Positions 1 through 64,000 of a DNA stretch of 64,000 nt are shown here, piece after piece. Source of the DNA: Cryptosporidium bovis (Eukaryota > Apicomplexa > Conoidasida > Eucoccidiorida > Cryptosporidiidae); the NCBI GenBank assembly GCA_009768925.2, contig VHIT02000011.1, positions 372,001-436,000 of the forward strand, written 5' to 3'. Under the pieces are notes generated by a model that was given only the letters and a program-made list of their open reading frames with translations, did not search any database and was not told the DNA's origin. Position numbers and translations under genes: made by a program. The stretch's first letter is position 1; every line of letters begins with the position of its first letter.

Positions 1-58
1 AAGAGTTAAAAGGGATTTATTTGTGAAGGATAACTTTTTTCCATGAATATGGTAAGAG

Positions 59-3031
59 ATGAAAATTTGTTCGAGTAAAAACATTTTATTATTTCTTTTA
101 GTCTTTTCTTTGAATGTTTTCACTTTATTTTGCGAGGGAACTGAAATAGATATTGACGGTGATGAGTGTATTAACCAGGAATTTGCTTTTCCCTGGGGAG
201 GTGACTACCTAGAGGCTTGTTTAGCCTTCGGATGTCGTAGAGTGCGGGACCATAAGAGTTGGTACCGTTTTTGGAATAGAAAACCGGAATACCTACATGT
301 AAATGCTAATGGAAATGAGCAAGTTACACAATGTATAGATTGTGAAGGGTTTATTAAAAAAGGTCCTCTATTTGGTGGAATGTTGATTTGCACTCCAGCA
401 GAAATGGGTGGAAATTTATCCACTCCAAAGGGATGGGTTTCATTAGCAACTGGGAGTTTGAGAATAAGTGAAGTCATTAAAAAAAAAAGTTCTTTGAAGT
501 TAATCCCAAACAATTGGAGAATAAATGGAGATAGCAAAGAATTGAACCTTGATCTTTCCAAGTGTTCGAGTTCAGGTGAAAATTCAATAACGACTTTGTC
601 AATTATTGTAACAGTTACCAATATTTTGAATGACAGTTCAAAACTTCCAAAGTATAGAAAGAAGCTAAGGTTGTTGAGTGAAGACATTAATGTTAGAATC
701 AAGACATTAAATTATGATAGAGAGGAACCTTTCGAGAATGATTTTATTGACGATACAGAAGATGAAATTCAATATGATAATACTGATGAATACACATTGT
801 TTGACAATAGTAAATTTAGCTTAAACCAAGGTGAAACTATTGTTCCTTCTAAAAAACAACTCAAGACAAAAAAAAAGATATTTTCTGGTGCAGAAAGACT
901 ACCTAGAGGTTGGAAGTTGAGCAGCGGACAAACTTCAATTTACTCTTCTTCAGATGTGGTTGATATTGAAGTAGCTCAAGAATTGCATCCAAATGAATTG
1001 GTACAGGTTATCTTAACATGTAACAACAAATTTATGGATTGCAATATCCAAGACTTTGTTTCCTGCTTTAATATTATGTGCAAGTCAATAACTAAGGATG
1101 AGTTAATAAGAAGGACTGCCTTGAAGAAAGCCAAACAATTTATTTCTGACTCAATAGCTAAAGGCGAAACGAAGCCAATAATGACCATCCCGCAGTTTCA
1201 AAGTGGTATTCATCAAATTGGTGCGAACATCCAGCCATTAAATCAATTGCGGTTCAAGCAAAGTGATATTGTTGGTGGTACTAATCCTGTTTCTCCTGGA
1301 ATTATACATATTCCTGTAGTAGCAGGAATTTCTGGGAATATGGGTGAAAAAAGAGTTGGGTTTGGAAGTGATATGGTAAGACCCATGATCAACATTTTGT
1401 CTCAAAGTGGTTCTAATTTAAGATTTAACGGGATTGGAATGCCTCCTGTTCCTAATAACTTTCCAGTTATTGGTAAACCTGACAATTTAATCTGCGGCTA
1501 CAAACAACAGAATAATTCGAGTCAAGTACATTTAAGTAATGGAATCGCAAATAAAATTACCAATTACACTCTAACCTTTCCCACTAGTTCCTTTGGAAGT
1601 ATCCAACACCAGAATTTAGTGAATTATCCGGATGAGAGTGAAGAAAGCCAAGAAGTTGACGACATATTACTACCTACAAATACTAATACAATTAGTAGTG
1701 GATTAGTATTGGGGAAAAATACTTTTATTAATGGGAATCAATTAAACACACCTTCAGTAAATATCATTAAGTGCGCAAAACCTGTTGCGAAAATAATTAA
1801 ACCTATAGCTAGTGGTATAGTTATTACTGGAAATACGGGAGGTAACATATATAGATGTTCAGGTACTGATATAAAAAATACAACTTCTCCAGATACTCAT
1901 TTAAATATAAGCAACCCAAATATTCTGAATGTTATCCCAATAAATTCTATTAATGATGGCAAGCTGTTAAAAACAGAGAATTGTATAAAGGTTGTCCCGA
2001 TGGAAGCAACTAATTTACAAATTCCTGTGAAAGCAAAATCAAAGGTTGACAGAGTTAAAGAACTTAAGATTGTCGGACTTAAAAGACAAGAACCTAAAGT
2101 AATTGAAGTGGTTAGAAAAGGAGTGATTGATGTACCTGTTGAACCAAAAATTATACTGATAAAGGAAGAGCAGGATGAGAATGCAAGTCTAGTTGAAAGG
2201 AAGGCCGATAAGTATAAAATTCCAATAAAAACTGAGAAAGTGTTGATCAAAAATGATGTAAGACATCCTGAAAATTTATTATACGGTACATCTCGAATCG
2301 TTATTCCTAAGAAAGCAGACAAAGGAAAGATAGTAATAGGCGAAGTCTTAAGAAACGATACTGAATTTCTCAGTATTAAAGAACCTAAAAAAATAATACT
2401 ACTGGAGAATGGTAGAAAAGCTCATCCAAGACGTACTAAGGATATATTCATTGATAGAGTATTACTCCAAAAATACATTCCACCTGAACTAGATGTTCCA
2501 AAGAGAAAACATAAAAAGATATTATTGGTAAAAAACCGTAAAACAGGAATAGAGAGCGAGAGCGAGGTTTTTGAAATAAATGATAATATTCCAAGAAGAG
2601 TAGATGAACTATATATATTAGACAAAGATTCTCACAAAAGGCGAAAGGGCCGTCGTATAAAGGAATATACTTCATACTCTCCAAGTGAAGACAGCTATAG
2701 TACAATAATATTGAAGAAGGTTGATGAACCTGATAATGTTGGCACAGATGAACTTAGCTCTAAGTTTAACTTTGATAATACTCGATTGGAATCGAGACGT
2801 GAACAAAGAAATTCAGAAATAAAAGATAAACATATAGACGATAATAGAGAACAATCAGAAGAGGAGTCAAGTGACTATTCACCTTCAGAATCACAGAATG
2901 AAAAAAATTATATATCTACAAAGACTAACCTTGAAACTAAAAAAATAGGAAAATCTATTTTGGGTTACTCAATATTTACCGCCATCACTCTATTTATATT
3001 TTTCATTTTTATAAGACTTTTCCTACTTTAA
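59..3031 (+). CDS. Secreted protein with C-terminal membrane anchor, function unknown
   Basis: A 990-residue protein that I cannot assign to a family. It starts with a clear signal peptide (about residues 1-26, hydrophobic core LLFLLVFSLNVFTLF) and ends with one membrane helix (about 966-988) followed by almost no tail. It should therefore enter the secretory pathway and sit in a membrane with nearly all its mass on the luminal or outer side. The first 170 residues hold most of the cysteines and several tryptophans, suggesting a disulfide-bonded domain. The middle is rich in Asn, Gly, Ser and Pro and is probably disordered. Residues about 680-960 are rich in Lys, Glu and Arg and contain imperfectly repeated segments of the type KIILIKEE / KIILLENGRK / KILLVKNRK and two copies of YSPSE. 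The ATG at 59 is chosen because the signal peptide follows directly. Likely genus-specific. Confidence 0.85.
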   Translation: MKICSSKNILLFLLVFSLNVFTLFCEGTEIDIDGDECINQEFAFPWGGDYLEACLAFGCRRVRDHKSWYRFWNRKPEYLHVNANGNEQVTQCIDCEGFIKKGPLFGGMLICTPAEMGGNLSTPKGWVSLATGSLRISEVIKKKSSLKLIPNNWRINGDSKELNLDLSKCSSSGENSITTLSIIVTVTNILNDSSKLPKYRKKLRLLSEDINVRIKTLNYDREEPFENDFIDDTEDEIQYDNTDEYTLFDNSKFSLNQGETIVPSKKQLKTKKKIFSGAERLPRGWKLSSGQTSIYSSSDVVDIEVAQELHPNELVQVILTCNNKFMDCNIQDFVSCFNIMCKSITKDELIRRTALKKAKQFISDSIAKGETKPIMTIPQFQSGIHQIGANIQPLNQLRFKQSDIVGGTNPVSPGIIHIPVVAGISGNMGEKRVGFGSDMVRPMINILSQSGSNLRFNGIGMPPVPNNFPVIGKPDNLICGYKQQNNSSQVHLSNGIANKITNYTLTFPTSSFGSIQHQNLVNYPDESEESQEVDDILLPTNTNTISSGLVLGKNTFINGNQLNTPSVNIIKCAKPVAKIIKPIASGIVITGNTGGNIYRCSGTDIKNTTSPDTHLNISNPNILNVIPINSINDGKLLKTENCIKVVPMEATNLQIPVKAKSKVDRVKELKIVGLKRQEPKVIEVVRKGVIDVPVEPKIILIKEEQDENASLVERKADKYKIPIKTEKVLIKNDVRHPENLLYGTSRIVIPKKADKGKIVIGEVLRNDTEFLSIKEPKKIILLENGRKAHPRRTKDIFIDRVLLQKYIPPELDVPKRKHKKILLVKNRKTGIESESEVFEINDNIPRRVDELYILDKDSHKRRKGRRIKEYTSYSPSEDSYSTIILKKVDEPDNVGTDELSSKFNFDNTRLESRREQRNSEIKDKHIDDNREQSEEESSDYSPSESQNEKNYISTKTNLETKKIGKSILGYSIFTAITLFIFFIFIRLFLL

Positions 3032-3432
3032 TGGATGTTTGTATAGTTCAATGACACTTACTACTTTTGATTGTTAGTTTTAAATTTCATTTTCTACCTA
3101 AAATTGCGATTTAATCACTCTATTTTATTTCACTCGTTTCTTTTGTTCCTGAATTGCAGTTTGAATATTACTTTTGACAGTTAAATCTTTGCTTCTACCC
3201 TCGCTTAGATAAATAGTGCACATTTTTATCTGTAAGTAATTTTGTGGTACATAGTAGTGAAATGAGTTTAATTGACATTTTTTGTTATTCAGAGAGGGTA
3301 AAAAGTCACACATTTAATTTTTATGTGGTATAGTGATTCCGAGACCGCAATAGTTTGAGATAATAAACTACTAAGATTCCATTTTAAATGCAAAAAAGAA
3401 CGAATAATATAGTGCATTTACTGGGAAAATAG
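3032..3432. other. Gene-free spacer between two co-directional genes
   Basis: About 400 bp of AT-rich sequence between the secreted protein and the next plus-strand gene. It should hold the 3' end of the first transcript and the promoter of the second. I see no RNA gene, no repeat and no GGCGC-type motif in it. A 62-codon minus-strand frame at 3125-3313 has no recognisable features. Confidence 0.6.
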
Positions 3433-4674
3433 ATGTTATCAGAGTTGAATATAAGTAACTCTTTGAGGATTTTGCTATATTTAAGTGAAATAGATAAATC
3501 GGAATACCTTATTGATTATGTTGACTTTTCAAACAATGAAGAGTTTACTGATGAATTTCTATTTATTAAAGAAGAGAACACATTAATAATTAGCTCAAAG
3601 TTTAAGGAAGCATTATTGGTAGAGATATATGAATTTATAAGAAAACATTGTCCTAATTCAAAAGATACTGACTATGACTCTAAATTTGGGTCAATTAGAA
3701 CTCAAACCATTTTATACAGGTTCTCTATTGTTACTCCACTAAAAGAAGCAATATTGTGGGATTTATTAACCTTACTAATGCTTATTGAAGGTATTAGTCC
3801 TATTATTTGGGAAAAAAAGAATTTTATATTTAATACATTTAAGATGGAATCTAATCGTGATTATTTGAGGTTTATTCTATATGAGATTAAATTAATAAGA
3901 ACAACACTAAATACTGTGTGTAAATCAGGTGACATTTGGAACTTTTTGGAAACTATTACATATGAATATTTTAAAGTTTGTGTTATAATTGGGAACGAAA
4001 AAGAACCAAGAGAAGAGTGCATCTTAAATTTCCATGATGAATTTATTCAAAAGCAACTCAATATTCATGATAACAACTACTATTGTTGGAGTTTTGTAAA
4101 TTGGATAATTTTTACTTTAATTCCTTCAATAGGAAAACTGAAATGTGACGGTGAATTCCAATACAGTGAAAACTATTTAAATATATCAACAAAATGGGTG
4201 ATCAGACTTCTTTTAACACAACCATTTAATTTTGGTGGTTACAACACATTAGTTAATATAATAGAGTGCAAAATAAAAAGTCACGTTAAAAACAACTATA
4301 AAACGGACGAACTAATTAAGATAGCATATTCCAAGGAAATAATGGATTTACTTGAGAAAATAATTGAAGCGTTCAAGGAGAGTCCCAGAAATTGTATTAC
4401 TGTTGTCTTACATTTTAGATATTGCTTATTCATTCTAATTTCTAGTTACATTAGAGATAAGGAATATGGGATTTTACTTGAAAATGAAGTTAATTGGATT
4501 AAAGAAATTAACTTGAACGAAGCAACGGGAAAAAAAGATGTCATGGAAATTAAGGAACATATTGAATTCCTAGAGAAGGAGCTTACTCGGTACATCAACA
4601 GCATTGATAACTACTCAAACATTATTAACAAACTATCTACAATTCGAAATAATTTTATTGATTCACAACTATGA
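3433..4674 (+). CDS. Hypothetical helical protein
   Basis: A 413-residue protein with no family I recognise. It has no signal peptide. Hydrophobic patches (for example around the segment LLTLLMLIEGI and the segment WSFVNWIIFTLIPSI) look like buried helices of a soluble alpha-helical fold rather than clean membrane spans, although a peripheral membrane role is not excluded. The last 60 residues are charged and could form a short coiled coil. The first ATG of the frame is used. The gene lies 98 bp upstream of the SAS-4-like gene on the same strand, which need not imply a shared function in this organism. The uninterrupted 1.2 kb frame in AT-rich DNA supports a real gene. Confidence 0.75.
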   Translation: MLSELNISNSLRILLYLSEIDKSEYLIDYVDFSNNEEFTDEFLFIKEENTLIISSKFKEALLVEIYEFIRKHCPNSKDTDYDSKFGSIRTQTILYRFSIVTPLKEAILWDLLTLLMLIEGISPIIWEKKNFIFNTFKMESNRDYLRFILYEIKLIRTTLNTVCKSGDIWNFLETITYEYFKVCVIIGNEKEPREECILNFHDEFIQKQLNIHDNNYYCWSFVNWIIFTLIPSIGKLKCDGEFQYSENYLNISTKWVIRLLLTQPFNFGGYNTLVNIIECKIKSHVKNNYKTDELIKIAYSKEIMDLLEKIIEAFKESPRNCITVVLHFRYCLFILISSYIRDKEYGILLENEVNWIKEINLNEATGKKDVMEIKEHIEFLEKELTRYINSIDNYSNIINKLSTIRNNFIDSQL

Positions 4675-4773
4675 AAGGAAAAATGCGCCAATTTATCCCA
4701 AACATGCTTTAATTTTAAATTTGATATGAATTACAGTATAGATAAGTCTTAAATAGTATAAGCAAATTATGCA

Positions 4774-6324
4774 ATGACAATCTTCCGGGGAGTTGAAGGT
4801 GATTCCGGAGATCTATTTGAATTAGACAATGTTACGATGTCTGAGGCGTATTTAAATGCAAATAATTATTATGATGATGATTTTGTGGGAAACTCCTATG
4901 AGCAAGGATTGGAGAACTTTGGTATTGAAAGTGATTTTTCTGATAAAGGCATCGAAAATGTTTTGAATATTAGTGCTGTGAATGCCTTAAATGGGACATC
5001 TTCTCCACATCCACAGGAAAATATAAAAACACCTGTCAAAAGGCCTTATCTTAGAAAGGGAGAAGGAAAGTCCTTAGTTATAAGCAATTCGAGAAAAGGT
5101 TTAAAAAAGATAGGAGAAACCAATTCTAATTTATCAAAAGGAGAAAAAAAGGCGCATAGTGTTCCAAATACTTCAATTTCAACTTTTGAATCTGCGGATT
5201 CCAGATTAGCAACAGAAAATAGCGAGTTGGAAATAAACTACGATAAGCTGATTCAGAAGAAACTAGATTTAATTGACGAGAAAATTGAATATATTCATGA
5301 GACACAAGAAGATATCATTAAAAAGAAAACAATGCTTGCTAATGAGAAAAAAAAATTTGAGAATTTTAAAATTACGTTTGAGAAAGAGCTTAGAATGAAA
5401 TACGAAAAAAGTCTTTTAAAATTAGAAGAGGAAGTAAAAATACTCAAGAAGGAAAATAGCAAACTTGCAAAAGAAAAGGTCAATTTAAATGACACAATCA
5501 CAAGACTCAAAATGACAATAAAGAATAAGGATGTTGAAATATCCCGTCTTAGGGACGTTACCACTTTAGGGAGAGAGGAGAATGAAAGCAAAATCGATGA
5601 AAAAAGAATAAAAGAGGGAATTTACAATGATAATAGGTTAAAGTTAAATAGTGGAGAGCCGAGTTATTTTGTTTCCGGTTCATCAAGTAATTCAAAGCCA
5701 ATTTCACACAGGTCTATGGTTTCAAATGAAATCACATCTGCGGATAAGGACATAATAATAGAGGACTTTATTTCAAAGTTTAATTTTGAAAAAGAACTTG
5801 ATTCTCTATATGGAATCCTGAGTACTTCTTTCAACTTTTCACTTGATAGCATTGAGTTTACATCTCTCCCAAAAATTCCAAGTGATTTAAATAAACCTTG
5901 GTGTGATATAGAGAAACCGTACAAAATCAATAAGGACGATATCTCAAAAACAATGACTTTCAAATTTCCAAGCGGATTAGTTGAAGTTGTATTTTTCGAT
6001 GATAGCAATGACTCAATTTGTCCTGTAAATACAAGAAAATTACTCTGGACGCATTTGGGTTGGTGTATTCTGGTTTACCCAAACAACGACATAAAGGCAA
6101 TTAAACCAAATAAAGACATTACCTACCATTATGTAAACAAAGACATTGTGAGATGTGTAGTTGACATCAATAATTTTTCAAATTATGGATTTGAGTGCTC
6201 CAAATTACATATAAGCAAATTCTTTTCCATTGGACAGCTCCAGTGTTTTGATCCTGATACAAAGAAAACATATATAGTTCACTCGGACAACACTTTACAG
6301 ATATTAAATGATTCATGTATTTAG
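4774..6324 (+). CDS. SAS-4/CPAP-like centriole assembly protein
   Basis: A 516-residue protein with the three landmarks of the SAS-4/CPAP (CENPJ) family in the right order. Residues 88-98 carry the short basic motif KRPYLRKGEG that in this family precedes the coiled coil. Residues about 150-262 form a strong coiled coil. Residues about 393-512 resemble the TCP10 C-terminal (G-box) beta-sheet domain, with alternating strands such as KFPSGLVEVVFF, NNDIKAIKPNKDITYHY and SIGQLQCFDPDTKKTYIV. In other organisms the G-box binds STIL/Ana2 and SAS-4 sets centriole length and tubulin addition. The overall length is shorter than animal CPAP, and I see no clear tubulin-binding PN2-3 segment in the acidic N-terminus. 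The assignment is my inference from motif reading. The 3' end overlaps the convergent next gene by 12 bp. Confidence 0.7.
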   Translation: MTIFRGVEGDSGDLFELDNVTMSEAYLNANNYYDDDFVGNSYEQGLENFGIESDFSDKGIENVLNISAVNALNGTSSPHPQENIKTPVKRPYLRKGEGKSLVISNSRKGLKKIGETNSNLSKGEKKAHSVPNTSISTFESADSRLATENSELEINYDKLIQKKLDLIDEKIEYIHETQEDIIKKKTMLANEKKKFENFKITFEKELRMKYEKSLLKLEEEVKILKKENSKLAKEKVNLNDTITRLKMTIKNKDVEISRLRDVTTLGREENESKIDEKRIKEGIYNDNRLKLNSGEPSYFVSGSSSNSKPISHRSMVSNEITSADKDIIIEDFISKFNFEKELDSLYGILSTSFNFSLDSIEFTSLPKIPSDLNKPWCDIEKPYKINKDDISKTMTFKFPSGLVEVVFFDDSNDSICPVNTRKLLWTHLGWCILVYPNNDIKAIKPNKDITYHYVNKDIVRCVVDINNFSNYGFECSKLHISKFFSIGQLQCFDPDTKKTYIVHSDNTLQILNDSCI

Positions 6325-8529
6325 GCTAGAGTGTACTTGTATTGAATAATGTACTGGAATTATATTATCATTTGACCCCATTTCCATATTCATTTTGCAA
6401 ATCGTTGTTGGGAAATTGCTATTAATTACACGAGCACATTTACCATCGATTTGGAAACTGGGTGATTCTTTGTAACCTATTTTCGACAAACTAATTGAAT
6501 TCTCGGGGTTTTCTAATGAATATATTTCTATTTGGTTTGGAATTAAGTCATCAATGCATTTAATTATTAAACTTTTATCATAAATTGGCAAAACAAAAAT
6601 TGCAGGGGAGTTAAAATTGTCTAGATTTGAATAGTATTTAATACTAGAGTGAATGAGTTTTTTTGATACATCCCATGTAAACCTGTTCTTTGACAAAAAC
6701 TTTGAAATATAACATACAGGAAGTAACATTTTAATTCTATTCAGTAGTTCAATTTTAACTTGATTCAGTTGGTTAGTGTCATTTCCTTCAATCAGATTGT
6801 TATATTTTGAGTAAAGCTCATTAAAATGCCAATTAAAGTGATTCTCATTAATTAGTGGTTCATGATTCCTTATAATAGCTTTTATATCAGTTATAATGTG
6901 CTCGAACCCTATTTGAACAATAACATTCTTTAAAGTACCATGATTCTCAAAATGTTTCTTTACAATTGAATCCCACCTTGACTTTCTGTCTTTAATATAA
7001 GAATTTTGTTCCTTCACATGAATATAATTTGTATTTGAATATACCTTGTATTTATGGATTTCAACAGATATCCTTGCCAACTCAGCAAACACAGTCGTAT
7101 TTTCGTCCCTAACTTGAGGAACAAATTTACTTTCGTATAAGGACTGATCCAATGATCCATTGATTTCAGCCAGTATATTTTCAATGGTCTTTTTTATTTG
7201 TTTAATATTATGCATATCTTTTACATAATCCCAAATGTAGTCAGTGAAGTCCAACTCATATCTAATGCCCGTATTATCAACATTTTGAGTGGACTGGCTC
7301 TCCTTATTCTTGTCTGAATAATCATCTGTGTTATTTAACAGAGAGCACCACCATAACTTTGATAGTTTCCTAGTGAGATCGGACACATTTGCAGACGAGC
7401 AAATGCCATCATCTAATGTACTTTCAAAACTATCTGCAGATTCATTCTCAATGCTATTGTAGACGAAGCGCTCCAGAGAACTTATTCCTTCAGCTAGTGC
7501 CTTTATTGGAAGAAAGTCAATATTTCCTAAATCAACTTTAAAAGTAAATAGTGCCCCTTCAATATTTTCAATATTTGGCCTTGTTATTGTCGGAAGTAGT
7601 CGTTCATTAACGTTCAAACACCATCTAACTAACAAAGTTGAGAAGGTACCTGGAGATATGTTTATACATCCATTGTAAGTATACTCTTCAAACAAATCAA
7701 TTTCCCTATATATACCTCCGTTGTTTAATGGTTTGGTTTCACCTTTATCTTCGCGCTTGTTCAATAGAATGTCATATCTGGAAGTAATTCCGTATCTTTC
7801 TTCATTTAGGAGTGAATTTAATTCTTCTAGAGTAGTGTATTCTTTAATAAATACTTCTTTTTGCTCAGCTGAATCTTCAAGGCCGGTTTTGTCTGCACCA
7901 GGAGTATAAACAATACTAACTGAGAATACGCTATCATCGTGATTGATACTTTTGTGTTTTCTTGGTGTTAACACTATATATAACAGTTTTTTGTGAGGGT
8001 CAGTATATTTATTATCTTTTACAAAAAAAATCAATCTCTCATTCAAATTAACTCGATTTAACATTAGCAAATATATCAACTTCCTCACAAAGTCAATTTC
8101 AAACGGGATTAGTTTTTTTTCTAAAATTAAGTATTTGTAGTTGCTTAACAATATAAGTAAATTGTCTTCAATTACAGTTAAGTCATCCGTTTGATTAATA
8201 AGCAGGAACTGATTAAAGTCACTAATTAATTTCATCATAGTGTTTTTATTCATTATTGTGTTTAATTCTTGTGATACACACATTCTGGTTTTATTATTTA
8301 TTTTTGTTCTAAACTCATTTATATTTGTCGTATTTGAAATGTTTTGGAAATCGCCCGACTCAACCAGGTTTGTAATAAGAATAAAACCATCGTTGAATTT
8401 TTTATTCAAGGGGTGATAATTTTCACTTCTTGTATCCCATACTAGAATATTACCAACTACCCCACTCAAGTTCGTTTTATTAACTTTTGAATTTTCATCA
8501 ATGTTTAGTATACTCTCATAAGTTTTCAT
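6313..8529 (-). CDS. Hypothetical protein, about 738 residues
   Basis: A large soluble-looking protein that I do not recognise. It has no signal peptide and no convincing membrane span; the C-terminal 230 residues look mostly helical and the central part is acidic and Ser/Asn-rich. The open frame extends to 8538, but the codon there is TTG; the first ATG is at 8529 and is used here, giving a start of MKTYESILN. It is convergent with the SAS-4-like gene, their stop regions overlapping by 12 bp, and divergent from RPB5 across a 442 bp spacer that carries two E2F-like motifs. Possible identities include a subunit of a large complex (for example Mediator or a tethering complex), but nothing in the sequence decides this. 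Confidence 0.8.
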   Translation of the reverse strand: MKTYESILNIDENSKVNKTNLSGVVGNILVWDTRSENYHPLNKKFNDGFILITNLVESGDFQNISNTTNINEFRTKINNKTRMCVSQELNTIMNKNTMMKLISDFNQFLLINQTDDLTVIEDNLLILLSNYKYLILEKKLIPFEIDFVRKLIYLLMLNRVNLNERLIFFVKDNKYTDPHKKLLYIVLTPRKHKSINHDDSVFSVSIVYTPGADKTGLEDSAEQKEVFIKEYTTLEELNSLLNEERYGITSRYDILLNKREDKGETKPLNNGGIYREIDLFEEYTYNGCINISPGTFSTLLVRWCLNVNERLLPTITRPNIENIEGALFTFKVDLGNIDFLPIKALAEGISSLERFVYNSIENESADSFESTLDDGICSSANVSDLTRKLSKLWWCSLLNNTDDYSDKNKESQSTQNVDNTGIRYELDFTDYIWDYVKDMHNIKQIKKTIENILAEINGSLDQSLYESKFVPQVRDENTTVFAELARISVEIHKYKVYSNTNYIHVKEQNSYIKDRKSRWDSIVKKHFENHGTLKNVIVQIGFEHIITDIKAIIRNHEPLINENHFNWHFNELYSKYNNLIEGNDTNQLNQVKIELLNRIKMLLPVCYISKFLSKNRFTWDVSKKLIHSSIKYYSNLDNFNSPAIFVLPIYDKSLIIKCIDDLIPNQIEIYSLENPENSISLSKIGYKESPSFQIDGKCARVINSNFPTTICKMNMEMGSNDNIIPVHYSIQVHSSLNT

Positions 8530-8971
8530 TTCAAGCAAAATTTGAAAAAATCAATTCAATTGGTTTTTTTTCAAAGTTACGTTTGTGTTAACAGAAATTT
8601 ATCCATTATTTAATCTTTAAATAGGAACAATTTTTACTTACAAATTTACTCACAAGAAAAAGAAGCAATGTTTATATATTTTCTCTAAACACCAAGTTTG
8701 GCGCATTAATTTTAAAACTTGCGCCACAAAGTAAAATGAAACATTTTTTGACCAAAACTAACCCTGTGTTTTTGATGACTCAAGATTAAGAAAATAATAT
8801 TAACAAGTTTCTCAATAATTTGAAGGACAGCTGTTTGAACTTACATATTTTTCCTTCATTCTCTGAGAAAGCCTTTTGGCCTAAAATTTATAAATAGAGA
8901 TACCTACTTGGAACCTGTAATTTGTTGAAAAAACAATATTGGGGTATCTACAGGGGTTAAAGTAATTAAAA
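8530..8971. promoter_or_regulatory. Divergent promoter region, hypothetical gene / RPB5
   Basis: A 442 bp spacer between two divergently transcribed genes. It contains TTTGGCGC at 8697-8704 and, in opposite orientation, GCGCCA at 8721-8726, about in the middle of the spacer. The rest is AT-rich. I looked for a C/D snoRNA around a TGATGA at about 8768 but found no flanking stem. Confidence 0.5.
8697..8726. promoter_or_regulatory. Paired inverted E2F-like motifs
   Basis: TTTGGCGC (8697-8704) on the plus strand and the inverted core GCGCCA (8721-8726) lie about 16 bp apart. The sequence fits the general E2F/DP consensus TTTSSCGC. The arrangement could serve both divergent genes. Binding is inferred from sequence only. 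Confidence 0.45.
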
Positions 8972-9589
8972 ATGGATAATAGCGATAATAGACTCTTTCG
9001 TGCAAGAAGGACACTATGTGAAATGCTGGAAGATCGCGGTTACATAGTTTCAAGTCAAGATAAGGAGGAAGATTTTGCGACGTTTAAGGAAAAATTTGAA
9101 TCCCATCAACGCCTTAGATCTAGAATGCTTATGGTTGCTTCTCATAGACAGGATCAAAGCAAGAGAATTATATGTTACTTTGCTGATGAGTCTAAAAAAA
9201 CTGGTGTAAAGCCTATAAGGGATATAGTTGAAAAAATGGATGAACATTCAATTCAAAGGGCAATATTGATTTCTCAAAATGTACTAACTGCTCATGCCAA
9301 AGTGGCAATATTGGATGCAGCTCCAAAACATTATATAGAAAGTTTTTTAGAGAACGAGTTACTAGTTAATATAACTAAACATGAACTTGTTCCAAGACAT
9401 ATATTACTGTCAGACGAGGATAAGGCACAATTACTAGAAAGGTATAAAATTAAAGAAACACAACTGCCGAGAATCCAATTTGCAGACCCAGTCGCAAGAT
9501 ACTTCGGACTATCTAAGGGGCAAGTAGTTAAAATTATCCGCCCTTCTGAAACAGCAGGTAGATACGTAACTTACAGACTCGTTGTGTAA
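8972..9589 (+). CDS. RPB5: DNA-directed RNA polymerases I, II and III subunit RPABC1 (RPB5)
   Basis: A 205-residue protein matching RPB5 across its length, the usual size for the family. RPB5 is shared by all three nuclear RNA polymerases, sits at the lower jaw and contacts downstream DNA. The N-terminal jaw domain covers about residues 1-130. The conserved C-terminal assembly domain, which is homologous to archaeal RpoH, ends with the signature [20 protein letters not shown] followed by RYVTYRLVV. The ATG at 8972 gives a complete N-terminus. The stop codon is followed immediately by the ATG of a 54-codon frame, described separately. Confidence 0.97.
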
Positions 9590-9754
9590 ATGTCTACGGA
9601 ACATCAACACCCTCCTAATAAAGCAGCTATTTATATAACAAAGACGACAAAATATCAAAAGTCAATTTTATTTTGGCAATTCAAAAATCAACAGGTATCT
9701 AAAAGCAATGATACCGATAAATTATCCACAAAATTGAAAAAAATAAAATCTTAA
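9590..9754 (+). CDS. Possible small ORF directly after RPB5
   Basis: A 54-codon frame whose ATG begins at the base right after the RPB5 stop codon (TAAATG). The predicted peptide is basic, with a Lys/Thr-rich first half and one Trp. I recognise no family. At 9692-9700 the sequence CAGGTATCT resembles the splice donors seen in this window, so the frame might be a first exon, but no convincing downstream exon was found before the convergent gene at 9924. It may also simply be 3' UTR of RPB5. Low confidence. Confidence 0.18.
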   Translation: MSTEHQHPPNKAAIYITKTTKYQKSILFWQFKNQQVSKSNDTDKLSTKLKKIKS

Positions 9755-9923
9755 ATCAATATTGCCGAGAATTCATTTGAGAAACTCAAGCAAAGTTGAG
9801 TTTCAATGAATAAAGAGCGAACCAGGAAAAAAACTAGGATATTAATAGGTAAATTAACACCTGAATTAGGTTAATTATTAGGCAATCGTTAAAGAGTTTG
9901 TTACCATTAATTATATATTTACA

Positions 9924-11603
9924 TTATTGAATCAATCCGTCCATTCCATCATATGTGTAAGTTGTAGATTTGGCTTTAGGGAGCCAAATAGGATGAATAT
10001 TACTATCCGTTTGTGTATAAACAAACCAAGTGGTAAAGTCGTAAAAACAACCACTGTCGATAGTCTTCCTTATTGACGATAATAAACTCTGGTATTGCCA
10101 ATAATTGTGCATAAATAGTAGCGATAAACCCAATATCTCCTTGGAGTTTATTAAGTGATGCACATATGATCTTGAGTATCTTACAGGAGAGTTATCCGTG
10201 ATTTTTTCCATATCACAAGAGTACTTTCTATCACTTAAGTTAATACATTTGGCTCCACCGAAACATTTCGGTTCGTTGCTACTCAAAAGATCTGGAGATG
10301 AAAAATCATATCTCAACAGAAATTTCTCCACACTTTCCCTCTCAACAGAATTATAATTGATTTTTTCCTTGTTGATCCAAAAATCATCAAGGTTAAATGT
10401 AAGTGCGATTCCACAAAGACTGGATTTGTACACGTACGGACATTCAATAATGTCTATACCGAGATATATCGCCTGTAGAATTTCTATTGGACTTCCTATG
10501 TGTAAAGAAATAAATCTCAATTTGTCAGGTGGCAAATGATTTAAAACTTCTTCTATACATTCAGCACGTGTGGGTGTATCCTCTTCGTGCCCTAGACCAC
10601 CTATTGCCACACCCAAAATGATGTCGTCATATAGCTTAGCAGTTTGGGACTGCTCAAGGGATTTGTTTATTAATTTGGGCAGTCCACTTTCCCTGACAAA
10701 CTGTACATTTTCCAGTCCTTTACCTTGACCTTTACATAAATCCCAAACTCCAAGCGACGCTGCACCTCTATAATTCTTAAAGTGAGCTCCTTGGATATTA
10801 ACTAAAATCTTGGCTCTGTTTTCTCCGATCTTTTTAATATCACTAGTATTGCTAGATTCGACATTATACTCAAGTAACTTTAGTAGCAAGTTATTTGCCT
10901 TATAGATCGATCTAAACGATATATTTTTACCATAAGACCCAGCATTAGATTCTTCTGCAGGCGAAACGTAGAACACCGGTCGATATTCTTCAACGCAAGA
11001 AAGCATATCTTTACAATTGATATTAGTTCTACCACCTTCTGTCCTAATCACAACATCCTCCGGTCCGTTCCAACTAGAAATACCACCCTCGTACATTGAT
11101 TGGTTAAACATCATGTACATAACATAACCTTTATTAGCCATCTGTGGTTTTGGTTGTTCTATATAACCAAATCCCTGGTGATTACTAAGACTAACTTTAC
11201 TGCCAAATTCAATAGTCAGGTTCTCTTCCTTCCCTTCATTTAGTTTGAGGCTATTAGATTCTTTATTAATACCGAAGCCCATTAATAAATAGTCTAATTC
11301 AGGTATTAATGTTGATACTTCATCTTTTTCAAGTCCAACGTGAGGGAGAATGTATAAAGGGAATCCCTTAAACGTTGGGATGCTGATAGCAGGGGTTTTT
11401 ATTGGTATATTGCCACCACTTACTGAATTGTATGTACTGCATTCCGATGTCTGATTCCTCTCTGAATTCAAAAGTGAAGTCGACGCATCGCGAGCACTCC
11501 TATCTCTATTTTGGCTCAGGGAACAACATTCCTTGATAACTAGGAGTCCAGATCTATATCTTAGACCACCAGTTTCAGAAGAAAAGTATTGAAAAGAGGT
11601 CAT
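9924..11603 (-). CDS. QTRT2: Queuine tRNA-ribosyltransferase accessory subunit 2-like protein
   Basis: A 559-residue member of the tRNA-guanine transglycosylase superfamily, closest in feel to the non-catalytic subunit QTRT2, which pairs with QTRT1 to place queuine at tRNA position 34. Visible family features are the barrel strand GVAIGGLGHEE, then LPPDKLRFISLHIGSPIEIL, then the QTRT2-type strand IIECPYVYKSSLCGIALTF, and the C-terminal helices RSYVHHLINSKEILGLSLLFMHN. The protein is about 140 residues longer than typical QTRT2, with an extended N-terminal half. Unusually, the CxCxxC zinc motif normally found just before the HH of the last helix is replaced by a segment without cysteines (KITDNSPVRYSRS). 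It could be a zinc-free relict that keeps a dimerisation role. The ATG at 11603 is the first in frame; an E2F-like TTTCGCGC lies 33 bp upstream. Confidence 0.75.
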   Translation of the reverse strand: MTSFQYFSSETGGLRYRSGLLVIKECCSLSQNRDRSARDASTSLLNSERNQTSECSTYNSVSGGNIPIKTPAISIPTFKGFPLYILPHVGLEKDEVSTLIPELDYLLMGFGINKESNSLKLNEGKEENLTIEFGSKVSLSNHQGFGYIEQPKPQMANKGYVMYMMFNQSMYEGGISSWNGPEDVVIRTEGGRTNINCKDMLSCVEEYRPVFYVSPAEESNAGSYGKNISFRSIYKANNLLLKLLEYNVESSNTSDIKKIGENRAKILVNIQGAHFKNYRGAASLGVWDLCKGQGKGLENVQFVRESGLPKLINKSLEQSQTAKLYDDIILGVAIGGLGHEEDTPTRAECIEEVLNHLPPDKLRFISLHIGSPIEILQAIYLGIDIIECPYVYKSSLCGIALTFNLDDFWINKEKINYNSVERESVEKFLLRYDFSSPDLLSSNEPKCFGGAKCINLSDRKYSCDMEKITDNSPVRYSRSYVHHLINSKEILGLSLLFMHNYWQYQSLLSSIRKTIDSGCFYDFTTWFVYTQTDSNIHPIWLPKAKSTTYTYDGMDGLIQ

Positions 11604-11635
11604 TTCCTTAACTAATGAATTGATTCATTACCGAC

Positions 11636-11643
11636 TTTCGCGC
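11636..11643. promoter_or_regulatory. E2F-like motif TTTCGCGC
   Basis: TTTCGCGC, an exact match to the E2F consensus TTTSSCGC, lies 33 bp upstream of the QTRT2-like start codon and downstream of the CELF-like gene. Function is inferred. Confidence 0.4.
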
Positions 11644-11796
11644 TTAAAAGACAATTTGTGGCGAGACGGAGTGCCATTTAGTAATCAAAATTAATCAGTT
11701 TTGGGAGACAAATGGCTGCAAGTAATTGTTCATTCCATTAAGCCTAACACCATTTCTTTGATTTATAAGTCAGGATAGAAGTTACATTTTCCTAAA

Positions 11797-13536
11797 TTAT
11801 GCCCCACGCGAGTTAGAGTTATCGTAAATAAGGATATTCTTGAGCAACATTTGTAAATTCGCTGATTTCTGTGGGAAACTTTGATAATCCGCATTTAATT
11901 GATTATTCTCCAAGGTTTCAAATTGCGGAGGTGTTGATTGTATCCTAAAGAAGTCAGAAAATGATGAATTTTGCTCATATTTGGATGTACTTGGGATATG
12001 GGGCGCCTCAAGGACATCAAATCGCGACTTCTCTATCAAGAACGTGCTTTCTAGTTTAGGATTCATCCTTATTTTGTTCGCTTCTGGTCTCTGACGACTT
12101 TGCTTAGGATTTCCCATAAAATTGCAATGGAGTTGAGCTGTATTTGGAAACGAATTAATATGATGGTTATTGCTGCCATTATTTCGAGGAATATTACAGC
12201 CAAAATACATGTTTTGGTACCCGTTTTTATGCTTAGACTCGAGTTGATCCTGATTGTTGTTCTTTCCACCACGAGACGAACCTTCCACTATTGGACGGAG
12301 GGTAAGAGGAAGCAATGCATCTTCACCTGCCTTTAGTTGTATTTTCAGAGGCTTTCCAAAGAATTTAATACCAGCAATAGAACGAATAGCTGCCCATGTA
12401 GAAGGTTTGTTGTCGTAACTAATAAATCCAAAACATCTATTGAGTTTCCCATTATTACTTGCAGTCGGAAGACGAATTCCAACAATATGTCCAAACTTCT
12501 GGCAAAGTTGCATTAAAGTTACCTCTGTCCAGTCATTTGGAATCCCATATATAAACAAGTTCGCACCACCAGGTCCATCTCTTAACAGAGTTATTGTGGT
12601 GGGAAGGAACATTCTGTCATCTTTAGATTGATTTACAGGTAAACTTGTTTGGAGGGTGCCCGTATAGGAGTCCCAATACTCACACACCCCATTCTCTCTG
12701 TAATATTGCATCCATCTTGCTGGTAATTGGTACATCTTTTGATCTCTCCTGAAGCAGTCCCAGGCTCCGAAAAAACTGTTGTTTTTTTCTATTCTGTTGA
12801 AGGACGGAAGCCATATTTCGGTATCAGTTGGTTGATACATTATCATTCTTCGGTTTATTTCTTGAAACTCGGTAATTATTTGTTCGGCTTCTTGAGGATC
12901 ATACGCGGACTCAAAACTCGAAGATAAAACAGATGGTGGAGGAGTTGGAGAAATGCATGCTACTAAACGGTGAAAGGGAACATTTTTGAAATGTCTGCGA
13001 AGATGAAGATTCTGGATAACTTTTTGAGCACAACTCCATGTTTTGAATGTGGCATATGCTGTTCTCCATTCTTTGTAGCTTGGTTGATAATTTAATGCAA
13101 GTAGTGTATGACCATCGTCTTCATTTCTGGCATCTAAAGAAGAAAGGATTACGGACTTCAAGTATTCAAAGGACACATTTGGTGGAATATTACCAATAAA
13201 CACAATAGGATATAGTAAACCACATGGTATTACGGCTATTGGATTGTCATTGAAAATTGAGTTGTTTAAGCATCTAGTTTTGGATTCTTTAGAGTTGCAA
13301 ATAGGTTCATCGCCCAAATTTCCAATAAAAGAGCCAAATTCATTTAGTACCAGACCGTTATTCTTGATAGAATCATCCCAAGCAATCTCCTCGCTCTTCA
13401 TACAGGGATCCTGAACAGACCAGCCAATATCCGAGGCTGTTGATTCACTTAGTGCTTGGGATTGCGTAATCAATTCTTCATCAAAAGATGAAGAAAAGTA
13501 ACTTTCCGGTACTTTATTACCATGGCCCTTATACAT
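11797..13536 (-). CDS. CELF/Bruno-like RNA-binding protein with two RRM domains
   Basis: A 579-residue RNA-binding protein. The clearest domain is an RRM at about residues 325-404, with RNP2 (LFIYGI) and RNP1 (RCFGFISYD). The preceding GPGGANLFIYG and following KPLKIQLK closely follow the third RRM of CELF/Bruno proteins, which regulate splicing and mRNA stability. A second, more divergent RRM-like region lies at about 111-192 (IVFIGNIPPNVSFEYL). Between them, about 271-300 reads like a WW domain that has lost its second tryptophan (LPARW ... GTLQTSLP), recalling plant FCA-type RRM-WW proteins. The C-terminal 170 residues are Asn/Gln/Ser-rich and probably disordered. The ATG at 13536 is the first in frame. 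Confidence 0.82.
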   Translation of the reverse strand: MYKGHGNKVPESYFSSSFDEELITQSQALSESTASDIGWSVQDPCMKSEEIAWDDSIKNNGLVLNEFGSFIGNLGDEPICNSKESKTRCLNNSIFNDNPIAVIPCGLLYPIVFIGNIPPNVSFEYLKSVILSSLDARNEDDGHTLLALNYQPSYKEWRTAYATFKTWSCAQKVIQNLHLRRHFKNVPFHRLVACISPTPPPSVLSSSFESAYDPQEAEQIITEFQEINRRMIMYQPTDTEIWLPSFNRIEKNNSFFGAWDCFRRDQKMYQLPARWMQYYRENGVCEYWDSYTGTLQTSLPVNQSKDDRMFLPTTITLLRDGPGGANLFIYGIPNDWTEVTLMQLCQKFGHIVGIRLPTASNNGKLNRCFGFISYDNKPSTWAAIRSIAGIKFFGKPLKIQLKAGEDALLPLTLRPIVEGSSRGGKNNNQDQLESKHKNGYQNMYFGCNIPRNNGSNNHHINSFPNTAQLHCNFMGNPKQSRQRPEANKIRMNPKLESTFLIEKSRFDVLEAPHIPSTSKYEQNSSFSDFFRIQSTPPQFETLENNQLNADYQSFPQKSANLQMLLKNILIYDNSNSRGA

Positions 13537-16500
13537 TGTTCTGCATTAATATAATACACTTACTTTACAGGCTTCCAGGCATGCAACAAATTAATTAATC
13601 CACAAAGAATTGATTTGCTTTAAGAAGACAGCATATATTTGGCGGCAAGTGTCTCTAGTGGGGTTGTCAGCCAAATCATCTATCTGGCAAACTAATTTAA
13701 AATCTGGTCTACGCATAATGCAAGATATGCCAAAATTAACTTTCAAAATAGTATGTAACGCAATTGCATACCAATATCATGTGGTTTATTTACTGTTTGC
13801 ATCAAAAAATAGCGAAGTAGAGCAAGGCCATTTTTGGCTTTAGACAGAAAATGCAGTTTGACAAATACGAATAACATTTAAATACTAATCTAGAAAGTGT
13901 TAATTTACTAAAAAAATATAGATATAATTATAGAACGTCTATTTCATATGATTATTGCACATTTAATTCTATTTCTATTGTGTCTAAAACCTTGATAATC
14001 CTTTGTTTATTTCTTTTCCAAATTATTAACTTTGTTTCTGTTCTGTATGCAGATACGGAACAAAAATTAAAATGTGATGAACTACTAGGAAATCATTAAT
14101 TTATATCAATAGTATATTCCAAAATTGTGAGTGTTTTTAACGCCTCCACATTTATTTTGCTCAAAACAATTACATGATTTTCTCGAGACAATGCCAACAC
14201 AAAGCGGGATCTATGCCGTACGATTTTTCAACAGATTTTTTTTCAAGGATAGATACGGATATTGGAGTTGCATTTCATCCTTCTACTAGCATTACCCAAT
14301 ACTTCTATTTTAGATCTTATTATTGTTTAGCATTTCATCAGAAATAATAGTTTTATTGTGGGAGTGGTGCTGGGGAGTTTTTAAGGATTATCTCTAATCT
14401 TTTATCAGTAACTAAATTCAATTTTAAATGAAATCTCACACTAATTTGTGATTCCCCTCACATGTAGGCATTTACTTGAATTAATAAATCCTGTTTAGAT
14501 TGATATACTTATCAATTTTATACATTCAAAACGGTTAAATTTATAAGATGCGTGTACAAAGATTAGGTAAGCCAATCTATATAATGTGTTAAGTGGAATT
14601 CCTTCAATTTAAATCATAGTTAGGGTCTAATTTTTCCTGAAAGTACGCCTTCATATTGGTGCGGAATTCAGCTAGTTTATGTATTGGTTTATTTTAGTGA
14701 TTTGGAGTAGTTTATACAAAAAAGTATGCTCAAAGTAAACTACGCTCATCATTTTATGTAAATATCTTTTTAGTTGTAATATGGAAACATGTTCATCGTG
14801 TAAATTCAACCAACTAAATCAAGGTTAGATTCTTGTTGCAATTTATTATAGGTATTTTTTTCAAAAACCAGAATAATTGTAATTTATTTTACAAACGTTT
14901 TATCGTTATAACAGTCTATGCATGTGTATATATATTGATATATATGTTCATTTGATTACTACTAACAAATTTGTTTTTGAAAAAAAAACATATGATAAAG
15001 TGTTGTGTGAATATTAAGTTAAATTAAGAAAATATTGAAGGTGTCTTTATTAATAAAAACAGCAGTTTATTTCACTTTCAGTAAATACGCACGTTACATG
15101 TTGAAAATGTTCAAATTTTCCAGCAAAGCAACTGGTGTTAATAAGCTAGTATAATTGAAACTCTAAATAAAAAAATCTGGTAGAAATTAAATAGACTTGA
15201 CTATCATTGAGCGATCCTGGTTTTGAAGGAAAATTTTACCAGAAAATAGTGAAATTCAAGGGTAATATACACAATAAAAGCGTAAAGTCAGGACAACTGA
15301 AGAAAAAATGATTAATAAGTTTATATTGATACCAACAAATAAACCAACATTTAATAGAATTTGGGTGAATTCGTTTAATATCAGATATACAGATTATTGT
15401 TTTCTTTATAACTGTTAACAACAAATTTTTAAGTCAATATAAGGTAGGCCTTCGGCATTCGTTGATGAGGATATGAATACCAAAAAGTCATTTTGAAGTC
15501 TATCAGAAATTCAGACTAATAATTTCACTGCTGAGTAAAAACCAAACGAGGATAGAATACATTCATCACGTATTGACTGTCTCAAGCCATAACCTCGGGG
15601 AAAACGGTGCACAAAGTGCGTTCTTCAGCCGCACCTGGGGAAAACGTGCCTACTCCAAACATCACCCACAAAAAAAAAGCAAACAAAACCCGAAATCGAG
15701 GGGAAGCCCCAGTAAGGCCTTCGATTGAACAAGGAGGGACATGAAACAGGTCCAATTAGCACCAGCACAGGCTGAATATAAACGAAACAAACACCCATAC
15801 ATAATTAAACAATCGCAAAAGGAGTGGAAACAGAGACAACTTTTTTCTCTAGAAAATACCAACTGATTCGCAACAAATCAACTAAAAACAGCTCAGCTAT
15901 CTCTGGTTTGTCGGCTATTGGAAATGCAGTTCCCAGCCGTTGCTGACAACATCATAGCTGCAATAGCAATATAATCAGCGTTGCAGTCTTCAGGTAAAAT
16001 GAAGACAAGTGATTTCGACGCATTCTCCTCCCCTAGGCAATTGAGGTAGCAAAGGAGACATGTGCCGACGCATAACCGCATATTAATATTCGGCGGTTAC
16101 ACATTATAAATAAAAAGTTTATGCAGCACATTTGAGTCACTCTCCAATAAATCTAATTTCATTAGATTTATTTTATAGGAACTAAAGGTTTAATTTTGTT
16201 ATACATTTGAGCATTTTGGAAATTCTTCCGAATATTGTAAAATCGTTTCTATTCAGATACTGTAATACTCCTGATGTATCGGCAACTGGTATTGCGCATT
16301 GATGTAAGGATTTCTTCCTTTAGATGGATTAGGTAAACTTATGCGACTTAGTGTATATGATCTACCGTGTGTTGTTTTTCCGTAATAAAGTGTTCATAAC
16401 ACCAATTAGACAAAAAAGGATAGCCATTTTTTGTATTTGCCTAATTGAAGAATACATGTAGTTCTTTTTTGCCGCACAAAACCCGCAAAAAGGTTCTGAG

Positions 16501-16653
16501 GAGGCTGACTAAAACGAGGGGGAGGGGTTTTTTAGGTTCTTTCTAATGAAGAAGGCCAATTGATGTATGTTGTTTTTGATATTCATACTTGATAACCTCT
16601 GACACTATTGCAATTTCAATTCAAATATTGTACTTTGAGGGTTGTTCTGAAAA
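13537..16653. other. Largest gene-free stretch in the window
   Basis: About 3.1 kb between the CELF-like gene (minus) and RPN9 (plus), so divergent promoters lie at both ends. The left two thirds (to about 15.55 kb) is very AT-rich, with no coding frame I can support and no tRNA signature. The part at about 15.58-16.10 kb is clearly richer in G and C, contains many nested inverted repeats and is described separately as a candidate structured RNA locus. Short frames at 13610-13843, 15236-15424, 15662-15862 and 15893-16081 show no domain. Long non-coding transcripts are known in Cryptosporidium, so this stretch could also be transcribed as one. Confidence 0.6.
15585..16105. ncRNA. Candidate structured non-coding RNA locus (class and strand unknown)
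   Basis: About 520 bp that is richer in GC than its surroundings and has many perfect inverted repeats. Left part: GCAC/GTGC at 15609-15619 closed by AAC/GTT at 15603-15622; GCAC/GTGC at 15631-15649; AATCGA/TCGATT at 15694-15726 enclosing GGGG/CCCC at 15700-15710. Right part: CAGCTAT (15894-15900) pairs with ATAGCTG (15954-15960) around nested stems TTGTC/GACAA, GGCT/AGCC and GGAA/TTCC; CTGCAA/TTGCAG at 15958-15986; GTCTTCA/TGAAGAC at 15986-16006; TCTCC/GGAGA at 16024-16058; TAACCGC/GCGGTTA at 16073-16099. Two copies of GGGGAAAACG (15597, 15637) and two of CGACGCAT (16017, 16067) are present. T-runs that could end Pol III transcripts lie at 15841-15846 (plus), 15884-15888 and 15670-15678 (minus). 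A minus-strand RNA from about 16105 to 15884 would hold all right-hand stems and end in U5. I could not match it to RNase P/MRP, SRP, telomerase, U-snRNA or snoRNA signatures. Confidence 0.4.
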
Positions 16654-17955
16654 ATGGATACTTTAGGAATGGATAAAAGAACTCCAAGTGAGCAATTGGA
16701 TTTCGAACTTGAGAGAAGGGCGGAGAGTAGGGACGAGATTGTAAAGTTAAAATCATACTTAGACCAAAAGTTATATTTTCAATTTTTAGACTCCTCTCTG
16801 TCTTATATTTCAAATGAATCAATAAAGTTTATTGGGAACGAATTGCTTTGCTATTTAGTAAATGTGATATTACCCTTGAGAAGTAATTTTGACCCACTGA
16901 AATTTGCATCATTTGTCGGTGAGGTGATTGCACGCAGTTCCACAACTATAAAGGTGAATTTAGATGTATTGAATGGTATAATAGGTAATGAGGACTGCTA
17001 CGAGAACAAGGAGGAATATAATAATGCAAGTTTGACGAGGGAGCAGAATATTGCCCCGAAACAAGAGATTCAAGGTGACTTATATTTGAGATGTCTACTT
17101 GCACTGGAATACTCTAAAAGTAAGGATTATTGCTATGAGTGTGAAGATTTGTTGGAATTCTTAACTAAGAAGCTTGATGAGTATAGAGGAGTAGACACAT
17201 CAATAATGGGGTTATATCATCGTTCATATGCATCGTTCGAAAGAACTATGAACAGAACAAGTAAATTCTATAGACAAACAATGCTTTATCTTACGTACAC
17301 TCCAATAAACCTTATTCCACTGAAGGAAATACCATCTCTGGTTTACGAATTGGTCATTGCAGCAGTAACATCTGACGACATCTACAACCTGGGCGAGCTT
17401 GTTTTACATCCGATAATTCAGGAATTTAGCTCTATAAACAAGGGATTAAATACTGAAAACATCGACCAATCCCTGCTCAATAAATTCAAAGAGAATTCGT
17501 GGTTATTGGAGGTATTGGTTTCATTGCATGAGGGTGATATGGATTCGTTTGTGAAAGTGGCAAAAGAACACCAAAGCAAAATAGAGGGTACCCCGCTTTC
17601 TTTGCCAGAAGCACAAATATCGATTAGGAAGAAAACTACGACCCTGGCACTGATGGATCTTGCTTTCAAGAAAGGCAAGGATGAACGCAATATTTCCTTT
17701 GACGAGATTGCAAATCACTGTGGAATCGGCACGAATGATATCGAACTGCTCGTAATGAGGGCAATAAACATGAATTTGATTAGAGGCTTTATTGATCAGG
17801 CCTCACAGACAGTAGAAGTAACCTGGGTACATCCTCGGATTCTAGACAAAACGAGAATACAACTCTTAAAGGATAAATTAGATAATTGGATTTCCTCAGC
17901 TGAAAGGCTGGTATCCCACTTGGAGGACGTCGCTCCTGAGCTTGTAAATTGTTAG
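16654..17955 (+). CDS. RPN9: 26S proteasome regulatory subunit RPN9 (PSMD13)
   Basis: A 433-residue PCI-domain protein matching the lid subunit RPN9/PSMD13. RPN9 is one of six PCI subunits that scaffold the proteasome lid next to the deubiquitinase RPN11. The N-terminal helical repeats cover about residues 1-290, slightly longer than in yeast or human. The PCI winged-helix is at about 325-400, with the family-typical segments TLALMDLAFKKGKDERNISF, CGIGTNDIELLVMRAINMNL and VTWVHPRILD, followed by a final helix (DKLDNWISSAERLVSHL). The ATG at 16654 is used. The gene is convergent with the mitochondrial carrier gene, with 34 bp between stops. Confidence 0.93.
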   Translation: MDTLGMDKRTPSEQLDFELERRAESRDEIVKLKSYLDQKLYFQFLDSSLSYISNESIKFIGNELLCYLVNVILPLRSNFDPLKFASFVGEVIARSSTTIKVNLDVLNGIIGNEDCYENKEEYNNASLTREQNIAPKQEIQGDLYLRCLLALEYSKSKDYCYECEDLLEFLTKKLDEYRGVDTSIMGLYHRSYASFERTMNRTSKFYRQTMLYLTYTPINLIPLKEIPSLVYELVIAAVTSDDIYNLGELVLHPIIQEFSSINKGLNTENIDQSLLNKFKENSWLLEVLVSLHEGDMDSFVKVAKEHQSKIEGTPLSLPEAQISIRKKTTTLALMDLAFKKGKDERNISFDEIANHCGIGTNDIELLVMRAINMNLIRGFIDQASQTVEVTWVHPRILDKTRIQLLKDKLDNWISSAERLVSHLEDVAPELVNC

Positions 17956-17989
17956 TATAAAAATTCCCATAGGTGTCATCGTAATGTGA

Positions 17990-18949
17990 TCATATAGACT
18001 TGTCACTTAAAACGTTTTTTATTGTTTCATATGTTCCCCAACAAATTGCATAAGAAGGTGCAATGAGGAGTGCTCTGAAGAGGGCACCCCTGTACATGCC
18101 CCTCATCCCGTTTTTCATGTATATGTCCATAAACGTCTTCCTTACAGTTGGGTATACCACTGCACTGCTGCCTAGAGGCGACATGTGATACGCTTGTGTT
18201 TGCAATCTTGTTTTTATGAGGTCCAGGGGACTTGTTAGAAACCCTGCCAATCCTCCACTCAACCCCGCTAGGATAAAGTTGTATGAATTTCCTTTAAATG
18301 AATATTTCTTTACATCTCTAAATAGTGTTTTAAGGTTTTCATTTATTAGAACAAACAACCCTGTCTGTGGGACATTCATAAACAATGTTATTGGGAGGGA
18401 TCTGAAGAATGACTTCACTCCTTCTTCCTTAAGCATTGTAAATACACAGGAGCTGATTCCATTATAAGACCCAAGCTGAAGTCGTTGTTTTACAACATCA
18501 ATAGGCGTTGATATAATATCATGCAATATAGTTGATATGCTCCCACAAATTGTCGGAGAAACCAAATAATTATAAACTTTTGACTTAACACCACCGAGTC
18601 TTGAACTTTTACCTTCATCCAAACTCGACCTCATCTCTAATTTTTCCATAATTTTCTTCGTAGCTTCATATGTAGTAAACAAAGATGCGTGTGCAGGAAC
18701 ACTTCCAAGTACAGCAGCAAAAAATCCGTTGAACAGACTGCTAAATCCATTTAATCTTAAGTAGGTGTACAATCCGTTGTTTCCAAATATACTGCTTATT
18801 TTACCCGTCTGCAGGCAGGTTTTTATTGTATCAAGTGGAAAAAAACATGAATGCTCCATCATACCTGCACAGCTTCCTGCAATAGAATGTTTCCAAAATG
18901 GAATATCACCCTTCCATACCTCCCAATCTTCCACCTCATTGTCTGCCAT
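17990..18949 (-). CDS. Mitochondrial carrier family protein, mitoferrin-like iron transporter
   Basis: A 319-residue SLC25 carrier with three tandem repeats, each with the signature PxDxxKxR/T: PLDTIKT (38-44), PIDVVKQR (149-156) and PLDLIKTR (241-248). Two stretches are typical of mitoferrin (MRS3/MRS4): AGMMEHSCFFPLDTIKT and GSVPAHASLFTTYE in repeat 1, and the TPIDVVKQRLQ pattern in repeat 2. Mitoferrins bring ferrous iron across the inner mitochondrial membrane for Fe-S cluster assembly. In Cryptosporidium this would be the mitosome, which keeps Fe-S synthesis but little else. Six membrane helices are implied by the family fold. The substrate is inferred by motif similarity; an S-adenosylmethionine carrier is the main alternative. 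The ATG at 18949 is the first in frame. Confidence 0.85.
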   Translation of the reverse strand: MADNEVEDWEVWKGDIPFWKHSIAGSCAGMMEHSCFFPLDTIKTCLQTGKISSIFGNNGLYTYLRLNGFSSLFNGFFAAVLGSVPAHASLFTTYEATKKIMEKLEMRSSLDEGKSSRLGGVKSKVYNYLVSPTICGSISTILHDIISTPIDVVKQRLQLGSYNGISSCVFTMLKEEGVKSFFRSLPITLFMNVPQTGLFVLINENLKTLFRDVKKYSFKGNSYNFILAGLSGGLAGFLTSPLDLIKTRLQTQAYHMSPLGSSAVVYPTVRKTFMDIYMKNGMRGMYRGALFRALLIAPSYAICWGTYETIKNVLSDKSI

Positions 18950-19030
18950 TTGTTCAAGATTCTACTTGGTAAAGTCACCAAGAAAAGACGTTAAATAAAG
19001 GTTTAATCGTTATTTGAACAGTATTAAAAA

Positions 19031-19753
19031 CTAGTCTTCTAAAACTCCGACAAAATCAAATTGTAAAATTCTTTCACAATTAACCCAATGATGAAAATGA
19101 CTACACGCGGTCGATATATCTTTCCCTGCGAATTGAAGTAGTATTTCCTTTCCTAATAAAATTAGTTAAAGAAAAAGAGAAAATATTAACTCGAAAACAT
19201 ACCTCCAGGATGAAATTCCAGGTATTTTGTTATATCATAAACCTTTCCTCTATACGCTACCCAGCAATCATTCTCACTTGCGTGGGATCTTAACTCTTCA
19301 ACTGAAACCTTCCTTTCTAAATTATATTCCCTTGTACCCCCTCCCATCATTTGAATATACCTTGCCTGATTCATTGAATTTCGTTTTATATTCATTAAAC
19401 CGAAAGCTTTTGCTGCCGTTTCCTGTATACTATTCTTTCGTTCATCGCCCAACTTTACTACTCGAACAATGTTAATTTGAGCGTCTATCAACTCTGGAAT
19501 TGATGTGCTTTTCCAAAAAACACTCTCATTTTCGACATAGCAAACCTAAAAGTCAAGGTGTCACTTAATTCAAACAATGTTTTTTTTCAGATACCTCTAT
19601 TTCTAGCATATCGTTATTATTAAACCCACCAAGTTGCCTTATCGAACTTTCAATGTAACTTAACAACCACTCCTTTGACTTTCCATTTGGCCATGTAATA
19701 TTCGCATCATCTCTATCACTAAACTTGCACACTAACAGCCCTGATTTATACAT
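19031..19753 (-). CDS. Cytochrome b5-domain haem protein, three exons
   Basis: A 207-residue protein reconstructed from three minus-strand exons: 19753-19595, 19545-19203 and 19152-19031. Intron 1 (19594-19546, 49 bp) starts GTATCT and ends TTTTAG; intron 2 (19202-19153, 50 bp) starts GTATGT and ends TTATTAG. The joined frame is continuous and ends at TAG 19033-19031. The C-terminal half is a cytochrome b5 fold: VSVEELRSHASENDCWVAYRG, YDITKYLEFHPGG with the first haem histidine, then in exon 3 LLQFAGKDISTACSHFHHWVN with the second. The WVN-x-E ending resembles the b5 domain of CYB5R4/NCB5OR rather than microsomal b5, but there is no flavin reductase domain and no membrane anchor. The second intron interrupts the codon just after the HPG motif, so an intron-blind annotation would lose half the domain. 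The N-terminal 100 residues are unassigned. Confidence 0.88.
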
Positions 19754-20101
19754 ATTTAACTCGCCGGCTTTGCTTGTTGTATACCAAATGCGACTTTGAA
19801 GCGTATAAGTATTTATTATTATTACTTGTATCTGTTAATAGATGATAACATTTGGCGCCTAAAACAGAGTTGCTCTAAATAACGGCACTTATTAAACGAA
19901 TAATTTTGAGAGCATACACACAAATTATCTCAGTAATAAGAGAGGTATATCTTGTTATTTTTAACTTCCAGGAAAAGGAGCAATATGAATCATTTTCTTT
20001 TGATTTAGAATAGTAGTATCCGTGAAAATGGTTTCAGCGGGACTTTTTTTGTTGCAAACAACAGGTTCAGTGAATTAGAATAACCAATATGCATTTTTGA
20101 C
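19754..20101. promoter_or_regulatory. Divergent spacer with E2F-like motif TTTGGCGCC
   Basis: A 348 bp spacer between the cytochrome b5-domain gene (minus) and the small possibly secreted protein (plus). TTTGGCGCC occurs at 19851-19859, 98 bp upstream of the b5 gene start codon. The rest is AT-rich and shows nothing further. Confidence 0.45.
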
Positions 20102-21004
20102 ATGTCAAAATCTAAATTATTTGTTTTGATAATTAATATTTTCCCAGTATTTCAGAATCTGTTTTTCTTCTGGTTTGTTGGAGCTGATGCAGCGTACACG
20201 TTTTATCTAGTTGAACCAAAAATATATAATGATTTGATAAACGATATTAACAAAGAGGCAAATACATCTAAAAATCAAGCAGCAACTCGAAGTGAATATT
20301 TAACTGAAGAGAACGAAAGTCTAGGTTTCAATACTGAAAAATATATTTGTAGAGAAACAGACTTAGTGTTTGTTTCAAAGCAGTATGGAAAGGAAATAGA
20401 TACTACCTTGTCACTAAATATAAAGGAGCATGATCCCAATAGATTATCATTTCTTCTTTTACTAGGTGCTGACAAATGCATTCTTGAATCCTCTGAGGAC
20501 TCCCCTGTTAAATTAATTGTGAGAATTATCAATAAGCTATCCACCAGCAAACTTTTCTATAATGAGTTTGAATGTGAATGTAAATTTGTGAGAAACGGCA
20601 AATCAAAAAATACAAACGACTTTAACCTATACTGTGGGTATGATACCGATGTTGTTGACATAACTGGACCCCGGAGTAATAAGGAAAAGGGTGGCTCAAT
20701 AATTAATTTCAATAGCTTGGCCTCTACAACTAATAAGACCGAGGAAATCGAACCAAAACCCTCCAAAAATCCACCCTCAGGTCTATTGAAGGGAAAATAC
20801 TCAGACTTCTTCTGGAAAAACGCAGAGGCACCTTTTGGAGAAAAATTTAGTCCAAACTCAATGCTAACTTGTAGAGCAAATGGATATTCGCTTAGTAATA
20901 AAGAAAGGGCACAAAGTGAGTGTAGTGCAGATGAACAACAATTAATTATAAATATCTTTCACGGAATATTAAAGAAAATAATTGAGTATATAAATAAGAG
21001 CTAA
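20102..21004 (+). CDS. Hypothetical, possibly secreted protein
   Basis: A 300-residue protein without a recognised family. The N-terminus has a basic start followed by a long hydrophobic stretch (about residues 6-27, LFVLIINIFPVF ... FFFWFVG), which fits a signal peptide or a single membrane anchor. About seven cysteines follow, some close together (the segment FECECKF), suggesting disulfides. The region at about 215-235 is Pro/Lys-rich. No C-terminal membrane span is visible; the end is a short amphipathic helix. The ATG at 20102 is the first in frame. Probably restricted to the genus or to apicomplexans. Confidence 0.75.
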   Translation: MSKSKLFVLIINIFPVFQNLFFFWFVGADAAYTFYLVEPKIYNDLINDINKEANTSKNQAATRSEYLTEENESLGFNTEKYICRETDLVFVSKQYGKEIDTTLSLNIKEHDPNRLSFLLLLGADKCILESSEDSPVKLIVRIINKLSTSKLFYNEFECECKFVRNGKSKNTNDFNLYCGYDTDVVDITGPRSNKEKGGSIINFNSLASTTNKTEEIEPKPSKNPPSGLLKGKYSDFFWKNAEAPFGEKFSPNSMLTCRANGYSLSNKERAQSECSADEQQLIINIFHGILKKIIEYINKS

Positions 21005-21062
21005 TAAATTTTGTTTAATTTACACATGAATAGTCGTTTACCTCCAATCGTCTACTTAAAAA

Positions 21063-23057
21063 TTAAGAAATATTCACAGATTTTCTAAACATTTCCAAAA
21101 ACTCCTGAAAATCTATCTCGCCATCACCGTTAACATCCACTTCCCTTATCATACTTTTTATGTCGCACATAGCTCTCTCGCTGAAACCAGCAGAAATTTG
21201 GTCGTTGCAACAAAACAAATTTAGTAATTCATTAGCAGTAATTTTTCCGTTGCCATCCTGGTCGAAAACTCTAAATGCGGCCCAATATACGTGTTCTTTC
21301 GAGTATTGCTTACTATCTAATGTGGCTGCAATAAACTCAGTATAATCAATGGAACCGCTTCCATCGCTATCAATATCATTCAATATTGCTAGTAAATCCG
21401 AAGGAAATTCTGTGATACCACTATTCTTCAAACCTGTGATAATTTCCTGTGGAGTCAGAGTACCGTCGCAATTCGCGTCCAAAAGCATAAAGGTTTCTTT
21501 TAAGTTGCTTATTTGACTCTCAGTCATTTGCTGTGCAATAACAGTAAGAGCCACTTTCATGAATCTATTATATTTGTGAAAAGCCCTGAAATTCGATAAT
21601 ATATTTAAACAAGATGGTGATGGAGTTGAATTTTCCTTTGTTCCACAAGACCCTGCATTCTGTGTAAAATCAAAATGTACCATTCCATTATCTTCTGTAT
21701 CTGATTCACTATTTATTATGTTTGTTTCTTTGAAGGTTGCAGAATTGCATCTTCTTGCGCAACCACCACAACATATATAGCTTCTAGGAGGCAATAGTAA
21801 TTTATCCTTGGTCAATTTTGTTATCCATGGATGGTTTAGAGCATCCCTAGCCGTAATCCTCTCATTTGGATTATACGTCAATAACCTCCTTATCAAGTCT
21901 ATAGCTAAAAACGAAACATGCTCCCAATCACTCTCATTAAAGGCATAGAATCCCTTTTGAACCTTATGTAGTATAATGTTGTCGTTACTGCCATTAAATG
22001 GGGGATATCCACACAACAATATATACATTATAACTCCCAAACTCCACATATCACATTGTTTGTCGTAATTTCCCTGAAGCACTTCAGGAGCAACGTAATA
22101 TGGAGTACCGGCACGTGTATTTAGAGATGTGCCATCATTACTTGTTCTTGCTGCAAGACCAAAGTCAATAATTTTAAGTGGCGCAGTGCTTTTCTTATTA
22201 AGGAAAAGGAAGTTTTCAGGCTTCAAATCCCTATGTACTATTCCGTGGTCATGACAATAACAAATTGTTGAAAAGACTTGCTTCATCATATGCGCAGCAT
22301 ACAATTCGTCAAAACTACCACGACTCATTATTCTGTCAAATAACTCACCACCTGTACATAACTCCATTACTAGGTATATATTCTCGTCATCTTGGTACGT
22401 CTCAAAGAGTTTTACGATATTCGGATGATCTAAGTTTTTTAAAATGTTTATCTCTTTCATAAAAATTTCTAGGGCCTCAACTCTCTTTAAAGGTACGGTT
22501 TTAATAGCCCTTATACAGCCTGTCAACCTATTTGTACCACATCTTACAGATCCATATGTACCTATTCCAATTCTTTGGTTGTCAATTATATAGTCTGTAT
22601 GTATTGATCCTTTACATGCGGGAATGAGTCTCTCTCGTCTAAATTTACCCCCCGTTAAAGATAACTGATTCGGTTTGTCATTTCTAGAAATTACTTCTTT
22701 TGAGTTATCCAAATTGAGGGGGTTACCTGAATTACACAAATTATAAGGACTGTCTTCACGTTCTTCCTTATCTGTTGTACTTGAATACATCTTCCTAGGT
22801 GAATAAGTATTATTATCATAAGAATTACCAGTTGTATTGTATTCACTATGTATATCTAAACTATTACCTTTATAGTGTTCTTTATAACTACTCGACTTCC
22901 CCAATCTATTTTTTACTCCCTTTCCAAAGTTGTAGTTTCTTTCAATGTTATTTTTGGAATTAAAATGACCAAACTCAACTTTTTCACAAAAGCCCAAATA
23001 TTTAGCATTCTTGTTCATCTGAATTCCATTATACAATCCCTGATTCTTCTCCAACAT
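21063..23057 (-). CDS. Calcium-dependent protein kinase (CDPK)
   Basis: A 664-residue plant/apicomplexan-type CDPK, a Ser/Thr kinase switched on by Ca2+ through its own calmodulin-like tail. The kinase domain is at about 155-412, with glycine loop GIGTYGS, catalytic Lys186, HRDLKPEN (275-282), DFG (298-300) and APE. The gatekeeper is Met231, unlike the Gly gatekeeper of apicomplexan CDPK1. The autoinhibitory junction is at about 485-515. Four EF-hands all have full DxDxDG-type loops, starting near residues 527, 562, 599 and 641. Two features stand out: a 155-residue Asn/Ser-rich N-terminal extension with no evident myristoylation site (it begins MLEKN), and an insert of about 70 residues between kinase and junction containing a cysteine cluster (YICCGGCARRC) that might be palmitoylated or bind metal. 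The gene is divergent from eS25. Confidence 0.95.
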   Translation of the reverse strand: MLEKNQGLYNGIQMNKNAKYLGFCEKVEFGHFNSKNNIERNYNFGKGVKNRLGKSSSYKEHYKGNSLDIHSEYNTTGNSYDNNTYSPRKMYSSTTDKEEREDSPYNLCNSGNPLNLDNSKEVISRNDKPNQLSLTGGKFRRERLIPACKGSIHTDYIIDNQRIGIGTYGSVRCGTNRLTGCIRAIKTVPLKRVEALEIFMKEINILKNLDHPNIVKLFETYQDDENIYLVMELCTGGELFDRIMSRGSFDELYAAHMMKQVFSTICYCHDHGIVHRDLKPENFLFLNKKSTAPLKIIDFGLAARTSNDGTSLNTRAGTPYYVAPEVLQGNYDKQCDMWSLGVIMYILLCGYPPFNGSNDNIILHKVQKGFYAFNESDWEHVSFLAIDLIRRLLTYNPNERITARDALNHPWITKLTKDKLLLPPRSYICCGGCARRCNSATFKETNIINSESDTEDNGMVHFDFTQNAGSCGTKENSTPSPSCLNILSNFRAFHKYNRFMKVALTVIAQQMTESQISNLKETFMLLDANCDGTLTPQEIITGLKNSGITEFPSDLLAILNDIDSDGSGSIDYTEFIAATLDSKQYSKEHVYWAAFRVFDQDGNGKITANELLNLFCCNDQISAGFSERAMCDIKSMIREVDVNGDGEIDFQEFLEMFRKSVNIS

Positions 23058-23793
23058 TTTTGAGTTACAAAGTATTCCATATCCTCTTCCTTACATTTCA
23101 ACTAGTTTATCAATGACTTTCGTGACCGAACCAAGTATGAAGTTCTGGCATAAATAAGACTCGAGTGAAAGGAGCAAAGTACAATAAAACAGCCAAAGAG
23201 CCTCTATCGCAACCTTCAGATCTCGCCTTAAATATAACCGGTAGACACTCCAACTCTTAATAATCACAAGAGCTCTTGAATTTTTTCCTAGATAGGAATT
23301 TCAGAGCTGATAAATTTATATAAAAAAATGAACATTACATCTTAGAAAAAAGTACCACTTACAACTTAATAATTTGTCGAACTCAATAAAAATGGAATAC
23401 AAGCCGCATCAACCCATACACATTTTTCTCAAACTCAATTCTAGCGCTCAATATTATCGGGAAAACTTTGAAAATCTCTTATTTATTTCAGCTAAACTAA
23501 ATTCAGCTGAATCCTCACAAGACTCAAACAACTCAATTCACAACCTATTATCCAACTATTATTAATATTTTTGAATCTCTTCCTTTAAATTTCACTTTCT
23601 ACTTTTCATTATTTTCACTAACAACCTCGTTTCAGAAGAGAAAATACAATTTACAAGCAGTAGCGCCACTTCTCACCGCTCAAATTCTGTCTCTGCGCAC
23701 CGAGGCCGCCTATTTCCTTTTAGTTCAACTTCGAGACGAGAAAACTGGCGACTCAGTTTCAAATCATTCAAGAAGTTATCTTTTGAATTTAAT
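23058..23793. other. Divergent spacer between CDPK and eS25
   Basis: A 736 bp spacer that must contain both promoters. The plus strand from about 23400 to 23700 is rich in C and T, as is common for leaders of ribosomal protein genes. A 57-codon frame from ATG 23392 to 23565 has no recognisable domain. No RNA gene was seen. Confidence 0.5.
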
Positions 23794-24114
23794 ATGGCAC
23801 CAAAGGGTGAGAAGAAAACAAAGGAGCAAATTGCTGCTGCCGCTGCTGCTGGTGGCAGAGCCAAACGCAAGAAATGGTCAAAGGGTAAGCAAAAGGACAA
23901 GGCAAACCACGCAGTGCTTTTCGACAAGAAAACGGCTGATCGATTCCACAGCGATGTCTTAAAGTCAAGATTATTGACGCCATCAGTTGTGGTCAACCAA
24001 CTCAAGGTTAATGCCAGTGCTGCCAGAGCAATGCTACGTGATTGCGTATCAAAAGGAGTAATCAAGGCAGTGGGTGAACAAACTCACGGACAGATGATAT
24101 TCACCAAGGCATGA
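23794..24114 (+). CDS. RPS25: Small ribosomal subunit protein eS25 (RPS25)
   Basis: A 106-residue protein that matches eS25 along its full length. The Lys/Ala-rich N-terminal tail (about 1-35, including KWSKGKQKDKANH) is followed by the winged-helix core with LLTPSVVVNQLKVNASAARA and ending in GVIKAVGEQTHGQMIFTK. eS25 sits in the head of the 40S subunit near the E site and contacts several viral IRES elements in other hosts. The GC content of this gene is higher than that of its neighbours, as expected for highly expressed genes. The ATG at 23794 gives the usual MAPK-type start. Long frames on the opposite strand here are shadows. Confidence 0.98.
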   Translation: MAPKGEKKTKEQIAAAAAAGGRAKRKKWSKGKQKDKANHAVLFDKKTADRFHSDVLKSRLLTPSVVVNQLKVNASAARAMLRDCVSKGVIKAVGEQTHGQMIFTKA

Positions 24115-24220
24115 AACAAATTCGCTTAGAACCTAGTAGTTTATATGTTGTTTTTCAGTGTATTTCTGTCTAGGTAGCTAATTTTTAAGTATATTTGACT
24201 ATTTTTTTAACCCCTACATT

Positions 24221-25945
24221 CTATATCAAGTAGAAGCATTTTTTCATTTCCCTGTTTATTGTTTCCTGTGTAATGTTTTTATTGGTGAGCTCTAATTTGC
24301 ATACCAATAATCCGTCCATGGTCTCTCTGTCTAACCTCTGTGAAAACAATATCGTGATTTCGTCAAGTAGCAGCTTGAGTCTATTAAGACGGTCTAGGGA
24401 GTCTGCATTGTTTTCCAGATATTGGATTGAAAATAAATTATGTGTAATATGTAACCTGCTGAATATTTGCTGCGTTATCGGTGAAAAACTGTCTATTTCA
24501 AAATTTTGAAATATGTAGTGGAGTAATCTCAAACCGAAGTAAATCAACTCGAATCCGTCTATTGCTTTAGACCGAAAAAACTGAATTTCATTTAAATTAT
24601 CTGGAATAAGAGAGTTATTTCTTATTAATAATTTATCACTATACGTATTAAATATATTGTTTATGCAAGAAAATGATAATTTTATTAAATTTGTAAAATT
24701 TAATTGCAATATCATCGTTACTAATGAAACATAGTCTTTATCAGTTATATCTTCTCTTAATTTAAAAAATGAATAAATTTCATTTATGACAATCGAATAG
24801 AATGGGCTTATATAATTTACACTATTTTCTTCACTTGAAAAGTAATTGACCTCCAGGCTCCCAATAAAAATAAACATTCTGTCAAAAATGAACTCAAATG
24901 AATTAAGAAAGCTATTTACATGTTTTTTAGATAAAAAATTACCAGTTTTATAAACAGAACAAGATATTTGCTTCCCAATTAAGTGATTTACCAGAAAAAA
25001 GGAATTTAAATATTCTTGAAAATAACTCCAATAATTTGGGTTATCTTTGTAATCCAGTAAGTTATATGGAAATTGACTGCGTATAATATCACATAGTTCA
25101 TTTTGCAAATAAATGTTTGCGCATGTGTCATTAGATTCTTCAATATTGCTTAATATTTTTAGTGTTGTCACTATTTTAGAGAAGAGAGAAATGCAAGTCT
25201 TTTTATTTAATATGTATTCTGAGATTTCATCTAACCTTGTACTGTCGCAAATCTTAAAAATTGCCTTTATAATTCCAATAACCTTTGAATATGCCATCAA
25301 TGACATAATTCTTTTCTGCGTTGGGTTAACTTCTAAATCAATTAAATCCAGAAAAATGCTATTCACTGCAACCTCAGGCTTTATTCTATAAATATCATTT
25401 GAGAGAGGAAATTTATTTGATATAAAGTATTCTCTGCCACTGTTTGAATTCATCTGTTTACTTAACGAATAAATATTCAGATAATTAAATCCCACAAATA
25501 TTCTCTCCGTTATCTTTAAAATATTTGCAATATCACAAACTGTATTTCGTTTAACTCTGACTGGATAATATTTTCCAGTTATGTCATCTTTTAATACTCT
25601 GCAAAGTCCGTCTATACCACTTGTTACTGAAAATTCATCATCTAAAATCTCTAAAATTAAAAACAAGTCAGGAATTTCAAGACGAAATTCTTCTTTCGTA
25701 TTCGGTACATCGTTAAACAGATTTAATGACCTATTTAAGGAATTTTTGACAATTATGTCAATATCTTCCAGAGAAATATCATAATATAAGTACTTTATAA
25801 TTCTATTTAGAAGTAGGTGATACTTATTCTTTTGTTCCTCACCTTCTTTATAAGATAGATTCTCTGTTAGAGTTTTCTTATTTCCTCCATTTATAAACTC
25901 ATTAATTATATAATTTAACTGAATAAATGTATCAATGTTTTCCAT
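24221..25945 (-). CDS. Hypothetical helical protein with a promoter-proximal E2F-like site
   Basis: A 574-residue protein, very rich in Ile, Leu, Asn and Phe, that I cannot place. It appears fully alpha-helical and soluble, reminiscent of subunits of large scaffolding or tethering complexes, but no motif decides this. No signal peptide or clear membrane span is present. The ATG at 25945 is the first in frame. The 125 bp between this start and the end of the DGAT1 gene contains CGCGGGAAAA (26020-26029), the reverse complement of a classical E2F site, hinting at S-phase expression. It is convergent with eS25. Confidence 0.78.
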   Translation of the reverse strand: MENIDTFIQLNYIINEFINGGNKKTLTENLSYKEGEEQKNKYHLLLNRIIKYLYYDISLEDIDIIVKNSLNRSLNLFNDVPNTKEEFRLEIPDLFLILEILDDEFSVTSGIDGLCRVLKDDITGKYYPVRVKRNTVCDIANILKITERIFVGFNYLNIYSLSKQMNSNSGREYFISNKFPLSNDIYRIKPEVAVNSIFLDLIDLEVNPTQKRIMSLMAYSKVIGIIKAIFKICDSTRLDEISEYILNKKTCISLFSKIVTTLKILSNIEESNDTCANIYLQNELCDIIRSQFPYNLLDYKDNPNYWSYFQEYLNSFFLVNHLIGKQISCSVYKTGNFLSKKHVNSFLNSFEFIFDRMFIFIGSLEVNYFSSEENSVNYISPFYSIVINEIYSFFKLREDITDKDYVSLVTMILQLNFTNLIKLSFSCINNIFNTYSDKLLIRNNSLIPDNLNEIQFFRSKAIDGFELIYFGLRLLHYIFQNFEIDSFSPITQQIFSRLHITHNLFSIQYLENNADSLDRLNRLKLLLDEITILFSQRLDRETMDGLLVCKLELTNKNITQETINREMKKCFYLI

Positions 25946-26019
25946 TTCAATTCAGATATCTTTAAATTCATCTTTCTTTTCCTTGTTTTATATTAAAAAA
26001 TGAATGCAAAAATATTCAA

Positions 26020-26029
26020 CGCGGGAAAA
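26020..26029. promoter_or_regulatory. E2F-like motif (TTTTCCCGCG on the minus strand)
   Basis: CGCGGGAAAA on the plus strand reads TTTTCCCGCG on the minus strand, a textbook E2F site, 75 bp upstream of the start codon of the hypothetical gene at 25945. Function is inferred from sequence. Confidence 0.45.
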
Positions 26030-26070
26030 TGCTATAAAGGTAATTAAACGACTGCCGAAGAAAAAAAGGT

Positions 26071-27600
26071 TTATTGGTATATGTTATGGGTTACATTTGT
26101 TAGATTAGCAATGTATCCTGATATATTTTCTAATGGTATTTGTGGAATTCCTTCAATTTTGTTGAGTTCAATTTGATCAATTTGACCTTTTGAAAGTGCC
26201 CACAAATAATAATAAAGAAGGACTGCAATTGGTTGGCCACAGAAGCAAAATGTTATCCAAAACAGAACATTTCCAACCGTTTCTCTCTTTTGTATATAAC
26301 TTGACTGTGTCCAGGAAGATAATGGAACTTGCAAAACAAATGCAAGCACGACCCATCCGGTCCATCCAATATTTAATGGAACTACGACCAAATACTCATG
26401 GATTAATGCAGAGAATGTGAAAACAAGCAGTCCAGCAAAAGAACCACTAAAACCTTTTTTTCTTAAAGGCTTGAAAATGTGGCGTGTTAAAAAGAAATGA
26501 ACTGGCAAATTCCACTTCCTCCAGTATTCACCAAAATTTCCTGCGTTCCACCAATCAAGATAGAATGCCCTATCTGCAAAACAAGTTATTTCACCAAGTA
26601 TATTCAAATAGTGATGGAATAATGCTACGAATCCCAAAAGCCAGACATAAAGTGAGGGTATTGAGAGTTTCATTATTCGTGTTGTCATATGCCCGAAAAA
26701 TTGGAATATATTCATTCTTTGTATTTCACTGAGAGTAAACGTATAGTGAGCAGTTACCATAACATACTGTTCGACAATAATTTTTATGAGAATTATGCAC
26801 GTAACCAAGGAAATAAAGTGTTTTAATACCTGCAACCACCTGATTCCGCCTGTTCTTGGATACCAAAACTGATAACACATAGTTGGTGCTAAAATGAACC
26901 AATAATGATGTCTCAACGAGAGGCTATCAGGATATTTTCTGGCTATTTCTGCCTCAGGTGAGGTCCCACAAACATCTCCGAAATCATCCTTGTTAGAAAT
27001 GCATTTCCTGACATCTTGGCAAACATGATGAAATGAAAATGTTTTGAAAAACCAAACAAACGAGAAGCAAAGCAATATTACCGAGGATAGCGGGTCTGGA
27101 GAATAAAATTTTATCGTTTTATACGGAATGTAAAGTATCATTGACATATTTATTATCATTATAATAAGCCCAAAAAGAGCACTTAATTTTAAAATACTTT
27201 TTTTTAACCATGTTCCCGATAACCTTTTCGAGTAATTTACGTTTTCTGAGTTCACATTATCCATAGGTACATTGAATAATAGTAAACTAAGTGATAATAA
27301 ATACTTTTCAGTAATGAAAGATATAAATAAAAGTAAAACCAATTGGCATAAACACCATAATATTGGCCAATTTTGAACAAGATCAGTAAAACCTTTTGGA
27401 AAAGAAACCATGCACCCATACTTCATTGCATTCTCCAACACAACTCCCATATTTGTGAATACCAAGATCAAAATGAATAAATTAAAAAATCCTTTTAGAT
27501 TCAAATCCGAGGAACTTTTACTTAATATTGTAGTACTGGCCATTTTATGAGGGACGTCATGTAGTGGACGCCCCCTATTATCTACAGGAACCTTCTTCAT
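26071..27600 (-). CDS. DGAT1: Diacylglycerol O-acyltransferase, DGAT1 type
   Basis: A 509-residue multi-pass membrane enzyme of the MBOAT superfamily, DGAT1/ACAT branch. It joins acyl-CoA to diacylglycerol in the ER to make triacylglycerol. Diagnostic elements are WFILAPTMCYQ (234-244), the FYxDWWN motif (346-352), NLPVHFFLTRHIFKPL (364-379), and the catalytic His401 in SALIHEYLVVVP. About eight or nine membrane helices are visible. The length matches the family (about 490-520). The N-terminal 30 residues are cytosolic and weakly conserved. A sterol acyltransferase role is less likely, because the motif is DWWN and APTMCYQ is typical of DGAT1. The ATG at 27600 is the first in frame. Confidence 0.93.
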   Translation of the reverse strand: MKKVPVDNRGRPLHDVPHKMASTTILSKSSSDLNLKGFFNLFILILVFTNMGVVLENAMKYGCMVSFPKGFTDLVQNWPILWCLCQLVLLLFISFITEKYLLSLSLLLFNVPMDNVNSENVNYSKRLSGTWLKKSILKLSALFGLIIMIINMSMILYIPYKTIKFYSPDPLSSVILLCFSFVWFFKTFSFHHVCQDVRKCISNKDDFGDVCGTSPEAEIARKYPDSLSLRHHYWFILAPTMCYQFWYPRTGGIRWLQVLKHFISLVTCIILIKIIVEQYVMVTAHYTFTLSEIQRMNIFQFFGHMTTRIMKLSIPSLYVWLLGFVALFHHYLNILGEITCFADRAFYLDWWNAGNFGEYWRKWNLPVHFFLTRHIFKPLRKKGFSGSFAGLLVFTFSALIHEYLVVVPLNIGWTGWVVLAFVLQVPLSSWTQSSYIQKRETVGNVLFWITFCFCGQPIAVLLYYYLWALSKGQIDQIELNKIEGIPQIPLENISGYIANLTNVTHNIYQ

Positions 27601-27726
27601 TTTTTAGTAATCACCTGAAAAAAACTATAATGATGAGAACTCTTGGTTTTGATTCTAATCCTCACTATTTATCAATTCATTTAGTTTGATCATTAGTGAG
27701 GCCCGTTTTTGTCCTCACACAATCAT

Positions 27727-27732
27727 GGCGCC
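27727..27732. promoter_or_regulatory. GGCGCC motif upstream of DGAT1
   Basis: The palindrome GGCGCC followed by TAAAAAA lies 127 bp upstream of the DGAT1 start codon, in the spacer between MCM2's end and DGAT1. It is one of several GGCGC-core motifs in spacers of this window. Confidence 0.35.
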
Positions 27733-27872
27733 TAAAAAACTAACAAAACACGACAATTCGGAGTCTAATTTAACATTAGGGAGTTAAAAAAATAATTAAA
27801 GAAATTGGGTAAGGTACAACAAATAATAAGAAAATGTACTATTTTAATTCTTAGAATTCCAAGCTAGTCTCA

Positions 27873-30767
27873 TTACATTGAAAATTGGCTGTGGGAATCA
27901 TTATCATTGTTCTTTTTTGTGATAATTTTGATGGTATTTCCAGATGAATCAACCGTTTCGGAAATAATGTAATAGCGTGTAAATGCAGAAGACTTGAGAT
28001 ACGACAAAGTAACATTGTGAGATAACTTCATTTTTTCCGCAACGGCAATGAAGTCATCGAGATCCACCGATACATTTTCTATTTCATCTACAACTGTATT
28101 CATTTCTTCATCTCCCCAATCTCTCAATTTCACCCTTTGTATCTTATCCGAAAATAGCTGAAGAAGTAAATTCTCCAAAATGTCAACAAATCCATTGCTT
28201 AGTGCTTTGAATCTAGAAAAGACCTTTGACAATCTCTGCGCAACGGCATACTTTTGACTTTGGATAAACGACTCTAAAACGATGCCAATTGCTCCGTCAA
28301 CGTCTTTATTTGAAACAATAGAGCTTAGTCTCATTTTTGCCTGTGCCTCCGCAAGGCGTATAATGCTTTCAATATGACGTACCGTCATCGAAATTCCTCC
28401 TGTTTGCTGTGATTCCTGTCTAATTCTGGAATAGAATGTGCTTATTTTTTCTTTGTCAACGTTCCTAATCTGTGGTTTACAGTATCTTCTAGCATATCTA
28501 ATATACTTACATAACAATTTCTGGTCAATAGGGGCGTAATTCTGCTCAAAGCCGTCGCTCATAGACATGTCAAATGAATATTTTTTGTCATCTGTGCTTA
28601 AATTGGTCCCTGCATATATCTCCTGACTATTCATGTGTGACTGAACAACAAAGTTTGCCAGCAGTTCATCTTTGATAGGGTGCACCTCATCCTTTAGTAC
28701 AGCAAGGACATCAAATCTAGATATAATAGGATCTGTTAGATCAACATTATCCTTGAAAGTTAAGCTTGAATCATATTTACCAAAAATTGGGTTTGCAGCA
28801 GCAATAACGCTACATCTAGCACGGAGAGTTGTAACAATCCCAGCTTTTGAAATCGAAATGCTTTGTTGTTCCATTGCCTCATGGATGGAAACTCTGTCTT
28901 TATCACTCATCTTGTCAAATTCGTCAATTAGACAAATACCCTCATCTGCAAGAACCAACGCTCCACCCTCAAGGGTCCATTCCCCAGAAACTGGATCCCT
29001 TCTCACGGAAGCCGTCAAACCAACTGCAGATGCACCCTTACCGGATGTATAAACAGTCCTATCAAAACTCTTTTCAACATACTTTAGAAATTGACTCTTA
29101 GCAAGACCAGGATCGCCAACAATTAAAACATTAATGTCACCTCTAATGTGATGATGCTTTCCTTGTACCTGTTTCCTAACCCCAGAAAACAAAGAACATG
29201 CAATAGCGGTTTTAATGTGATGATGGCCGAAAATAGAGGGAGCAATTGAAGATACAATTTTTTCCTTTATATCTGGGTCTTTCGAGAGTTCCTTTATACT
29301 CTTAAAATCATCATCCGTCAAGTCATCCTTTCTATGGAGATCATTTTTTTTTTCGATGTTGTTGCAAAAAATATGTGTTCCCAATATTGGAAATCCTGAT
29401 TTTATGTTTAATTTACGATCTCTGAATGTCCTGTATATCCCAGTAACTATCACCTCCTCACCAGGGCATGCATAGTCCACAAGATCGCCACTTACAACCA
29501 CCTCCCTTGATCTGGGAACGCGACCAGCAGGAACACTACCTGGTGACTCTTGGATTATTATTTTCTGATAGTTTTCATATATAGTTTTCTCCCTATTTAT
29601 GATAAACGGTCCCTTGCTTTGACAATCTGTACATTTTCCAATATTTTTTGTTATATTGCCATTATCTCCTATTGAACCACCCTCTAAAAGTGGATTATCT
29701 TCATATGGGCCAAGTGTATCGCATCCACACTTTACACATTCCATATATAGAGTTTTAAACCTAGTTAATATATCAGTTCTTCTTGTTATTATACCAGAAA
29801 CTCTAATAAGTTGATTCAACCACTCCACACGCAAATCTCTAAGTTGGTCTATATAGTCAAGTCCTATGAGTCTGATTGTAATTGTTTTCTCTGAATACAG
29901 GTTTTGGAATAGTGAGTTTACTATTTCATATGTACATTGATTAAAACACTCAATAACTGGTGTTGGATACAAATTTAAATAGTTCCACAACTTATAACAA
30001 AAGGTGAAAATGTGCCTTACATCTACAAATAAACTTGTTTTCTCTTCCTGAACCATATCCTCAATTTTTTTCATGTAATAAAGATCTTCAAAAGAGATGT
30101 TATCATCTTCCAAAATTGGTTCACTATTTGAAACTCCCTTGTACATAGTGGATAATTTGAAATCTTGAAGAAATATTTTAAACAAACGGCGAATAATATT
30201 TTCAATATGTTCACTCCACTCTGACTGTTCCGCAAGGGGTAAATCCTGAATCAACTCATTAATTCCTACAACACCGCCACCCATTGAGGCTTCGTCTGCC
30301 ATTTCTCTAAATGCTTTTCTCCTTCTTCTTCTTTTTTCAACCTCATTTTCATCAACCTCATCATTCATAAATGCCGAGATTCCGTACTTACTCATCTCCA
30401 TTTTCTTATCTTTGCCTTTATTCATATTAACTCTGTCTAGCGCTAAGTCTGCTCTTCTTTTTGCCTCAATGTCGTCATCATAGTGTGTATCATCCAACAT
30501 TTCTGGGTCATATTTATCTAGCTCAGGGTTTTTAACGTAGTCATCCATAAAGTTGTCGCCATATAAGTCTTCGCCAAATTCTTCTTCTGAATCATTGATC
30601 TCTTCTTCATAAACTACGTCATCAATTCCCACTTCCTCTGCTTCACTGTATTCACTTGGCTCTCGAGTCAGTAAAATATTTGCTATTTCATTTGTGCTAG
30701 ATTGTTCCCTGTTCTCCGTACCTTGAGATGAGTCATCTTCATCAAGCGTTGAATATCTATCACTCAT
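27873..30767 (-). CDS. MCM2: DNA replication licensing factor MCM2
   Basis: A 964-residue AAA+ helicase subunit. MCM2 is one of six subunits of the MCM2-7 ring that unwinds DNA at replication forks. The acidic N-terminus (about 1-105) is typical of MCM2 and is its histone-binding and DDK-target region. The zinc-binding site uses CxxCxC at 344-349 and CxxC at 379-382. The AAA+ core has Walker A GDPGLAKS (551-558), Walker B ICLIDEFD (611-618) and the arginine finger SRFD (683-686). The MCM2-type residues VTGIYRT and the overall length support MCM2 over other paralogues. The C-terminal winged helix follows. The ATG at 30767 is the first in frame. The gene is divergent from PGS1 across about 300 bp. 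The other MCM gene here, MCM4, is at 53.8-56.5 kb. Confidence 0.97.
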   Translation of the reverse strand: MSDRYSTLDEDDSSQGTENREQSSTNEIANILLTREPSEYSEAEEVGIDDVVYEEEINDSEEEFGEDLYGDNFMDDYVKNPELDKYDPEMLDDTHYDDDIEAKRRADLALDRVNMNKGKDKKMEMSKYGISAFMNDEVDENEVEKRRRRRKAFREMADEASMGGGVVGINELIQDLPLAEQSEWSEHIENIIRRLFKIFLQDFKLSTMYKGVSNSEPILEDDNISFEDLYYMKKIEDMVQEEKTSLFVDVRHIFTFCYKLWNYLNLYPTPVIECFNQCTYEIVNSLFQNLYSEKTITIRLIGLDYIDQLRDLRVEWLNQLIRVSGIITRRTDILTRFKTLYMECVKCGCDTLGPYEDNPLLEGGSIGDNGNITKNIGKCTDCQSKGPFIINREKTIYENYQKIIIQESPGSVPAGRVPRSREVVVSGDLVDYACPGEEVIVTGIYRTFRDRKLNIKSGFPILGTHIFCNNIEKKNDLHRKDDLTDDDFKSIKELSKDPDIKEKIVSSIAPSIFGHHHIKTAIACSLFSGVRKQVQGKHHHIRGDINVLIVGDPGLAKSQFLKYVEKSFDRTVYTSGKGASAVGLTASVRRDPVSGEWTLEGGALVLADEGICLIDEFDKMSDKDRVSIHEAMEQQSISISKAGIVTTLRARCSVIAAANPIFGKYDSSLTFKDNVDLTDPIISRFDVLAVLKDEVHPIKDELLANFVVQSHMNSQEIYAGTNLSTDDKKYSFDMSMSDGFEQNYAPIDQKLLCKYIRYARRYCKPQIRNVDKEKISTFYSRIRQESQQTGGISMTVRHIESIIRLAEAQAKMRLSSIVSNKDVDGAIGIVLESFIQSQKYAVAQRLSKVFSRFKALSNGFVDILENLLLQLFSDKIQRVKLRDWGDEEMNTVVDEIENVSVDLDDFIAVAEKMKLSHNVTLSYLKSSAFTRYYIISETVDSSGNTIKIITKKNNDNDSHSQFSM

Positions 30768-31063
30768 TCTGAATAAAAAATTCCGTTAACAAAAAGTTAT
30801 TTTTTATCCTATATTGTTCTTAAACCTAAATAACATCAAATTTATTCGTCTGCATGTTACCGCTGTAATGTGGGGAGCCTTACTCACTAAAGTTTATTCT
30901 CCCTAAAGACAATTCCATTTTCCTTTTTTCCCTCAATTTTATCTAGTCTTATGATTATTTAGTCGTGTATTTCGAAAACATATATATTCTACAATAAAAC
31001 TATGTTTTAATGGTGTTCTCGCTAATATTTAGGCCTTTTTGAGGAGCTGCAAGCAAACCAATA

Positions 31064-32529
31064 ATGAGTAAGGGGCAAGTCGCTGGGAGGCTTTTTAGAA
31101 TAAACCCTGAGAACATCGAGGTTCTAGATTCCCCCTCCTCTTTCAAGAATGAACTATTTTCAATCGTTAAAAATGCAAAGAAAAGGGTCTGCATCTCTTC
31201 CCTATATGTAGATCAGATGGATGAGGTAGGTTATTAAGTAAAATGGCCCTAGAAATAGATATTGACTACCCTTAGTTCAATGATATATTGAAAAATATAC
31301 TAGAAAAAGATATCTTGAGTGGGAACAACGACTTGAAAATAAAGTTTGTTCTCGACCTAAATAGGGCTATCAGAAGTAGAATACAATTTGAACAATTAGC
31401 CGAAAACATTGGGAGATATCCCAAATCATTCTCTTTGTCACTATTTAGAATCCCAGGTACATTAGATATATATAAATATAGAATTCTTCCTGGATTATTG
31501 AATACAATGATGGGTAGATATTTGAATATTCCGCTAATAAATGAGATAATTGGTGTGTACCATATTAAACTTTATATTGCAGATGACAACATCATCATTT
31601 CTGGTGCCAATCTAAACACAGAATATCTAAGTGATAGACAGGATAGGTACATTATAATAAGAGGTGTGAAACACATTTGCGATTACTTTGAGGAGGTTAT
31701 AGATTTAATTGGCAGTTACTCGTATAAGGTCTTGCCAAATAAAGAAATATCCCGACCTTGTAAAAAGAACATTTATCAACTGAAAGATGAATTACTAACA
31801 TTAAGTGGATGTCCAGATGTAATCGAACAGTTGGGTTCTGAAATCAGGCGCAAGATAAATGGAGATGGAAACTACAAAGATTGCGTCCTTATGCTATTTT
31901 TTCAGTTATCAAAGATAAAAATTGAGAGCGAGGAGTCAGTATTGCAAAAATTATTGTCAATCCCGGATCCTGAGAGTACGAGTATAACTATAGTTTCACC
32001 ATACCTCAATTTACCTGATTATTTTAACAAGTTTCTGAAAGGAGTTAATTCACTAAGCATCATTTCTGGAGTCCCACTAAATCCGGGAAAAGGAATTCTC
32101 CAAGGGATTAGATCATTGCTCCTTCCAATAATATACGATGATATAAATCAGCTATTCATACACAAACTGGCAAAGGAAGAAAATTGTCATATTGACTACA
32201 ATGAATACAATAGACAAAATTGGTCCCTACATTTTAAGGGGATTTATATTTATAGAAAAATCAAGAAACTTCTCGGCAATGCAGATGGTGTGAAAAATAC
32301 TCTGCTCGCCACAACTCTAGGAAGTTCAAATTACAATGAAAGGAGTAAAAATAGAGACTTTGAATGTTCCTTTGTATTAATTCCTCCTGAAAATCACCCG
32401 CTTGAGGACTGTTTAAATAATGAGTTGGGCAATCTAAGAAAACACACTATAAAACATATAGCGCCTATTATCACTTTGAGACGTTTTTTATGTATAAAAC
32501 TAATAAAGTATCTTAAAAAATATTTATGA
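31064..32529 (+). CDS. PGS1: Phosphatidylglycerophosphate synthase, two exons
   Basis: A 471-residue phospholipase D-superfamily enzyme in two exons, 31064-31225 and 31276-32529, joined across a 50 bp intron (GTAGGT ... CCTTAG). The first exon gives the N-terminal 54 residues, including VCISSLYVDQMDE, the usual start of the PGS1 core. HKD motif 1 is H150-x-K152-x4-D157 (YHIKLYIAD) followed by GANLNTEYLSDRQDR. Motif 2 is HFKGIYIY (H373, K375), in which Tyr replaces Asp, as is normal for eukaryotic PGS1. The enzyme turns CDP-diacylglycerol and glycerol-3-phosphate into phosphatidylglycerophosphate, the first step toward cardiolipin, usually in mitochondria. In this organism the likely site is the mitosome, although no clear presequence is visible. 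Without exon 1 the frame would begin at a TTG codon. Confidence 0.92.
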
Positions 32530-32632
32530 TAAAAGTAGCTTTATTTCATGTTAAAAAGGAGAATTATTTTTGTACCGATACATTCTTGGTAAAAAGCCGT
32601 TCGATTTCATTCATTTCTTTAAGCTGTACTTG

Positions 32633-34117
32633 ATGTTTTACTTTTCGTCTTTTGATTGGACGGCAATCGGCTTTTGTTTTGTGTCAATTGTTGTCTCCAG
32701 CCTATTTACGGCCACTTTTTTTCTATGGAACTCTGGTGGAGAGACGTGCGCCAAAACTAATATATTTAAAACAACTAACAATCCTTCTTTATCGGAAGAA
32801 AATGTAGTTCGTTATTCGAGACAAATTGCGCTTAAAGAAGTTGGAATTTCCGGTCAAGTGAAATTAAAAGAGTCCAAAGTTCTTGTTATCGGTGCTGGTG
32901 GCCTAGGAAGTCCAATCATAATTTATCTAACTGGGGCAGGTATTGGTGTCATTGGAATCGTTGATAATGATACTGTTTCAACAAGCAACTTGCACCGCCA
33001 AGTTATTCATTCAACTTTCAAGAATGATATGAACAAGGCGCTGAGTGCGAGAGAAACATGCAATTCATTAAATCCAAACACAAGAATAATTGTATATCAA
33101 GAACCATTGTCCATTGAACTCGCAAAGGAGATATTCCCACACTATGATGTAATTGTAGATGCAACAGATAACTGCAGAAGTAGATATCTCATTAATGACG
33201 CCGCAGTTTATTATAACAAACCACTTGTTTCTGGTGCAGTTTTGAAGTGGCAAGGTCATGTCACTGTCTACAATTACTTGAATGGACCATGTTATCGTTG
33301 TATTGCTCCACGTCAAGATAATGGCAAGATTGACGGCACCCCTGGGGGTGCAGAGACATTTGGAGTATTAGGAATGGTTGTTGGAGTAATTGGGTGTATG
33401 CAAGCAACAGAAGTTGTAAAAATTATACTTAATGGTTCTAATAATAGTTCTAATAAAATCTCTGGAGGCGAGCTACCGGTTCTTTCCGGAAAAATGTTGT
33501 TTTATAGCTCATTAAATAAGGATAATATGGTACGTCTTGTTAATTTAAGAAAGAAAAATAGAGATTGTAAGACGTGTGGAGAGAATTCTGTTCCATTTTT
33601 CTCTTTCTGTGGAGATTACTATAAAGTTTACAAAGGGATGGAAATGGTTAGGAACTCATTCTTTCAGTTCAAAGACGACAAAGTATTGACCTTGAAAAAT
33701 ATTAAAGAGGTTCTGGACAATGCAAAAAAAATGAAGCAAAAAGTAGATATATTTGATGTTAGACCTGTAAACCTATATGAAGTCTCACACATTACAGGCT
33801 CCAAAAATATCACAGAAGACAATTTATTGGAAAACCTTGCCTGTTTTGGCATTCACGTTAATTCTAACACTGGTGAAATTAACTCGTGGCAAAGCGAAAA
33901 CAATGAAAATATAAAAAAATACTTAATTGAAACCTTTGACATTAGTGAAGATAAAATTATGATTGTTCTTTGCTTCAACGGAGTGAGATCGTTCTTTGTA
34001 TTTAGCGTTCTACAACAGTGTTTTGAAAAGTTGGATATGAAGTTGTCAAGCTATTATTTAAATGGCGGAATATCTTCTATAAGAAATGAGTTTTTAACAA
34101 ATTTCCCAAAGTTCTAA
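32633..34117 (+). CDS. UBA4/MOCS3-like adenylyltransferase and sulfurtransferase with N-terminal membrane anchor
   Basis: A 494-residue protein with an E1-like ThiF/MoeB domain (about 55-290) and a C-terminal rhodanese domain (about 355-490), the architecture of UBA4/MOCS3, which activates URM1 for tRNA thiolation. Seen: nucleotide loop GAGGLGS (87-93), zinc cysteines CYRC (220-223) and CKTC (312-315), and rhodanese active-site Cys447 in LCFNGVRS. Two oddities: residues 9-31 form a hydrophobic membrane helix not normally present in MOCS3, and the usual active-site Cys four residues before GVLG is replaced by Ala (GGAETFGVLG). The frame opens upstream only to a TTG at 32570, so the ATG at 32633 is used. 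URM1-type activation is inferred, because the loss of the E1 Cys could mean MoeB/ThiF-like chemistry. Confidence 0.85.
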   Translation: MFYFSSFDWTAIGFCFVSIVVSSLFTATFFLWNSGGETCAKTNIFKTTNNPSLSEENVVRYSRQIALKEVGISGQVKLKESKVLVIGAGGLGSPIIIYLTGAGIGVIGIVDNDTVSTSNLHRQVIHSTFKNDMNKALSARETCNSLNPNTRIIVYQEPLSIELAKEIFPHYDVIVDATDNCRSRYLINDAAVYYNKPLVSGAVLKWQGHVTVYNYLNGPCYRCIAPRQDNGKIDGTPGGAETFGVLGMVVGVIGCMQATEVVKIILNGSNNSSNKISGGELPVLSGKMLFYSSLNKDNMVRLVNLRKKNRDCKTCGENSVPFFSFCGDYYKVYKGMEMVRNSFFQFKDDKVLTLKNIKEVLDNAKKMKQKVDIFDVRPVNLYEVSHITGSKNITEDNLLENLACFGIHVNSNTGEINSWQSENNENIKKYLIETFDISEDKIMIVLCFNGVRSFFVFSVLQQCFEKLDMKLSSYYLNGGISSIRNEFLTNFPKF

Positions 34118-34149
34118 ACACCGTTTTCTCAATAAAGTTCGAGTGAATT

Positions 34150-36225
34150 CTAAAATAGGATCTCATCCTGTCCGTATTTTGGTCTTGGGAGGCTATTAAA
34201 TGATCTAATAGTGTGTTCATTTAGATCAGGCAGATTATTTTTAAAGCAATAATTCAAATGCGTAAATAGAATAATATACGAATAGAATGAATCTAAGTCA
34301 CTAAACTTGATATAATTTTTACTTCTTGCTATTATTTTCATATTGACTAGATATTGTGAGAATCTTTTCAATAGATCTATATATATTAGTATTAAGTTTT
34401 TTATATTTTCTTTTTTCCTAATATTAATTTGATGTATTGTATCTTCTAGTAATTGAACCAAATTTATTGAGTTGTTGTAATGGATCGAAGGCTCAAATTT
34501 TCTGAGGGAGAACCCAAGAATACTGCCAAAATCAAGGATAATTTCTGAGGTGGATTTCAATCCTGAGGTAATTACCTGGATAGGTATCGAACCAAATAGA
34601 AATATATAGTTATTAAAAAGGTCAACTTGAAACAAATGTTCTGTTTTTGTTAGTTTTAGAAAATACCTCTCATAGTGACCAAACAATATTGTATGACTAA
34701 TAAATTTCTTAAACATGAAATCATCACACAAAACAACCGATGCTAATTGATAAAAAATTGATTTTGCAGTTTCAACAGATTCAAAATTAATATTTGCAAC
34801 ACATTTTATTGCTATCACAAACTTATTTAAATATATCATAAATTCCGTGTTAAGTGAGCCAGGCAAAATGCTTCTTTCCAGCTTTGATTCAAATAAGTCT
34901 TTACTCTCAATATACTCATTAATATCTTCAAAAAGCAAAGATAATACATCCATAATTATTTTACGCTCTTCATTTGATAATTCTATTGAGTATTGAATTA
35001 CTTCGGATAAAAAGCAGCATGCAAGTAATGTGCCTTGAATTTTACAAGAATAATCGTCTTTTTTTGATATTAGTTTTATTATGTAATTGTTCCACATAAA
35101 TACTCTCACTTCTTCCAAAGAGTAAAAATGAAATTTTTTATTTTTCGTTTCATTTGTATTTTTATCAACAAATATAGACTTCCACTTATAATAAATCAAA
35201 TACGCAATAGAATAATCATTAAATGAATTTTCGAGTGACTGTCTTAAAGCATCCTCGAATATATCTAAGTGATTAATATGAAATAGCAGTGTAAATATTA
35301 TTTGGCATTTAATGTCTTTTGAGGGTAAATATCTACTCTTTAATATTTGGGCAATGAAGTCTTCTTCAATTCCTAGCTTACGGTATTCGTCCCAAAGCTT
35401 TAATAGATAGTCACAGACATCAGATTTTAATTCGTTCCCAATTGAACTGTCGTCATTTTTATAGGACATTATGTTCAACATTGCAGATGTTCTGTCTTGT
35501 ATGCTCTTAAGTGTTTCTATTTCCGATCCAATATTTGGCATATTACTTCCAAACTTCTCAGTATCTTTTTCTTTAGATGATAACAATTTGCAGCCACTAA
35601 ACAGTGAATTATACAAATATTGAATAGTTTTGTATTTCAATGCCAGGCTTAATTCCTGAAAAAGGTTCATTTCAACCCTAAATAGCTTATTAATTAACAA
35701 AGAACTCGACTTAATTCCTTTAAAAAAAAAAATCGGGATATAGATATGATATAAGTTATCTAACAGTTTTTCAATACTAAGTGTTGAATAATCGTCTTCA
35801 ATTAACATTTCTATATCCTGATTTACAATTGTCAGGTCAATTCTTTTCAAAACTCCATTCACCACTAACCAATACTTTTTTAATAGAAAAATGATATGAG
35901 GTCTCAATGTAGCGTCAACCAACACAACAGAGTTTGAGTATTCATTGTAAACATATAATTTCCTTGTATAATGAGATAAAATGCCGAATAAATCTCTGTG
36001 TTCATGAACTTCATATAAACAGTCACATATCTTTTCAGAAACTGTATCAATTAAATTACTCAAAGTTTCAGAACAACATCCCTCCGAGGAACCAAATTCA
36101 TAATTTTCCAGCTCTGAGTCAGCTTCTGACTCTATTTTCATAAATAATAAACAATTTTCATGAAAATTCATTTTAGTAAAAGAATCCCGCAATTTATATA
36201 TACCAAGCATGATGTAAAAAGTCAT
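34150..36225 (-). CDS. Hypothetical helical protein
   Basis: A protein of 691 residues that I cannot assign. It looks wholly alpha-helical, Leu/Ile/Tyr-rich, with an acidic linker near residues 30-50, and lacks clear membrane spans apart from a hydrophobic start. Such profiles occur in vesicle-tethering and nuclear-pore subunits, but no motif supports a choice. The open frame continues to 36285 through a GTG codon; the first ATG is at 36225 and is used here. That leaves 46 bp between this start and the stop of the co-directional syntaxin gene, unusually tight, so part of the promoter may lie in the syntaxin 3' end. It converges with the UBA4-like gene, with 32 bp between stops. Confidence 0.78.
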   Translation of the reverse strand: MTFYIMLGIYKLRDSFTKMNFHENCLLFMKIESEADSELENYEFGSSEGCCSETLSNLIDTVSEKICDCLYEVHEHRDLFGILSHYTRKLYVYNEYSNSVVLVDATLRPHIIFLLKKYWLVVNGVLKRIDLTIVNQDIEMLIEDDYSTLSIEKLLDNLYHIYIPIFFFKGIKSSSLLINKLFRVEMNLFQELSLALKYKTIQYLYNSLFSGCKLLSSKEKDTEKFGSNMPNIGSEIETLKSIQDRTSAMLNIMSYKNDDSSIGNELKSDVCDYLLKLWDEYRKLGIEEDFIAQILKSRYLPSKDIKCQIIFTLLFHINHLDIFEDALRQSLENSFNDYSIAYLIYYKWKSIFVDKNTNETKNKKFHFYSLEEVRVFMWNNYIIKLISKKDDYSCKIQGTLLACCFLSEVIQYSIELSNEERKIIMDVLSLLFEDINEYIESKDLFESKLERSILPGSLNTEFMIYLNKFVIAIKCVANINFESVETAKSIFYQLASVVLCDDFMFKKFISHTILFGHYERYFLKLTKTEHLFQVDLFNNYIFLFGSIPIQVITSGLKSTSEIILDFGSILGFSLRKFEPSIHYNNSINLVQLLEDTIHQINIRKKENIKNLILIYIDLLKRFSQYLVNMKIIARSKNYIKFSDLDSFYSYIILFTHLNYCFKNNLPDLNEHTIRSFNSLPRPKYGQDEILF

Positions 36226-36271
36226 CAGTATTGGGTGCGTATTACGAATAAACCATAAATATTTTAAGCCC

Positions 36272-37246
36272 TCATCTAGAGCCACTATTTATTGCAATTC
36301 CAAGTATAGTGGGCAGTACCACAACCAATATCAAAATAAACAAACACAACACGATCCAAACCATTTTTTGTTGCGCCTTCCTTTGATATTTTCTCGCTGA
36401 GATAAGTTCAATATCTGCTTTTTCTGTATAGTCTTTTGCACTAGATACAGAGAATTCGATATGATCCAACATTTCACCCTGAACATTTATTAGTGATGCA
36501 AGTTCAATGAATAGTTGTTGCAGCTCTTCTACACTTCTTTCCAATCTCCTAATATCTCTATATCTGTCCTGCAGATCCTGTATTGCGTTTCCAAGAGTTT
36601 CATGTGACCCACATAATTTCATCTTTATTAATTGAGTTGTATCAATGTTATCGTCCTCAATGGCTACTGAATCAATTGCCTTTTGAGAAGCTTCTGGATA
36701 AACTATTTTAATTTGCCTCAAAATTTTATTCCTAATATCAAGCTTATATTCGGATTGCACATTCTGAAATTCTGAAATGGTCTCTCTAAACCTTCTTGAA
36801 ATAGCTTGCAGGAGATTCTCACGAATCATTATCTCTGCTGCTTCATTTTTGTTGGCTTTTTTTTTGAAATCATCGTTTTGAGTCCTTAAATATTCGATAT
36901 TTTCCTTGAGTTCGATGGTTTTGCTATGTGTTTCGTCCAATATTTTCGAGAGATTTTCTGACAATTCCTCGTCCTTCTTAGAATTAGTTGTTATTAATGC
37001 ATTTTGTTTATTAGCTCTAATCTCTTCGATCATACTATTAATATAGCTGAGGGAAGCTCCAATAGATCTAATTTCGCTATAATAGCTGGACATATTCTCT
37101 CCATGCTTCGCATTGTTTTGGTGTTCAAATAAACTTGAACTCTTCTCATTTGAATTCAAAACATTTTCGATTTCGGCCAGTGTGTTCGCAAATTCAGGAT
37201 GTTTTTTGGATGCATAATCCCTAATTTCATGAATCAGGTCAATCAT
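36272..37246 (-). CDS. Syntaxin, Qa-SNARE of the plasma-membrane type
   Basis: A 324-residue tail-anchored SNARE. The N-terminal half contains long helices consistent with a Habc bundle. The SNARE helix spans about residues 223-288 and includes ERSVEELQQLFIELASLINV with the zero-layer glutamine in QGEMLDHIE, as in Qa-SNAREs of the syntaxin 1/SSO group. A C-terminal membrane helix at about 296-318 (VLCLFILILVVVLPTILGI) is followed by a very short luminal tail. It should drive fusion of secretory vesicles with their target membrane. In apicomplexans such fusion delivers micronemes, dense granules and surface proteins. The ATG at 37246 is the first in frame. Confidence 0.92.
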   Translation of the reverse strand: MIDLIHEIRDYASKKHPEFANTLAEIENVLNSNEKSSSLFEHQNNAKHGENMSSYYSEIRSIGASLSYINSMIEEIRANKQNALITTNSKKDEELSENLSKILDETHSKTIELKENIEYLRTQNDDFKKKANKNEAAEIMIRENLLQAISRRFRETISEFQNVQSEYKLDIRNKILRQIKIVYPEASQKAIDSVAIEDDNIDTTQLIKMKLCGSHETLGNAIQDLQDRYRDIRRLERSVEELQQLFIELASLINVQGEMLDHIEFSVSSAKDYTEKADIELISARKYQRKAQQKMVWIVLCLFILILVVVLPTILGIAINSGSR

Positions 37247-38708
37247 ATATTCCGTATACTATACACACATATGAGAAATACTTGGTTTTAAGTTATCTTA
37301 TTCTTAAAGGACCTTCTCTCAAGATAAAACAGCGCCAAGAACCATTACATATTTTCTTTTTGCAAATTTATAGAACAAATACATATTTAATACTAACTAT
37401 ATATTTTTACTGAATATTGCGTTCTCTAATGCTATATTTGTTAGCAAATTCTTAATATTCTGCTTAGAAACACATGATATTCCATGTACACTATTGCAAG
37501 TCTTTCTGATAAAAGGTTTCCATACAGCCTACTTGCATGAAAATACAAAAAAGGTGTTGATAACATTTACTTGAACTATAATTGATGGCTTTCGCACTAT
37601 ATCAAAAAAAATAATTTTTTCCCAAATTTCCAATGAACTCAAAGTAGGAGTTCAATTTAATGGAGTTAGCAAGCAACTAAAAAACTATGCGAATAAAAAC
37701 TGTCTAAATCATATCGCTCTTAACAATAGTTGTTTTTTTTGCCTATTCTTTGTGGTTTTCGTATTTAGTTTTGGCATTATTATACGTACTTGTAACTTTG
37801 AATTCACAACTTAATCCGTAAATTGAAGTGGGTATTAATATATGGTTGATGCTATCATTTTTTGAACCCACAAGTGAGATATTATGTTAAACTCCTTATA
37901 AATAAATCTCGTCATACACTATGGATTTTTGCCCCTATTTAATTTTGAATTCCTCACCTGTTAGATAGTGAAGATCTCTCATTAGGTTTTTAAGTACTAG
38001 ATCCAATTAAAAATAGATTTTTTGCAGTAAAGCAAGATTTTGATTTCTCTCAAGGTGCGAGTTTCATAGAAACTCTTAATTCTTGACCTATCCCATTAAT
38101 TTGAATTTACAAAGAACCCGTGGTTGGGCCCCCAGTATATTCATTCTAAAATCAAGGTCATGATCGAAGCAGCAGCTCAGAATCAAGACAATTCCGAGGC
38201 CACATTTATGCATACAGGTTAGGTAAAATGCATGTAAACAAAAACTCTGAAGAAACATACATGAAATTTGTCTTAAAAAAGGCGTCTTAGGTAAGGATCA
38301 CAGTAAATCTAAAAAAATAATAAAGATTAAATGTAAATATATTCAGAAATTACCCATCATACGATATAAATACGCAAATAACCAAAAAGCAATGTATCAA
38401 GCATTGCCTCGTAAAATAAAAAATAAACACGTGAAGATTTATATGGTTTTGAAACCCCTTGTCTTGAAATATAATGGCGCTTTCGCAATTTGCTATATAA
38501 GCAGTTTATTGTTATTCCAATTTAATCACTGGAGTGGAGCGAAAATGAATGTAATGTGGTAATAGGACACCGCCAATTAAAGAATAATAAAAATAGCTTA
38601 TTTAATAAATAACGAGTCTATTATAAGCGCCTTTAATTTAGGCATAACAGTTAAGTATAAAGCTAGGTACTGAATATAGTGAATCAGTTTAACTATTTAT
38701 GAAGAGTA
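37247..38708. other. Long gene-free spacer, syntaxin / zinc-finger divergent promoter
   Basis: About 1.46 kb between divergent genes, AT-rich throughout. It holds GCGCCAA at 37332-37338 near the syntaxin start, TGGCGC at 38475-38480 and GCGCC at 38627-38631 toward the zinc-finger gene. An inverted repeat TGCAAGT/ACTTGCA lies at 37495-37501 and 37531-37537. A short frame at 38160-38222 starts with ATG and ends before a GTTAGG, but no partner exon was found. No RNA gene recognised. The size is unusual for this compact sequence and fits a regulated promoter or an unannotated transcript. Confidence 0.5.
37332..37338. promoter_or_regulatory. E2F-like motif GCGCCAA
   Basis: GCGCCAA (TTGGCGC on the minus strand) lies 86 bp upstream of the syntaxin start codon. 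One of several such motifs close to start codons here. Confidence 0.35.
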
Positions 38709-39713
38709 ATGTCTTCAGAATCAGTAGATGTGAAATCCCCGAGACTTTTTGCTTGTGGATATCCAGGTTGTCATGCATCATTTAAGAGAAGATCTCACTT
38801 AGAACGCCATGCTCAAACACATACAGGAATAAAGCTTTTTAAATGCCATGAATGTTCAAAAGCCTTTGGTAGAAGTGATCATTTGCGCAGACATATGATG
38901 TTGGTTCATAGTTCAGTGGAGGAAAAGGCAAGCTATCCTTGTACATCTTGTAACAGTGTTTTCATGAGTCCAACATCTCTAAGAAGGCATATAAAGAGAT
39001 CACATGATACTCCTTATATTTGTGAAGTATGTGGGAATCTCTTCCCATCCGCAACATCTCTTCAGAGGCATACACTTAGACAACATCTTACTGCTGAAAT
39101 CCCTTTCCCAAATCGCACTGAAGATAACAATACAAAACAGTGTTGGTATGTTTGTAGAGCCGACCCAATGTTGTGTTCCGCTGCTTTTCTCTCGTATCCC
39201 GGTCTCGTAAGACACATTAAATCTAAACACTGGTCAACTAATGAAAATCAACAAATCATTCAAAGTCAGAATCAGTGTGTAATGAATGAAAACATGAGAA
39301 ATCAATGTTTATACAACTTGCCTAATGATGGAAATGTGAATGGTCATAATGAAAACGATCCACTTTTGAATAATACAATAGGGGAAAATAAAGATAGTGA
39401 CGTTGATTGTTCTTATAGATGTCCATATCCCGACTGTGGGAGATTTTATAGTTCAAAGAGCAATGTTAGAAAGCATATTCAAGTATCTCATTGTAACAGC
39501 AAGCCCTACGAATGTCATTTATGCCCGAAAAAATATGGCTACAGGACTCCATATATTCGTCACATGAAAAATAGTCATCCAGAATTCCAAGATGACAGTA
39601 CAATAAACGATCATTGCAGCGGCATTACTACAATGGATGAATCGCATAGTGATTTGACGATCCCCGGAACCCCTCATTACCAACCCCTATATGTTGATGC
39701 TATTCCTTTTTAG
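38709..39713 (+). CDS. C2H2 zinc-finger protein with seven fingers
   Basis: A 334-residue protein made largely of C2H2 zinc fingers. I count seven: fingers 1 and 2 linked by TGIKLFKC, a TFIIIA/Kruppel-type linker; 3 and 4 close behind; an irregular fifth (YVCRADPMLC ... HIKSKH); then, after a spacer of about 60 Asn-rich residues, fingers 6 and 7. Several have the CxxxxC spacing (CGYPGC, CPYPDC) seen in TFIIIA. The protein probably binds DNA or 5S RNA, so a divergent TFIIIA is possible, but TFIIIA usually has nine fingers and I cannot confirm it. The C-terminus is acidic and short. The ATG at 38709 is used; an ATG ten bases upstream is out of frame. Confidence 0.85.
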   Translation: MSSESVDVKSPRLFACGYPGCHASFKRRSHLERHAQTHTGIKLFKCHECSKAFGRSDHLRRHMMLVHSSVEEKASYPCTSCNSVFMSPTSLRRHIKRSHDTPYICEVCGNLFPSATSLQRHTLRQHLTAEIPFPNRTEDNNTKQCWYVCRADPMLCSAAFLSYPGLVRHIKSKHWSTNENQQIIQSQNQCVMNENMRNQCLYNLPNDGNVNGHNENDPLLNNTIGENKDSDVDCSYRCPYPDCGRFYSSKSNVRKHIQVSHCNSKPYECHLCPKKYGYRTPYIRHMKNSHPEFQDDSTINDHCSGITTMDESHSDLTIPGTPHYQPLYVDAIPF

Positions 39714-39924
39714 TTTGCGTTAGACATCACCTATACAGTAGGTGTGTTTATGCCCCAACCTATTCGCATTTTCTACTAAGGTGCTATAGTGACATTAGTC
39801 TAAGTTCTAATTTTTCTTTACTTAGGATGTGTTTGGACAAAAAACTTGGAAAATAGGGACTAAAATTATCCTAGACTATTTTGTTTGAGCTAACAGCCGC
39901 CTTGGGCGTATAGTAAAGTCTGGT

Positions 39925-41937
39925 TTAGGCCTTTTCTTTTTTTGACGAGGCATCTGGGACTCTACCTGTTAACGAATCAATGTGCCTTAATAAGTTACGA
40001 GACTTGAGGATTTGTTTTGCAAAGACATCGCCAAAGAATTTGTCGGTTTGTTTTCCTTCTGTAATACGTATCGTATCTAGATCTAGTAGTAGATCAATGT
40101 CTCCATTCAAAGAAATCAGGTCTCCGTAGAGTAAATTTTCACCGGCCTTCCATATTCTCTGACGTCCTGATCTGCTTTTTATTGCAATTATTTTTGACCT
40201 TGCAATCCCAGAAGGGTCCTGGGCATCGATATTATTTGAATTCAAGGTTGAATTCCCAGAAACGTGTTCAATATTTATTTCATTGCCTTGGTAGTTTTTA
40301 TTATCACGTGATCTCAAATTCCCGTTCTTTTTTGCAATATGCATCAAGTTAGCGAGAGTATCAACATTAAGGTTATTATATAACTTGGTAAAAGATCTAA
40401 TCATGGAAGTAAGCTCGTAAAGATGGACCAATGGGGAAAATGTCTGTATTTGGCGTTGTTGAGGCTCATTTTGATCAGCTTTAATTGATTGTTCTTTTGA
40501 AATCACCGGAATTGAAGGTGACACGAATCTGGGAGATACCTTAGAGAACAGCTCTTTCCAATTTGAAATCTCTGGACCAAAGGGTGTAAATGAAGTTTGA
40601 GACCTTCTATCATTTTGGTGTGATAGAGATTCCTCAATTCTAATTGAATTGGAATTACTTCCATAAGATAACAATTGGCAAAAGAGCATTAACCAGGACA
40701 TTCTGTCAACAAACTTTCCAATAGAGTCATGTTGATAAGGAGAGGAGTAAGTTGCATTATTTCCGGGGTTAACAGTATTTGATGAAAAATTAACAGTGCT
40801 CTGTTGAAATATTCTAATTGCGTCAATGTATCTCTGTAACATTAGATACGAGTATCCCAAATAGTACAAATATGAAACATATGCAGGAACCTTCCATAAT
40901 AAAGCCCTGAAAAGTTGATTATCAATATCATTTGATATTTCTATTGCAGTGTAGTAATTTCCAAGTAGAGTATGGAGACGAAGTAATCCGTGTAATGCAA
41001 AATAGCCGAGCTGCAACTGTATTGGAAAGTTTCCTGTAGAGCTCATTGATCGTAGTTGCTCATATTGGGAATTAACATTTTCTGTGAGTAACAACGACCT
41101 AATGTCACTCAAATCAACAAATGACTGGAGTATCAATAAGATAATGTCACATCTCCATACATCTTGATCAACTTTAATATTTCTATTTTCATTGTGTGTC
41201 TGATCGCTATTTAATATTATGTGTGAAATTCTCGTTCTATATCTACAAGTGTCCTGGAATTGGTAGATAAATTCATCTATTATCCCATGAATCATTTCGG
41301 GTGGAAGAGAAATATCTTTAAAATCTTCAAACTTTGTACTAATATTGTTCTCAAAATATTCAACAAGGGTTTTAGGTAATTCAATTGAATTCAAATCATT
41401 GTTAAAATTAGGTCTACTAAGTAGATAACAAAAGAGAGTAATATAATTTTTCCACGACGAAACCCTATCCTGCCACTTTACGTGATTTGGGAACTTTGCA
41501 AAAACATGACGGTAGTAAAGTTCCAAGTATAAAAGTTTAGCCAATTCTTTGTTTGAACTGGAACTCTCAAACAAGTGTTCAAATGTAGAAATATTTGGCC
41601 ATCTTGTTCTCATGTAATACTTAAATGTAATTGAATTATAAACATTTTCACGATAATAACGGATTTTTTCAATGTCACATGTAGAAATTGAGTCACAAAA
41701 ATTAATTAAGAATAGTTGGACATCATCGGGAACGTGACTATCTGTTACAGATGCTTGGTTAGCTGAATTTTGTGTATCTATCATTGCAGAATGTGAAATA
41801 GGCGTTTCCTCTTCTTCATTGTCATCTATTTCCATTAACACGTTCCTATTCGTTGCTACTGTAACTGCAACGGCCACGTTAACATCGTCTTCAACCTCCT
41901 CTAGTTGGTCTGGGGCTATTTGGAATGGAATCTCCAT
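39925..41937 (-). CDS. EIF3L: Eukaryotic translation initiation factor 3 subunit L (eIF3l)
   Basis: A 670-residue protein matching eIF3l, a PCI-domain subunit of the eIF3 complex that organises 43S pre-initiation complexes. Family segments include VQLFLINFCDSI, WPNISTFEHLF, ELYYRHVFAKF, IDEFIYQFQDTCRYRTRI and LGYFALHGLLRLHTLLGNYYTAIEI, then the helical repeat YYLGYSYLMLQRYIDAIRIF. It is about 100 residues longer than human eIF3l, owing to an acidic N-terminal extension (1-60) and an Asn/Ser-rich insertion before the PCI region. The ATG at 41937 is the first in frame. The gene is divergent from ZPR1. Confidence 0.93.
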   Translation of the reverse strand: MEIPFQIAPDQLEEVEDDVNVAVAVTVATNRNVLMEIDDNEEEETPISHSAMIDTQNSANQASVTDSHVPDDVQLFLINFCDSISTCDIEKIRYYRENVYNSITFKYYMRTRWPNISTFEHLFESSSSNKELAKLLYLELYYRHVFAKFPNHVKWQDRVSSWKNYITLFCYLLSRPNFNNDLNSIELPKTLVEYFENNISTKFEDFKDISLPPEMIHGIIDEFIYQFQDTCRYRTRISHIILNSDQTHNENRNIKVDQDVWRCDIILLILQSFVDLSDIRSLLLTENVNSQYEQLRSMSSTGNFPIQLQLGYFALHGLLRLHTLLGNYYTAIEISNDIDNQLFRALLWKVPAYVSYLYYLGYSYLMLQRYIDAIRIFQQSTVNFSSNTVNPGNNATYSSPYQHDSIGKFVDRMSWLMLFCQLLSYGSNSNSIRIEESLSHQNDRRSQTSFTPFGPEISNWKELFSKVSPRFVSPSIPVISKEQSIKADQNEPQQRQIQTFSPLVHLYELTSMIRSFTKLYNNLNVDTLANLMHIAKKNGNLRSRDNKNYQGNEINIEHVSGNSTLNSNNIDAQDPSGIARSKIIAIKSRSGRQRIWKAGENLLYGDLISLNGDIDLLLDLDTIRITEGKQTDKFFGDVFAKQILKSRNLLRHIDSLTGRVPDASSKKEKA

Positions 41938-42290
41938 TATGAATCAATTAAAACTATTGTAAATGAAAATGAAAACCCTAGAATAACAGAAATCTGTTCA
42001 AACAAAAAATACACGGCGGTTGGAATACGAGACAAACCCCCTTGACTTTCAGGAGTAATAGACCAAATAATAAAGGCCAGAAGTCTTTAAAGTATAAACA
42101 CTTTTGCTACTTGCGTCAAAAAAGTACCAGTTCAAATTTATTAATGTTATTATCGACTTTATTCTTTTATCTTGTCTTCTTATGGGAAATAATTCTAGTA
42201 AAAGACCTATGAGTAACTAGGCGCGTACTGTCTCAACTTAGCATCAAATTATTATCTTTGACCTAGGCTGCAATAGGAGAAGTTTCATAG
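41938..42290. promoter_or_regulatory. Divergent spacer eIF3l / ZPR1 with GGCGCG
   Basis: A 353 bp spacer between two divergent translation- and growth-linked genes. GGCGCG occurs at 42220-42225, 66 bp upstream of the ZPR1 start codon. Nothing else was recognised. Confidence 0.4.
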
Positions 42291-43761
42291 ATGAGCGACC
42301 CTGCAGAATATGTGAGAGACGATGAAACTGGGCTAACTACAATAAAATCATTGTGCATGAACTGCCATGATGAGGGGGTAACTAGGCTTTTACTCACGTC
42401 AATCCCTCAGTTTCGAGAAGTAGTTTTAATGTCATTTGAGTGTCCTCATTGTGGATGGAGAAACAACGAAATCCAATCTGGTGGAATTTTACAAGATAAA
42501 GGGGAATGCATTGAACTACTAGTTACATCTGTCACAGATTTAAATAGGCAAGTGGTTAAATCAGAATTTGCTACGTTTTCCATAAAGGATTTAGAATTTG
42601 ATATTCCCCCTTCAACACAAAAAGGAGTAATCTCTACAATTGAAGGGATTATTTCTAAGGCTATTAGCGGTCTTTCATTAAACCAAGAAGCAAGACTTGC
42701 AGATAGTCATGAAGTTGGAGTAAAAATACAGGAATTAATTTATTCTTTGAAAGGATATATTGATGGAAAGGGGCTACCCTTTACGGTAAAATTGGATGAC
42801 CCAAGTGGCAACAGTTTCATTCAAAACCTAAATGCGCCCCTTCCAGATCATAACATGAAAAGGCGACTATATGACCGCACGAAAGAGCAACTGGAAGAAA
42901 TGGGTTACTACGGAGTAAAAGATCTCGAAGATAACTCTAACAACCGAATTTCGACATACCAACCGAAAACTAACAATGAAAAAGTAAAACATAACAAGGG
43001 AGCAGATATTCCAGAACATCTTATCCCACGTTACTTAGACCTCAATAAGAGTATCGAAGAACAGAATGAACTTGATAATGATGATGAACGAATTAAGTTT
43101 GACGTTCCTTGTCCAAATTGCGGAAATCTAGGTGAAAGTAATGTTTGTGAAATAGATATACCTGGATTTAGGCGTTGTTTAATAATGTCATTTACCTGTG
43201 ATTTCTGTGGAATAAAGACAAATGAGTTAAAACCATCGGGCTCTTATGGAGAGCTTGCTAAAAAATGGTAAGTTAGAACTCTGAATAAAGAAAAAAAACT
43301 CAAAATTTTTTAGGATCTTAAACATTGAAAACGACCTAGACTTGAACAGAGATATTTTAAAGAGTGATACTGCTTCTCTAGAATTTCCCGAGATTGAGTT
43401 TGAAATGGGAATGGGAACTCTGGGTTCTCTGTTTACAACAATAGAGGGATTAATTGTCAAAGTAATTGAATCACTAAAGGATTGTTACACATTTCAGGGT
43501 GATTCATCTACAGATAACCAAAAGAGCGGATTTAAAAGAGTTATTGATGGTTTGCAAACTATGCTAGAAAATAAGAAATTTACATTAATTATGGATGACC
43601 CTGCTGATCATAGTTTTATTGGAAAGAGAATAATAAACGGGGAATTTGTCCAAAATGACCAGCAATTAAAGACCGAGAAATATCAGCGCAATGAATATCA
43701 AAATGAGGTTCTAGGTATTTCTGATATGAAGGTAGAAAATTATTCCGAGAAAGAAGACTGA
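42291..43761 (+). CDS. ZPR1: Zinc-finger protein ZPR1, two exons
   Basis: A 474-residue ZPR1 protein in two exons, 42291-43267 and 43314-43761, separated by a 46 bp intron (GTAAGT ... TTTTAG) that splits a Trp codon. Both ZPR1 modules are present. Module 1 has a zinc finger CMNCHDEG ... CPHCGWRNNE (about 22-60) and domain A with FDIPPSTQKGVISTIEGII. Module 2 has CPNCGNLG ... CDFCGIKTNE (about 275-315) and, in exon 2, the matching FEMGMGTLGSLFTTIEGLI. ZPR1 binds elongation factor eEF1A and acts as its folding chaperone; in animals it also links to SMN. The exon 2 frame alone would start at a TTG, so exon joining is needed. The last 22 bp overlap the convergent TGS1 gene. Confidence 0.95.
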
Positions 43762-45593
43762 AATTGTTTAATTTCATTAGCTATTAAACTCAATTTTTTG
43801 CAATATTTATTTATAAGACGTTGATACTTGGAGGAGATTCGCACTAGCACGTCCTCTTTAAGAGCAAATACGCTTGAGCAGTAATTTAACAGAGTTGATT
43901 TTGAATCCCCTCCTCCATACAATATATAGTTTATTAAATGAGTCAGAACTGTTATTCTTCCAAGGACAACTTTTATAGGTTTTCTTCCAGCTTTTTTAGG
44001 AAACATGTACTTTAGAAGTAAATCTCTGCAAAATAGTGTGAATTTGTGGTCGTATTTAGAGTCTATTATATTTTCGTAATTAGACGAGTTAGAATTAAAA
44101 CCACATTTTAGGAAAACAGAAAGTTTGTCGATTACCTGGTCATTTAAACCGACTAATTCCTGACCAAATAAATAATAAGGTCTAAAATTGTCTTGAATTC
44201 TATTGCAATAAAATAGAAGTCCCAATGTATAATTGTATCTTGTGTCATTCACTTCTTCCACTTCTACTGCATTGAAACCAAGCATAGTCATGAAAGCAAT
44301 AAACTCAGTTGTATCTGAGTTTCTTGGCAAAAAAAGAGCGATGTTATCAGCTATAGAAGAAAGTCTGATTAACAAATCTTTGTAATTTAAATATTTGCAT
44401 GAATTTAAACCGAATTCCTTGTGGCAATTGTATGAATAGCCACCCCAAGGGGGCGAAGCAAAGGCCCACTCAAAAATCTTAAAACCCCTGAAAATCTCAT
44501 CAAGTTTTACAATTCCATTGTTCACAAATTGTTGTGATTCATTCTCTCGAATTTTACTCGAGTACCAACTACAAAATTTCAAAATATCTCCATTAACAAA
44601 AACTATATTGCTTTCTGGGTCAAAGTACATGTGTAAATCGTAATCACTCGAGATTAAATGTTTCTTGTTAAAATGAAGTTCTGGAGAACCTGTCTCTCTA
44701 ATTGAGCTAAGATCTAGACAATTATTCGTAGTTTTCCCGTCCTTCTGATCGTAAATAGAACCGTACAAACCATATATTTGCGAGTTATGCTTATTTATCA
44801 TGGACCTAGTGTTTGATTTCTCAACTGATACCACAAACTTGCAGTGTTGAGAAAATGAGATAGTATTTCCGCCAACTCCACTACATGCATCTAGCACTCT
44901 GCAACATCTAAGTCTTCTGGCAATATGTTGTGCTAATATTTCTGGTGTTGCATCCATAATTGCATCTTCATCTAAGATAATTCCTTCGTCATACCTTTGA
45001 AAAACAACATATTCTCTACCTGTGTTTCCTGGAAAAATTGATATATTCCTACTTATATATTCCAAGTTACATTTTATTTCTCTCTTTCTTTTTTTCGAAT
45101 TCAATATATTAGAATTATCTATTGACTTACCAAAATTATTGATAGTATTTAAAAGAGCACCTTCCAATCTAGTACTACCTTGAATATCGTCCTCAATAAT
45201 TATTTTGTCCCTATCAAACTTTTCATGCTTTCTATTTAAAGGTGTACAAGGGAATTTTCTAGGAACTGAATAAAGAGATCTGGAGCATATATTTGAGATT
45301 TCCGATCTCGGTGAGTTTGAATATCTAATGGGTAGATTTGTCTTTCTTTTACTAATTACTATTGCACGATAAATCACAGTATGTTTTAAATGATCTAACT
45401 CACTTCCACTATTTTCAGTCTTAAGAGAAACATCATTAAACAATTCCAACCATGATGAAACAGTCCCTCCAATAATAGACAACCTATTGCCCGTATATAG
45501 ACTATTCAGATAAATTGAAACATTATTATCACCTTTTGAACTAAATTCGTAAATCCTTAGTCCCGATATTAAATTTGGTTCCTTGTTTTTCAT
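43740..45593 (-). CDS. TGS1: Trimethylguanosine synthase (snRNA cap hypermethylase)
   Basis: A 617-residue protein whose centre is a TGS1 methyltransferase. TGS1 converts the m7G cap of snRNAs and snoRNAs to 2,2,7-trimethylguanosine. Diagnostic features are QRYDEGIILDEDAIMDATPE (about 199-218), the counterpart of the FDDGIKLD ... TPE segment; the SAM-binding loop LDACSGVGGNTISF (234-247); and the catalytic SPPWGG (380-385), whose Trp stacks on the cap base. Compared with the usual catalytic core, it has an N-terminal region of about 195 residues without known domains, an insertion of about 60 residues between the SAM loop and NGDIL, and a C-terminal extension of about 170 residues. The ATG at 45593 is the first in frame. 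Confidence 0.92.
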   Translation of the reverse strand: MKNKEPNLISGLRIYEFSSKGDNNVSIYLNSLYTGNRLSIIGGTVSSWLELFNDVSLKTENSGSELDHLKHTVIYRAIVISKRKTNLPIRYSNSPRSEISNICSRSLYSVPRKFPCTPLNRKHEKFDRDKIIIEDDIQGSTRLEGALLNTINNFGKSIDNSNILNSKKRKREIKCNLEYISRNISIFPGNTGREYVVFQRYDEGIILDEDAIMDATPEILAQHIARRLRCCRVLDACSGVGGNTISFSQHCKFVVSVEKSNTRSMINKHNSQIYGLYGSIYDQKDGKTTNNCLDLSSIRETGSPELHFNKKHLISSDYDLHMYFDPESNIVFVNGDILKFCSWYSSKIRENESQQFVNNGIVKLDEIFRGFKIFEWAFASPPWGGYSYNCHKEFGLNSCKYLNYKDLLIRLSSIADNIALFLPRNSDTTEFIAFMTMLGFNAVEVEEVNDTRYNYTLGLLFYCNRIQDNFRPYYLFGQELVGLNDQVIDKLSVFLKCGFNSNSSNYENIIDSKYDHKFTLFCRDLLLKYMFPKKAGRKPIKVVLGRITVLTHLINYILYGGGDSKSTLLNYCSSVFALKEDVLVRISSKYQRLINKYCKKLSLIANEIKQFQSSFSE

Positions 45594-45906
45594 GGAAATC
45601 TTATTCTAAGAAAAATTTAAAAAGCAAGATGGTTAAAAAATACTATATCAAGATTTTGCATACCGCCAAGACTTGTATTTAATCATCTATTAAAACACTT
45701 CCTATTTGCAAATTGTGAGAATCACTAAGCTATTAATTCATCAGATATATTCAAGAAATAACATTAGTATATCATATCTTACAGTTAGATCATACATTTA
45801 CATTTTCTAATCATCGACAAATAGGTTCGTGATTTTTTTCAAAGTTGTACAAGCACAAAGCATAATTTCAGTATAAAATATGTTAAAATAAATAGTAACA
45901 AAGTAT
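45594..45906. other. Spacer between TECR 3' end and TGS1 promoter
   Basis: About 313 bp of AT-rich sequence between two co-directional minus-strand genes. It should contain the TGS1 promoter. I see no motif, RNA gene or repeat in it. Confidence 0.5.
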
Positions 45907-46830
45907 CTACAACAGAAATGGGATTATTGCCTTTCTTTCCTTTGGATAAAAACTGAATTCTTTGTGATAGTTTCTATGCTTTTTTAAAGCCCATTGGGTC
46001 ATTTGCGCAAATGCAACAAACGTATAAAACCAACATGTTATACAATTAGCAATAAAACTGAAAGAAATCCAAGCAAGAGTTTCCCAGAAATAATTGGCAC
46101 ACGATATGTAGTCAAATCCTGAGCCATATGGAATACCTCTTTTTTTTGTCCCACGATCCCTGAGTTTTCTCAATACAAGATGAGAATTAAAGTTTAAAAA
46201 TTCAAATACACACATTAAAAACGCAATGAAATATAGAGTCAAATTTGGAAACGGTGGTGGGGTATACCTCGGATGAAACAAGTAATATCCAACTGTTACA
46301 CCAAAAATAAACCAATAGTGTAAGCAATTGATGGGAAGTCTGATTATTGGCATAGTTGCATTTGAAAATCTATGGACGAAACAAGTTTCAATCTCTCTTT
46401 TAATATAATGGGAAACTGCAAGTCCAAATGAAAGTTTTTGGGAAAGACTTTTTGGTGGGGCTTGTTCACCATAAACAATTGCTGGAAAGAAATAAAAAAT
46501 CGGAAGAATTAAAATAGGCCCTAAATATTCTATGAAAAAAACCAATCTCCAAGATATTTGAACCCCTAAATCCTTGAAATATAGGGTGGTTCCATCTTCT
46601 ATTCCATACGAAGAAAGCCTACCATCTTTAAGTACTTCTCCATTTGGGCTTCCCACATTAAACCACTGTCTTTCTGGATAGTAGTGAAACTCCTTGTAAA
46701 ACTGAGACTTTAAATCAGAAGCAGTTGCACTATTATTAATATTAAGCACCGCCAGATGTTTTCCACTCCTCTTTTTCACGTATATACGTATTATTTGATC
46801 ATTCTGAGATTCAGAAATTGATGATTCCAT
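45907..46830 (-). CDS. TECR: Very-long-chain enoyl-CoA reductase (TECR/TSC13)
   Basis: A 307-residue ER enzyme for the last reduction step of fatty-acid elongation, trans-2-enoyl-CoA to acyl-CoA with NADPH. The N-terminal about 80 residues form the ubiquitin-like domain typical of TECR. The rest belongs to the steroid 5-alpha-reductase superfamily: HYIKREIETCFVHRFSNATM (about 140-160) with the conserved Lys-Arg pair, the Asn-rich FEFLNFNSHLVL, FDYISCANYFWETLAW, and the family ending YHKEFSFYPKERKAIIPFLL. About six membrane helices are visible. The length matches the family (about 308). With DGAT1 in the same window, it points to host- or diet-derived fatty acids being elongated and stored. 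The ATG at 46830 is the first in frame. Confidence 0.95.
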   Translation of the reverse strand: MESSISESQNDQIIRIYVKKRSGKHLAVLNINNSATASDLKSQFYKEFHYYPERQWFNVGSPNGEVLKDGRLSSYGIEDGTTLYFKDLGVQISWRLVFFIEYLGPILILPIFYFFPAIVYGEQAPPKSLSQKLSFGLAVSHYIKREIETCFVHRFSNATMPIIRLPINCLHYWFIFGVTVGYYLFHPRYTPPPFPNLTLYFIAFLMCVFEFLNFNSHLVLRKLRDRGTKKRGIPYGSGFDYISCANYFWETLAWISFSFIANCITCWFYTFVAFAQMTQWALKKHRNYHKEFSFYPKERKAIIPFLL

Positions 46831-47139
46831 GAGATAATATTTAAGTTACCAAGTTTAAAAAAGGCAAATAATAGAGAATTATAAAGTGTTATAAATGACC
46901 AATCTACTTTATTATCCTCCCTCTTGGCAAGTCGATTATATTATGGCTCAATAAATATCAGCGCCAATATTTTACTTTAATGTTTAAAAATGTGTGGTGT
47001 ATTTTTTGTCTTTATGAGTACCCAAATAAATATGCGCCTAGTAATTAAATATATAATGACTTATTTTTATTTATTTGCCCCTTTATATAGATGAAGGTGA
47101 ACAGAGGTACATTCTACATTTGTTGTTCGATATACTTGT
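46831..47139. promoter_or_regulatory. Divergent spacer TECR / TPT1 with GCGCC motifs
   Basis: A 309 bp spacer with GCGCCAA at 46961-46967 and GCGCC at 47034-47038, otherwise very AT-rich. The motifs resemble others upstream of genes in this window and could serve either divergent gene. Confidence 0.4.
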
Positions 47140-47913
47140 ATGGGCAAGTCTAAAGTCAAGAACTCTAAAAGATTATCATGGATACTTAGACACGGCGATC
47201 CCGAGATAACTGGATTAAGAATCAGGACTGACGGATTTGCCCCAGTTGAGGATGTTCTAAAAAAGCTTGACAATGTGTCCCTTCAGGAACTAATTAATAT
47301 TGTCGATTGTGACAAGAAAGGTAGATTTAAACTAGTTATTGAGGACGGGGAATTACTCATTAGAGCGAATCAGGGGCATTCCTTTTCTTTCATTGACGAC
47401 GCAAAATTGCTCTCAAAAATTTATTTAAAATCTCTAAAGGAAATGAATGAAAAGATTGCTATACATGGTACAAAATTAACCCAATGGGAAAATATTAAGA
47501 ACATGGGTTTAAGCAAGATGGATAGGACACATATACACTTCATCCCCGCATCAAATTTTAAAATGATAAATAAGTATCGAAGGCCCAACAACATAGAATT
47601 AAATATGACATTAGACCAGGTAATTAGTAAGCTATGTGACTATAAATGTAAGTCAGGTATTAGACCATCAAGTAATGTTGTTATTTTCATTGATGTCACA
47701 AACCCTAGTTTCACAAAAAATGGCATTGAGTTTTTTATATCTTCAAATGGTGTAATACTTTCGCGTGGGAATGACCAAGGAATTATTGATCCTAGTATGT
47801 TCCTTCTTTGCATTGACATAGAGCATGGTATTGAACTTATAAACAACGTTTCGGACGCGCACAAGACTGAATTAGTAAAGTTAATTATTGGTTCCATAAT
47901 TATTCCCGCTTGA
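47140..47913 (+). CDS. TPT1: tRNA 2'-phosphotransferase (TPT1/KptA)
   Basis: A 257-residue enzyme that removes the 2'-phosphate left at the splice junction after fungal-type tRNA ligation, transferring it to NAD+. All catalytic elements are visible: Arg17-His18 in WILRHG, Arg75 in IRANQGHS (74-81), HGT (109-111) and Arg129 in MDRTHIHF. Further conserved segments are IVDCDKKGRF, VIFIDVTNP and FFISSNGVILSRG. The length fits the family (about 200-260). Its presence suggests a healing-and-sealing tRNA splicing route, or detoxification of phosphorylated RNA ends. The ATG at 47140 is used; an ATG at about 47091 is out of frame. The next gene starts only 25 bp after its stop. Confidence 0.95.
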   Translation: MGKSKVKNSKRLSWILRHGDPEITGLRIRTDGFAPVEDVLKKLDNVSLQELINIVDCDKKGRFKLVIEDGELLIRANQGHSFSFIDDAKLLSKIYLKSLKEMNEKIAIHGTKLTQWENIKNMGLSKMDRTHIHFIPASNFKMINKYRRPNNIELNMTLDQVISKLCDYKCKSGIRPSSNVVIFIDVTNPSFTKNGIEFFISSNGVILSRGNDQGIIDPSMFLLCIDIEHGIELINNVSDAHKTELVKLIIGSIIIPA

Positions 47914-47938
47914 CTGTCCTCGAATTCTTTCTCTTTGC

Positions 47939-49678
47939 ATGCCAAATGTCACCCAAAATTTATTGTATTCAGTAAAAAAGGACAATATGCAAGCAAACCA
48001 AATTGTAGAGCTGAGAGCCTTGCTTTCTCTAAGGAGGGTTTATGAAGAAGGTACAATTTTGAGGATCAATTCTGGTGTTCCAAAATATATTTGTTTACTA
48101 TCTAAATTGAAGGGGTACAATAGTCCGTATTTTTTCGAGGATGAATTGGAGTGTTGGGAAGGAAGAGAGTGTGTTATAGCTGGTGAATTTAATTTCACTG
48201 CTGAAAAAGGAATCGATGTATCAAGTGAAAGTATTCGCCTGATTCCCGGAGACAACCCTTTTATTGTCTTCTTATCGATTTCAAACAATGATTTAAAAAG
48301 TGTCGGTTGTGAATTGCTAAAAAGGCAGTCCAATATGATAGAAATATTAAATCATTTTTTTTTAGAAAAACTTCAGGACTCCAGCTCTTCAAGACGCAAC
48401 ATTATTGATTTAGAGTTTTCAAATCCCCTGAACTCGGATAAAGAAATCTATTGGAAACCAATCAAGGTCTTATGGTTTTCTAAATGCGTCATTATAGGAA
48501 AAAATGGTGCCTATTCTGCTCTTGGAATTGAGATGCCTCTAAAAAGAACTCTTACTTCAGTATTAATTTCATATTCCTGCTACAAAGACTTTAAACTAAT
48601 CACAGAGGCAGAACTACCTCAATTGATTATTTTATTGACTTTAATAATTCAGTTAGTTTCAATTATTAGAAAGATATTTAACTCAAGTTTCTACCTTCCA
48701 ATTTTCTTCTCAACAGATTGCATTTTATTTGATATTGTAAAATCACCTGAAACGGGAGCTATTTGTTTTGAGAACCCAATGATGATTGATATCGGCGAGA
48801 AGACTCAATTAGATACAATCGAGTACTCGACTTCAAAGGTCCAGGATTGTAAACTACTTCCAATTCAGAAAAACATTTCCTTAAATAAATACTTAACTCC
48901 GGAAATAGCTATCTCTTATTTTACTAATAGTTTGATGAGGCTTACAGAAAAAAATAATTCTGAATCAAAAAAACAGTATACAATTTACGATGGTTTCAGT
49001 ATTAACACTTTGAAAGATGTTTTGTCAGTGAGAATCAAAAACAAGTGGAAACCTATGATTTTTTCAGGTGATATTAAAGTTAAAAGCGAATTTTTAAATG
49101 ACGTGTTATTTGAAACAGACATTGTTGAAATGATACTAAATAAAGATGCGGACTTCATTGTCAATATAGGAGCTCCTTCTGTTGTGTTCTCAATTGGTTT
49201 ACTTGTTTCTGAAGTAATTGGGGGTAAGGATTTGTTGTTTGCTTGTGGAGGTGATAAGTTACACTTTGTTGACAATTTGTGTGAATGGAATTCATGTGGA
49301 GATGTCATGCCAATTTTTGGGAGAGTCAAGGAAGAAAATGTAATGAACACCTTAACAGGGAGAAGAAACTATTCCGTATTAGACATTTTGCCCGACAACG
49401 TACAATTCCTTCCTTCCACCATCCAATCCAACCAATTATTAAGCAAAATCCACAAATTGATATGGGCGTGTTTAAATTTTGTTCCTTCTCAAAGACTGTC
49501 TCTAGGGCAGCTTGAAAACGAATTAATCATAATAAAAAGCGAATTATTTAGTATTTATCATAGATGTGATTTGAAAGAAAGCGAAAACCAAGTCAATCGT
49601 ACTAAATTTGAAAAGATAAAAGCAAAAATCATTGGCATGATAAAAAAATTCAGGCACTCCAAAAGAAGACTATGCTAG
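47939..49678 (+). CDS. Hypothetical protein with faint degenerate-kinase features
   Basis: A 579-residue protein of unknown family. Some segments recall the C-lobe of a protein kinase: a helix IRKIFNSSFYLPIFFSTDCI followed by LFDI (where kinases have HxDxxxxNxL), LNKYLTPEIA (like an APE segment), and near the end WACLNFVPSQRLSLGQL, which resembles the common CLxxxPSQRPS motif of subdomain XI. The catalytic HRD Asp, DFG and a glycine loop are not visible, so if related it would be a pseudokinase. It is also possible that these are chance similarities. No signal peptide. The C-terminus is strongly basic. It starts 25 bp after TPT1 on the same strand, the tightest co-directional spacing here. 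Confidence 0.75.
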   Translation: MPNVTQNLLYSVKKDNMQANQIVELRALLSLRRVYEEGTILRINSGVPKYICLLSKLKGYNSPYFFEDELECWEGRECVIAGEFNFTAEKGIDVSSESIRLIPGDNPFIVFLSISNNDLKSVGCELLKRQSNMIEILNHFFLEKLQDSSSSRRNIIDLEFSNPLNSDKEIYWKPIKVLWFSKCVIIGKNGAYSALGIEMPLKRTLTSVLISYSCYKDFKLITEAELPQLIILLTLIIQLVSIIRKIFNSSFYLPIFFSTDCILFDIVKSPETGAICFENPMMIDIGEKTQLDTIEYSTSKVQDCKLLPIQKNISLNKYLTPEIAISYFTNSLMRLTEKNNSESKKQYTIYDGFSINTLKDVLSVRIKNKWKPMIFSGDIKVKSEFLNDVLFETDIVEMILNKDADFIVNIGAPSVVFSIGLLVSEVIGGKDLLFACGGDKLHFVDNLCEWNSCGDVMPIFGRVKEENVMNTLTGRRNYSVLDILPDNVQFLPSTIQSNQLLSKIHKLIWACLNFVPSQRLSLGQLENELIIIKSELFSIYHRCDLKESENQVNRTKFEKIKAKIIGMIKKFRHSKRRLC

Positions 49679-50062
49679 TTTGATTTATGTGTGTTAGCTT
49701 TTATTATCCCTAATTTGAAAGTTGCTCTTTTTGAGATCCTTTCAATGAAAAAAAATTATATGGCCTTCCTATGTGTTTAATTTGATAATAAACATTGAGA
49801 AATGCCATTGGCTTTAGTCTAAGAATTTGAGTAGTTTAGTAGATCATCGTTAATTTTACTTGGGCAGAATTTTACCTGTTGTTTAAAATTGTGAGTACCA
49901 TTGGCGCCTAGTCTGACTCGACGCTAGTAATGCAACATTGCATTTAAATGTGGGAATTTATTTATATTTGTTGCGGTGTCTAGCAAGACAAAAAGGCAAA
50001 CTAAAATAAACGAGTTTTAAACTCTACAAACTGAATAGTGTATTATTTTATATCTGAAAAAG
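49679..50062. promoter_or_regulatory. Spacer with TTGGCGCC motif
   Basis: A 384 bp spacer between two co-directional plus-strand genes. TTGGCGCC at 49901-49908 lies 155 bp upstream of the next start codon. No RNA gene or repeat recognised. Confidence 0.4.
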
Positions 50063-52282
50063 ATGCCCGGTGTTTATGAGAAACAATGCAGGGGTCCTAG
50101 GTTTGATTACATGGTATCCACTGTGGAAAAATGTAGGAGCGAAATAAACAGAAAGAATTACGCGAATTCATATGAATTAATGAGTGAAATTCTGCTCTCG
50201 CTTTGCAACGACTACGAATTGGTCGAAGAATTTTTCTATAGTGGTGCATTTCAATGTTGTTGCGAACTTTTGTCTATTAAGGGGCTTAATGAAATGAACT
50301 CAGGAGCAAATAATTCCTTAATTGACCAAGAAATGGAAGTACCAAGACTAATAATTGAGCAATTTTCATTACTTTCAACATTTACTGTACAGTCTTTTGA
50401 TGAAGAAATTGGGGAAATATCGTTACTGGTATATTTTCTCACAGAAAGGCACAGATACTACGTTGATGTAAATTGGAAATCCTACGAACTAGAATATGTT
50501 AGTGCATTCCTTCAATCACATTTTAGATTCCTCTATTGTGCAATAAAATCATTCAATAAATATCAAAACAATGAAGGACCATCACTATTATTAATGACTC
50601 TAAAAAATATAGAAGTTGTAATAAGAAGCTTTCCCGGGCATAGAGTGGTACCTAATATGGTTAAAGTACTGGCTGATAATTCAACATGGGGGACAATAAA
50701 TTTGCTGTCAGAAATGATTGGTTCGAATATTATAGAAATTATTTCGGAAGAAAAAGGAGATAATGATTCACAGATCATTCAATTTAGAGAATGTGCAATT
50801 GTGTTAATACAAATAATAGCACACTTACCCATAATTGGTGCAAATACAGGCCTGAATAAATATCTAATCCCTTCTTTAACGCAAATAGGTCTACAAAAAT
50901 TATTATTATCTCAAAATAGTGGGGACGTTTATATCCGTTGTTCTTGTAAATACTGCGAAAATTGTAGAAAAATTCAAAAAATATGTATAAAGAAAGATGA
51001 GTTTACTATTCAAGAAACCATTCCATTATTCAAAAGTTTGTTTGAATCATTTATGAAAAACGATGCTCTGGGAATAATAATTAATCTCCTTTTGTCCTTG
51101 CAAAAAACAGAAAACTACTCCCCATTGAATGAGGATGATATTAGCAAAATAATTGGTTATAAAAAAACATATTCTATAATGCTTCAATACATAATCAAGA
51201 TTTTAGATTCGGATAATTTATCCAAAGTTTTGATTAGTCTCATGAAAATATTCCCAAAATACACAAAATATAAAAGCTCAAATGCAAAAAACTTTTCGGA
51301 ATTCATTAACATGAGTTTCATTAAACTGAAAATCTCAAGAAATGTAAATGACGAGAAAAGTTCTCGGAATAAATTATCAGGAGAATATGGAGAAATATTC
51401 GAAATAATTTCTTTGTCAGAGAATGCGAAATTAATTACTAACTGTATTACTTCAATTGTCTTACACAAATTCGATTACCCAGTTAACGACAATCCAAATT
51501 TATTCCAAATTTTTGAAATAATATGCCCAACATTTGAACTAATAGTAAAGAAATTAATAGTTGAATGGGAAAAGAAGCTTGAATTGGCAAGGAATTTAGC
51601 ATTTTCATTTGAACAGATGAATGAAATACTTTTGGAGAGTAACACTTTTCTTATATTACTGATACCTATCTACATAAAATATTTGGTTAACAAAGAAAGT
51701 TCTAATGAAAACAAAACTAAAAACTCATTTAATTTCATTGGGAAAAAAATGTCCGGAATATTAAACTCATTCACAGAACTGTTCCAAACTTTTTGTCAAA
51801 TGGCCATTACAGAGTCTGTTAAAAATGTATCAGATGGGAAAATTGTACAAATTAATGATTCAATAGATATGGACAGCAAAGACAGTATATACAATATTGG
51901 TTCGGCTATAATCTCATGTCTAGCAATAATTTCAGATGTCTCAACATACAATTGGACATGTGTTTCACGTAGAAGGTATATCCCATCTCCACAGTTTGAA
52001 ATATGTGGTTGGATTGCATCAAGTCAATACAAATTTATGGACTGTTGGAAAAAAATTTTTTTGTCTGACAGGTGTATTTGCATAAAAGAGTTATCCCAAA
52101 TTATTACGTTGATATCAGAAAGAAGTTCAGGACTTAATTCGAAAAAGAACATTATAGGGAGTAATTTTTATTTGAACAAGGAATTTTTGGATCAGTGTGA
52201 AACATACTTTGAGGAAACTGATGATGAGATAAACGTGGATTCTGATGAAGTTGAAAGTAATACTCTAAATAAAGTAGATTAG
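50063..52282 (+). CDS. Hypothetical helical-repeat-like protein
   Basis: A 739-residue protein that I cannot place. It appears almost wholly alpha-helical, in a pattern suggesting HEAT- or ARM-like helical pairs. A cysteine-rich patch at about residues 290-312 (CSCKYCENCRKIQKIC) breaks this pattern and could bind zinc. The C-terminal 25 residues are acidic. No signal peptide or membrane span. The ATG at 50063 (MPGVYEKQC) is the first in frame. It probably belongs to a large complex, but this is only inferred from the fold impression. Confidence 0.78.
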   Translation: MPGVYEKQCRGPRFDYMVSTVEKCRSEINRKNYANSYELMSEILLSLCNDYELVEEFFYSGAFQCCCELLSIKGLNEMNSGANNSLIDQEMEVPRLIIEQFSLLSTFTVQSFDEEIGEISLLVYFLTERHRYYVDVNWKSYELEYVSAFLQSHFRFLYCAIKSFNKYQNNEGPSLLLMTLKNIEVVIRSFPGHRVVPNMVKVLADNSTWGTINLLSEMIGSNIIEIISEEKGDNDSQIIQFRECAIVLIQIIAHLPIIGANTGLNKYLIPSLTQIGLQKLLLSQNSGDVYIRCSCKYCENCRKIQKICIKKDEFTIQETIPLFKSLFESFMKNDALGIIINLLLSLQKTENYSPLNEDDISKIIGYKKTYSIMLQYIIKILDSDNLSKVLISLMKIFPKYTKYKSSNAKNFSEFINMSFIKLKISRNVNDEKSSRNKLSGEYGEIFEIISLSENAKLITNCITSIVLHKFDYPVNDNPNLFQIFEIICPTFELIVKKLIVEWEKKLELARNLAFSFEQMNEILLESNTFLILLIPIYIKYLVNKESSNENKTKNSFNFIGKKMSGILNSFTELFQTFCQMAITESVKNVSDGKIVQINDSIDMDSKDSIYNIGSAIISCLAIISDVSTYNWTCVSRRRYIPSPQFEICGWIASSQYKFMDCWKKIFLSDRCICIKELSQIITLISERSSGLNSKKNIIGSNFYLNKEFLDQCETYFEETDDEINVDSDEVESNTLNKVD

Positions 52283-52617
52283 TAAAATTTATTAGAATAG
52301 TAAACTATATTTCAACATTTTCAATAGTGCTTTACTATCGAAGTGTTAATTTTTATTAAAAATGAAAATTAAGAAGAGATTAAATAATCCACTACTTTTG
52401 AAAGTAATTATTTTCTGCGCTCCCAAACGCGTGAAATGGAGGGGATAACATAATTTGAGAAATACATGTATTTTTATTCCGCAATATATTTTTTGGAGTT
52501 TGTGTTTAGATGTTTATCTTCATGAATATTAATAACTTTGATGAACTCAAATAATACTGCTGCATTTCTTTCTATATATATGAACCTTGGGTATGAAAGT
52601 ATACATTTATTCTAAAC
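52283..52617. other. Gene-free spacer
   Basis: About 335 bp of AT-rich sequence between the helical protein and the EH-domain gene, both on the plus strand. I see no motif, RNA gene or repeat beyond AT tracts. Confidence 0.5.
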
Positions 52618-53853
52618 ATGAAAAATAGCAAAGTATTTTTTACTGAAGAAGAAATAAATTGCTATAAAACATGGTATTCCATTGTTCATAACTATGATGA
52701 AAGCTTTATTGGAGAAGAGGTTTTTAATAATAACAATGATATTCCTAAGTTAGGCGTGAAAACTGCACTGTTCTTGAGAACTTCGGGACTTCCAAACCAA
52801 GTTCTTCACGAAATATGGAGATTAGTAGATTCAGAAAATGAAGGTTTACTATCATTTTATAACTTTGGGAAAGCCTGTAGATTGGTTTCCTTTTATCAAA
52901 ACGAAGGTGTTTTTCCTGCTCAGGACTTAGTTACTAAAATTCCAAAAAAATTGGCATATTTTAATATTGGACTTTTCCTCGGGAAATTGAACAAAAACAC
53001 GCAAATTAATTTAAGAAATATAATAGAGTCTTATTTTTCTGATGAATTATTTGTTTCAAGAGCAATAAAAACATTTAAACAACTTGATGTTGGTAATAAA
53101 GACCTCGTTGATGGGTCAGAAATTTTTAATTTATTTATCAACTCTAATATTCCAAGAGAAAAGTTGAGAGAAATATGGGACTATTCTGATATTGACAATG
53201 ACGGCAAATTGTCAACGACAGAATTTATTGTTTTTAATACGCTTATAGAAGTAAGCAAAAGATACGACATAAACATTAATGATAGCATCTCCGTAGAAAG
53301 TATAATTCTACTCCTTAACAATGTTTTGAGGTCTTACTACAATAAAACGAGAGATGATAAATCAGAAAGTCTTCATGAATGGAGACTTCACAGGAATAAT
53401 GAAAAAGCCGAATTAAAACACAATTATGATTTAGATATAGATTTACATGAAAGTGAGGTTTCTGACTTAATGAAGATAAAAGAGATAGTTTTAAGTTTAA
53501 AACAAATCGACTGTGAACTCATTCAGAGATTGGAAAAAAAAAAACTAAAGTTAGCGACAGAACACAAGAATCTCCTGCTCGAAATAAATAAAATCTACAA
53601 CAAATACATTAATAATCGAACGTTAATAGACCACCTCTATGAGGATATAAAATTCTTTAAAGAAGCAAATTTCATTATTTCAAATTCCGATGTGCAAGAA
53701 AGGATGGAACCCTGTTTAAATATCGTTAAAAAATCAAAAAATGGAGAAATAAGAGAATATAAGGCACTTGAGAGTCCACTAAATAGTTTCCCGAAGGTAG
53801 ATTGTAAAAACTGGGTAAAATTCCCTTCGAAAACAAAGAATTTTAATTCATAG
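52618..53853 (+). CDS. EH-domain protein, EPS15/Pan1-like
   Basis: A 411-residue protein with two EH (EPS15 homology) domains and a coiled coil, the N-terminal layout of EPS15/EDE1-type endocytic adaptors. EH domain 1 is at about 8-100 (ALFLRTSGLPNQVLHEIWRL, DSENEGLLSF). EH domain 2 is at about 145-230 (AIKTFKQLD ... INSNIPREKLREIWDYSDID). The EF-hand loop of domain 2 (DIDNDGKLSTTE) has all calcium ligands; the loop of domain 1 is degenerate. Coiled coil at about 270-345. EH domains bind NPF peptides in vesicle-coat adaptors. Apicomplexan endocytosis at the micropore uses an EPS15-like protein, so such a role is plausible. The 3' end overlaps MCM4's by 6 bp. Confidence 0.85.
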   Translation: MKNSKVFFTEEEINCYKTWYSIVHNYDESFIGEEVFNNNNDIPKLGVKTALFLRTSGLPNQVLHEIWRLVDSENEGLLSFYNFGKACRLVSFYQNEGVFPAQDLVTKIPKKLAYFNIGLFLGKLNKNTQINLRNIIESYFSDELFVSRAIKTFKQLDVGNKDLVDGSEIFNLFINSNIPREKLREIWDYSDIDNDGKLSTTEFIVFNTLIEVSKRYDININDSISVESIILLLNNVLRSYYNKTRDDKSESLHEWRLHRNNEKAELKHNYDLDIDLHESEVSDLMKIKEIVLSLKQIDCELIQRLEKKKLKLATEHKNLLLEINKIYNKYINNRTLIDHLYEDIKFFKEANFIISNSDVQERMEPCLNIVKKSKNGEIREYKALESPLNSFPKVDCKNWVKFPSKTKNFNS

Positions 53854-56520
53854 TACTTTGTACTTTTGCCCTGAGACTTTTCTTATTCCTCCATCAATAA
53901 CTAGCGAATCTAGACAAACTTCAAAATCCCTTCTAATTTCGAATAGATTGTAATCTCCTCGTTTATCCGACATCAATGAATTTTGAATTTTGTCCAGCAA
54001 GTTTTCCTTGGAAATTCCCTCCTTATTATCGGTGAGTATTTCTAGTATCAATTTACTTATCCTTCCTTGTAGTAACCTCTCTCTTCCTCCAAACCCAATG
54101 GTAAGTTGCTCCATATCTATTAATCCTGTAGTTGGGTCAATCAATGCACTGTATGTTGCAGACATCATCAATCTTGTGGCTTCATCAACATGGGCCTCTT
54201 GGACCCATTCGCTCAGTTCCATTTTAGCTAAAGCCTCAGAAATACGTATTAAGCTCTCTAGTTGCCTCGGTGTTGCTGTTATTGTTTTTTGCCTTTGATT
54301 ACCCGAGTTAGAACCTTGCCTTCTCATTGATATATAGTTTTGTACCAGTCTATTGCAAGCCTCAGTAGATAATTTTGGATTACAATACTTGCGACAAAAT
54401 GTTATATATCTTGAAAGAGTTGGCTTATCTATAATATCTTGTGGTTTCACATTTAAATCATCTTTATTTGTTGTGTATAAGGAACACAAGTGTTCAGCAA
54501 GTTTTTTATCCGACTCTTCATTTTGTTTATCGATCATAAGATATATTAAATCGAATCTTGACATGAGAGACGGTGGGAGGTTTATATTTTCTATTACGCT
54601 TTTGAATGGATCATACCTACTAGAAATAGGATTAGCAGAGGCCAATACTGCAACTCGAGCATTTAGAGAGCAAATTATACCAGCTTTTGCAATACTAACC
54701 GTTTGTTGTTCCATTGCTTCATGCAAAATACTCCTTGAAGAGTCATCCATTTTGTCAAATTCATCAATACAACAGATTCCTCTATCACTCAATACCAATG
54801 CGCCACTCTCCAATACTATTTCTTTAGTTTCTGGATCTTTTGTAATGTATGCAGTTAAACCAACTGCAGAACTACCCTTACCACTTATATAGTAGCCTCT
54901 TGGTGCGAGCTTGTGGATATATTGCAAAAGTTGTGACTTAGCGGTACTTGGATCACCACAAAGAAGGACATTTATCTCACTTCTATTCAAAGAACTGTTA
55001 CCATTAAATCCTTCTTCAGTTTTGTTATCTACTTGTGGAATTGCACCTTCCCCCGCTGAAATAATTTCTGATGCAGCCTTCAATAAATTCTTTCTACTTC
55101 CACCAAAAAGTTGGCATAGTAAACCCTTTTTTACGTCATCATTTTCCCAAATACTCGGGGCTATTGATCTTGAAAGTTTTTCATATAGAAGCGGATCCTT
55201 TGACATTTCCTTGAATTTTGAAATCATTTCACTAGTAAACAGAGTTTCTTTTTCCTCATGTTTTTGCTTATCAATACACACTCTTCCATTCTCATTATCC
55301 TCTAGTCCGTGCATGGAATTACCAACCACTGAGTATAACATACTTGAAGTGTTCCTATTTACGTGTAAAATGTCGATGTATGTCCTAAAAACAGATTTAA
55401 TTAGCCTCATCCTCGATGCTAACCTAATACCAGAGGTCTTGACAATTCCGTTAATTTCAATTCTATCTCCAGGACGACAAGAATCAACAATCTCATCGTA
55501 AACAAATCCCAAAATAGTACTTGGGGTTTCACCAGGTGGTATCGTGTCTGGAAGCTCCTGTATTTTCAGTATCTGTTTGTTGGAAAATTGACAGAGGTTG
55601 TGCACTAATTCAAAGGAGTATTTGCTATTACATACGGGGCACAATGTAGGTTCGTCGACTTCTCCACCTATTAAGAGACGATATTCGCGATGGTCACAGT
55701 TTGTATTCACTCCATTTACATGGTATGTATGTGTGCATCTAAATACTGCCTTTTGCATTTCTGGAATGATATCTGAACAACGAATAACAATTCCACGAAT
55801 ACTTATAAGTTGTTCAATATCAGATGGGTTCACTTCTCTCATATTACATATTTTAATATTATCAAAAACTCTTACCTTTGGGAGTGCAAACTCTTTCAAG
55901 TACTCTTCCCCGAGAATTGATTCGATCTCCGATTCAATCACTTCATCCATAAAAACGATCGAGTCGCTTGGTAAAGAAACAATTGTATAGTACAATTCCT
56001 TGCTAAAATCCTCAATATGTCTTAGACTTATATCTAAACTATAAACGGATGATGAAGAATCATCATTTTTGTTGCTATTCTCGCCATCAACTGCTAACTG
56101 TGCTTCTAAGAGCTTTCTCAGTAAACCCATGTAAGTAGAACAATTATCACTGTAAGAATTAGATTCGTTTGGTTTTGAATATTCACCTATTGAGTCACCA
56201 TCCTTTGCAATGTAAGCTTTCAGAAATGTTGAAAATAGCTCCTTGAATTCGGCCTCGCCACCCAACTCGACATTATCAATGTTTCTAGCAATTTCAGAAT
56301 AATTGCCTGAAGCATTTGATTGAATAGCAAATAATTCACTCTTTCTCAATCTACCAATATCTCCTAGATCTGTCCTTGAAAGTCTTTCAATGCTTCTAAA
56401 AGTCTTTGCTGTCTGACTTATCGAACTTCCATCTAGTTGTGAGTACCCATCGTTCGCCGCACTAACAGAGCCTTCGAATATGTTAATATCACTGTTTGCT
56501 ATACTATTACCATCTTCCAT
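53848..56520 (-). CDS. MCM4: DNA replication licensing factor MCM4
   Basis: An 890-residue MCM subunit. MCM4 identity is supported by the short N-terminal motif DLGDIGRLRKSE, the segment NIKICNMREVNPSDIEQLISIRGIVIR with IIPEMQKAVFRC, QELPDTIPPGETPSTI and LIKSVFRTYIDILH, all close to MCM4. Walker A is GDPSTAKS (522-529), Walker B ICCIDEFD (582-589), arginine finger SRFD (654-657). The zinc site seems to use Cys262, Cys275 and CPVC (294-297), with altered spacing in the first half. Two insertions stand out: about 395-427 before the AAA+ core, and about 478-512 just before Walker A, rich in Gly/Ser/Asn. The N-terminal tail is Ser/Thr-rich, as expected for the DDK target. The ATG at 56520 is the first in frame. 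Confidence 0.96.
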   Translation of the reverse strand: MEDGNSIANSDINIFEGSVSAANDGYSQLDGSSISQTAKTFRSIERLSRTDLGDIGRLRKSELFAIQSNASGNYSEIARNIDNVELGGEAEFKELFSTFLKAYIAKDGDSIGEYSKPNESNSYSDNCSTYMGLLRKLLEAQLAVDGENSNKNDDSSSSVYSLDISLRHIEDFSKELYYTIVSLPSDSIVFMDEVIESEIESILGEEYLKEFALPKVRVFDNIKICNMREVNPSDIEQLISIRGIVIRCSDIIPEMQKAVFRCTHTYHVNGVNTNCDHREYRLLIGGEVDEPTLCPVCNSKYSFELVHNLCQFSNKQILKIQELPDTIPPGETPSTILGFVYDEIVDSCRPGDRIEINGIVKTSGIRLASRMRLIKSVFRTYIDILHVNRNTSSMLYSVVGNSMHGLEDNENGRVCIDKQKHEEKETLFTSEMISKFKEMSKDPLLYEKLSRSIAPSIWENDDVKKGLLCQLFGGSRKNLLKAASEIISAGEGAIPQVDNKTEEGFNGNSSLNRSEINVLLCGDPSTAKSQLLQYIHKLAPRGYYISGKGSSAVGLTAYITKDPETKEIVLESGALVLSDRGICCIDEFDKMDDSSRSILHEAMEQQTVSIAKAGIICSLNARVAVLASANPISSRYDPFKSVIENINLPPSLMSRFDLIYLMIDKQNEESDKKLAEHLCSLYTTNKDDLNVKPQDIIDKPTLSRYITFCRKYCNPKLSTEACNRLVQNYISMRRQGSNSGNQRQKTITATPRQLESLIRISEALAKMELSEWVQEAHVDEATRLMMSATYSALIDPTTGLIDMEQLTIGFGGRERLLQGRISKLILEILTDNKEGISKENLLDKIQNSLMSDKRGDYNLFEIRRDFEVCLDSLVIDGGIRKVSGQKYKVL

Positions 56521-57056
56521 GTTTGATAAATAAGAACAAGGTGCGAAAATGTAAAAGGATCACACTAACAATTATTCAGTATAAAATTACAGGACAGCTG
56601 TGCACAAACTCTAAATTTTCTTTATTATAGTGAGTATTTCCACTGTGGGGTTGTGGACTTCTGTCAGAGCCGCCAACCAGGGTGTTAAACGGGTTTTACC
56701 GTTTAAATGAGGAAATAATGATAAAACAAAGTATATAGGGCAACAAGTTATATTAAATTTAATTCAGTTCTGTAGCTGAATGTGACCTAATTTTTTGATA
56801 TATCTATGGTGTATGTTTTTCTAAACACTTTATGTTTTTGTGCCTTAACCCGCACAAATGACTTGTTCAAATGGATTTAATTCTTATGAACATATGAAAA
56901 TACTTATTGATCACGTCAATTTGACTCTTCTTATTTACATTTAAAATTATTTGGCTTCTTAAATAGGGGAGCGTTGATAATTCTTTGAGAATCTAGGTCA
57001 TGTAAAAGGGAAAAAAAAGGGAAAACCTGATTAATGTATAATAAAACTCTCTAAAA
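56521..57056. promoter_or_regulatory. Divergent spacer MCM4 / COG2 with GC-richer structured patch
   Basis: A 536 bp spacer. At 56640-56710 a patch stands out as GC-richer: it holds GCCGCCAA (56669-56676; TTGGCGGC on the minus strand, E2F-like) and a perfect 8-bp hairpin TTAAACGG/CCGTTTAA (56685-56692 with 56699-56706, 6-nt loop). Just before it, GGTTG (56650-56654) can pair with CAACC (56674-56678). It may be the MCM4 promoter, a small structured RNA, or both. Confidence 0.4.
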
Positions 57057-59471
57057 ATGAACAAAGGAAAGCATCTCAATTCAATAAAACTTGATAATTT
57101 TGAGAGTCCTGAGATATTGGTCGAAAATTACAGGAGAGAAATAGAAATTAAAAGACTTCATGAAATATTGCACTCAATGCTATTAGAAGAAAATGAGTCA
57201 ATAGTACACTTATTAAATACTGCTTACTGCGACTATTCATCAATATCGACTGAAATGCTTCCATTGATTGATAGTTTCTTGCCGAGCATTAAACAGTTTC
57301 AGGACAATATCGACTGTAATATAAATGATGTATCTTTAATCGTTGAAAGTTATTCCAACAATATCTCGGATAAGGCCAACAAACACTTACGATTGTTGAC
57401 ACAAAAAACGGAGCTATTCCTGCTAAAAAAATGTGACATTGAAATAAACAGATGTAAGGAAATTCTAGGAGCCACAATGAAGTTATTCAGAAAACATAGA
57501 TCACTTATATCACTGCATACAATAAAAATAGTTCATTACTGTATAGTTAAGGTAAACAAATTAAAGCTAACCTTCGAATATTTTTCAAATGTAGCTCTGC
57601 AAGAAACCACTCCAGAAAATTGCACGAAAATAAGGAACATTGATAAATGCTTCACATTATGCGATAATTTCACTGTTGAATTAAAAGAAATAGTTTTATC
57701 AGCGTCTGAAAAACTGCTTTCAATGAAAAATGACTTCTTATATGGAAGGGAAGGTTCACATTATAACTGTTACATGGTATTTCAGTGTATTTTTTTATTG
57801 AAATTAAAGAGCAGTTTTATTTCGCAAATAAAGGAATATTTGGACTCGAAAATTATAGGGTTGAATGTAAACAACTTTGAAGATAGACTTGGGTTTTCAA
57901 ATTTTATTCTTGACTTGCTTCAAATTTTTGATGATAGAAATATTCTTTATCTTGTTGAAAATATGGTATTTTCAGTGGTTATTAGTGGAAAAGATCAATT
58001 TTTAGAGTTCATTATCGATGTTTACGTCAATGGAATAGTTTTATATTTACTTGAAATCTCTGAGAAGGAACTCCAGGATAAGATTATCCCACCAACAGCA
58101 CCAATGGACTTATATTTACATCAGCTAAATTCATTGATTAAGTTTATTGAAAAATCTGAATTGCTACTTACAAATTATAGTCTCAATTCATTCTCAATTG
58201 AAATGTTGGAAGAAACAAAATTTAAGATTCTTACTTATTTCAGACGTAACAGTTCAATTAATAATTACACTAAAAAATGGAAATTTGGAAAATATTGGAA
58301 CCTACTTTATAGAAATATTTTGAATCGTAGGATCAATATTCGTAATGAACCTGTTGAATTTTCAAAAGTCTATGTTTATGACGGTTGTAAATACTGGTTA
58401 AAGTATACTATTGAAGTTATTCGTCAGATTCGTTGGATACTTGGAATTTCTTCAATTCAAAACAACTCTGCACTACCACCTTCAAGGTTCATGGTTCCAT
58501 TATTTCCGCGTTGCTTATACACTTCATTTTCATTTCTTTATGATTATGCCGATTACATAATTAATTTCGAAGGTATATACTTGACTAAAAATAATCCTCA
58601 TTGTGATGAGGATAATAAATTTATTTGGTTGAAAAATGTCAAGCCTGAACACATATGTTGTATCATCCTGGACGTTTTTTCTTTTAAAAAATGGGTTAGG
58701 GAAAAGTTTTTAAATGAAATTTTTCACCATATTGATGTCGTTGATAATGAATATACGATTTCCAACGAATTTAGAGTACAAAATTGCTTCATTGACATCC
58801 CTAATCTTAAATCAACAGTAGAAGATAATCTTATGAATAATGGTTTTTTCATGCATATTGAAAATAATGTAATTAACGTTCTCATTGATAAAATGAGTTT
58901 GTACTTGAACAATCAAATAATGCATTCATTTGATTCCGGATTGAGGACTATTCCGTGTTTACATCGTTTAACTAATAGTGTTTCATCAAATTCTAATGAT
59001 GATTATAAAGCCACAAGGATGCCTAGTAACTATGTTGAAAATGCAAAAAAACCCATTGAATTATTCCTAGCATTCTCGTCTAATGCAATAAATTCGATTA
59101 TAAATGACTTGGATAAGGGTATATTGCAAGAATTGTACGATTTCTACTCCAAACTATTATCAAAAACCCTTGAATTTGTTTTTAATAGTGTTCGATTAAT
59201 ATGTGAAAAACAAATAACTTCTTCCAGAAATCAATTTATATCACTGCAAAAATTAACAACACACAAAACTTTTGAAACAGCAAATGTATTGGACCCAAAC
59301 GCTCTCATTGGACAATATTTAATTGATATTAACTTTTGGATTGAATTGACTTCCAAAACAATTTCCAACTTTTTTATTTCTGTTAATGCAGACAAATTAT
59401 ACCAAAGTGTTGAGTTATTATTTGAAAATAATCACAGTTACGTAGAATTGATTGGACTACTTGAGAGTTAA
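57057..59471 (+). CDS. COG2: Conserved oligomeric Golgi complex subunit 2 (COG2)
   Basis: An 804-residue protein with the N-terminal signature of COG2: the segment FESPEILVENYRRE, then LHEILHSMLLEENESIVHLL and NTAYCDYSSISTEMLPLIDSF, which parallel the family pattern of a long helix with a conserved (D/N)YxDF/S stretch followed by LSxxL. COG2 is part of lobe A of the COG tether for retrograde vesicles within the Golgi. The rest is helical. A segment around 430-465 (YVYDGCKYWLKYTIEVIRQIRWIL) may match the start of the COG2 C-terminal domain. Overall similarity is weak, as usual for apicomplexan COG subunits, so another CATCHR tether is possible. The ATG at 57057 is the first in frame. The gene is convergent with the cyclase, with 5 bp between stops. 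Confidence 0.72.
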   Translation: MNKGKHLNSIKLDNFESPEILVENYRREIEIKRLHEILHSMLLEENESIVHLLNTAYCDYSSISTEMLPLIDSFLPSIKQFQDNIDCNINDVSLIVESYSNNISDKANKHLRLLTQKTELFLLKKCDIEINRCKEILGATMKLFRKHRSLISLHTIKIVHYCIVKVNKLKLTFEYFSNVALQETTPENCTKIRNIDKCFTLCDNFTVELKEIVLSASEKLLSMKNDFLYGREGSHYNCYMVFQCIFLLKLKSSFISQIKEYLDSKIIGLNVNNFEDRLGFSNFILDLLQIFDDRNILYLVENMVFSVVISGKDQFLEFIIDVYVNGIVLYLLEISEKELQDKIIPPTAPMDLYLHQLNSLIKFIEKSELLLTNYSLNSFSIEMLEETKFKILTYFRRNSSINNYTKKWKFGKYWNLLYRNILNRRINIRNEPVEFSKVYVYDGCKYWLKYTIEVIRQIRWILGISSIQNNSALPPSRFMVPLFPRCLYTSFSFLYDYADYIINFEGIYLTKNNPHCDEDNKFIWLKNVKPEHICCIILDVFSFKKWVREKFLNEIFHHIDVVDNEYTISNEFRVQNCFIDIPNLKSTVEDNLMNNGFFMHIENNVINVLIDKMSLYLNNQIMHSFDSGLRTIPCLHRLTNSVSSNSNDDYKATRMPSNYVENAKKPIELFLAFSSNAINSIINDLDKGILQELYDFYSKLLSKTLEFVFNSVRLICEKQITSSRNQFISLQKLTTHKTFETANVLDPNALIGQYLIDINFWIELTSKTISNFFISVNADKLYQSVELLFENNHSYVELIGLLES

Positions 59472-59476
59472 TAGCT

Positions 59477-61954
59477 TTATTTTTCATCCCAAATTCTATA
59501 TCCTTCCCAATAGTCGGGTTTTATAAAGTTATTCTTTTTCATAAAGTCTAGAATTGTTTCAGTTGGCCCATCTTTCCTTTTCCATTTCTTCTCGCAATCT
59601 TCTTGTAGTTTTTCAAGAATAAACTTGGAAGCATGCCAATTCCCAGCTAAATAATGTTTTAGTCCTTTATTAAATCTTCTATTGAATCCGTCAAATATAT
59701 GCCTCCTCATATTTTTAATATTGTTATCAGTAAAAAGTTTAGAAAATGATCTCTCGTCTATAGCATTTTGATTTTTTTTGTTTAATTTCCTGTTTATTAT
59801 TGGAACTGGGGACTTGACTAATTCAGGATTAATATCAATTGTATAAAGATCTATTGGAGTCTTGCTTCCTTTAAGAGTAACGCAATCTATTTTTCTGCAA
59901 AAATGTTTCATGTTTAAAGAGAGCATATCGAATACCGAACCAGAAAGTAAGATATAAACCCCATAATGTTTTGTTGCCTCCTCCAGCCTCGAAGAAAGAT
60001 TCACGTTAGGTGATAAATAAGAAGCATCTATCTTGTATTCGGAGCCTATTGCACCTTCAATTGCCCAACCGTAATGTAGTCCAAAACCAAGTTTCAAACT
60101 ATAATCTGGAATTCTTTCCCGTATATCGCTCCTTAAAGATATACTCCTTAGTTTGGGGCAGTTTGATATATCTTTAATTATTGTTATGAAAGACAGAACT
60201 GCAAGGTCTGCAAGTAGAGTTTTTACTCCTTCCCACATATTCTCATCCTTCCAAACAAACAGAAATGCATCACCAACATTTTTGTTTGCAATACCACCGT
60301 GCTCGCAAACAATACCGTGTGAAATTTCCGCAATTTGGTTTACAAAAAGCATAACATCTTCCCCTAATATTTCTGTTGTATCTGTAAAATTTCGAATATC
60401 GCAGAAACCAAATATCCCAAATACTTTTTTTCCGGGTAACTTTACGACAATTTTATCATCCCTCAAATTTTGTACAATAATATTAGCACCTGCAGACCCA
60501 AGGCCTACAGCAAGTAGTGTTCCAAGTTTTGAGAATGTTTCTTCTAAAATATTGTTCGAATTTTTTTGAACCAGTTTGCTGTCAGTTTTTTCTCTGTTTT
60601 GTGATATTTTAACAGCTAATAATGGATTTCTTGCGATTTTTAATAATGTTCCATTAATGCGTCTAATGCTACTAAAGACATGTTTTTCTAGTAGCCTCTG
60701 GATAACAAAGACAAAAATAAGAAGTAAAACTAATGTTAATAGTGTAATTCCAATAGTTAATCCTGCACCGAACTGAATTGTTGCACTCATGTCAAACACT
60801 GCGGTTATTTTCTTTTTAAGTTCGTTTGGGCAAGTATTGGAAAGGTTTGCAAAGGCTTCAATACCAGATCTCATACATATATAACTCGAATATTGCCTTA
60901 GTGATTGCTTTCTTATACTGTTAAAGTCTTCTGTCGGTATTAACGATATGCCTTCATTTAGAGTTGGAAGAGTCAAAACTTCAACGAACCAACTTGGAAA
61001 TTTAGAATTCGTGATGATTGACATTGCATTTGTGATTACTTCCAGGTTAGACTTTGGGCATCCTTCACATGTTGGATTATTGTTCAGTGTAAAGGGGGCT
61101 TGTATTGCAATTAATCTCATCCACTTTGAGGAGTCACCAATGCTATTTTCAAATACAAAGTAACTCAACTCTAGCATATATGCATTCGGCCATGTTTCAT
61201 CTCCAGGGTATTGGTTTCTGAGCGTTGATAATTGGGTTAAACTTTTAATTTGAGAGAAAGCAGACGTATTTATTTGAATCCATACAGAACAACTTAATAA
61301 AGGATACAACAATATACAAAAAATGATAACAGCAACAAATCTATAGCTTAATAACTCTGTTAAAGAATTGTCATTGAGGCTACTTTCCCTGGTGTTTTGA
61401 TGTGTTATTTTCGCAAGTGTTTCATCTTCTTTTTGATTAATATTAATAAACTGGTCTTCTTTTTCAACATATTTTAGAATTTTGAAATATAAATCATTAC
61501 TTACAAATAATAGCACAAACCTTATGCATTGGAGCACAGATGATATTAAATGTATTTGAAATTCACTACCAAATCCACGTACTTGTGAAAAAATGAAAAA
61601 ATTATCGGACTTTTCTTTGACAACGTTTATGTTAGAGTAATCTATTGAATTAAATATAGCCAAGTGTGTGATTAGGGATGTAAGCGCAATAATATCGAAT
61701 AAAAACAACAAATAACTATAGTTTTGTTTTGAAATGATATATAATATGATCTCTATAATTCTCATAACTACCAGAAATATCAATATTGGATAAATAAATT
61801 CATCAGACTTGGAGTTAGTGAATAAAAATCTGACCTCATTTATTACCATTGAAATTATTGTCAACATTCCGACAAATATTATCAGTATTTTGCTTCTTAA
61901 GAGCTTATCAATAAAAAGGCGTCCTTTATGATATTTTTTCGGAACAAAAGTCAT
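59477..61954 (-). CDS. Membrane-bound class III adenylyl cyclase
   Basis: An 825-residue membrane protein with one class III nucleotide cyclase domain (about 508-708). Catalytic residues are complete for a homodimer: metal-binding Asp519 (GFCDIRNFT) and Asp562 (NVGDAFLFVW), adenine-selecting Lys558 and Asp643 (YKIDASYLSPNVN), and transition-state Asn652 and Arg656 (NLSSRLEEAT). The Lys/Asp pair predicts ATP, not GTP. Upstream are about six membrane helices (about 23-43, 53-73, 81-101, 135-153, 205-226 and 394-418). A non-cytosolic domain of about 165 residues with five cysteines (CEGC; later single Cys) lies between helices 5 and 6, possibly a sensor. The tail (about 710-825) is basic, then ends in an aromatic segment. 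cAMP made here would act through PKA. The ATG at 61954 is the first in frame. Confidence 0.93.
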   Translation of the reverse strand: MTFVPKKYHKGRLFIDKLLRSKILIIFVGMLTIISMVINEVRFLFTNSKSDEFIYPILIFLVVMRIIEIILYIISKQNYSYLLFLFDIIALTSLITHLAIFNSIDYSNINVVKEKSDNFFIFSQVRGFGSEFQIHLISSVLQCIRFVLLFVSNDLYFKILKYVEKEDQFININQKEDETLAKITHQNTRESSLNDNSLTELLSYRFVAVIIFCILLYPLLSCSVWIQINTSAFSQIKSLTQLSTLRNQYPGDETWPNAYMLELSYFVFENSIGDSSKWMRLIAIQAPFTLNNNPTCEGCPKSNLEVITNAMSIITNSKFPSWFVEVLTLPTLNEGISLIPTEDFNSIRKQSLRQYSSYICMRSGIEAFANLSNTCPNELKKKITAVFDMSATIQFGAGLTIGITLLTLVLLLIFVFVIQRLLEKHVFSSIRRINGTLLKIARNPLLAVKISQNREKTDSKLVQKNSNNILEETFSKLGTLLAVGLGSAGANIIVQNLRDDKIVVKLPGKKVFGIFGFCDIRNFTDTTEILGEDVMLFVNQIAEISHGIVCEHGGIANKNVGDAFLFVWKDENMWEGVKTLLADLAVLSFITIIKDISNCPKLRSISLRSDIRERIPDYSLKLGFGLHYGWAIEGAIGSEYKIDASYLSPNVNLSSRLEEATKHYGVYILLSGSVFDMLSLNMKHFCRKIDCVTLKGSKTPIDLYTIDINPELVKSPVPIINRKLNKKNQNAIDERSFSKLFTDNNIKNMRRHIFDGFNRRFNKGLKHYLAGNWHASKFILEKLQEDCEKKWKRKDGPTETILDFMKKNNFIKPDYWEGYRIWDEK

Positions 61955-62221
61955 CTTAACAAAGTATTATTTAGAATTAGCTCTATTTATATAATATTAT
62001 CATTAATTCTAACGCGATGATTTCATACAAATCATTTTTTTTTCAATAATTTTTGTGCATGCCCGACAAATCTGTCATTACTGGACTTTATATCCCCCAC
62101 TAAAACAAATCTATTACCGCCGAAATGCGTTTCCAACTTTGTTTCCTCTTATGTAATTTTTTGTTGTTCGAATGATTAATGCTTAACATAACAGTGTATT
62201 TGTCTGTTATGTATTTTATTT

Positions 62222-64000
62222 ATGGGTTTTTATACGCATTCAAGACAAAACTACTTTAATGAGGAAGCTATCTCAATAGAATTTTCACTAGAGGATTTCA
62301 ATGAACTCGAAACACTAGCTAAAAACACAAATGGTTTGGTTCAAAGTTTTGAGTGCTTATTTGACGGTTTAAGTTTTTTCAATGATAATGAAAAGGCAGA
62401 AAACTATTCGTTTGTAGTAGGTTGCACAGATTCGCCGTTGAAATACTCAAAAAGGAAGGTTAATTTTAGTTTAAACAGAAAGAAAAGAGGTGCTTCCGGA
62501 AGATCTTGCAGTGATTCACCAGAAATAGAAAGTTGTTCGGACGATGGTCATTATTTTTCAGTTGGTAATTTTGAGCCTTCAGAAAAGGATGCAAGAAAAA
62601 GTTCACATTTTAGTTTTAATTCTATATATAGTAAGGGCGCAAACTCTTATTCTAGCAACAAAAATAATTATTTAAATGCTGACTTTATGAACAAGTATGA
62701 AACAGATAATTTTGATAAGGAATATGTTGAATCTTATAACTCTTCAAGTCCAATTTTAAGTTCACGTACAAGTGTAAAAAACAATTCAGATACAAGTTCC
62801 CCAACAGAGAAAAGAGTACCCATAATAGAAGGATATGGACCATTTATTCCAAGAAAATCAAAAAAACCACCACATATTATGTTAATAGTTCATGGAATTG
62901 GGAGCAACGAATCGGCAATAATAAAGAATCGTGAGGAATTTGTTCAACAGTTGGAATCAGTAAAAGCTCATTGGTTTTGGGAGGTTGAAATTGACATTAC
63001 TGTTGACGTAGTTGATTGGAAAAGTAAATTGGCATCTGTACAAGATCACACATTTGACCGTATTACTCTTCCGCAACACAGAGAAAATAGGATGATTTTA
63101 AACAAAACAGTTGGTGATGTAATGTACTTCATGGTACCGAGATATGGAGATTACATTATTTCTGAAGTAGCAAAACAACTAAATAGTAAGATTAAACACT
63201 ATAAATCAAAGTTTTCAGAGAAACCAAAAATAGTGTTGATTGGGCATTCTCTAGGAAGTATAATAGTGTATGAATTAGTTACGGGACAGCAAACTAGAAT
63301 AACAAAATCGGAGATACCAAAACTTGATTTTGAGGTTGATCATTTGTTTTTATGGGGGTCTCCTTTACCAGCAATGCTTGTTATGATGTTTCCGGAGTAT
63401 CTTCGTTCAGGGCTTTCATTACCTAAGGGACTTGCGCCTATAAAATCAAATGAAAGTTTTATTTTAAATAAATGTTCGGAACTTAAAATATACAATATTT
63501 TCCATCCTTATGACCCTATTGCATTTAGACTTGAACCACTATTGTATCCCAACCTAGACTCGCTTCCAGATCCAATATTACTACCATACTGGAGAAACCT
63601 TTCCAAGAGAACATATCATCAGTGGGATAAGGAAATGGAGAATGCAAGAAAAGCCCTTTATGAAGGCATAAGTGGTATTACTTCGTCAATTTCTAACGTT
63701 GTTCTTGGTGGGATACTCGGGTGGGGAAGTGGTAATGATGAATACAAGTCAACTCTTCAGGTAAATGTTTTAACTAAAGATCAAAAACTCAAGCAATTGA
63801 GAGATGAGTCAGTTATTTCACGTTTTAAGACAAAGTTCTCTGCGGGAAGACAGAAAGAAAACCCAAACAATTCACACAAAATTACCGAAATCAAATCTAA
63901 ATCTCATAACACCGAGGAAGCAGAGAGGGCGCAATTTTCACTACTAAAGGGGCAGGAATTACCAGGAGTTCCCGTAAGAGTTGATTATCAACTTCAAGAA
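62222..64000 (+). CDS. DDHD-domain phospholipase A1-like protein (partial, runs off the window)
   Basis: The first 593 codons of a gene that is still open at the window's end. It resembles intracellular phosphatidic-acid-preferring phospholipases A1 (DDHD1/DDHD2/SEC23IP). A Ser/Asn-rich N-terminal region (about 1-200) precedes the lipase fold: strand ILIVHGIGSNE-like (about 219-228), the nucleophile elbow GHSLGS (341-346, Ser343), and the DDHD start LFLWGSPLPAML followed by IFHPYDPIAFRLEPLLYP with His428 and Asp431. The metal-like residue pattern that names the DDHD domain would continue downstream. Such enzymes release 2-acyl-lysophospholipids and act in ER-Golgi traffic or lipid-droplet turnover. 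The ATG at 62222 is the first in frame after a stop at 62189. The C-terminus is missing only because of the window edge. Confidence 0.88.
   Translation, partial: MGFYTHSRQNYFNEEAISIEFSLEDFNELETLAKNTNGLVQSFECLFDGLSFFNDNEKAENYSFVVGCTDSPLKYSKRKVNFSLNRKKRGASGRSCSDSPEIESCSDDGHYFSVGNFEPSEKDARKSSHFSFNSIYSKGANSYSSNKNNYLNADFMNKYETDNFDKEYVESYNSSSPILSSRTSVKNNSDTSSPTEKRVPIIEGYGPFIPRKSKKPPHIMLIVHGIGSNESAIIKNREEFVQQLESVKAHWFWEVEIDITVDVVDWKSKLASVQDHTFDRITLPQHRENRMILNKTVGDVMYFMVPRYGDYIISEVAKQLNSKIKHYKSKFSEKPKIVLIGHSLGSIIVYELVTGQQTRITKSEIPKLDFEVDHLFLWGSPLPAMLVMMFPEYLRSGLSLPKGLAPIKSNESFILNKCSELKIYNIFHPYDPIAFRLEPLLYPNLDSLPDPILLPYWRNLSKRTYHQWDKEMENARKALYEGISGITSSISNVVLGGILGWGSGNDEYKSTLQVNVLTKDQKLKQLRDESVISRFKTKFSAGRQKENPNNSHKITEIKSKSHNTEEAERAQFSLLKGQELPGVPVRVDYQLQE

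Follow-up and report, generated by a model that had tools for sequence, protein, structure and literature searches.

A GC-rich block of intergenic DNA in Cryptosporidium bovis, at positions 15585-16105 of the 64,000-nucleotide stretch analysed here (hereafter the window), is probably a gene for a small RNA, encoded on the minus strand. The grounds are a box C/D-like fold in the right half of the block and the likeness of the left half to the DNA that follows five known small-RNA genes of this genome. We put the chance that some small-RNA gene of the sn/snoRNA class lies on this strand at about two in three, and consider the narrower reading, an unannotated gene of that class with a C/D-like 3' domain, to stand at about an even chance. 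The first-pass annotation had proposed a structured non-coding RNA here on account of densely packed stems. A non-coding RNA gene is still the best reading of the block, but the argument from stem density is weak and about half of the block is probably flank. The minus strand is favoured by the C/D geometry, by the A-poor flank and, somewhat, by folding. The features to which we refer are as follows, from the upstream end of the proposed RNA.

16146-16172, no strand assigned: perfect 12-bp palindrome AATAAATCTAAT-N3-ATTAGATTTATT, just outside the block and upstream of the proposed RNA.
16104-15889, minus strand: proposed RNA body of about 215 nt, with a GC content of about 45%, balanced bases and no coding signal, overlapped by the best minus-strand folds of the gap.
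16104-16068, minus strand: predicted hairpin A, with a 13-nt loop and 12 bp, of which 3 are G-U pairs (A-C mismatches if the plus strand is read).
16067-16016, minus strand: predicted hairpin B, about 18 bp interrupted by small internal loops.
16006-15986, minus strand: predicted hairpin C, GUCUUCA/UGAAGAC with a 7-nt loop.
15960-15889, minus strand: box C/D-like core with stem I CAGC/GCUG, a 1-nt spacer and stem II UUGUC/GAUAG.
15955-15949, minus strand: putative C box AUGAUGU, agreeing with 6 of the 7 letters of the consensus RUGAUGA.
15896-15893, minus strand: putative D box CUGA, agreeing with the consensus.
15888-15884, minus strand: run of five T, read from the sequence directly after the C/D terminal stem.
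15839-15583, minus strand: putative A-poor 3' flank (12% A), rich in T, G and GC; the maximum-likelihood low-A segment.

The window is a piece of contig C38 (453,252 bp). Whole-genome searches covered 9.06 Mb in 43 contigs, and background values were drawn from a 264-kb sample made up of the 64-kb window and 10-kb pieces (20 sampled loci), in which gaps may be cut at piece ends. The block lies in a divergent gap between a gene for an RRM protein on the left (11797-13536, minus strand) and the Rpn9 gene on the right (16654-17955, plus strand), the latter with 98% identity to Cryptosporidium xiaoi and 86% to C. ryanae. The region had been described as gene-free, and this was confirmed: the ORF-free gap measures 3105 bp, and only one other of at least 2 kb (2279 bp) occurs in the 264-kb sample. 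The block sequence has one match in its own genome. Searches among phages and plasmids gave no match, and no relatives were found among the genome contigs and viral contigs searched.

Base composition is the trait by which the block stands out, its GC content being exceptional. The earlier statement that it is richer in GC than the surrounding non-coding DNA was strongly borne out: at 0.446 per 500 bp the block has the highest non-ORF value in 264 kb, the next place reaching 0.384, and it lies about 4 sd above the non-ORF background for 500-bp windows (mean 0.279, sd 0.04, 1102 windows in 264 kb).

The stems noticed at first pass are real. CAGCTAT/ATAGCTG pairs 15894-15900 with 15954-15960, GTCTTCA/TGAAGAC pairs 15986-15992 with 16000-16006, and TAACCGC/GCGGTTA pairs 16073-16079 with 16093-16099. 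Their density, however, exceeds that of shuffled sequence only mildly, which is weak evidence for an RNA. With loops of 3-60 nt, the block holds 7 pairs of perfect arms of at least 6 bp, where shuffles average 4.8 and 48 of 200 have 7 or more, and 4 pairs of at least 7 bp, where shuffles average 1.07 and 8 of 200 have 4 or more. Folding of the whole block against shuffles gave z scores of -0.85 on the plus strand, which is not unusual, and -1.88 on the minus strand, which is modest. The best local 120-nt fold in the gap, formed by the minus strand of 16057-16176, has a z of -4.25 and extends beyond the block; the plus strand at the same place gives -3.76. The best scored window of the block itself (z -3.51) ranks 19th among the 1451 intergenic windows scored out of 2556, a background that includes only 16 windows starting between 15480 and 16110. 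Fold stability is thus not exceptional and is ordinary for intergenic DNA here.

Some other intergenic stretches fold more strongly. Within the window, 9681-9880 on the minus strand has z scores of -5.3 and -4.5, stronger than those of the block. The strongest folds among the scored intergenic windows are on the same contig, at C38:43681-43840 (minus strand; 3681-3840 of locus L020; z -8.9) and C38:65001-65160 (plus strand; 5001-5160 of locus L021; z -6.9), and neither stretch has an Rfam match at gathering score.

With stem counts this close to those of shuffles, one could ask whether the block is unremarkable intergenic DNA whose GC content rose by random drift, or DNA of foreign origin. The distance of its GC content from the non-ORF mean argues against this, as do the single match in its own genome and the lack of any in phages or plasmids, and we regard such an origin as highly improbable; foreign DNA was rejected on the absence of phage and plasmid matches.

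A protein gene was rejected because of codon usage, GC3 and the absence of homologues. Codon log-odds for the ORFs of the block are at most -0.12, below the 5th percentile (0.008) of 62-codon pieces of real genes, and their GC3 is 0.38-0.50 against a gene mean of 0.30. Protein-coding exons, either decayed or unrecognised, would explain the high GC and also a 62-aa minus-strand ORF whose start resembles, by eye, a signal peptide. That ORF itself has log-odds of -0.12 and a GC3 of 0.50, and no homologue of it was found in a protein database containing C. xiaoi and C. ryanae proteins; the two minus-strand ORFs tested against Pfam gave no match. Exons are therefore a very doubtful explanation.

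To judge the left half of the block, eight genes of this genome were used as yardsticks, each in RNA orientation: U1, U2, U3, U4 and U5, which are generally transcribed by RNA polymerase II (Pol II), and RNase P, SRP and U6, which are usually transcribed by RNA polymerase III (Pol III). An A-poor, GC-rich flank lies 3' of the RNA in five of five genes in the U1-U5 group and in none of the other three, bearing in mind that the U4 and U5 genes are neighbours, so that the five are not fully independent. The first 300 nt 3' of the RNA hold 9-21% A and 48-58% GC in U1-U5, and 30-33% A and 25-32% GC in RNase P, SRP and U6. The corresponding stretch at the block has 15% A, as in the U1-U5 group, and 43% GC, which falls between the groups. 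The lowest-A 200-nt window shows the same division of the yardsticks, with 3.5-12.5% A and 53-62.5% GC in U1-U5 against 24-28.5% A and 29-31.5% GC in RNase P, SRP and U6. The U4 gene (C31:11117-11252, plus strand, L041) and the U5 gene (11923-12040, minus strand, L042) stand tail to tail with about 670 bp between them.

This signature is rare outside ORFs. When 200-nt windows were screened for a GC content of at least 40% together with A or T of at most 17%, 19 of the 4281 non-ORF windows in 264 kb were selected, all in a single cluster at 15511-15891 that is A-poor on the minus strand. Inside ORFs there were four more places, of which three encode protein repeats of low complexity and the fourth a stretch rich in K and E. 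A three-segment statistic of A content, computed on gap-strand stretches each cut at 1300 nt, does not by itself set the block apart from other gaps and is useful only in combination with GC: the block has a dLL of 21.9, and the best of 68 such stretches reach 23.2, 20.4 and 20.0 with a segment GC of 0.21-0.32. The low-A segment begins 32-34 nt past the RNA 3' end in U1, U4 and U5, and 50 nt past the C/D-like core at the block; the onset is blurred for U3 (-157 nt) and U2 (-204 nt). Going by U1, U4 and U5, where it is sharp, a minus-strand RNA of the block would be expected to end close to 15872. About half of the block, from 15839 to 15583, is probably 3' flank and not RNA body.

The flank also bears on the polymerase. 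Termination by Pol III had been suggested from T-runs, and a run of five T does stand at 15888-15884, directly behind the C/D stem, but the resemblance of the flank to those of U1, U2, U3, U4 and U5, and not to those of RNase P, SRP and U6, argues against Pol III.

A different account of the composition is a regulatory GC-rich island, a promoter or enhancer of the divergent RRM/Rpn9 gap from which no stable RNA would come. It would suit the two divergent genes that flank the block, the ordinary fold stability and a CpG observed/expected ratio of 0.83 in the block against 0.71 in the remainder of the gap. We nevertheless think it unlikely, since the GC content and base skew are unmatched by other non-ORF stretches in the 264-kb sample and are matched by five known small-RNA genes, and since a promoter island would not be expected to differ between strands in this way.

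The right half of the block supplies the second line of evidence for a minus-strand RNA gene. Read from 15960 to 15889, the minus strand has the order CAGC-U-AUGAUGU ... CUGA-GCUG, in which stem I adjoins both boxes with spacers of 1 nt and 0 nt. A box C/D kink-turn has one base ahead of the C box and none after the D box, and the core shares with box C/D snoRNAs its D box, six of its seven C-box letters and a terminal stem with kink-turn spacing. The first-pass annotation had found no match to snoRNAs, a view that the presence of this core does not uphold. The core differs from box C/D snoRNAs in the seventh C-box letter, which is U and not A, in its scant free guide and in its lack of an Rfam match. 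The U can pair with the G preceding the D box, as the first of the five stem II pairs. Enforcing the kink-turn stems costs 0.6 kcal/mol, with -21.3 kcal/mol for the constrained fold against -21.9 kcal/mol for the free one. Little free guide remains beside the five pairs of stem II and an inner hairpin; as the likely guide stretch falls partly within stem II, a methylation guide is not obvious.

We scanned the 264-kb sample (528,000 strand bases) with a strict rule consisting of a 4-bp stem I, spacers of 1 and 0 nt, RTGATG, 30-130 nt and CTGA. The single match was 15960-15889 on the minus strand, and among 3000 dinucleotide-shuffled versions of the minus strand of the block 3 also matched; as the rule was set after the candidate had been seen, with the seventh C-box letter left free, these uniqueness figures are flattering. 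A looser rule gave 8 matches in the sample, both strands taken together.

It is conceivable that the C/D-like core is a coincidence and that the minus strand carries a gene of the sn/snoRNA class of another kind, such as an H/ACA RNA, a cluster of small RNAs or a nuclear RNA peculiar to the lineage. The 3' flank signature holds without any C/D motif, the C box is imperfect, and the core is preceded by hairpins A, B and C. The C/D geometry, on the other hand, is unique in the 264-kb sample and adjoins the flank, and H/ACA families gave no match on the minus strand, a piece of snR37 at 9.6 bits (cut-off 47) lying on the other strand. On balance this reading is unlikely, and a gene with a C/D-like 3' domain is preferred.

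A PSE-like site (approximately RCCATCATNNANTCGTGT) stands at -54 to -58 of U1, U2, U3, U4 and U5, and a 3' box ACCAATGTATC follows U1, U2, U4 and U5, with one mismatch at U4; U3 has none within 3 mismatches. At the block, where 15800-16653 was scanned on the minus strand, no PSE scores above 4.0, whereas the five training sites score 24-30, and no 3' box occurs within 2 mismatches anywhere in the gap. The block resembles U1, U2, U4 and U5 in that its 3' flank, read on the RNA strand, is poor in A and rich in GC, and differs from them in having neither a PSE at the usual distance nor the 3' box, and in the lower GC content of its flank. U3 of this genome, itself a C/D RNA, likewise shares the flank, but it has a PSE and the block has none. 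Over the 100 nt that precede the RNA, GC content is 23% at the block, counted from the assumed 5' end, against 32-44% for U1, U2, U3, U4 and U5, and no Sm site was seen in the block when sought by eye.

PSE-like sites were noted elsewhere too. A weak variant stands at -61 of U6 (score 5.5), and SRP has a partial site recognised by eye only (score -2.5). The top-scoring PSE-like site of the 264-kb sample is at C38:4460 (minus strand, locus L018; score 16.5), possibly marking another RNA gene; no A-poor non-ORF flank was found there in the sample.

A further feature upstream of the proposed RNA is the palindrome at 16146-16172, the only perfect hairpin in the 64-kb window with arms of at least 12 bp (loop 3-60 nt). 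Its 12-mer has one other copy in the loci searched, about 120 nt upstream of U1, so that the upstream regions of U1 and the block have this sequence in common. The recurrence was noticed post hoc and about 0.6 copies would be expected by chance in the sequence searched (our estimate), so the suggestive part is its position. It is possible that the palindrome is a distal promoter element.

Comparison with known RNA families placed the block in none of them. Rfam at gathering score found nothing in the 64-kb window, and at E values up to 10 gave only weak matches at the locus, all far under the cut-offs. The earlier judgement against RNase P, SRP and the spliceosomal RNAs was upheld, as the block has no Rfam match and these RNAs were located elsewhere, all over their Rfam cut-offs: RNase P, U3, SRP, U6, U2, U4 and U5 on other contigs, and U1 elsewhere on C38, where it falls between the sampled pieces. 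For RNase MRP RNA (RF00030), a search of 13400-16800 with E values up to 10 found nothing, and RNase P- or MRP-like motifs sought by eye in the block, beyond the Rfam models, led nowhere. Genome-wide, no RNase MRP RNA exceeded the Rfam cut-off, the best candidate being C24:107276-107370 at 17.3 bits; a telomerase RNA was not found either. ARAGORN (bacterial code) found no RNA in the block. Rfam was also run over the 20 sampled loci, in case known RNA genes should account for other stretches of high GC, and gave no matches. Among the matches listed in our literature search, none was by its title a study of Cryptosporidium snRNA promoters or telomerase RNA.

We also considered whether the locus could encode the telomerase RNA of Cryptosporidium, as a minus-strand transcript of about 700 nt from about 16600. 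Its template would be the A-tract AACCUAAAAAACC, and a box C/D domain at the 3' end would confer stability, as in trypanosomatids. Telomeres here are of the TTTAGG type with a variable number of T (C1 and C38; L015 and L018), TTTAGG and TTTTAGG both being common and TTAGG and TTTTTAGG rarer, and the mixture of TTTAGG, TTTTAGG and TTTTTAGG could come from slippage on an A-tract template. In the putative Leishmania telomerase RNA, a C/D snoRNA domain lies about 300 nt downstream of the template (PMC4229120). The minus strand from 16538 to 16524 reads AACCUAAAAAACCCC, with the template-like AACCUAAAAAACC running from 16538 downwards, 5' of the C/D domain. The template-like AACCTAAAAAACCCC at 16524-16538 (minus) lies upstream of the block on its strand. 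The match amounts to one 8-mer, 426 nt upstream of the block. Because by our estimate chance alone would give such an 8-mer about 0.7 times per gap, the telomerase reading is kept as a very remote one; the block itself has no template of at least 7 nt, and the stretch from the template-like site to the block is AT-rich.

Returning to the favoured small-RNA gene with a C/D-like 3' domain, we infer that the block is transcribed, and propose the polymerase, protein partners and role as follows. From the likeness to U1, U2, U3, U4 and U5, Pol II would transcribe leftwards, its start possibly driven from the side of the palindrome. The RNA body would run from about 16104 to 15889 and end in the C/D-like kink-turn core. 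That core may bind the 15.5K/Nop56/Nop58/fibrillarin set, which would confer stability and nucleolar targeting, and trimming could leave an RNA of about 70 to 215 nt shielded by box C/D proteins. The A-poor flank from 15839 to 15583 would serve as a termination zone, as is assumed for the five known genes. The RNA would have a role in rRNA processing or modification.

A 2025 review gives only nine snoRNAs for C. parvum, 5 C/D and 4 H/ACA (PMC12246861), and Li et al. 2021 (PMC7840661) describe C. parvum lncRNAs as mostly antisense. Unannotated RNAs are thus to be expected, the lncRNAs differing from the block in being mostly antisense. If our reading is right, the block would be a Pol II-class RNA gene, probably of C/D type, that Rfam has missed, and the rule of an A-poor, GC-rich 3' flank could be reused to scan Cryptosporidium genomes for further RNA genes, for example those of RNase MRP and telomerase RNA.
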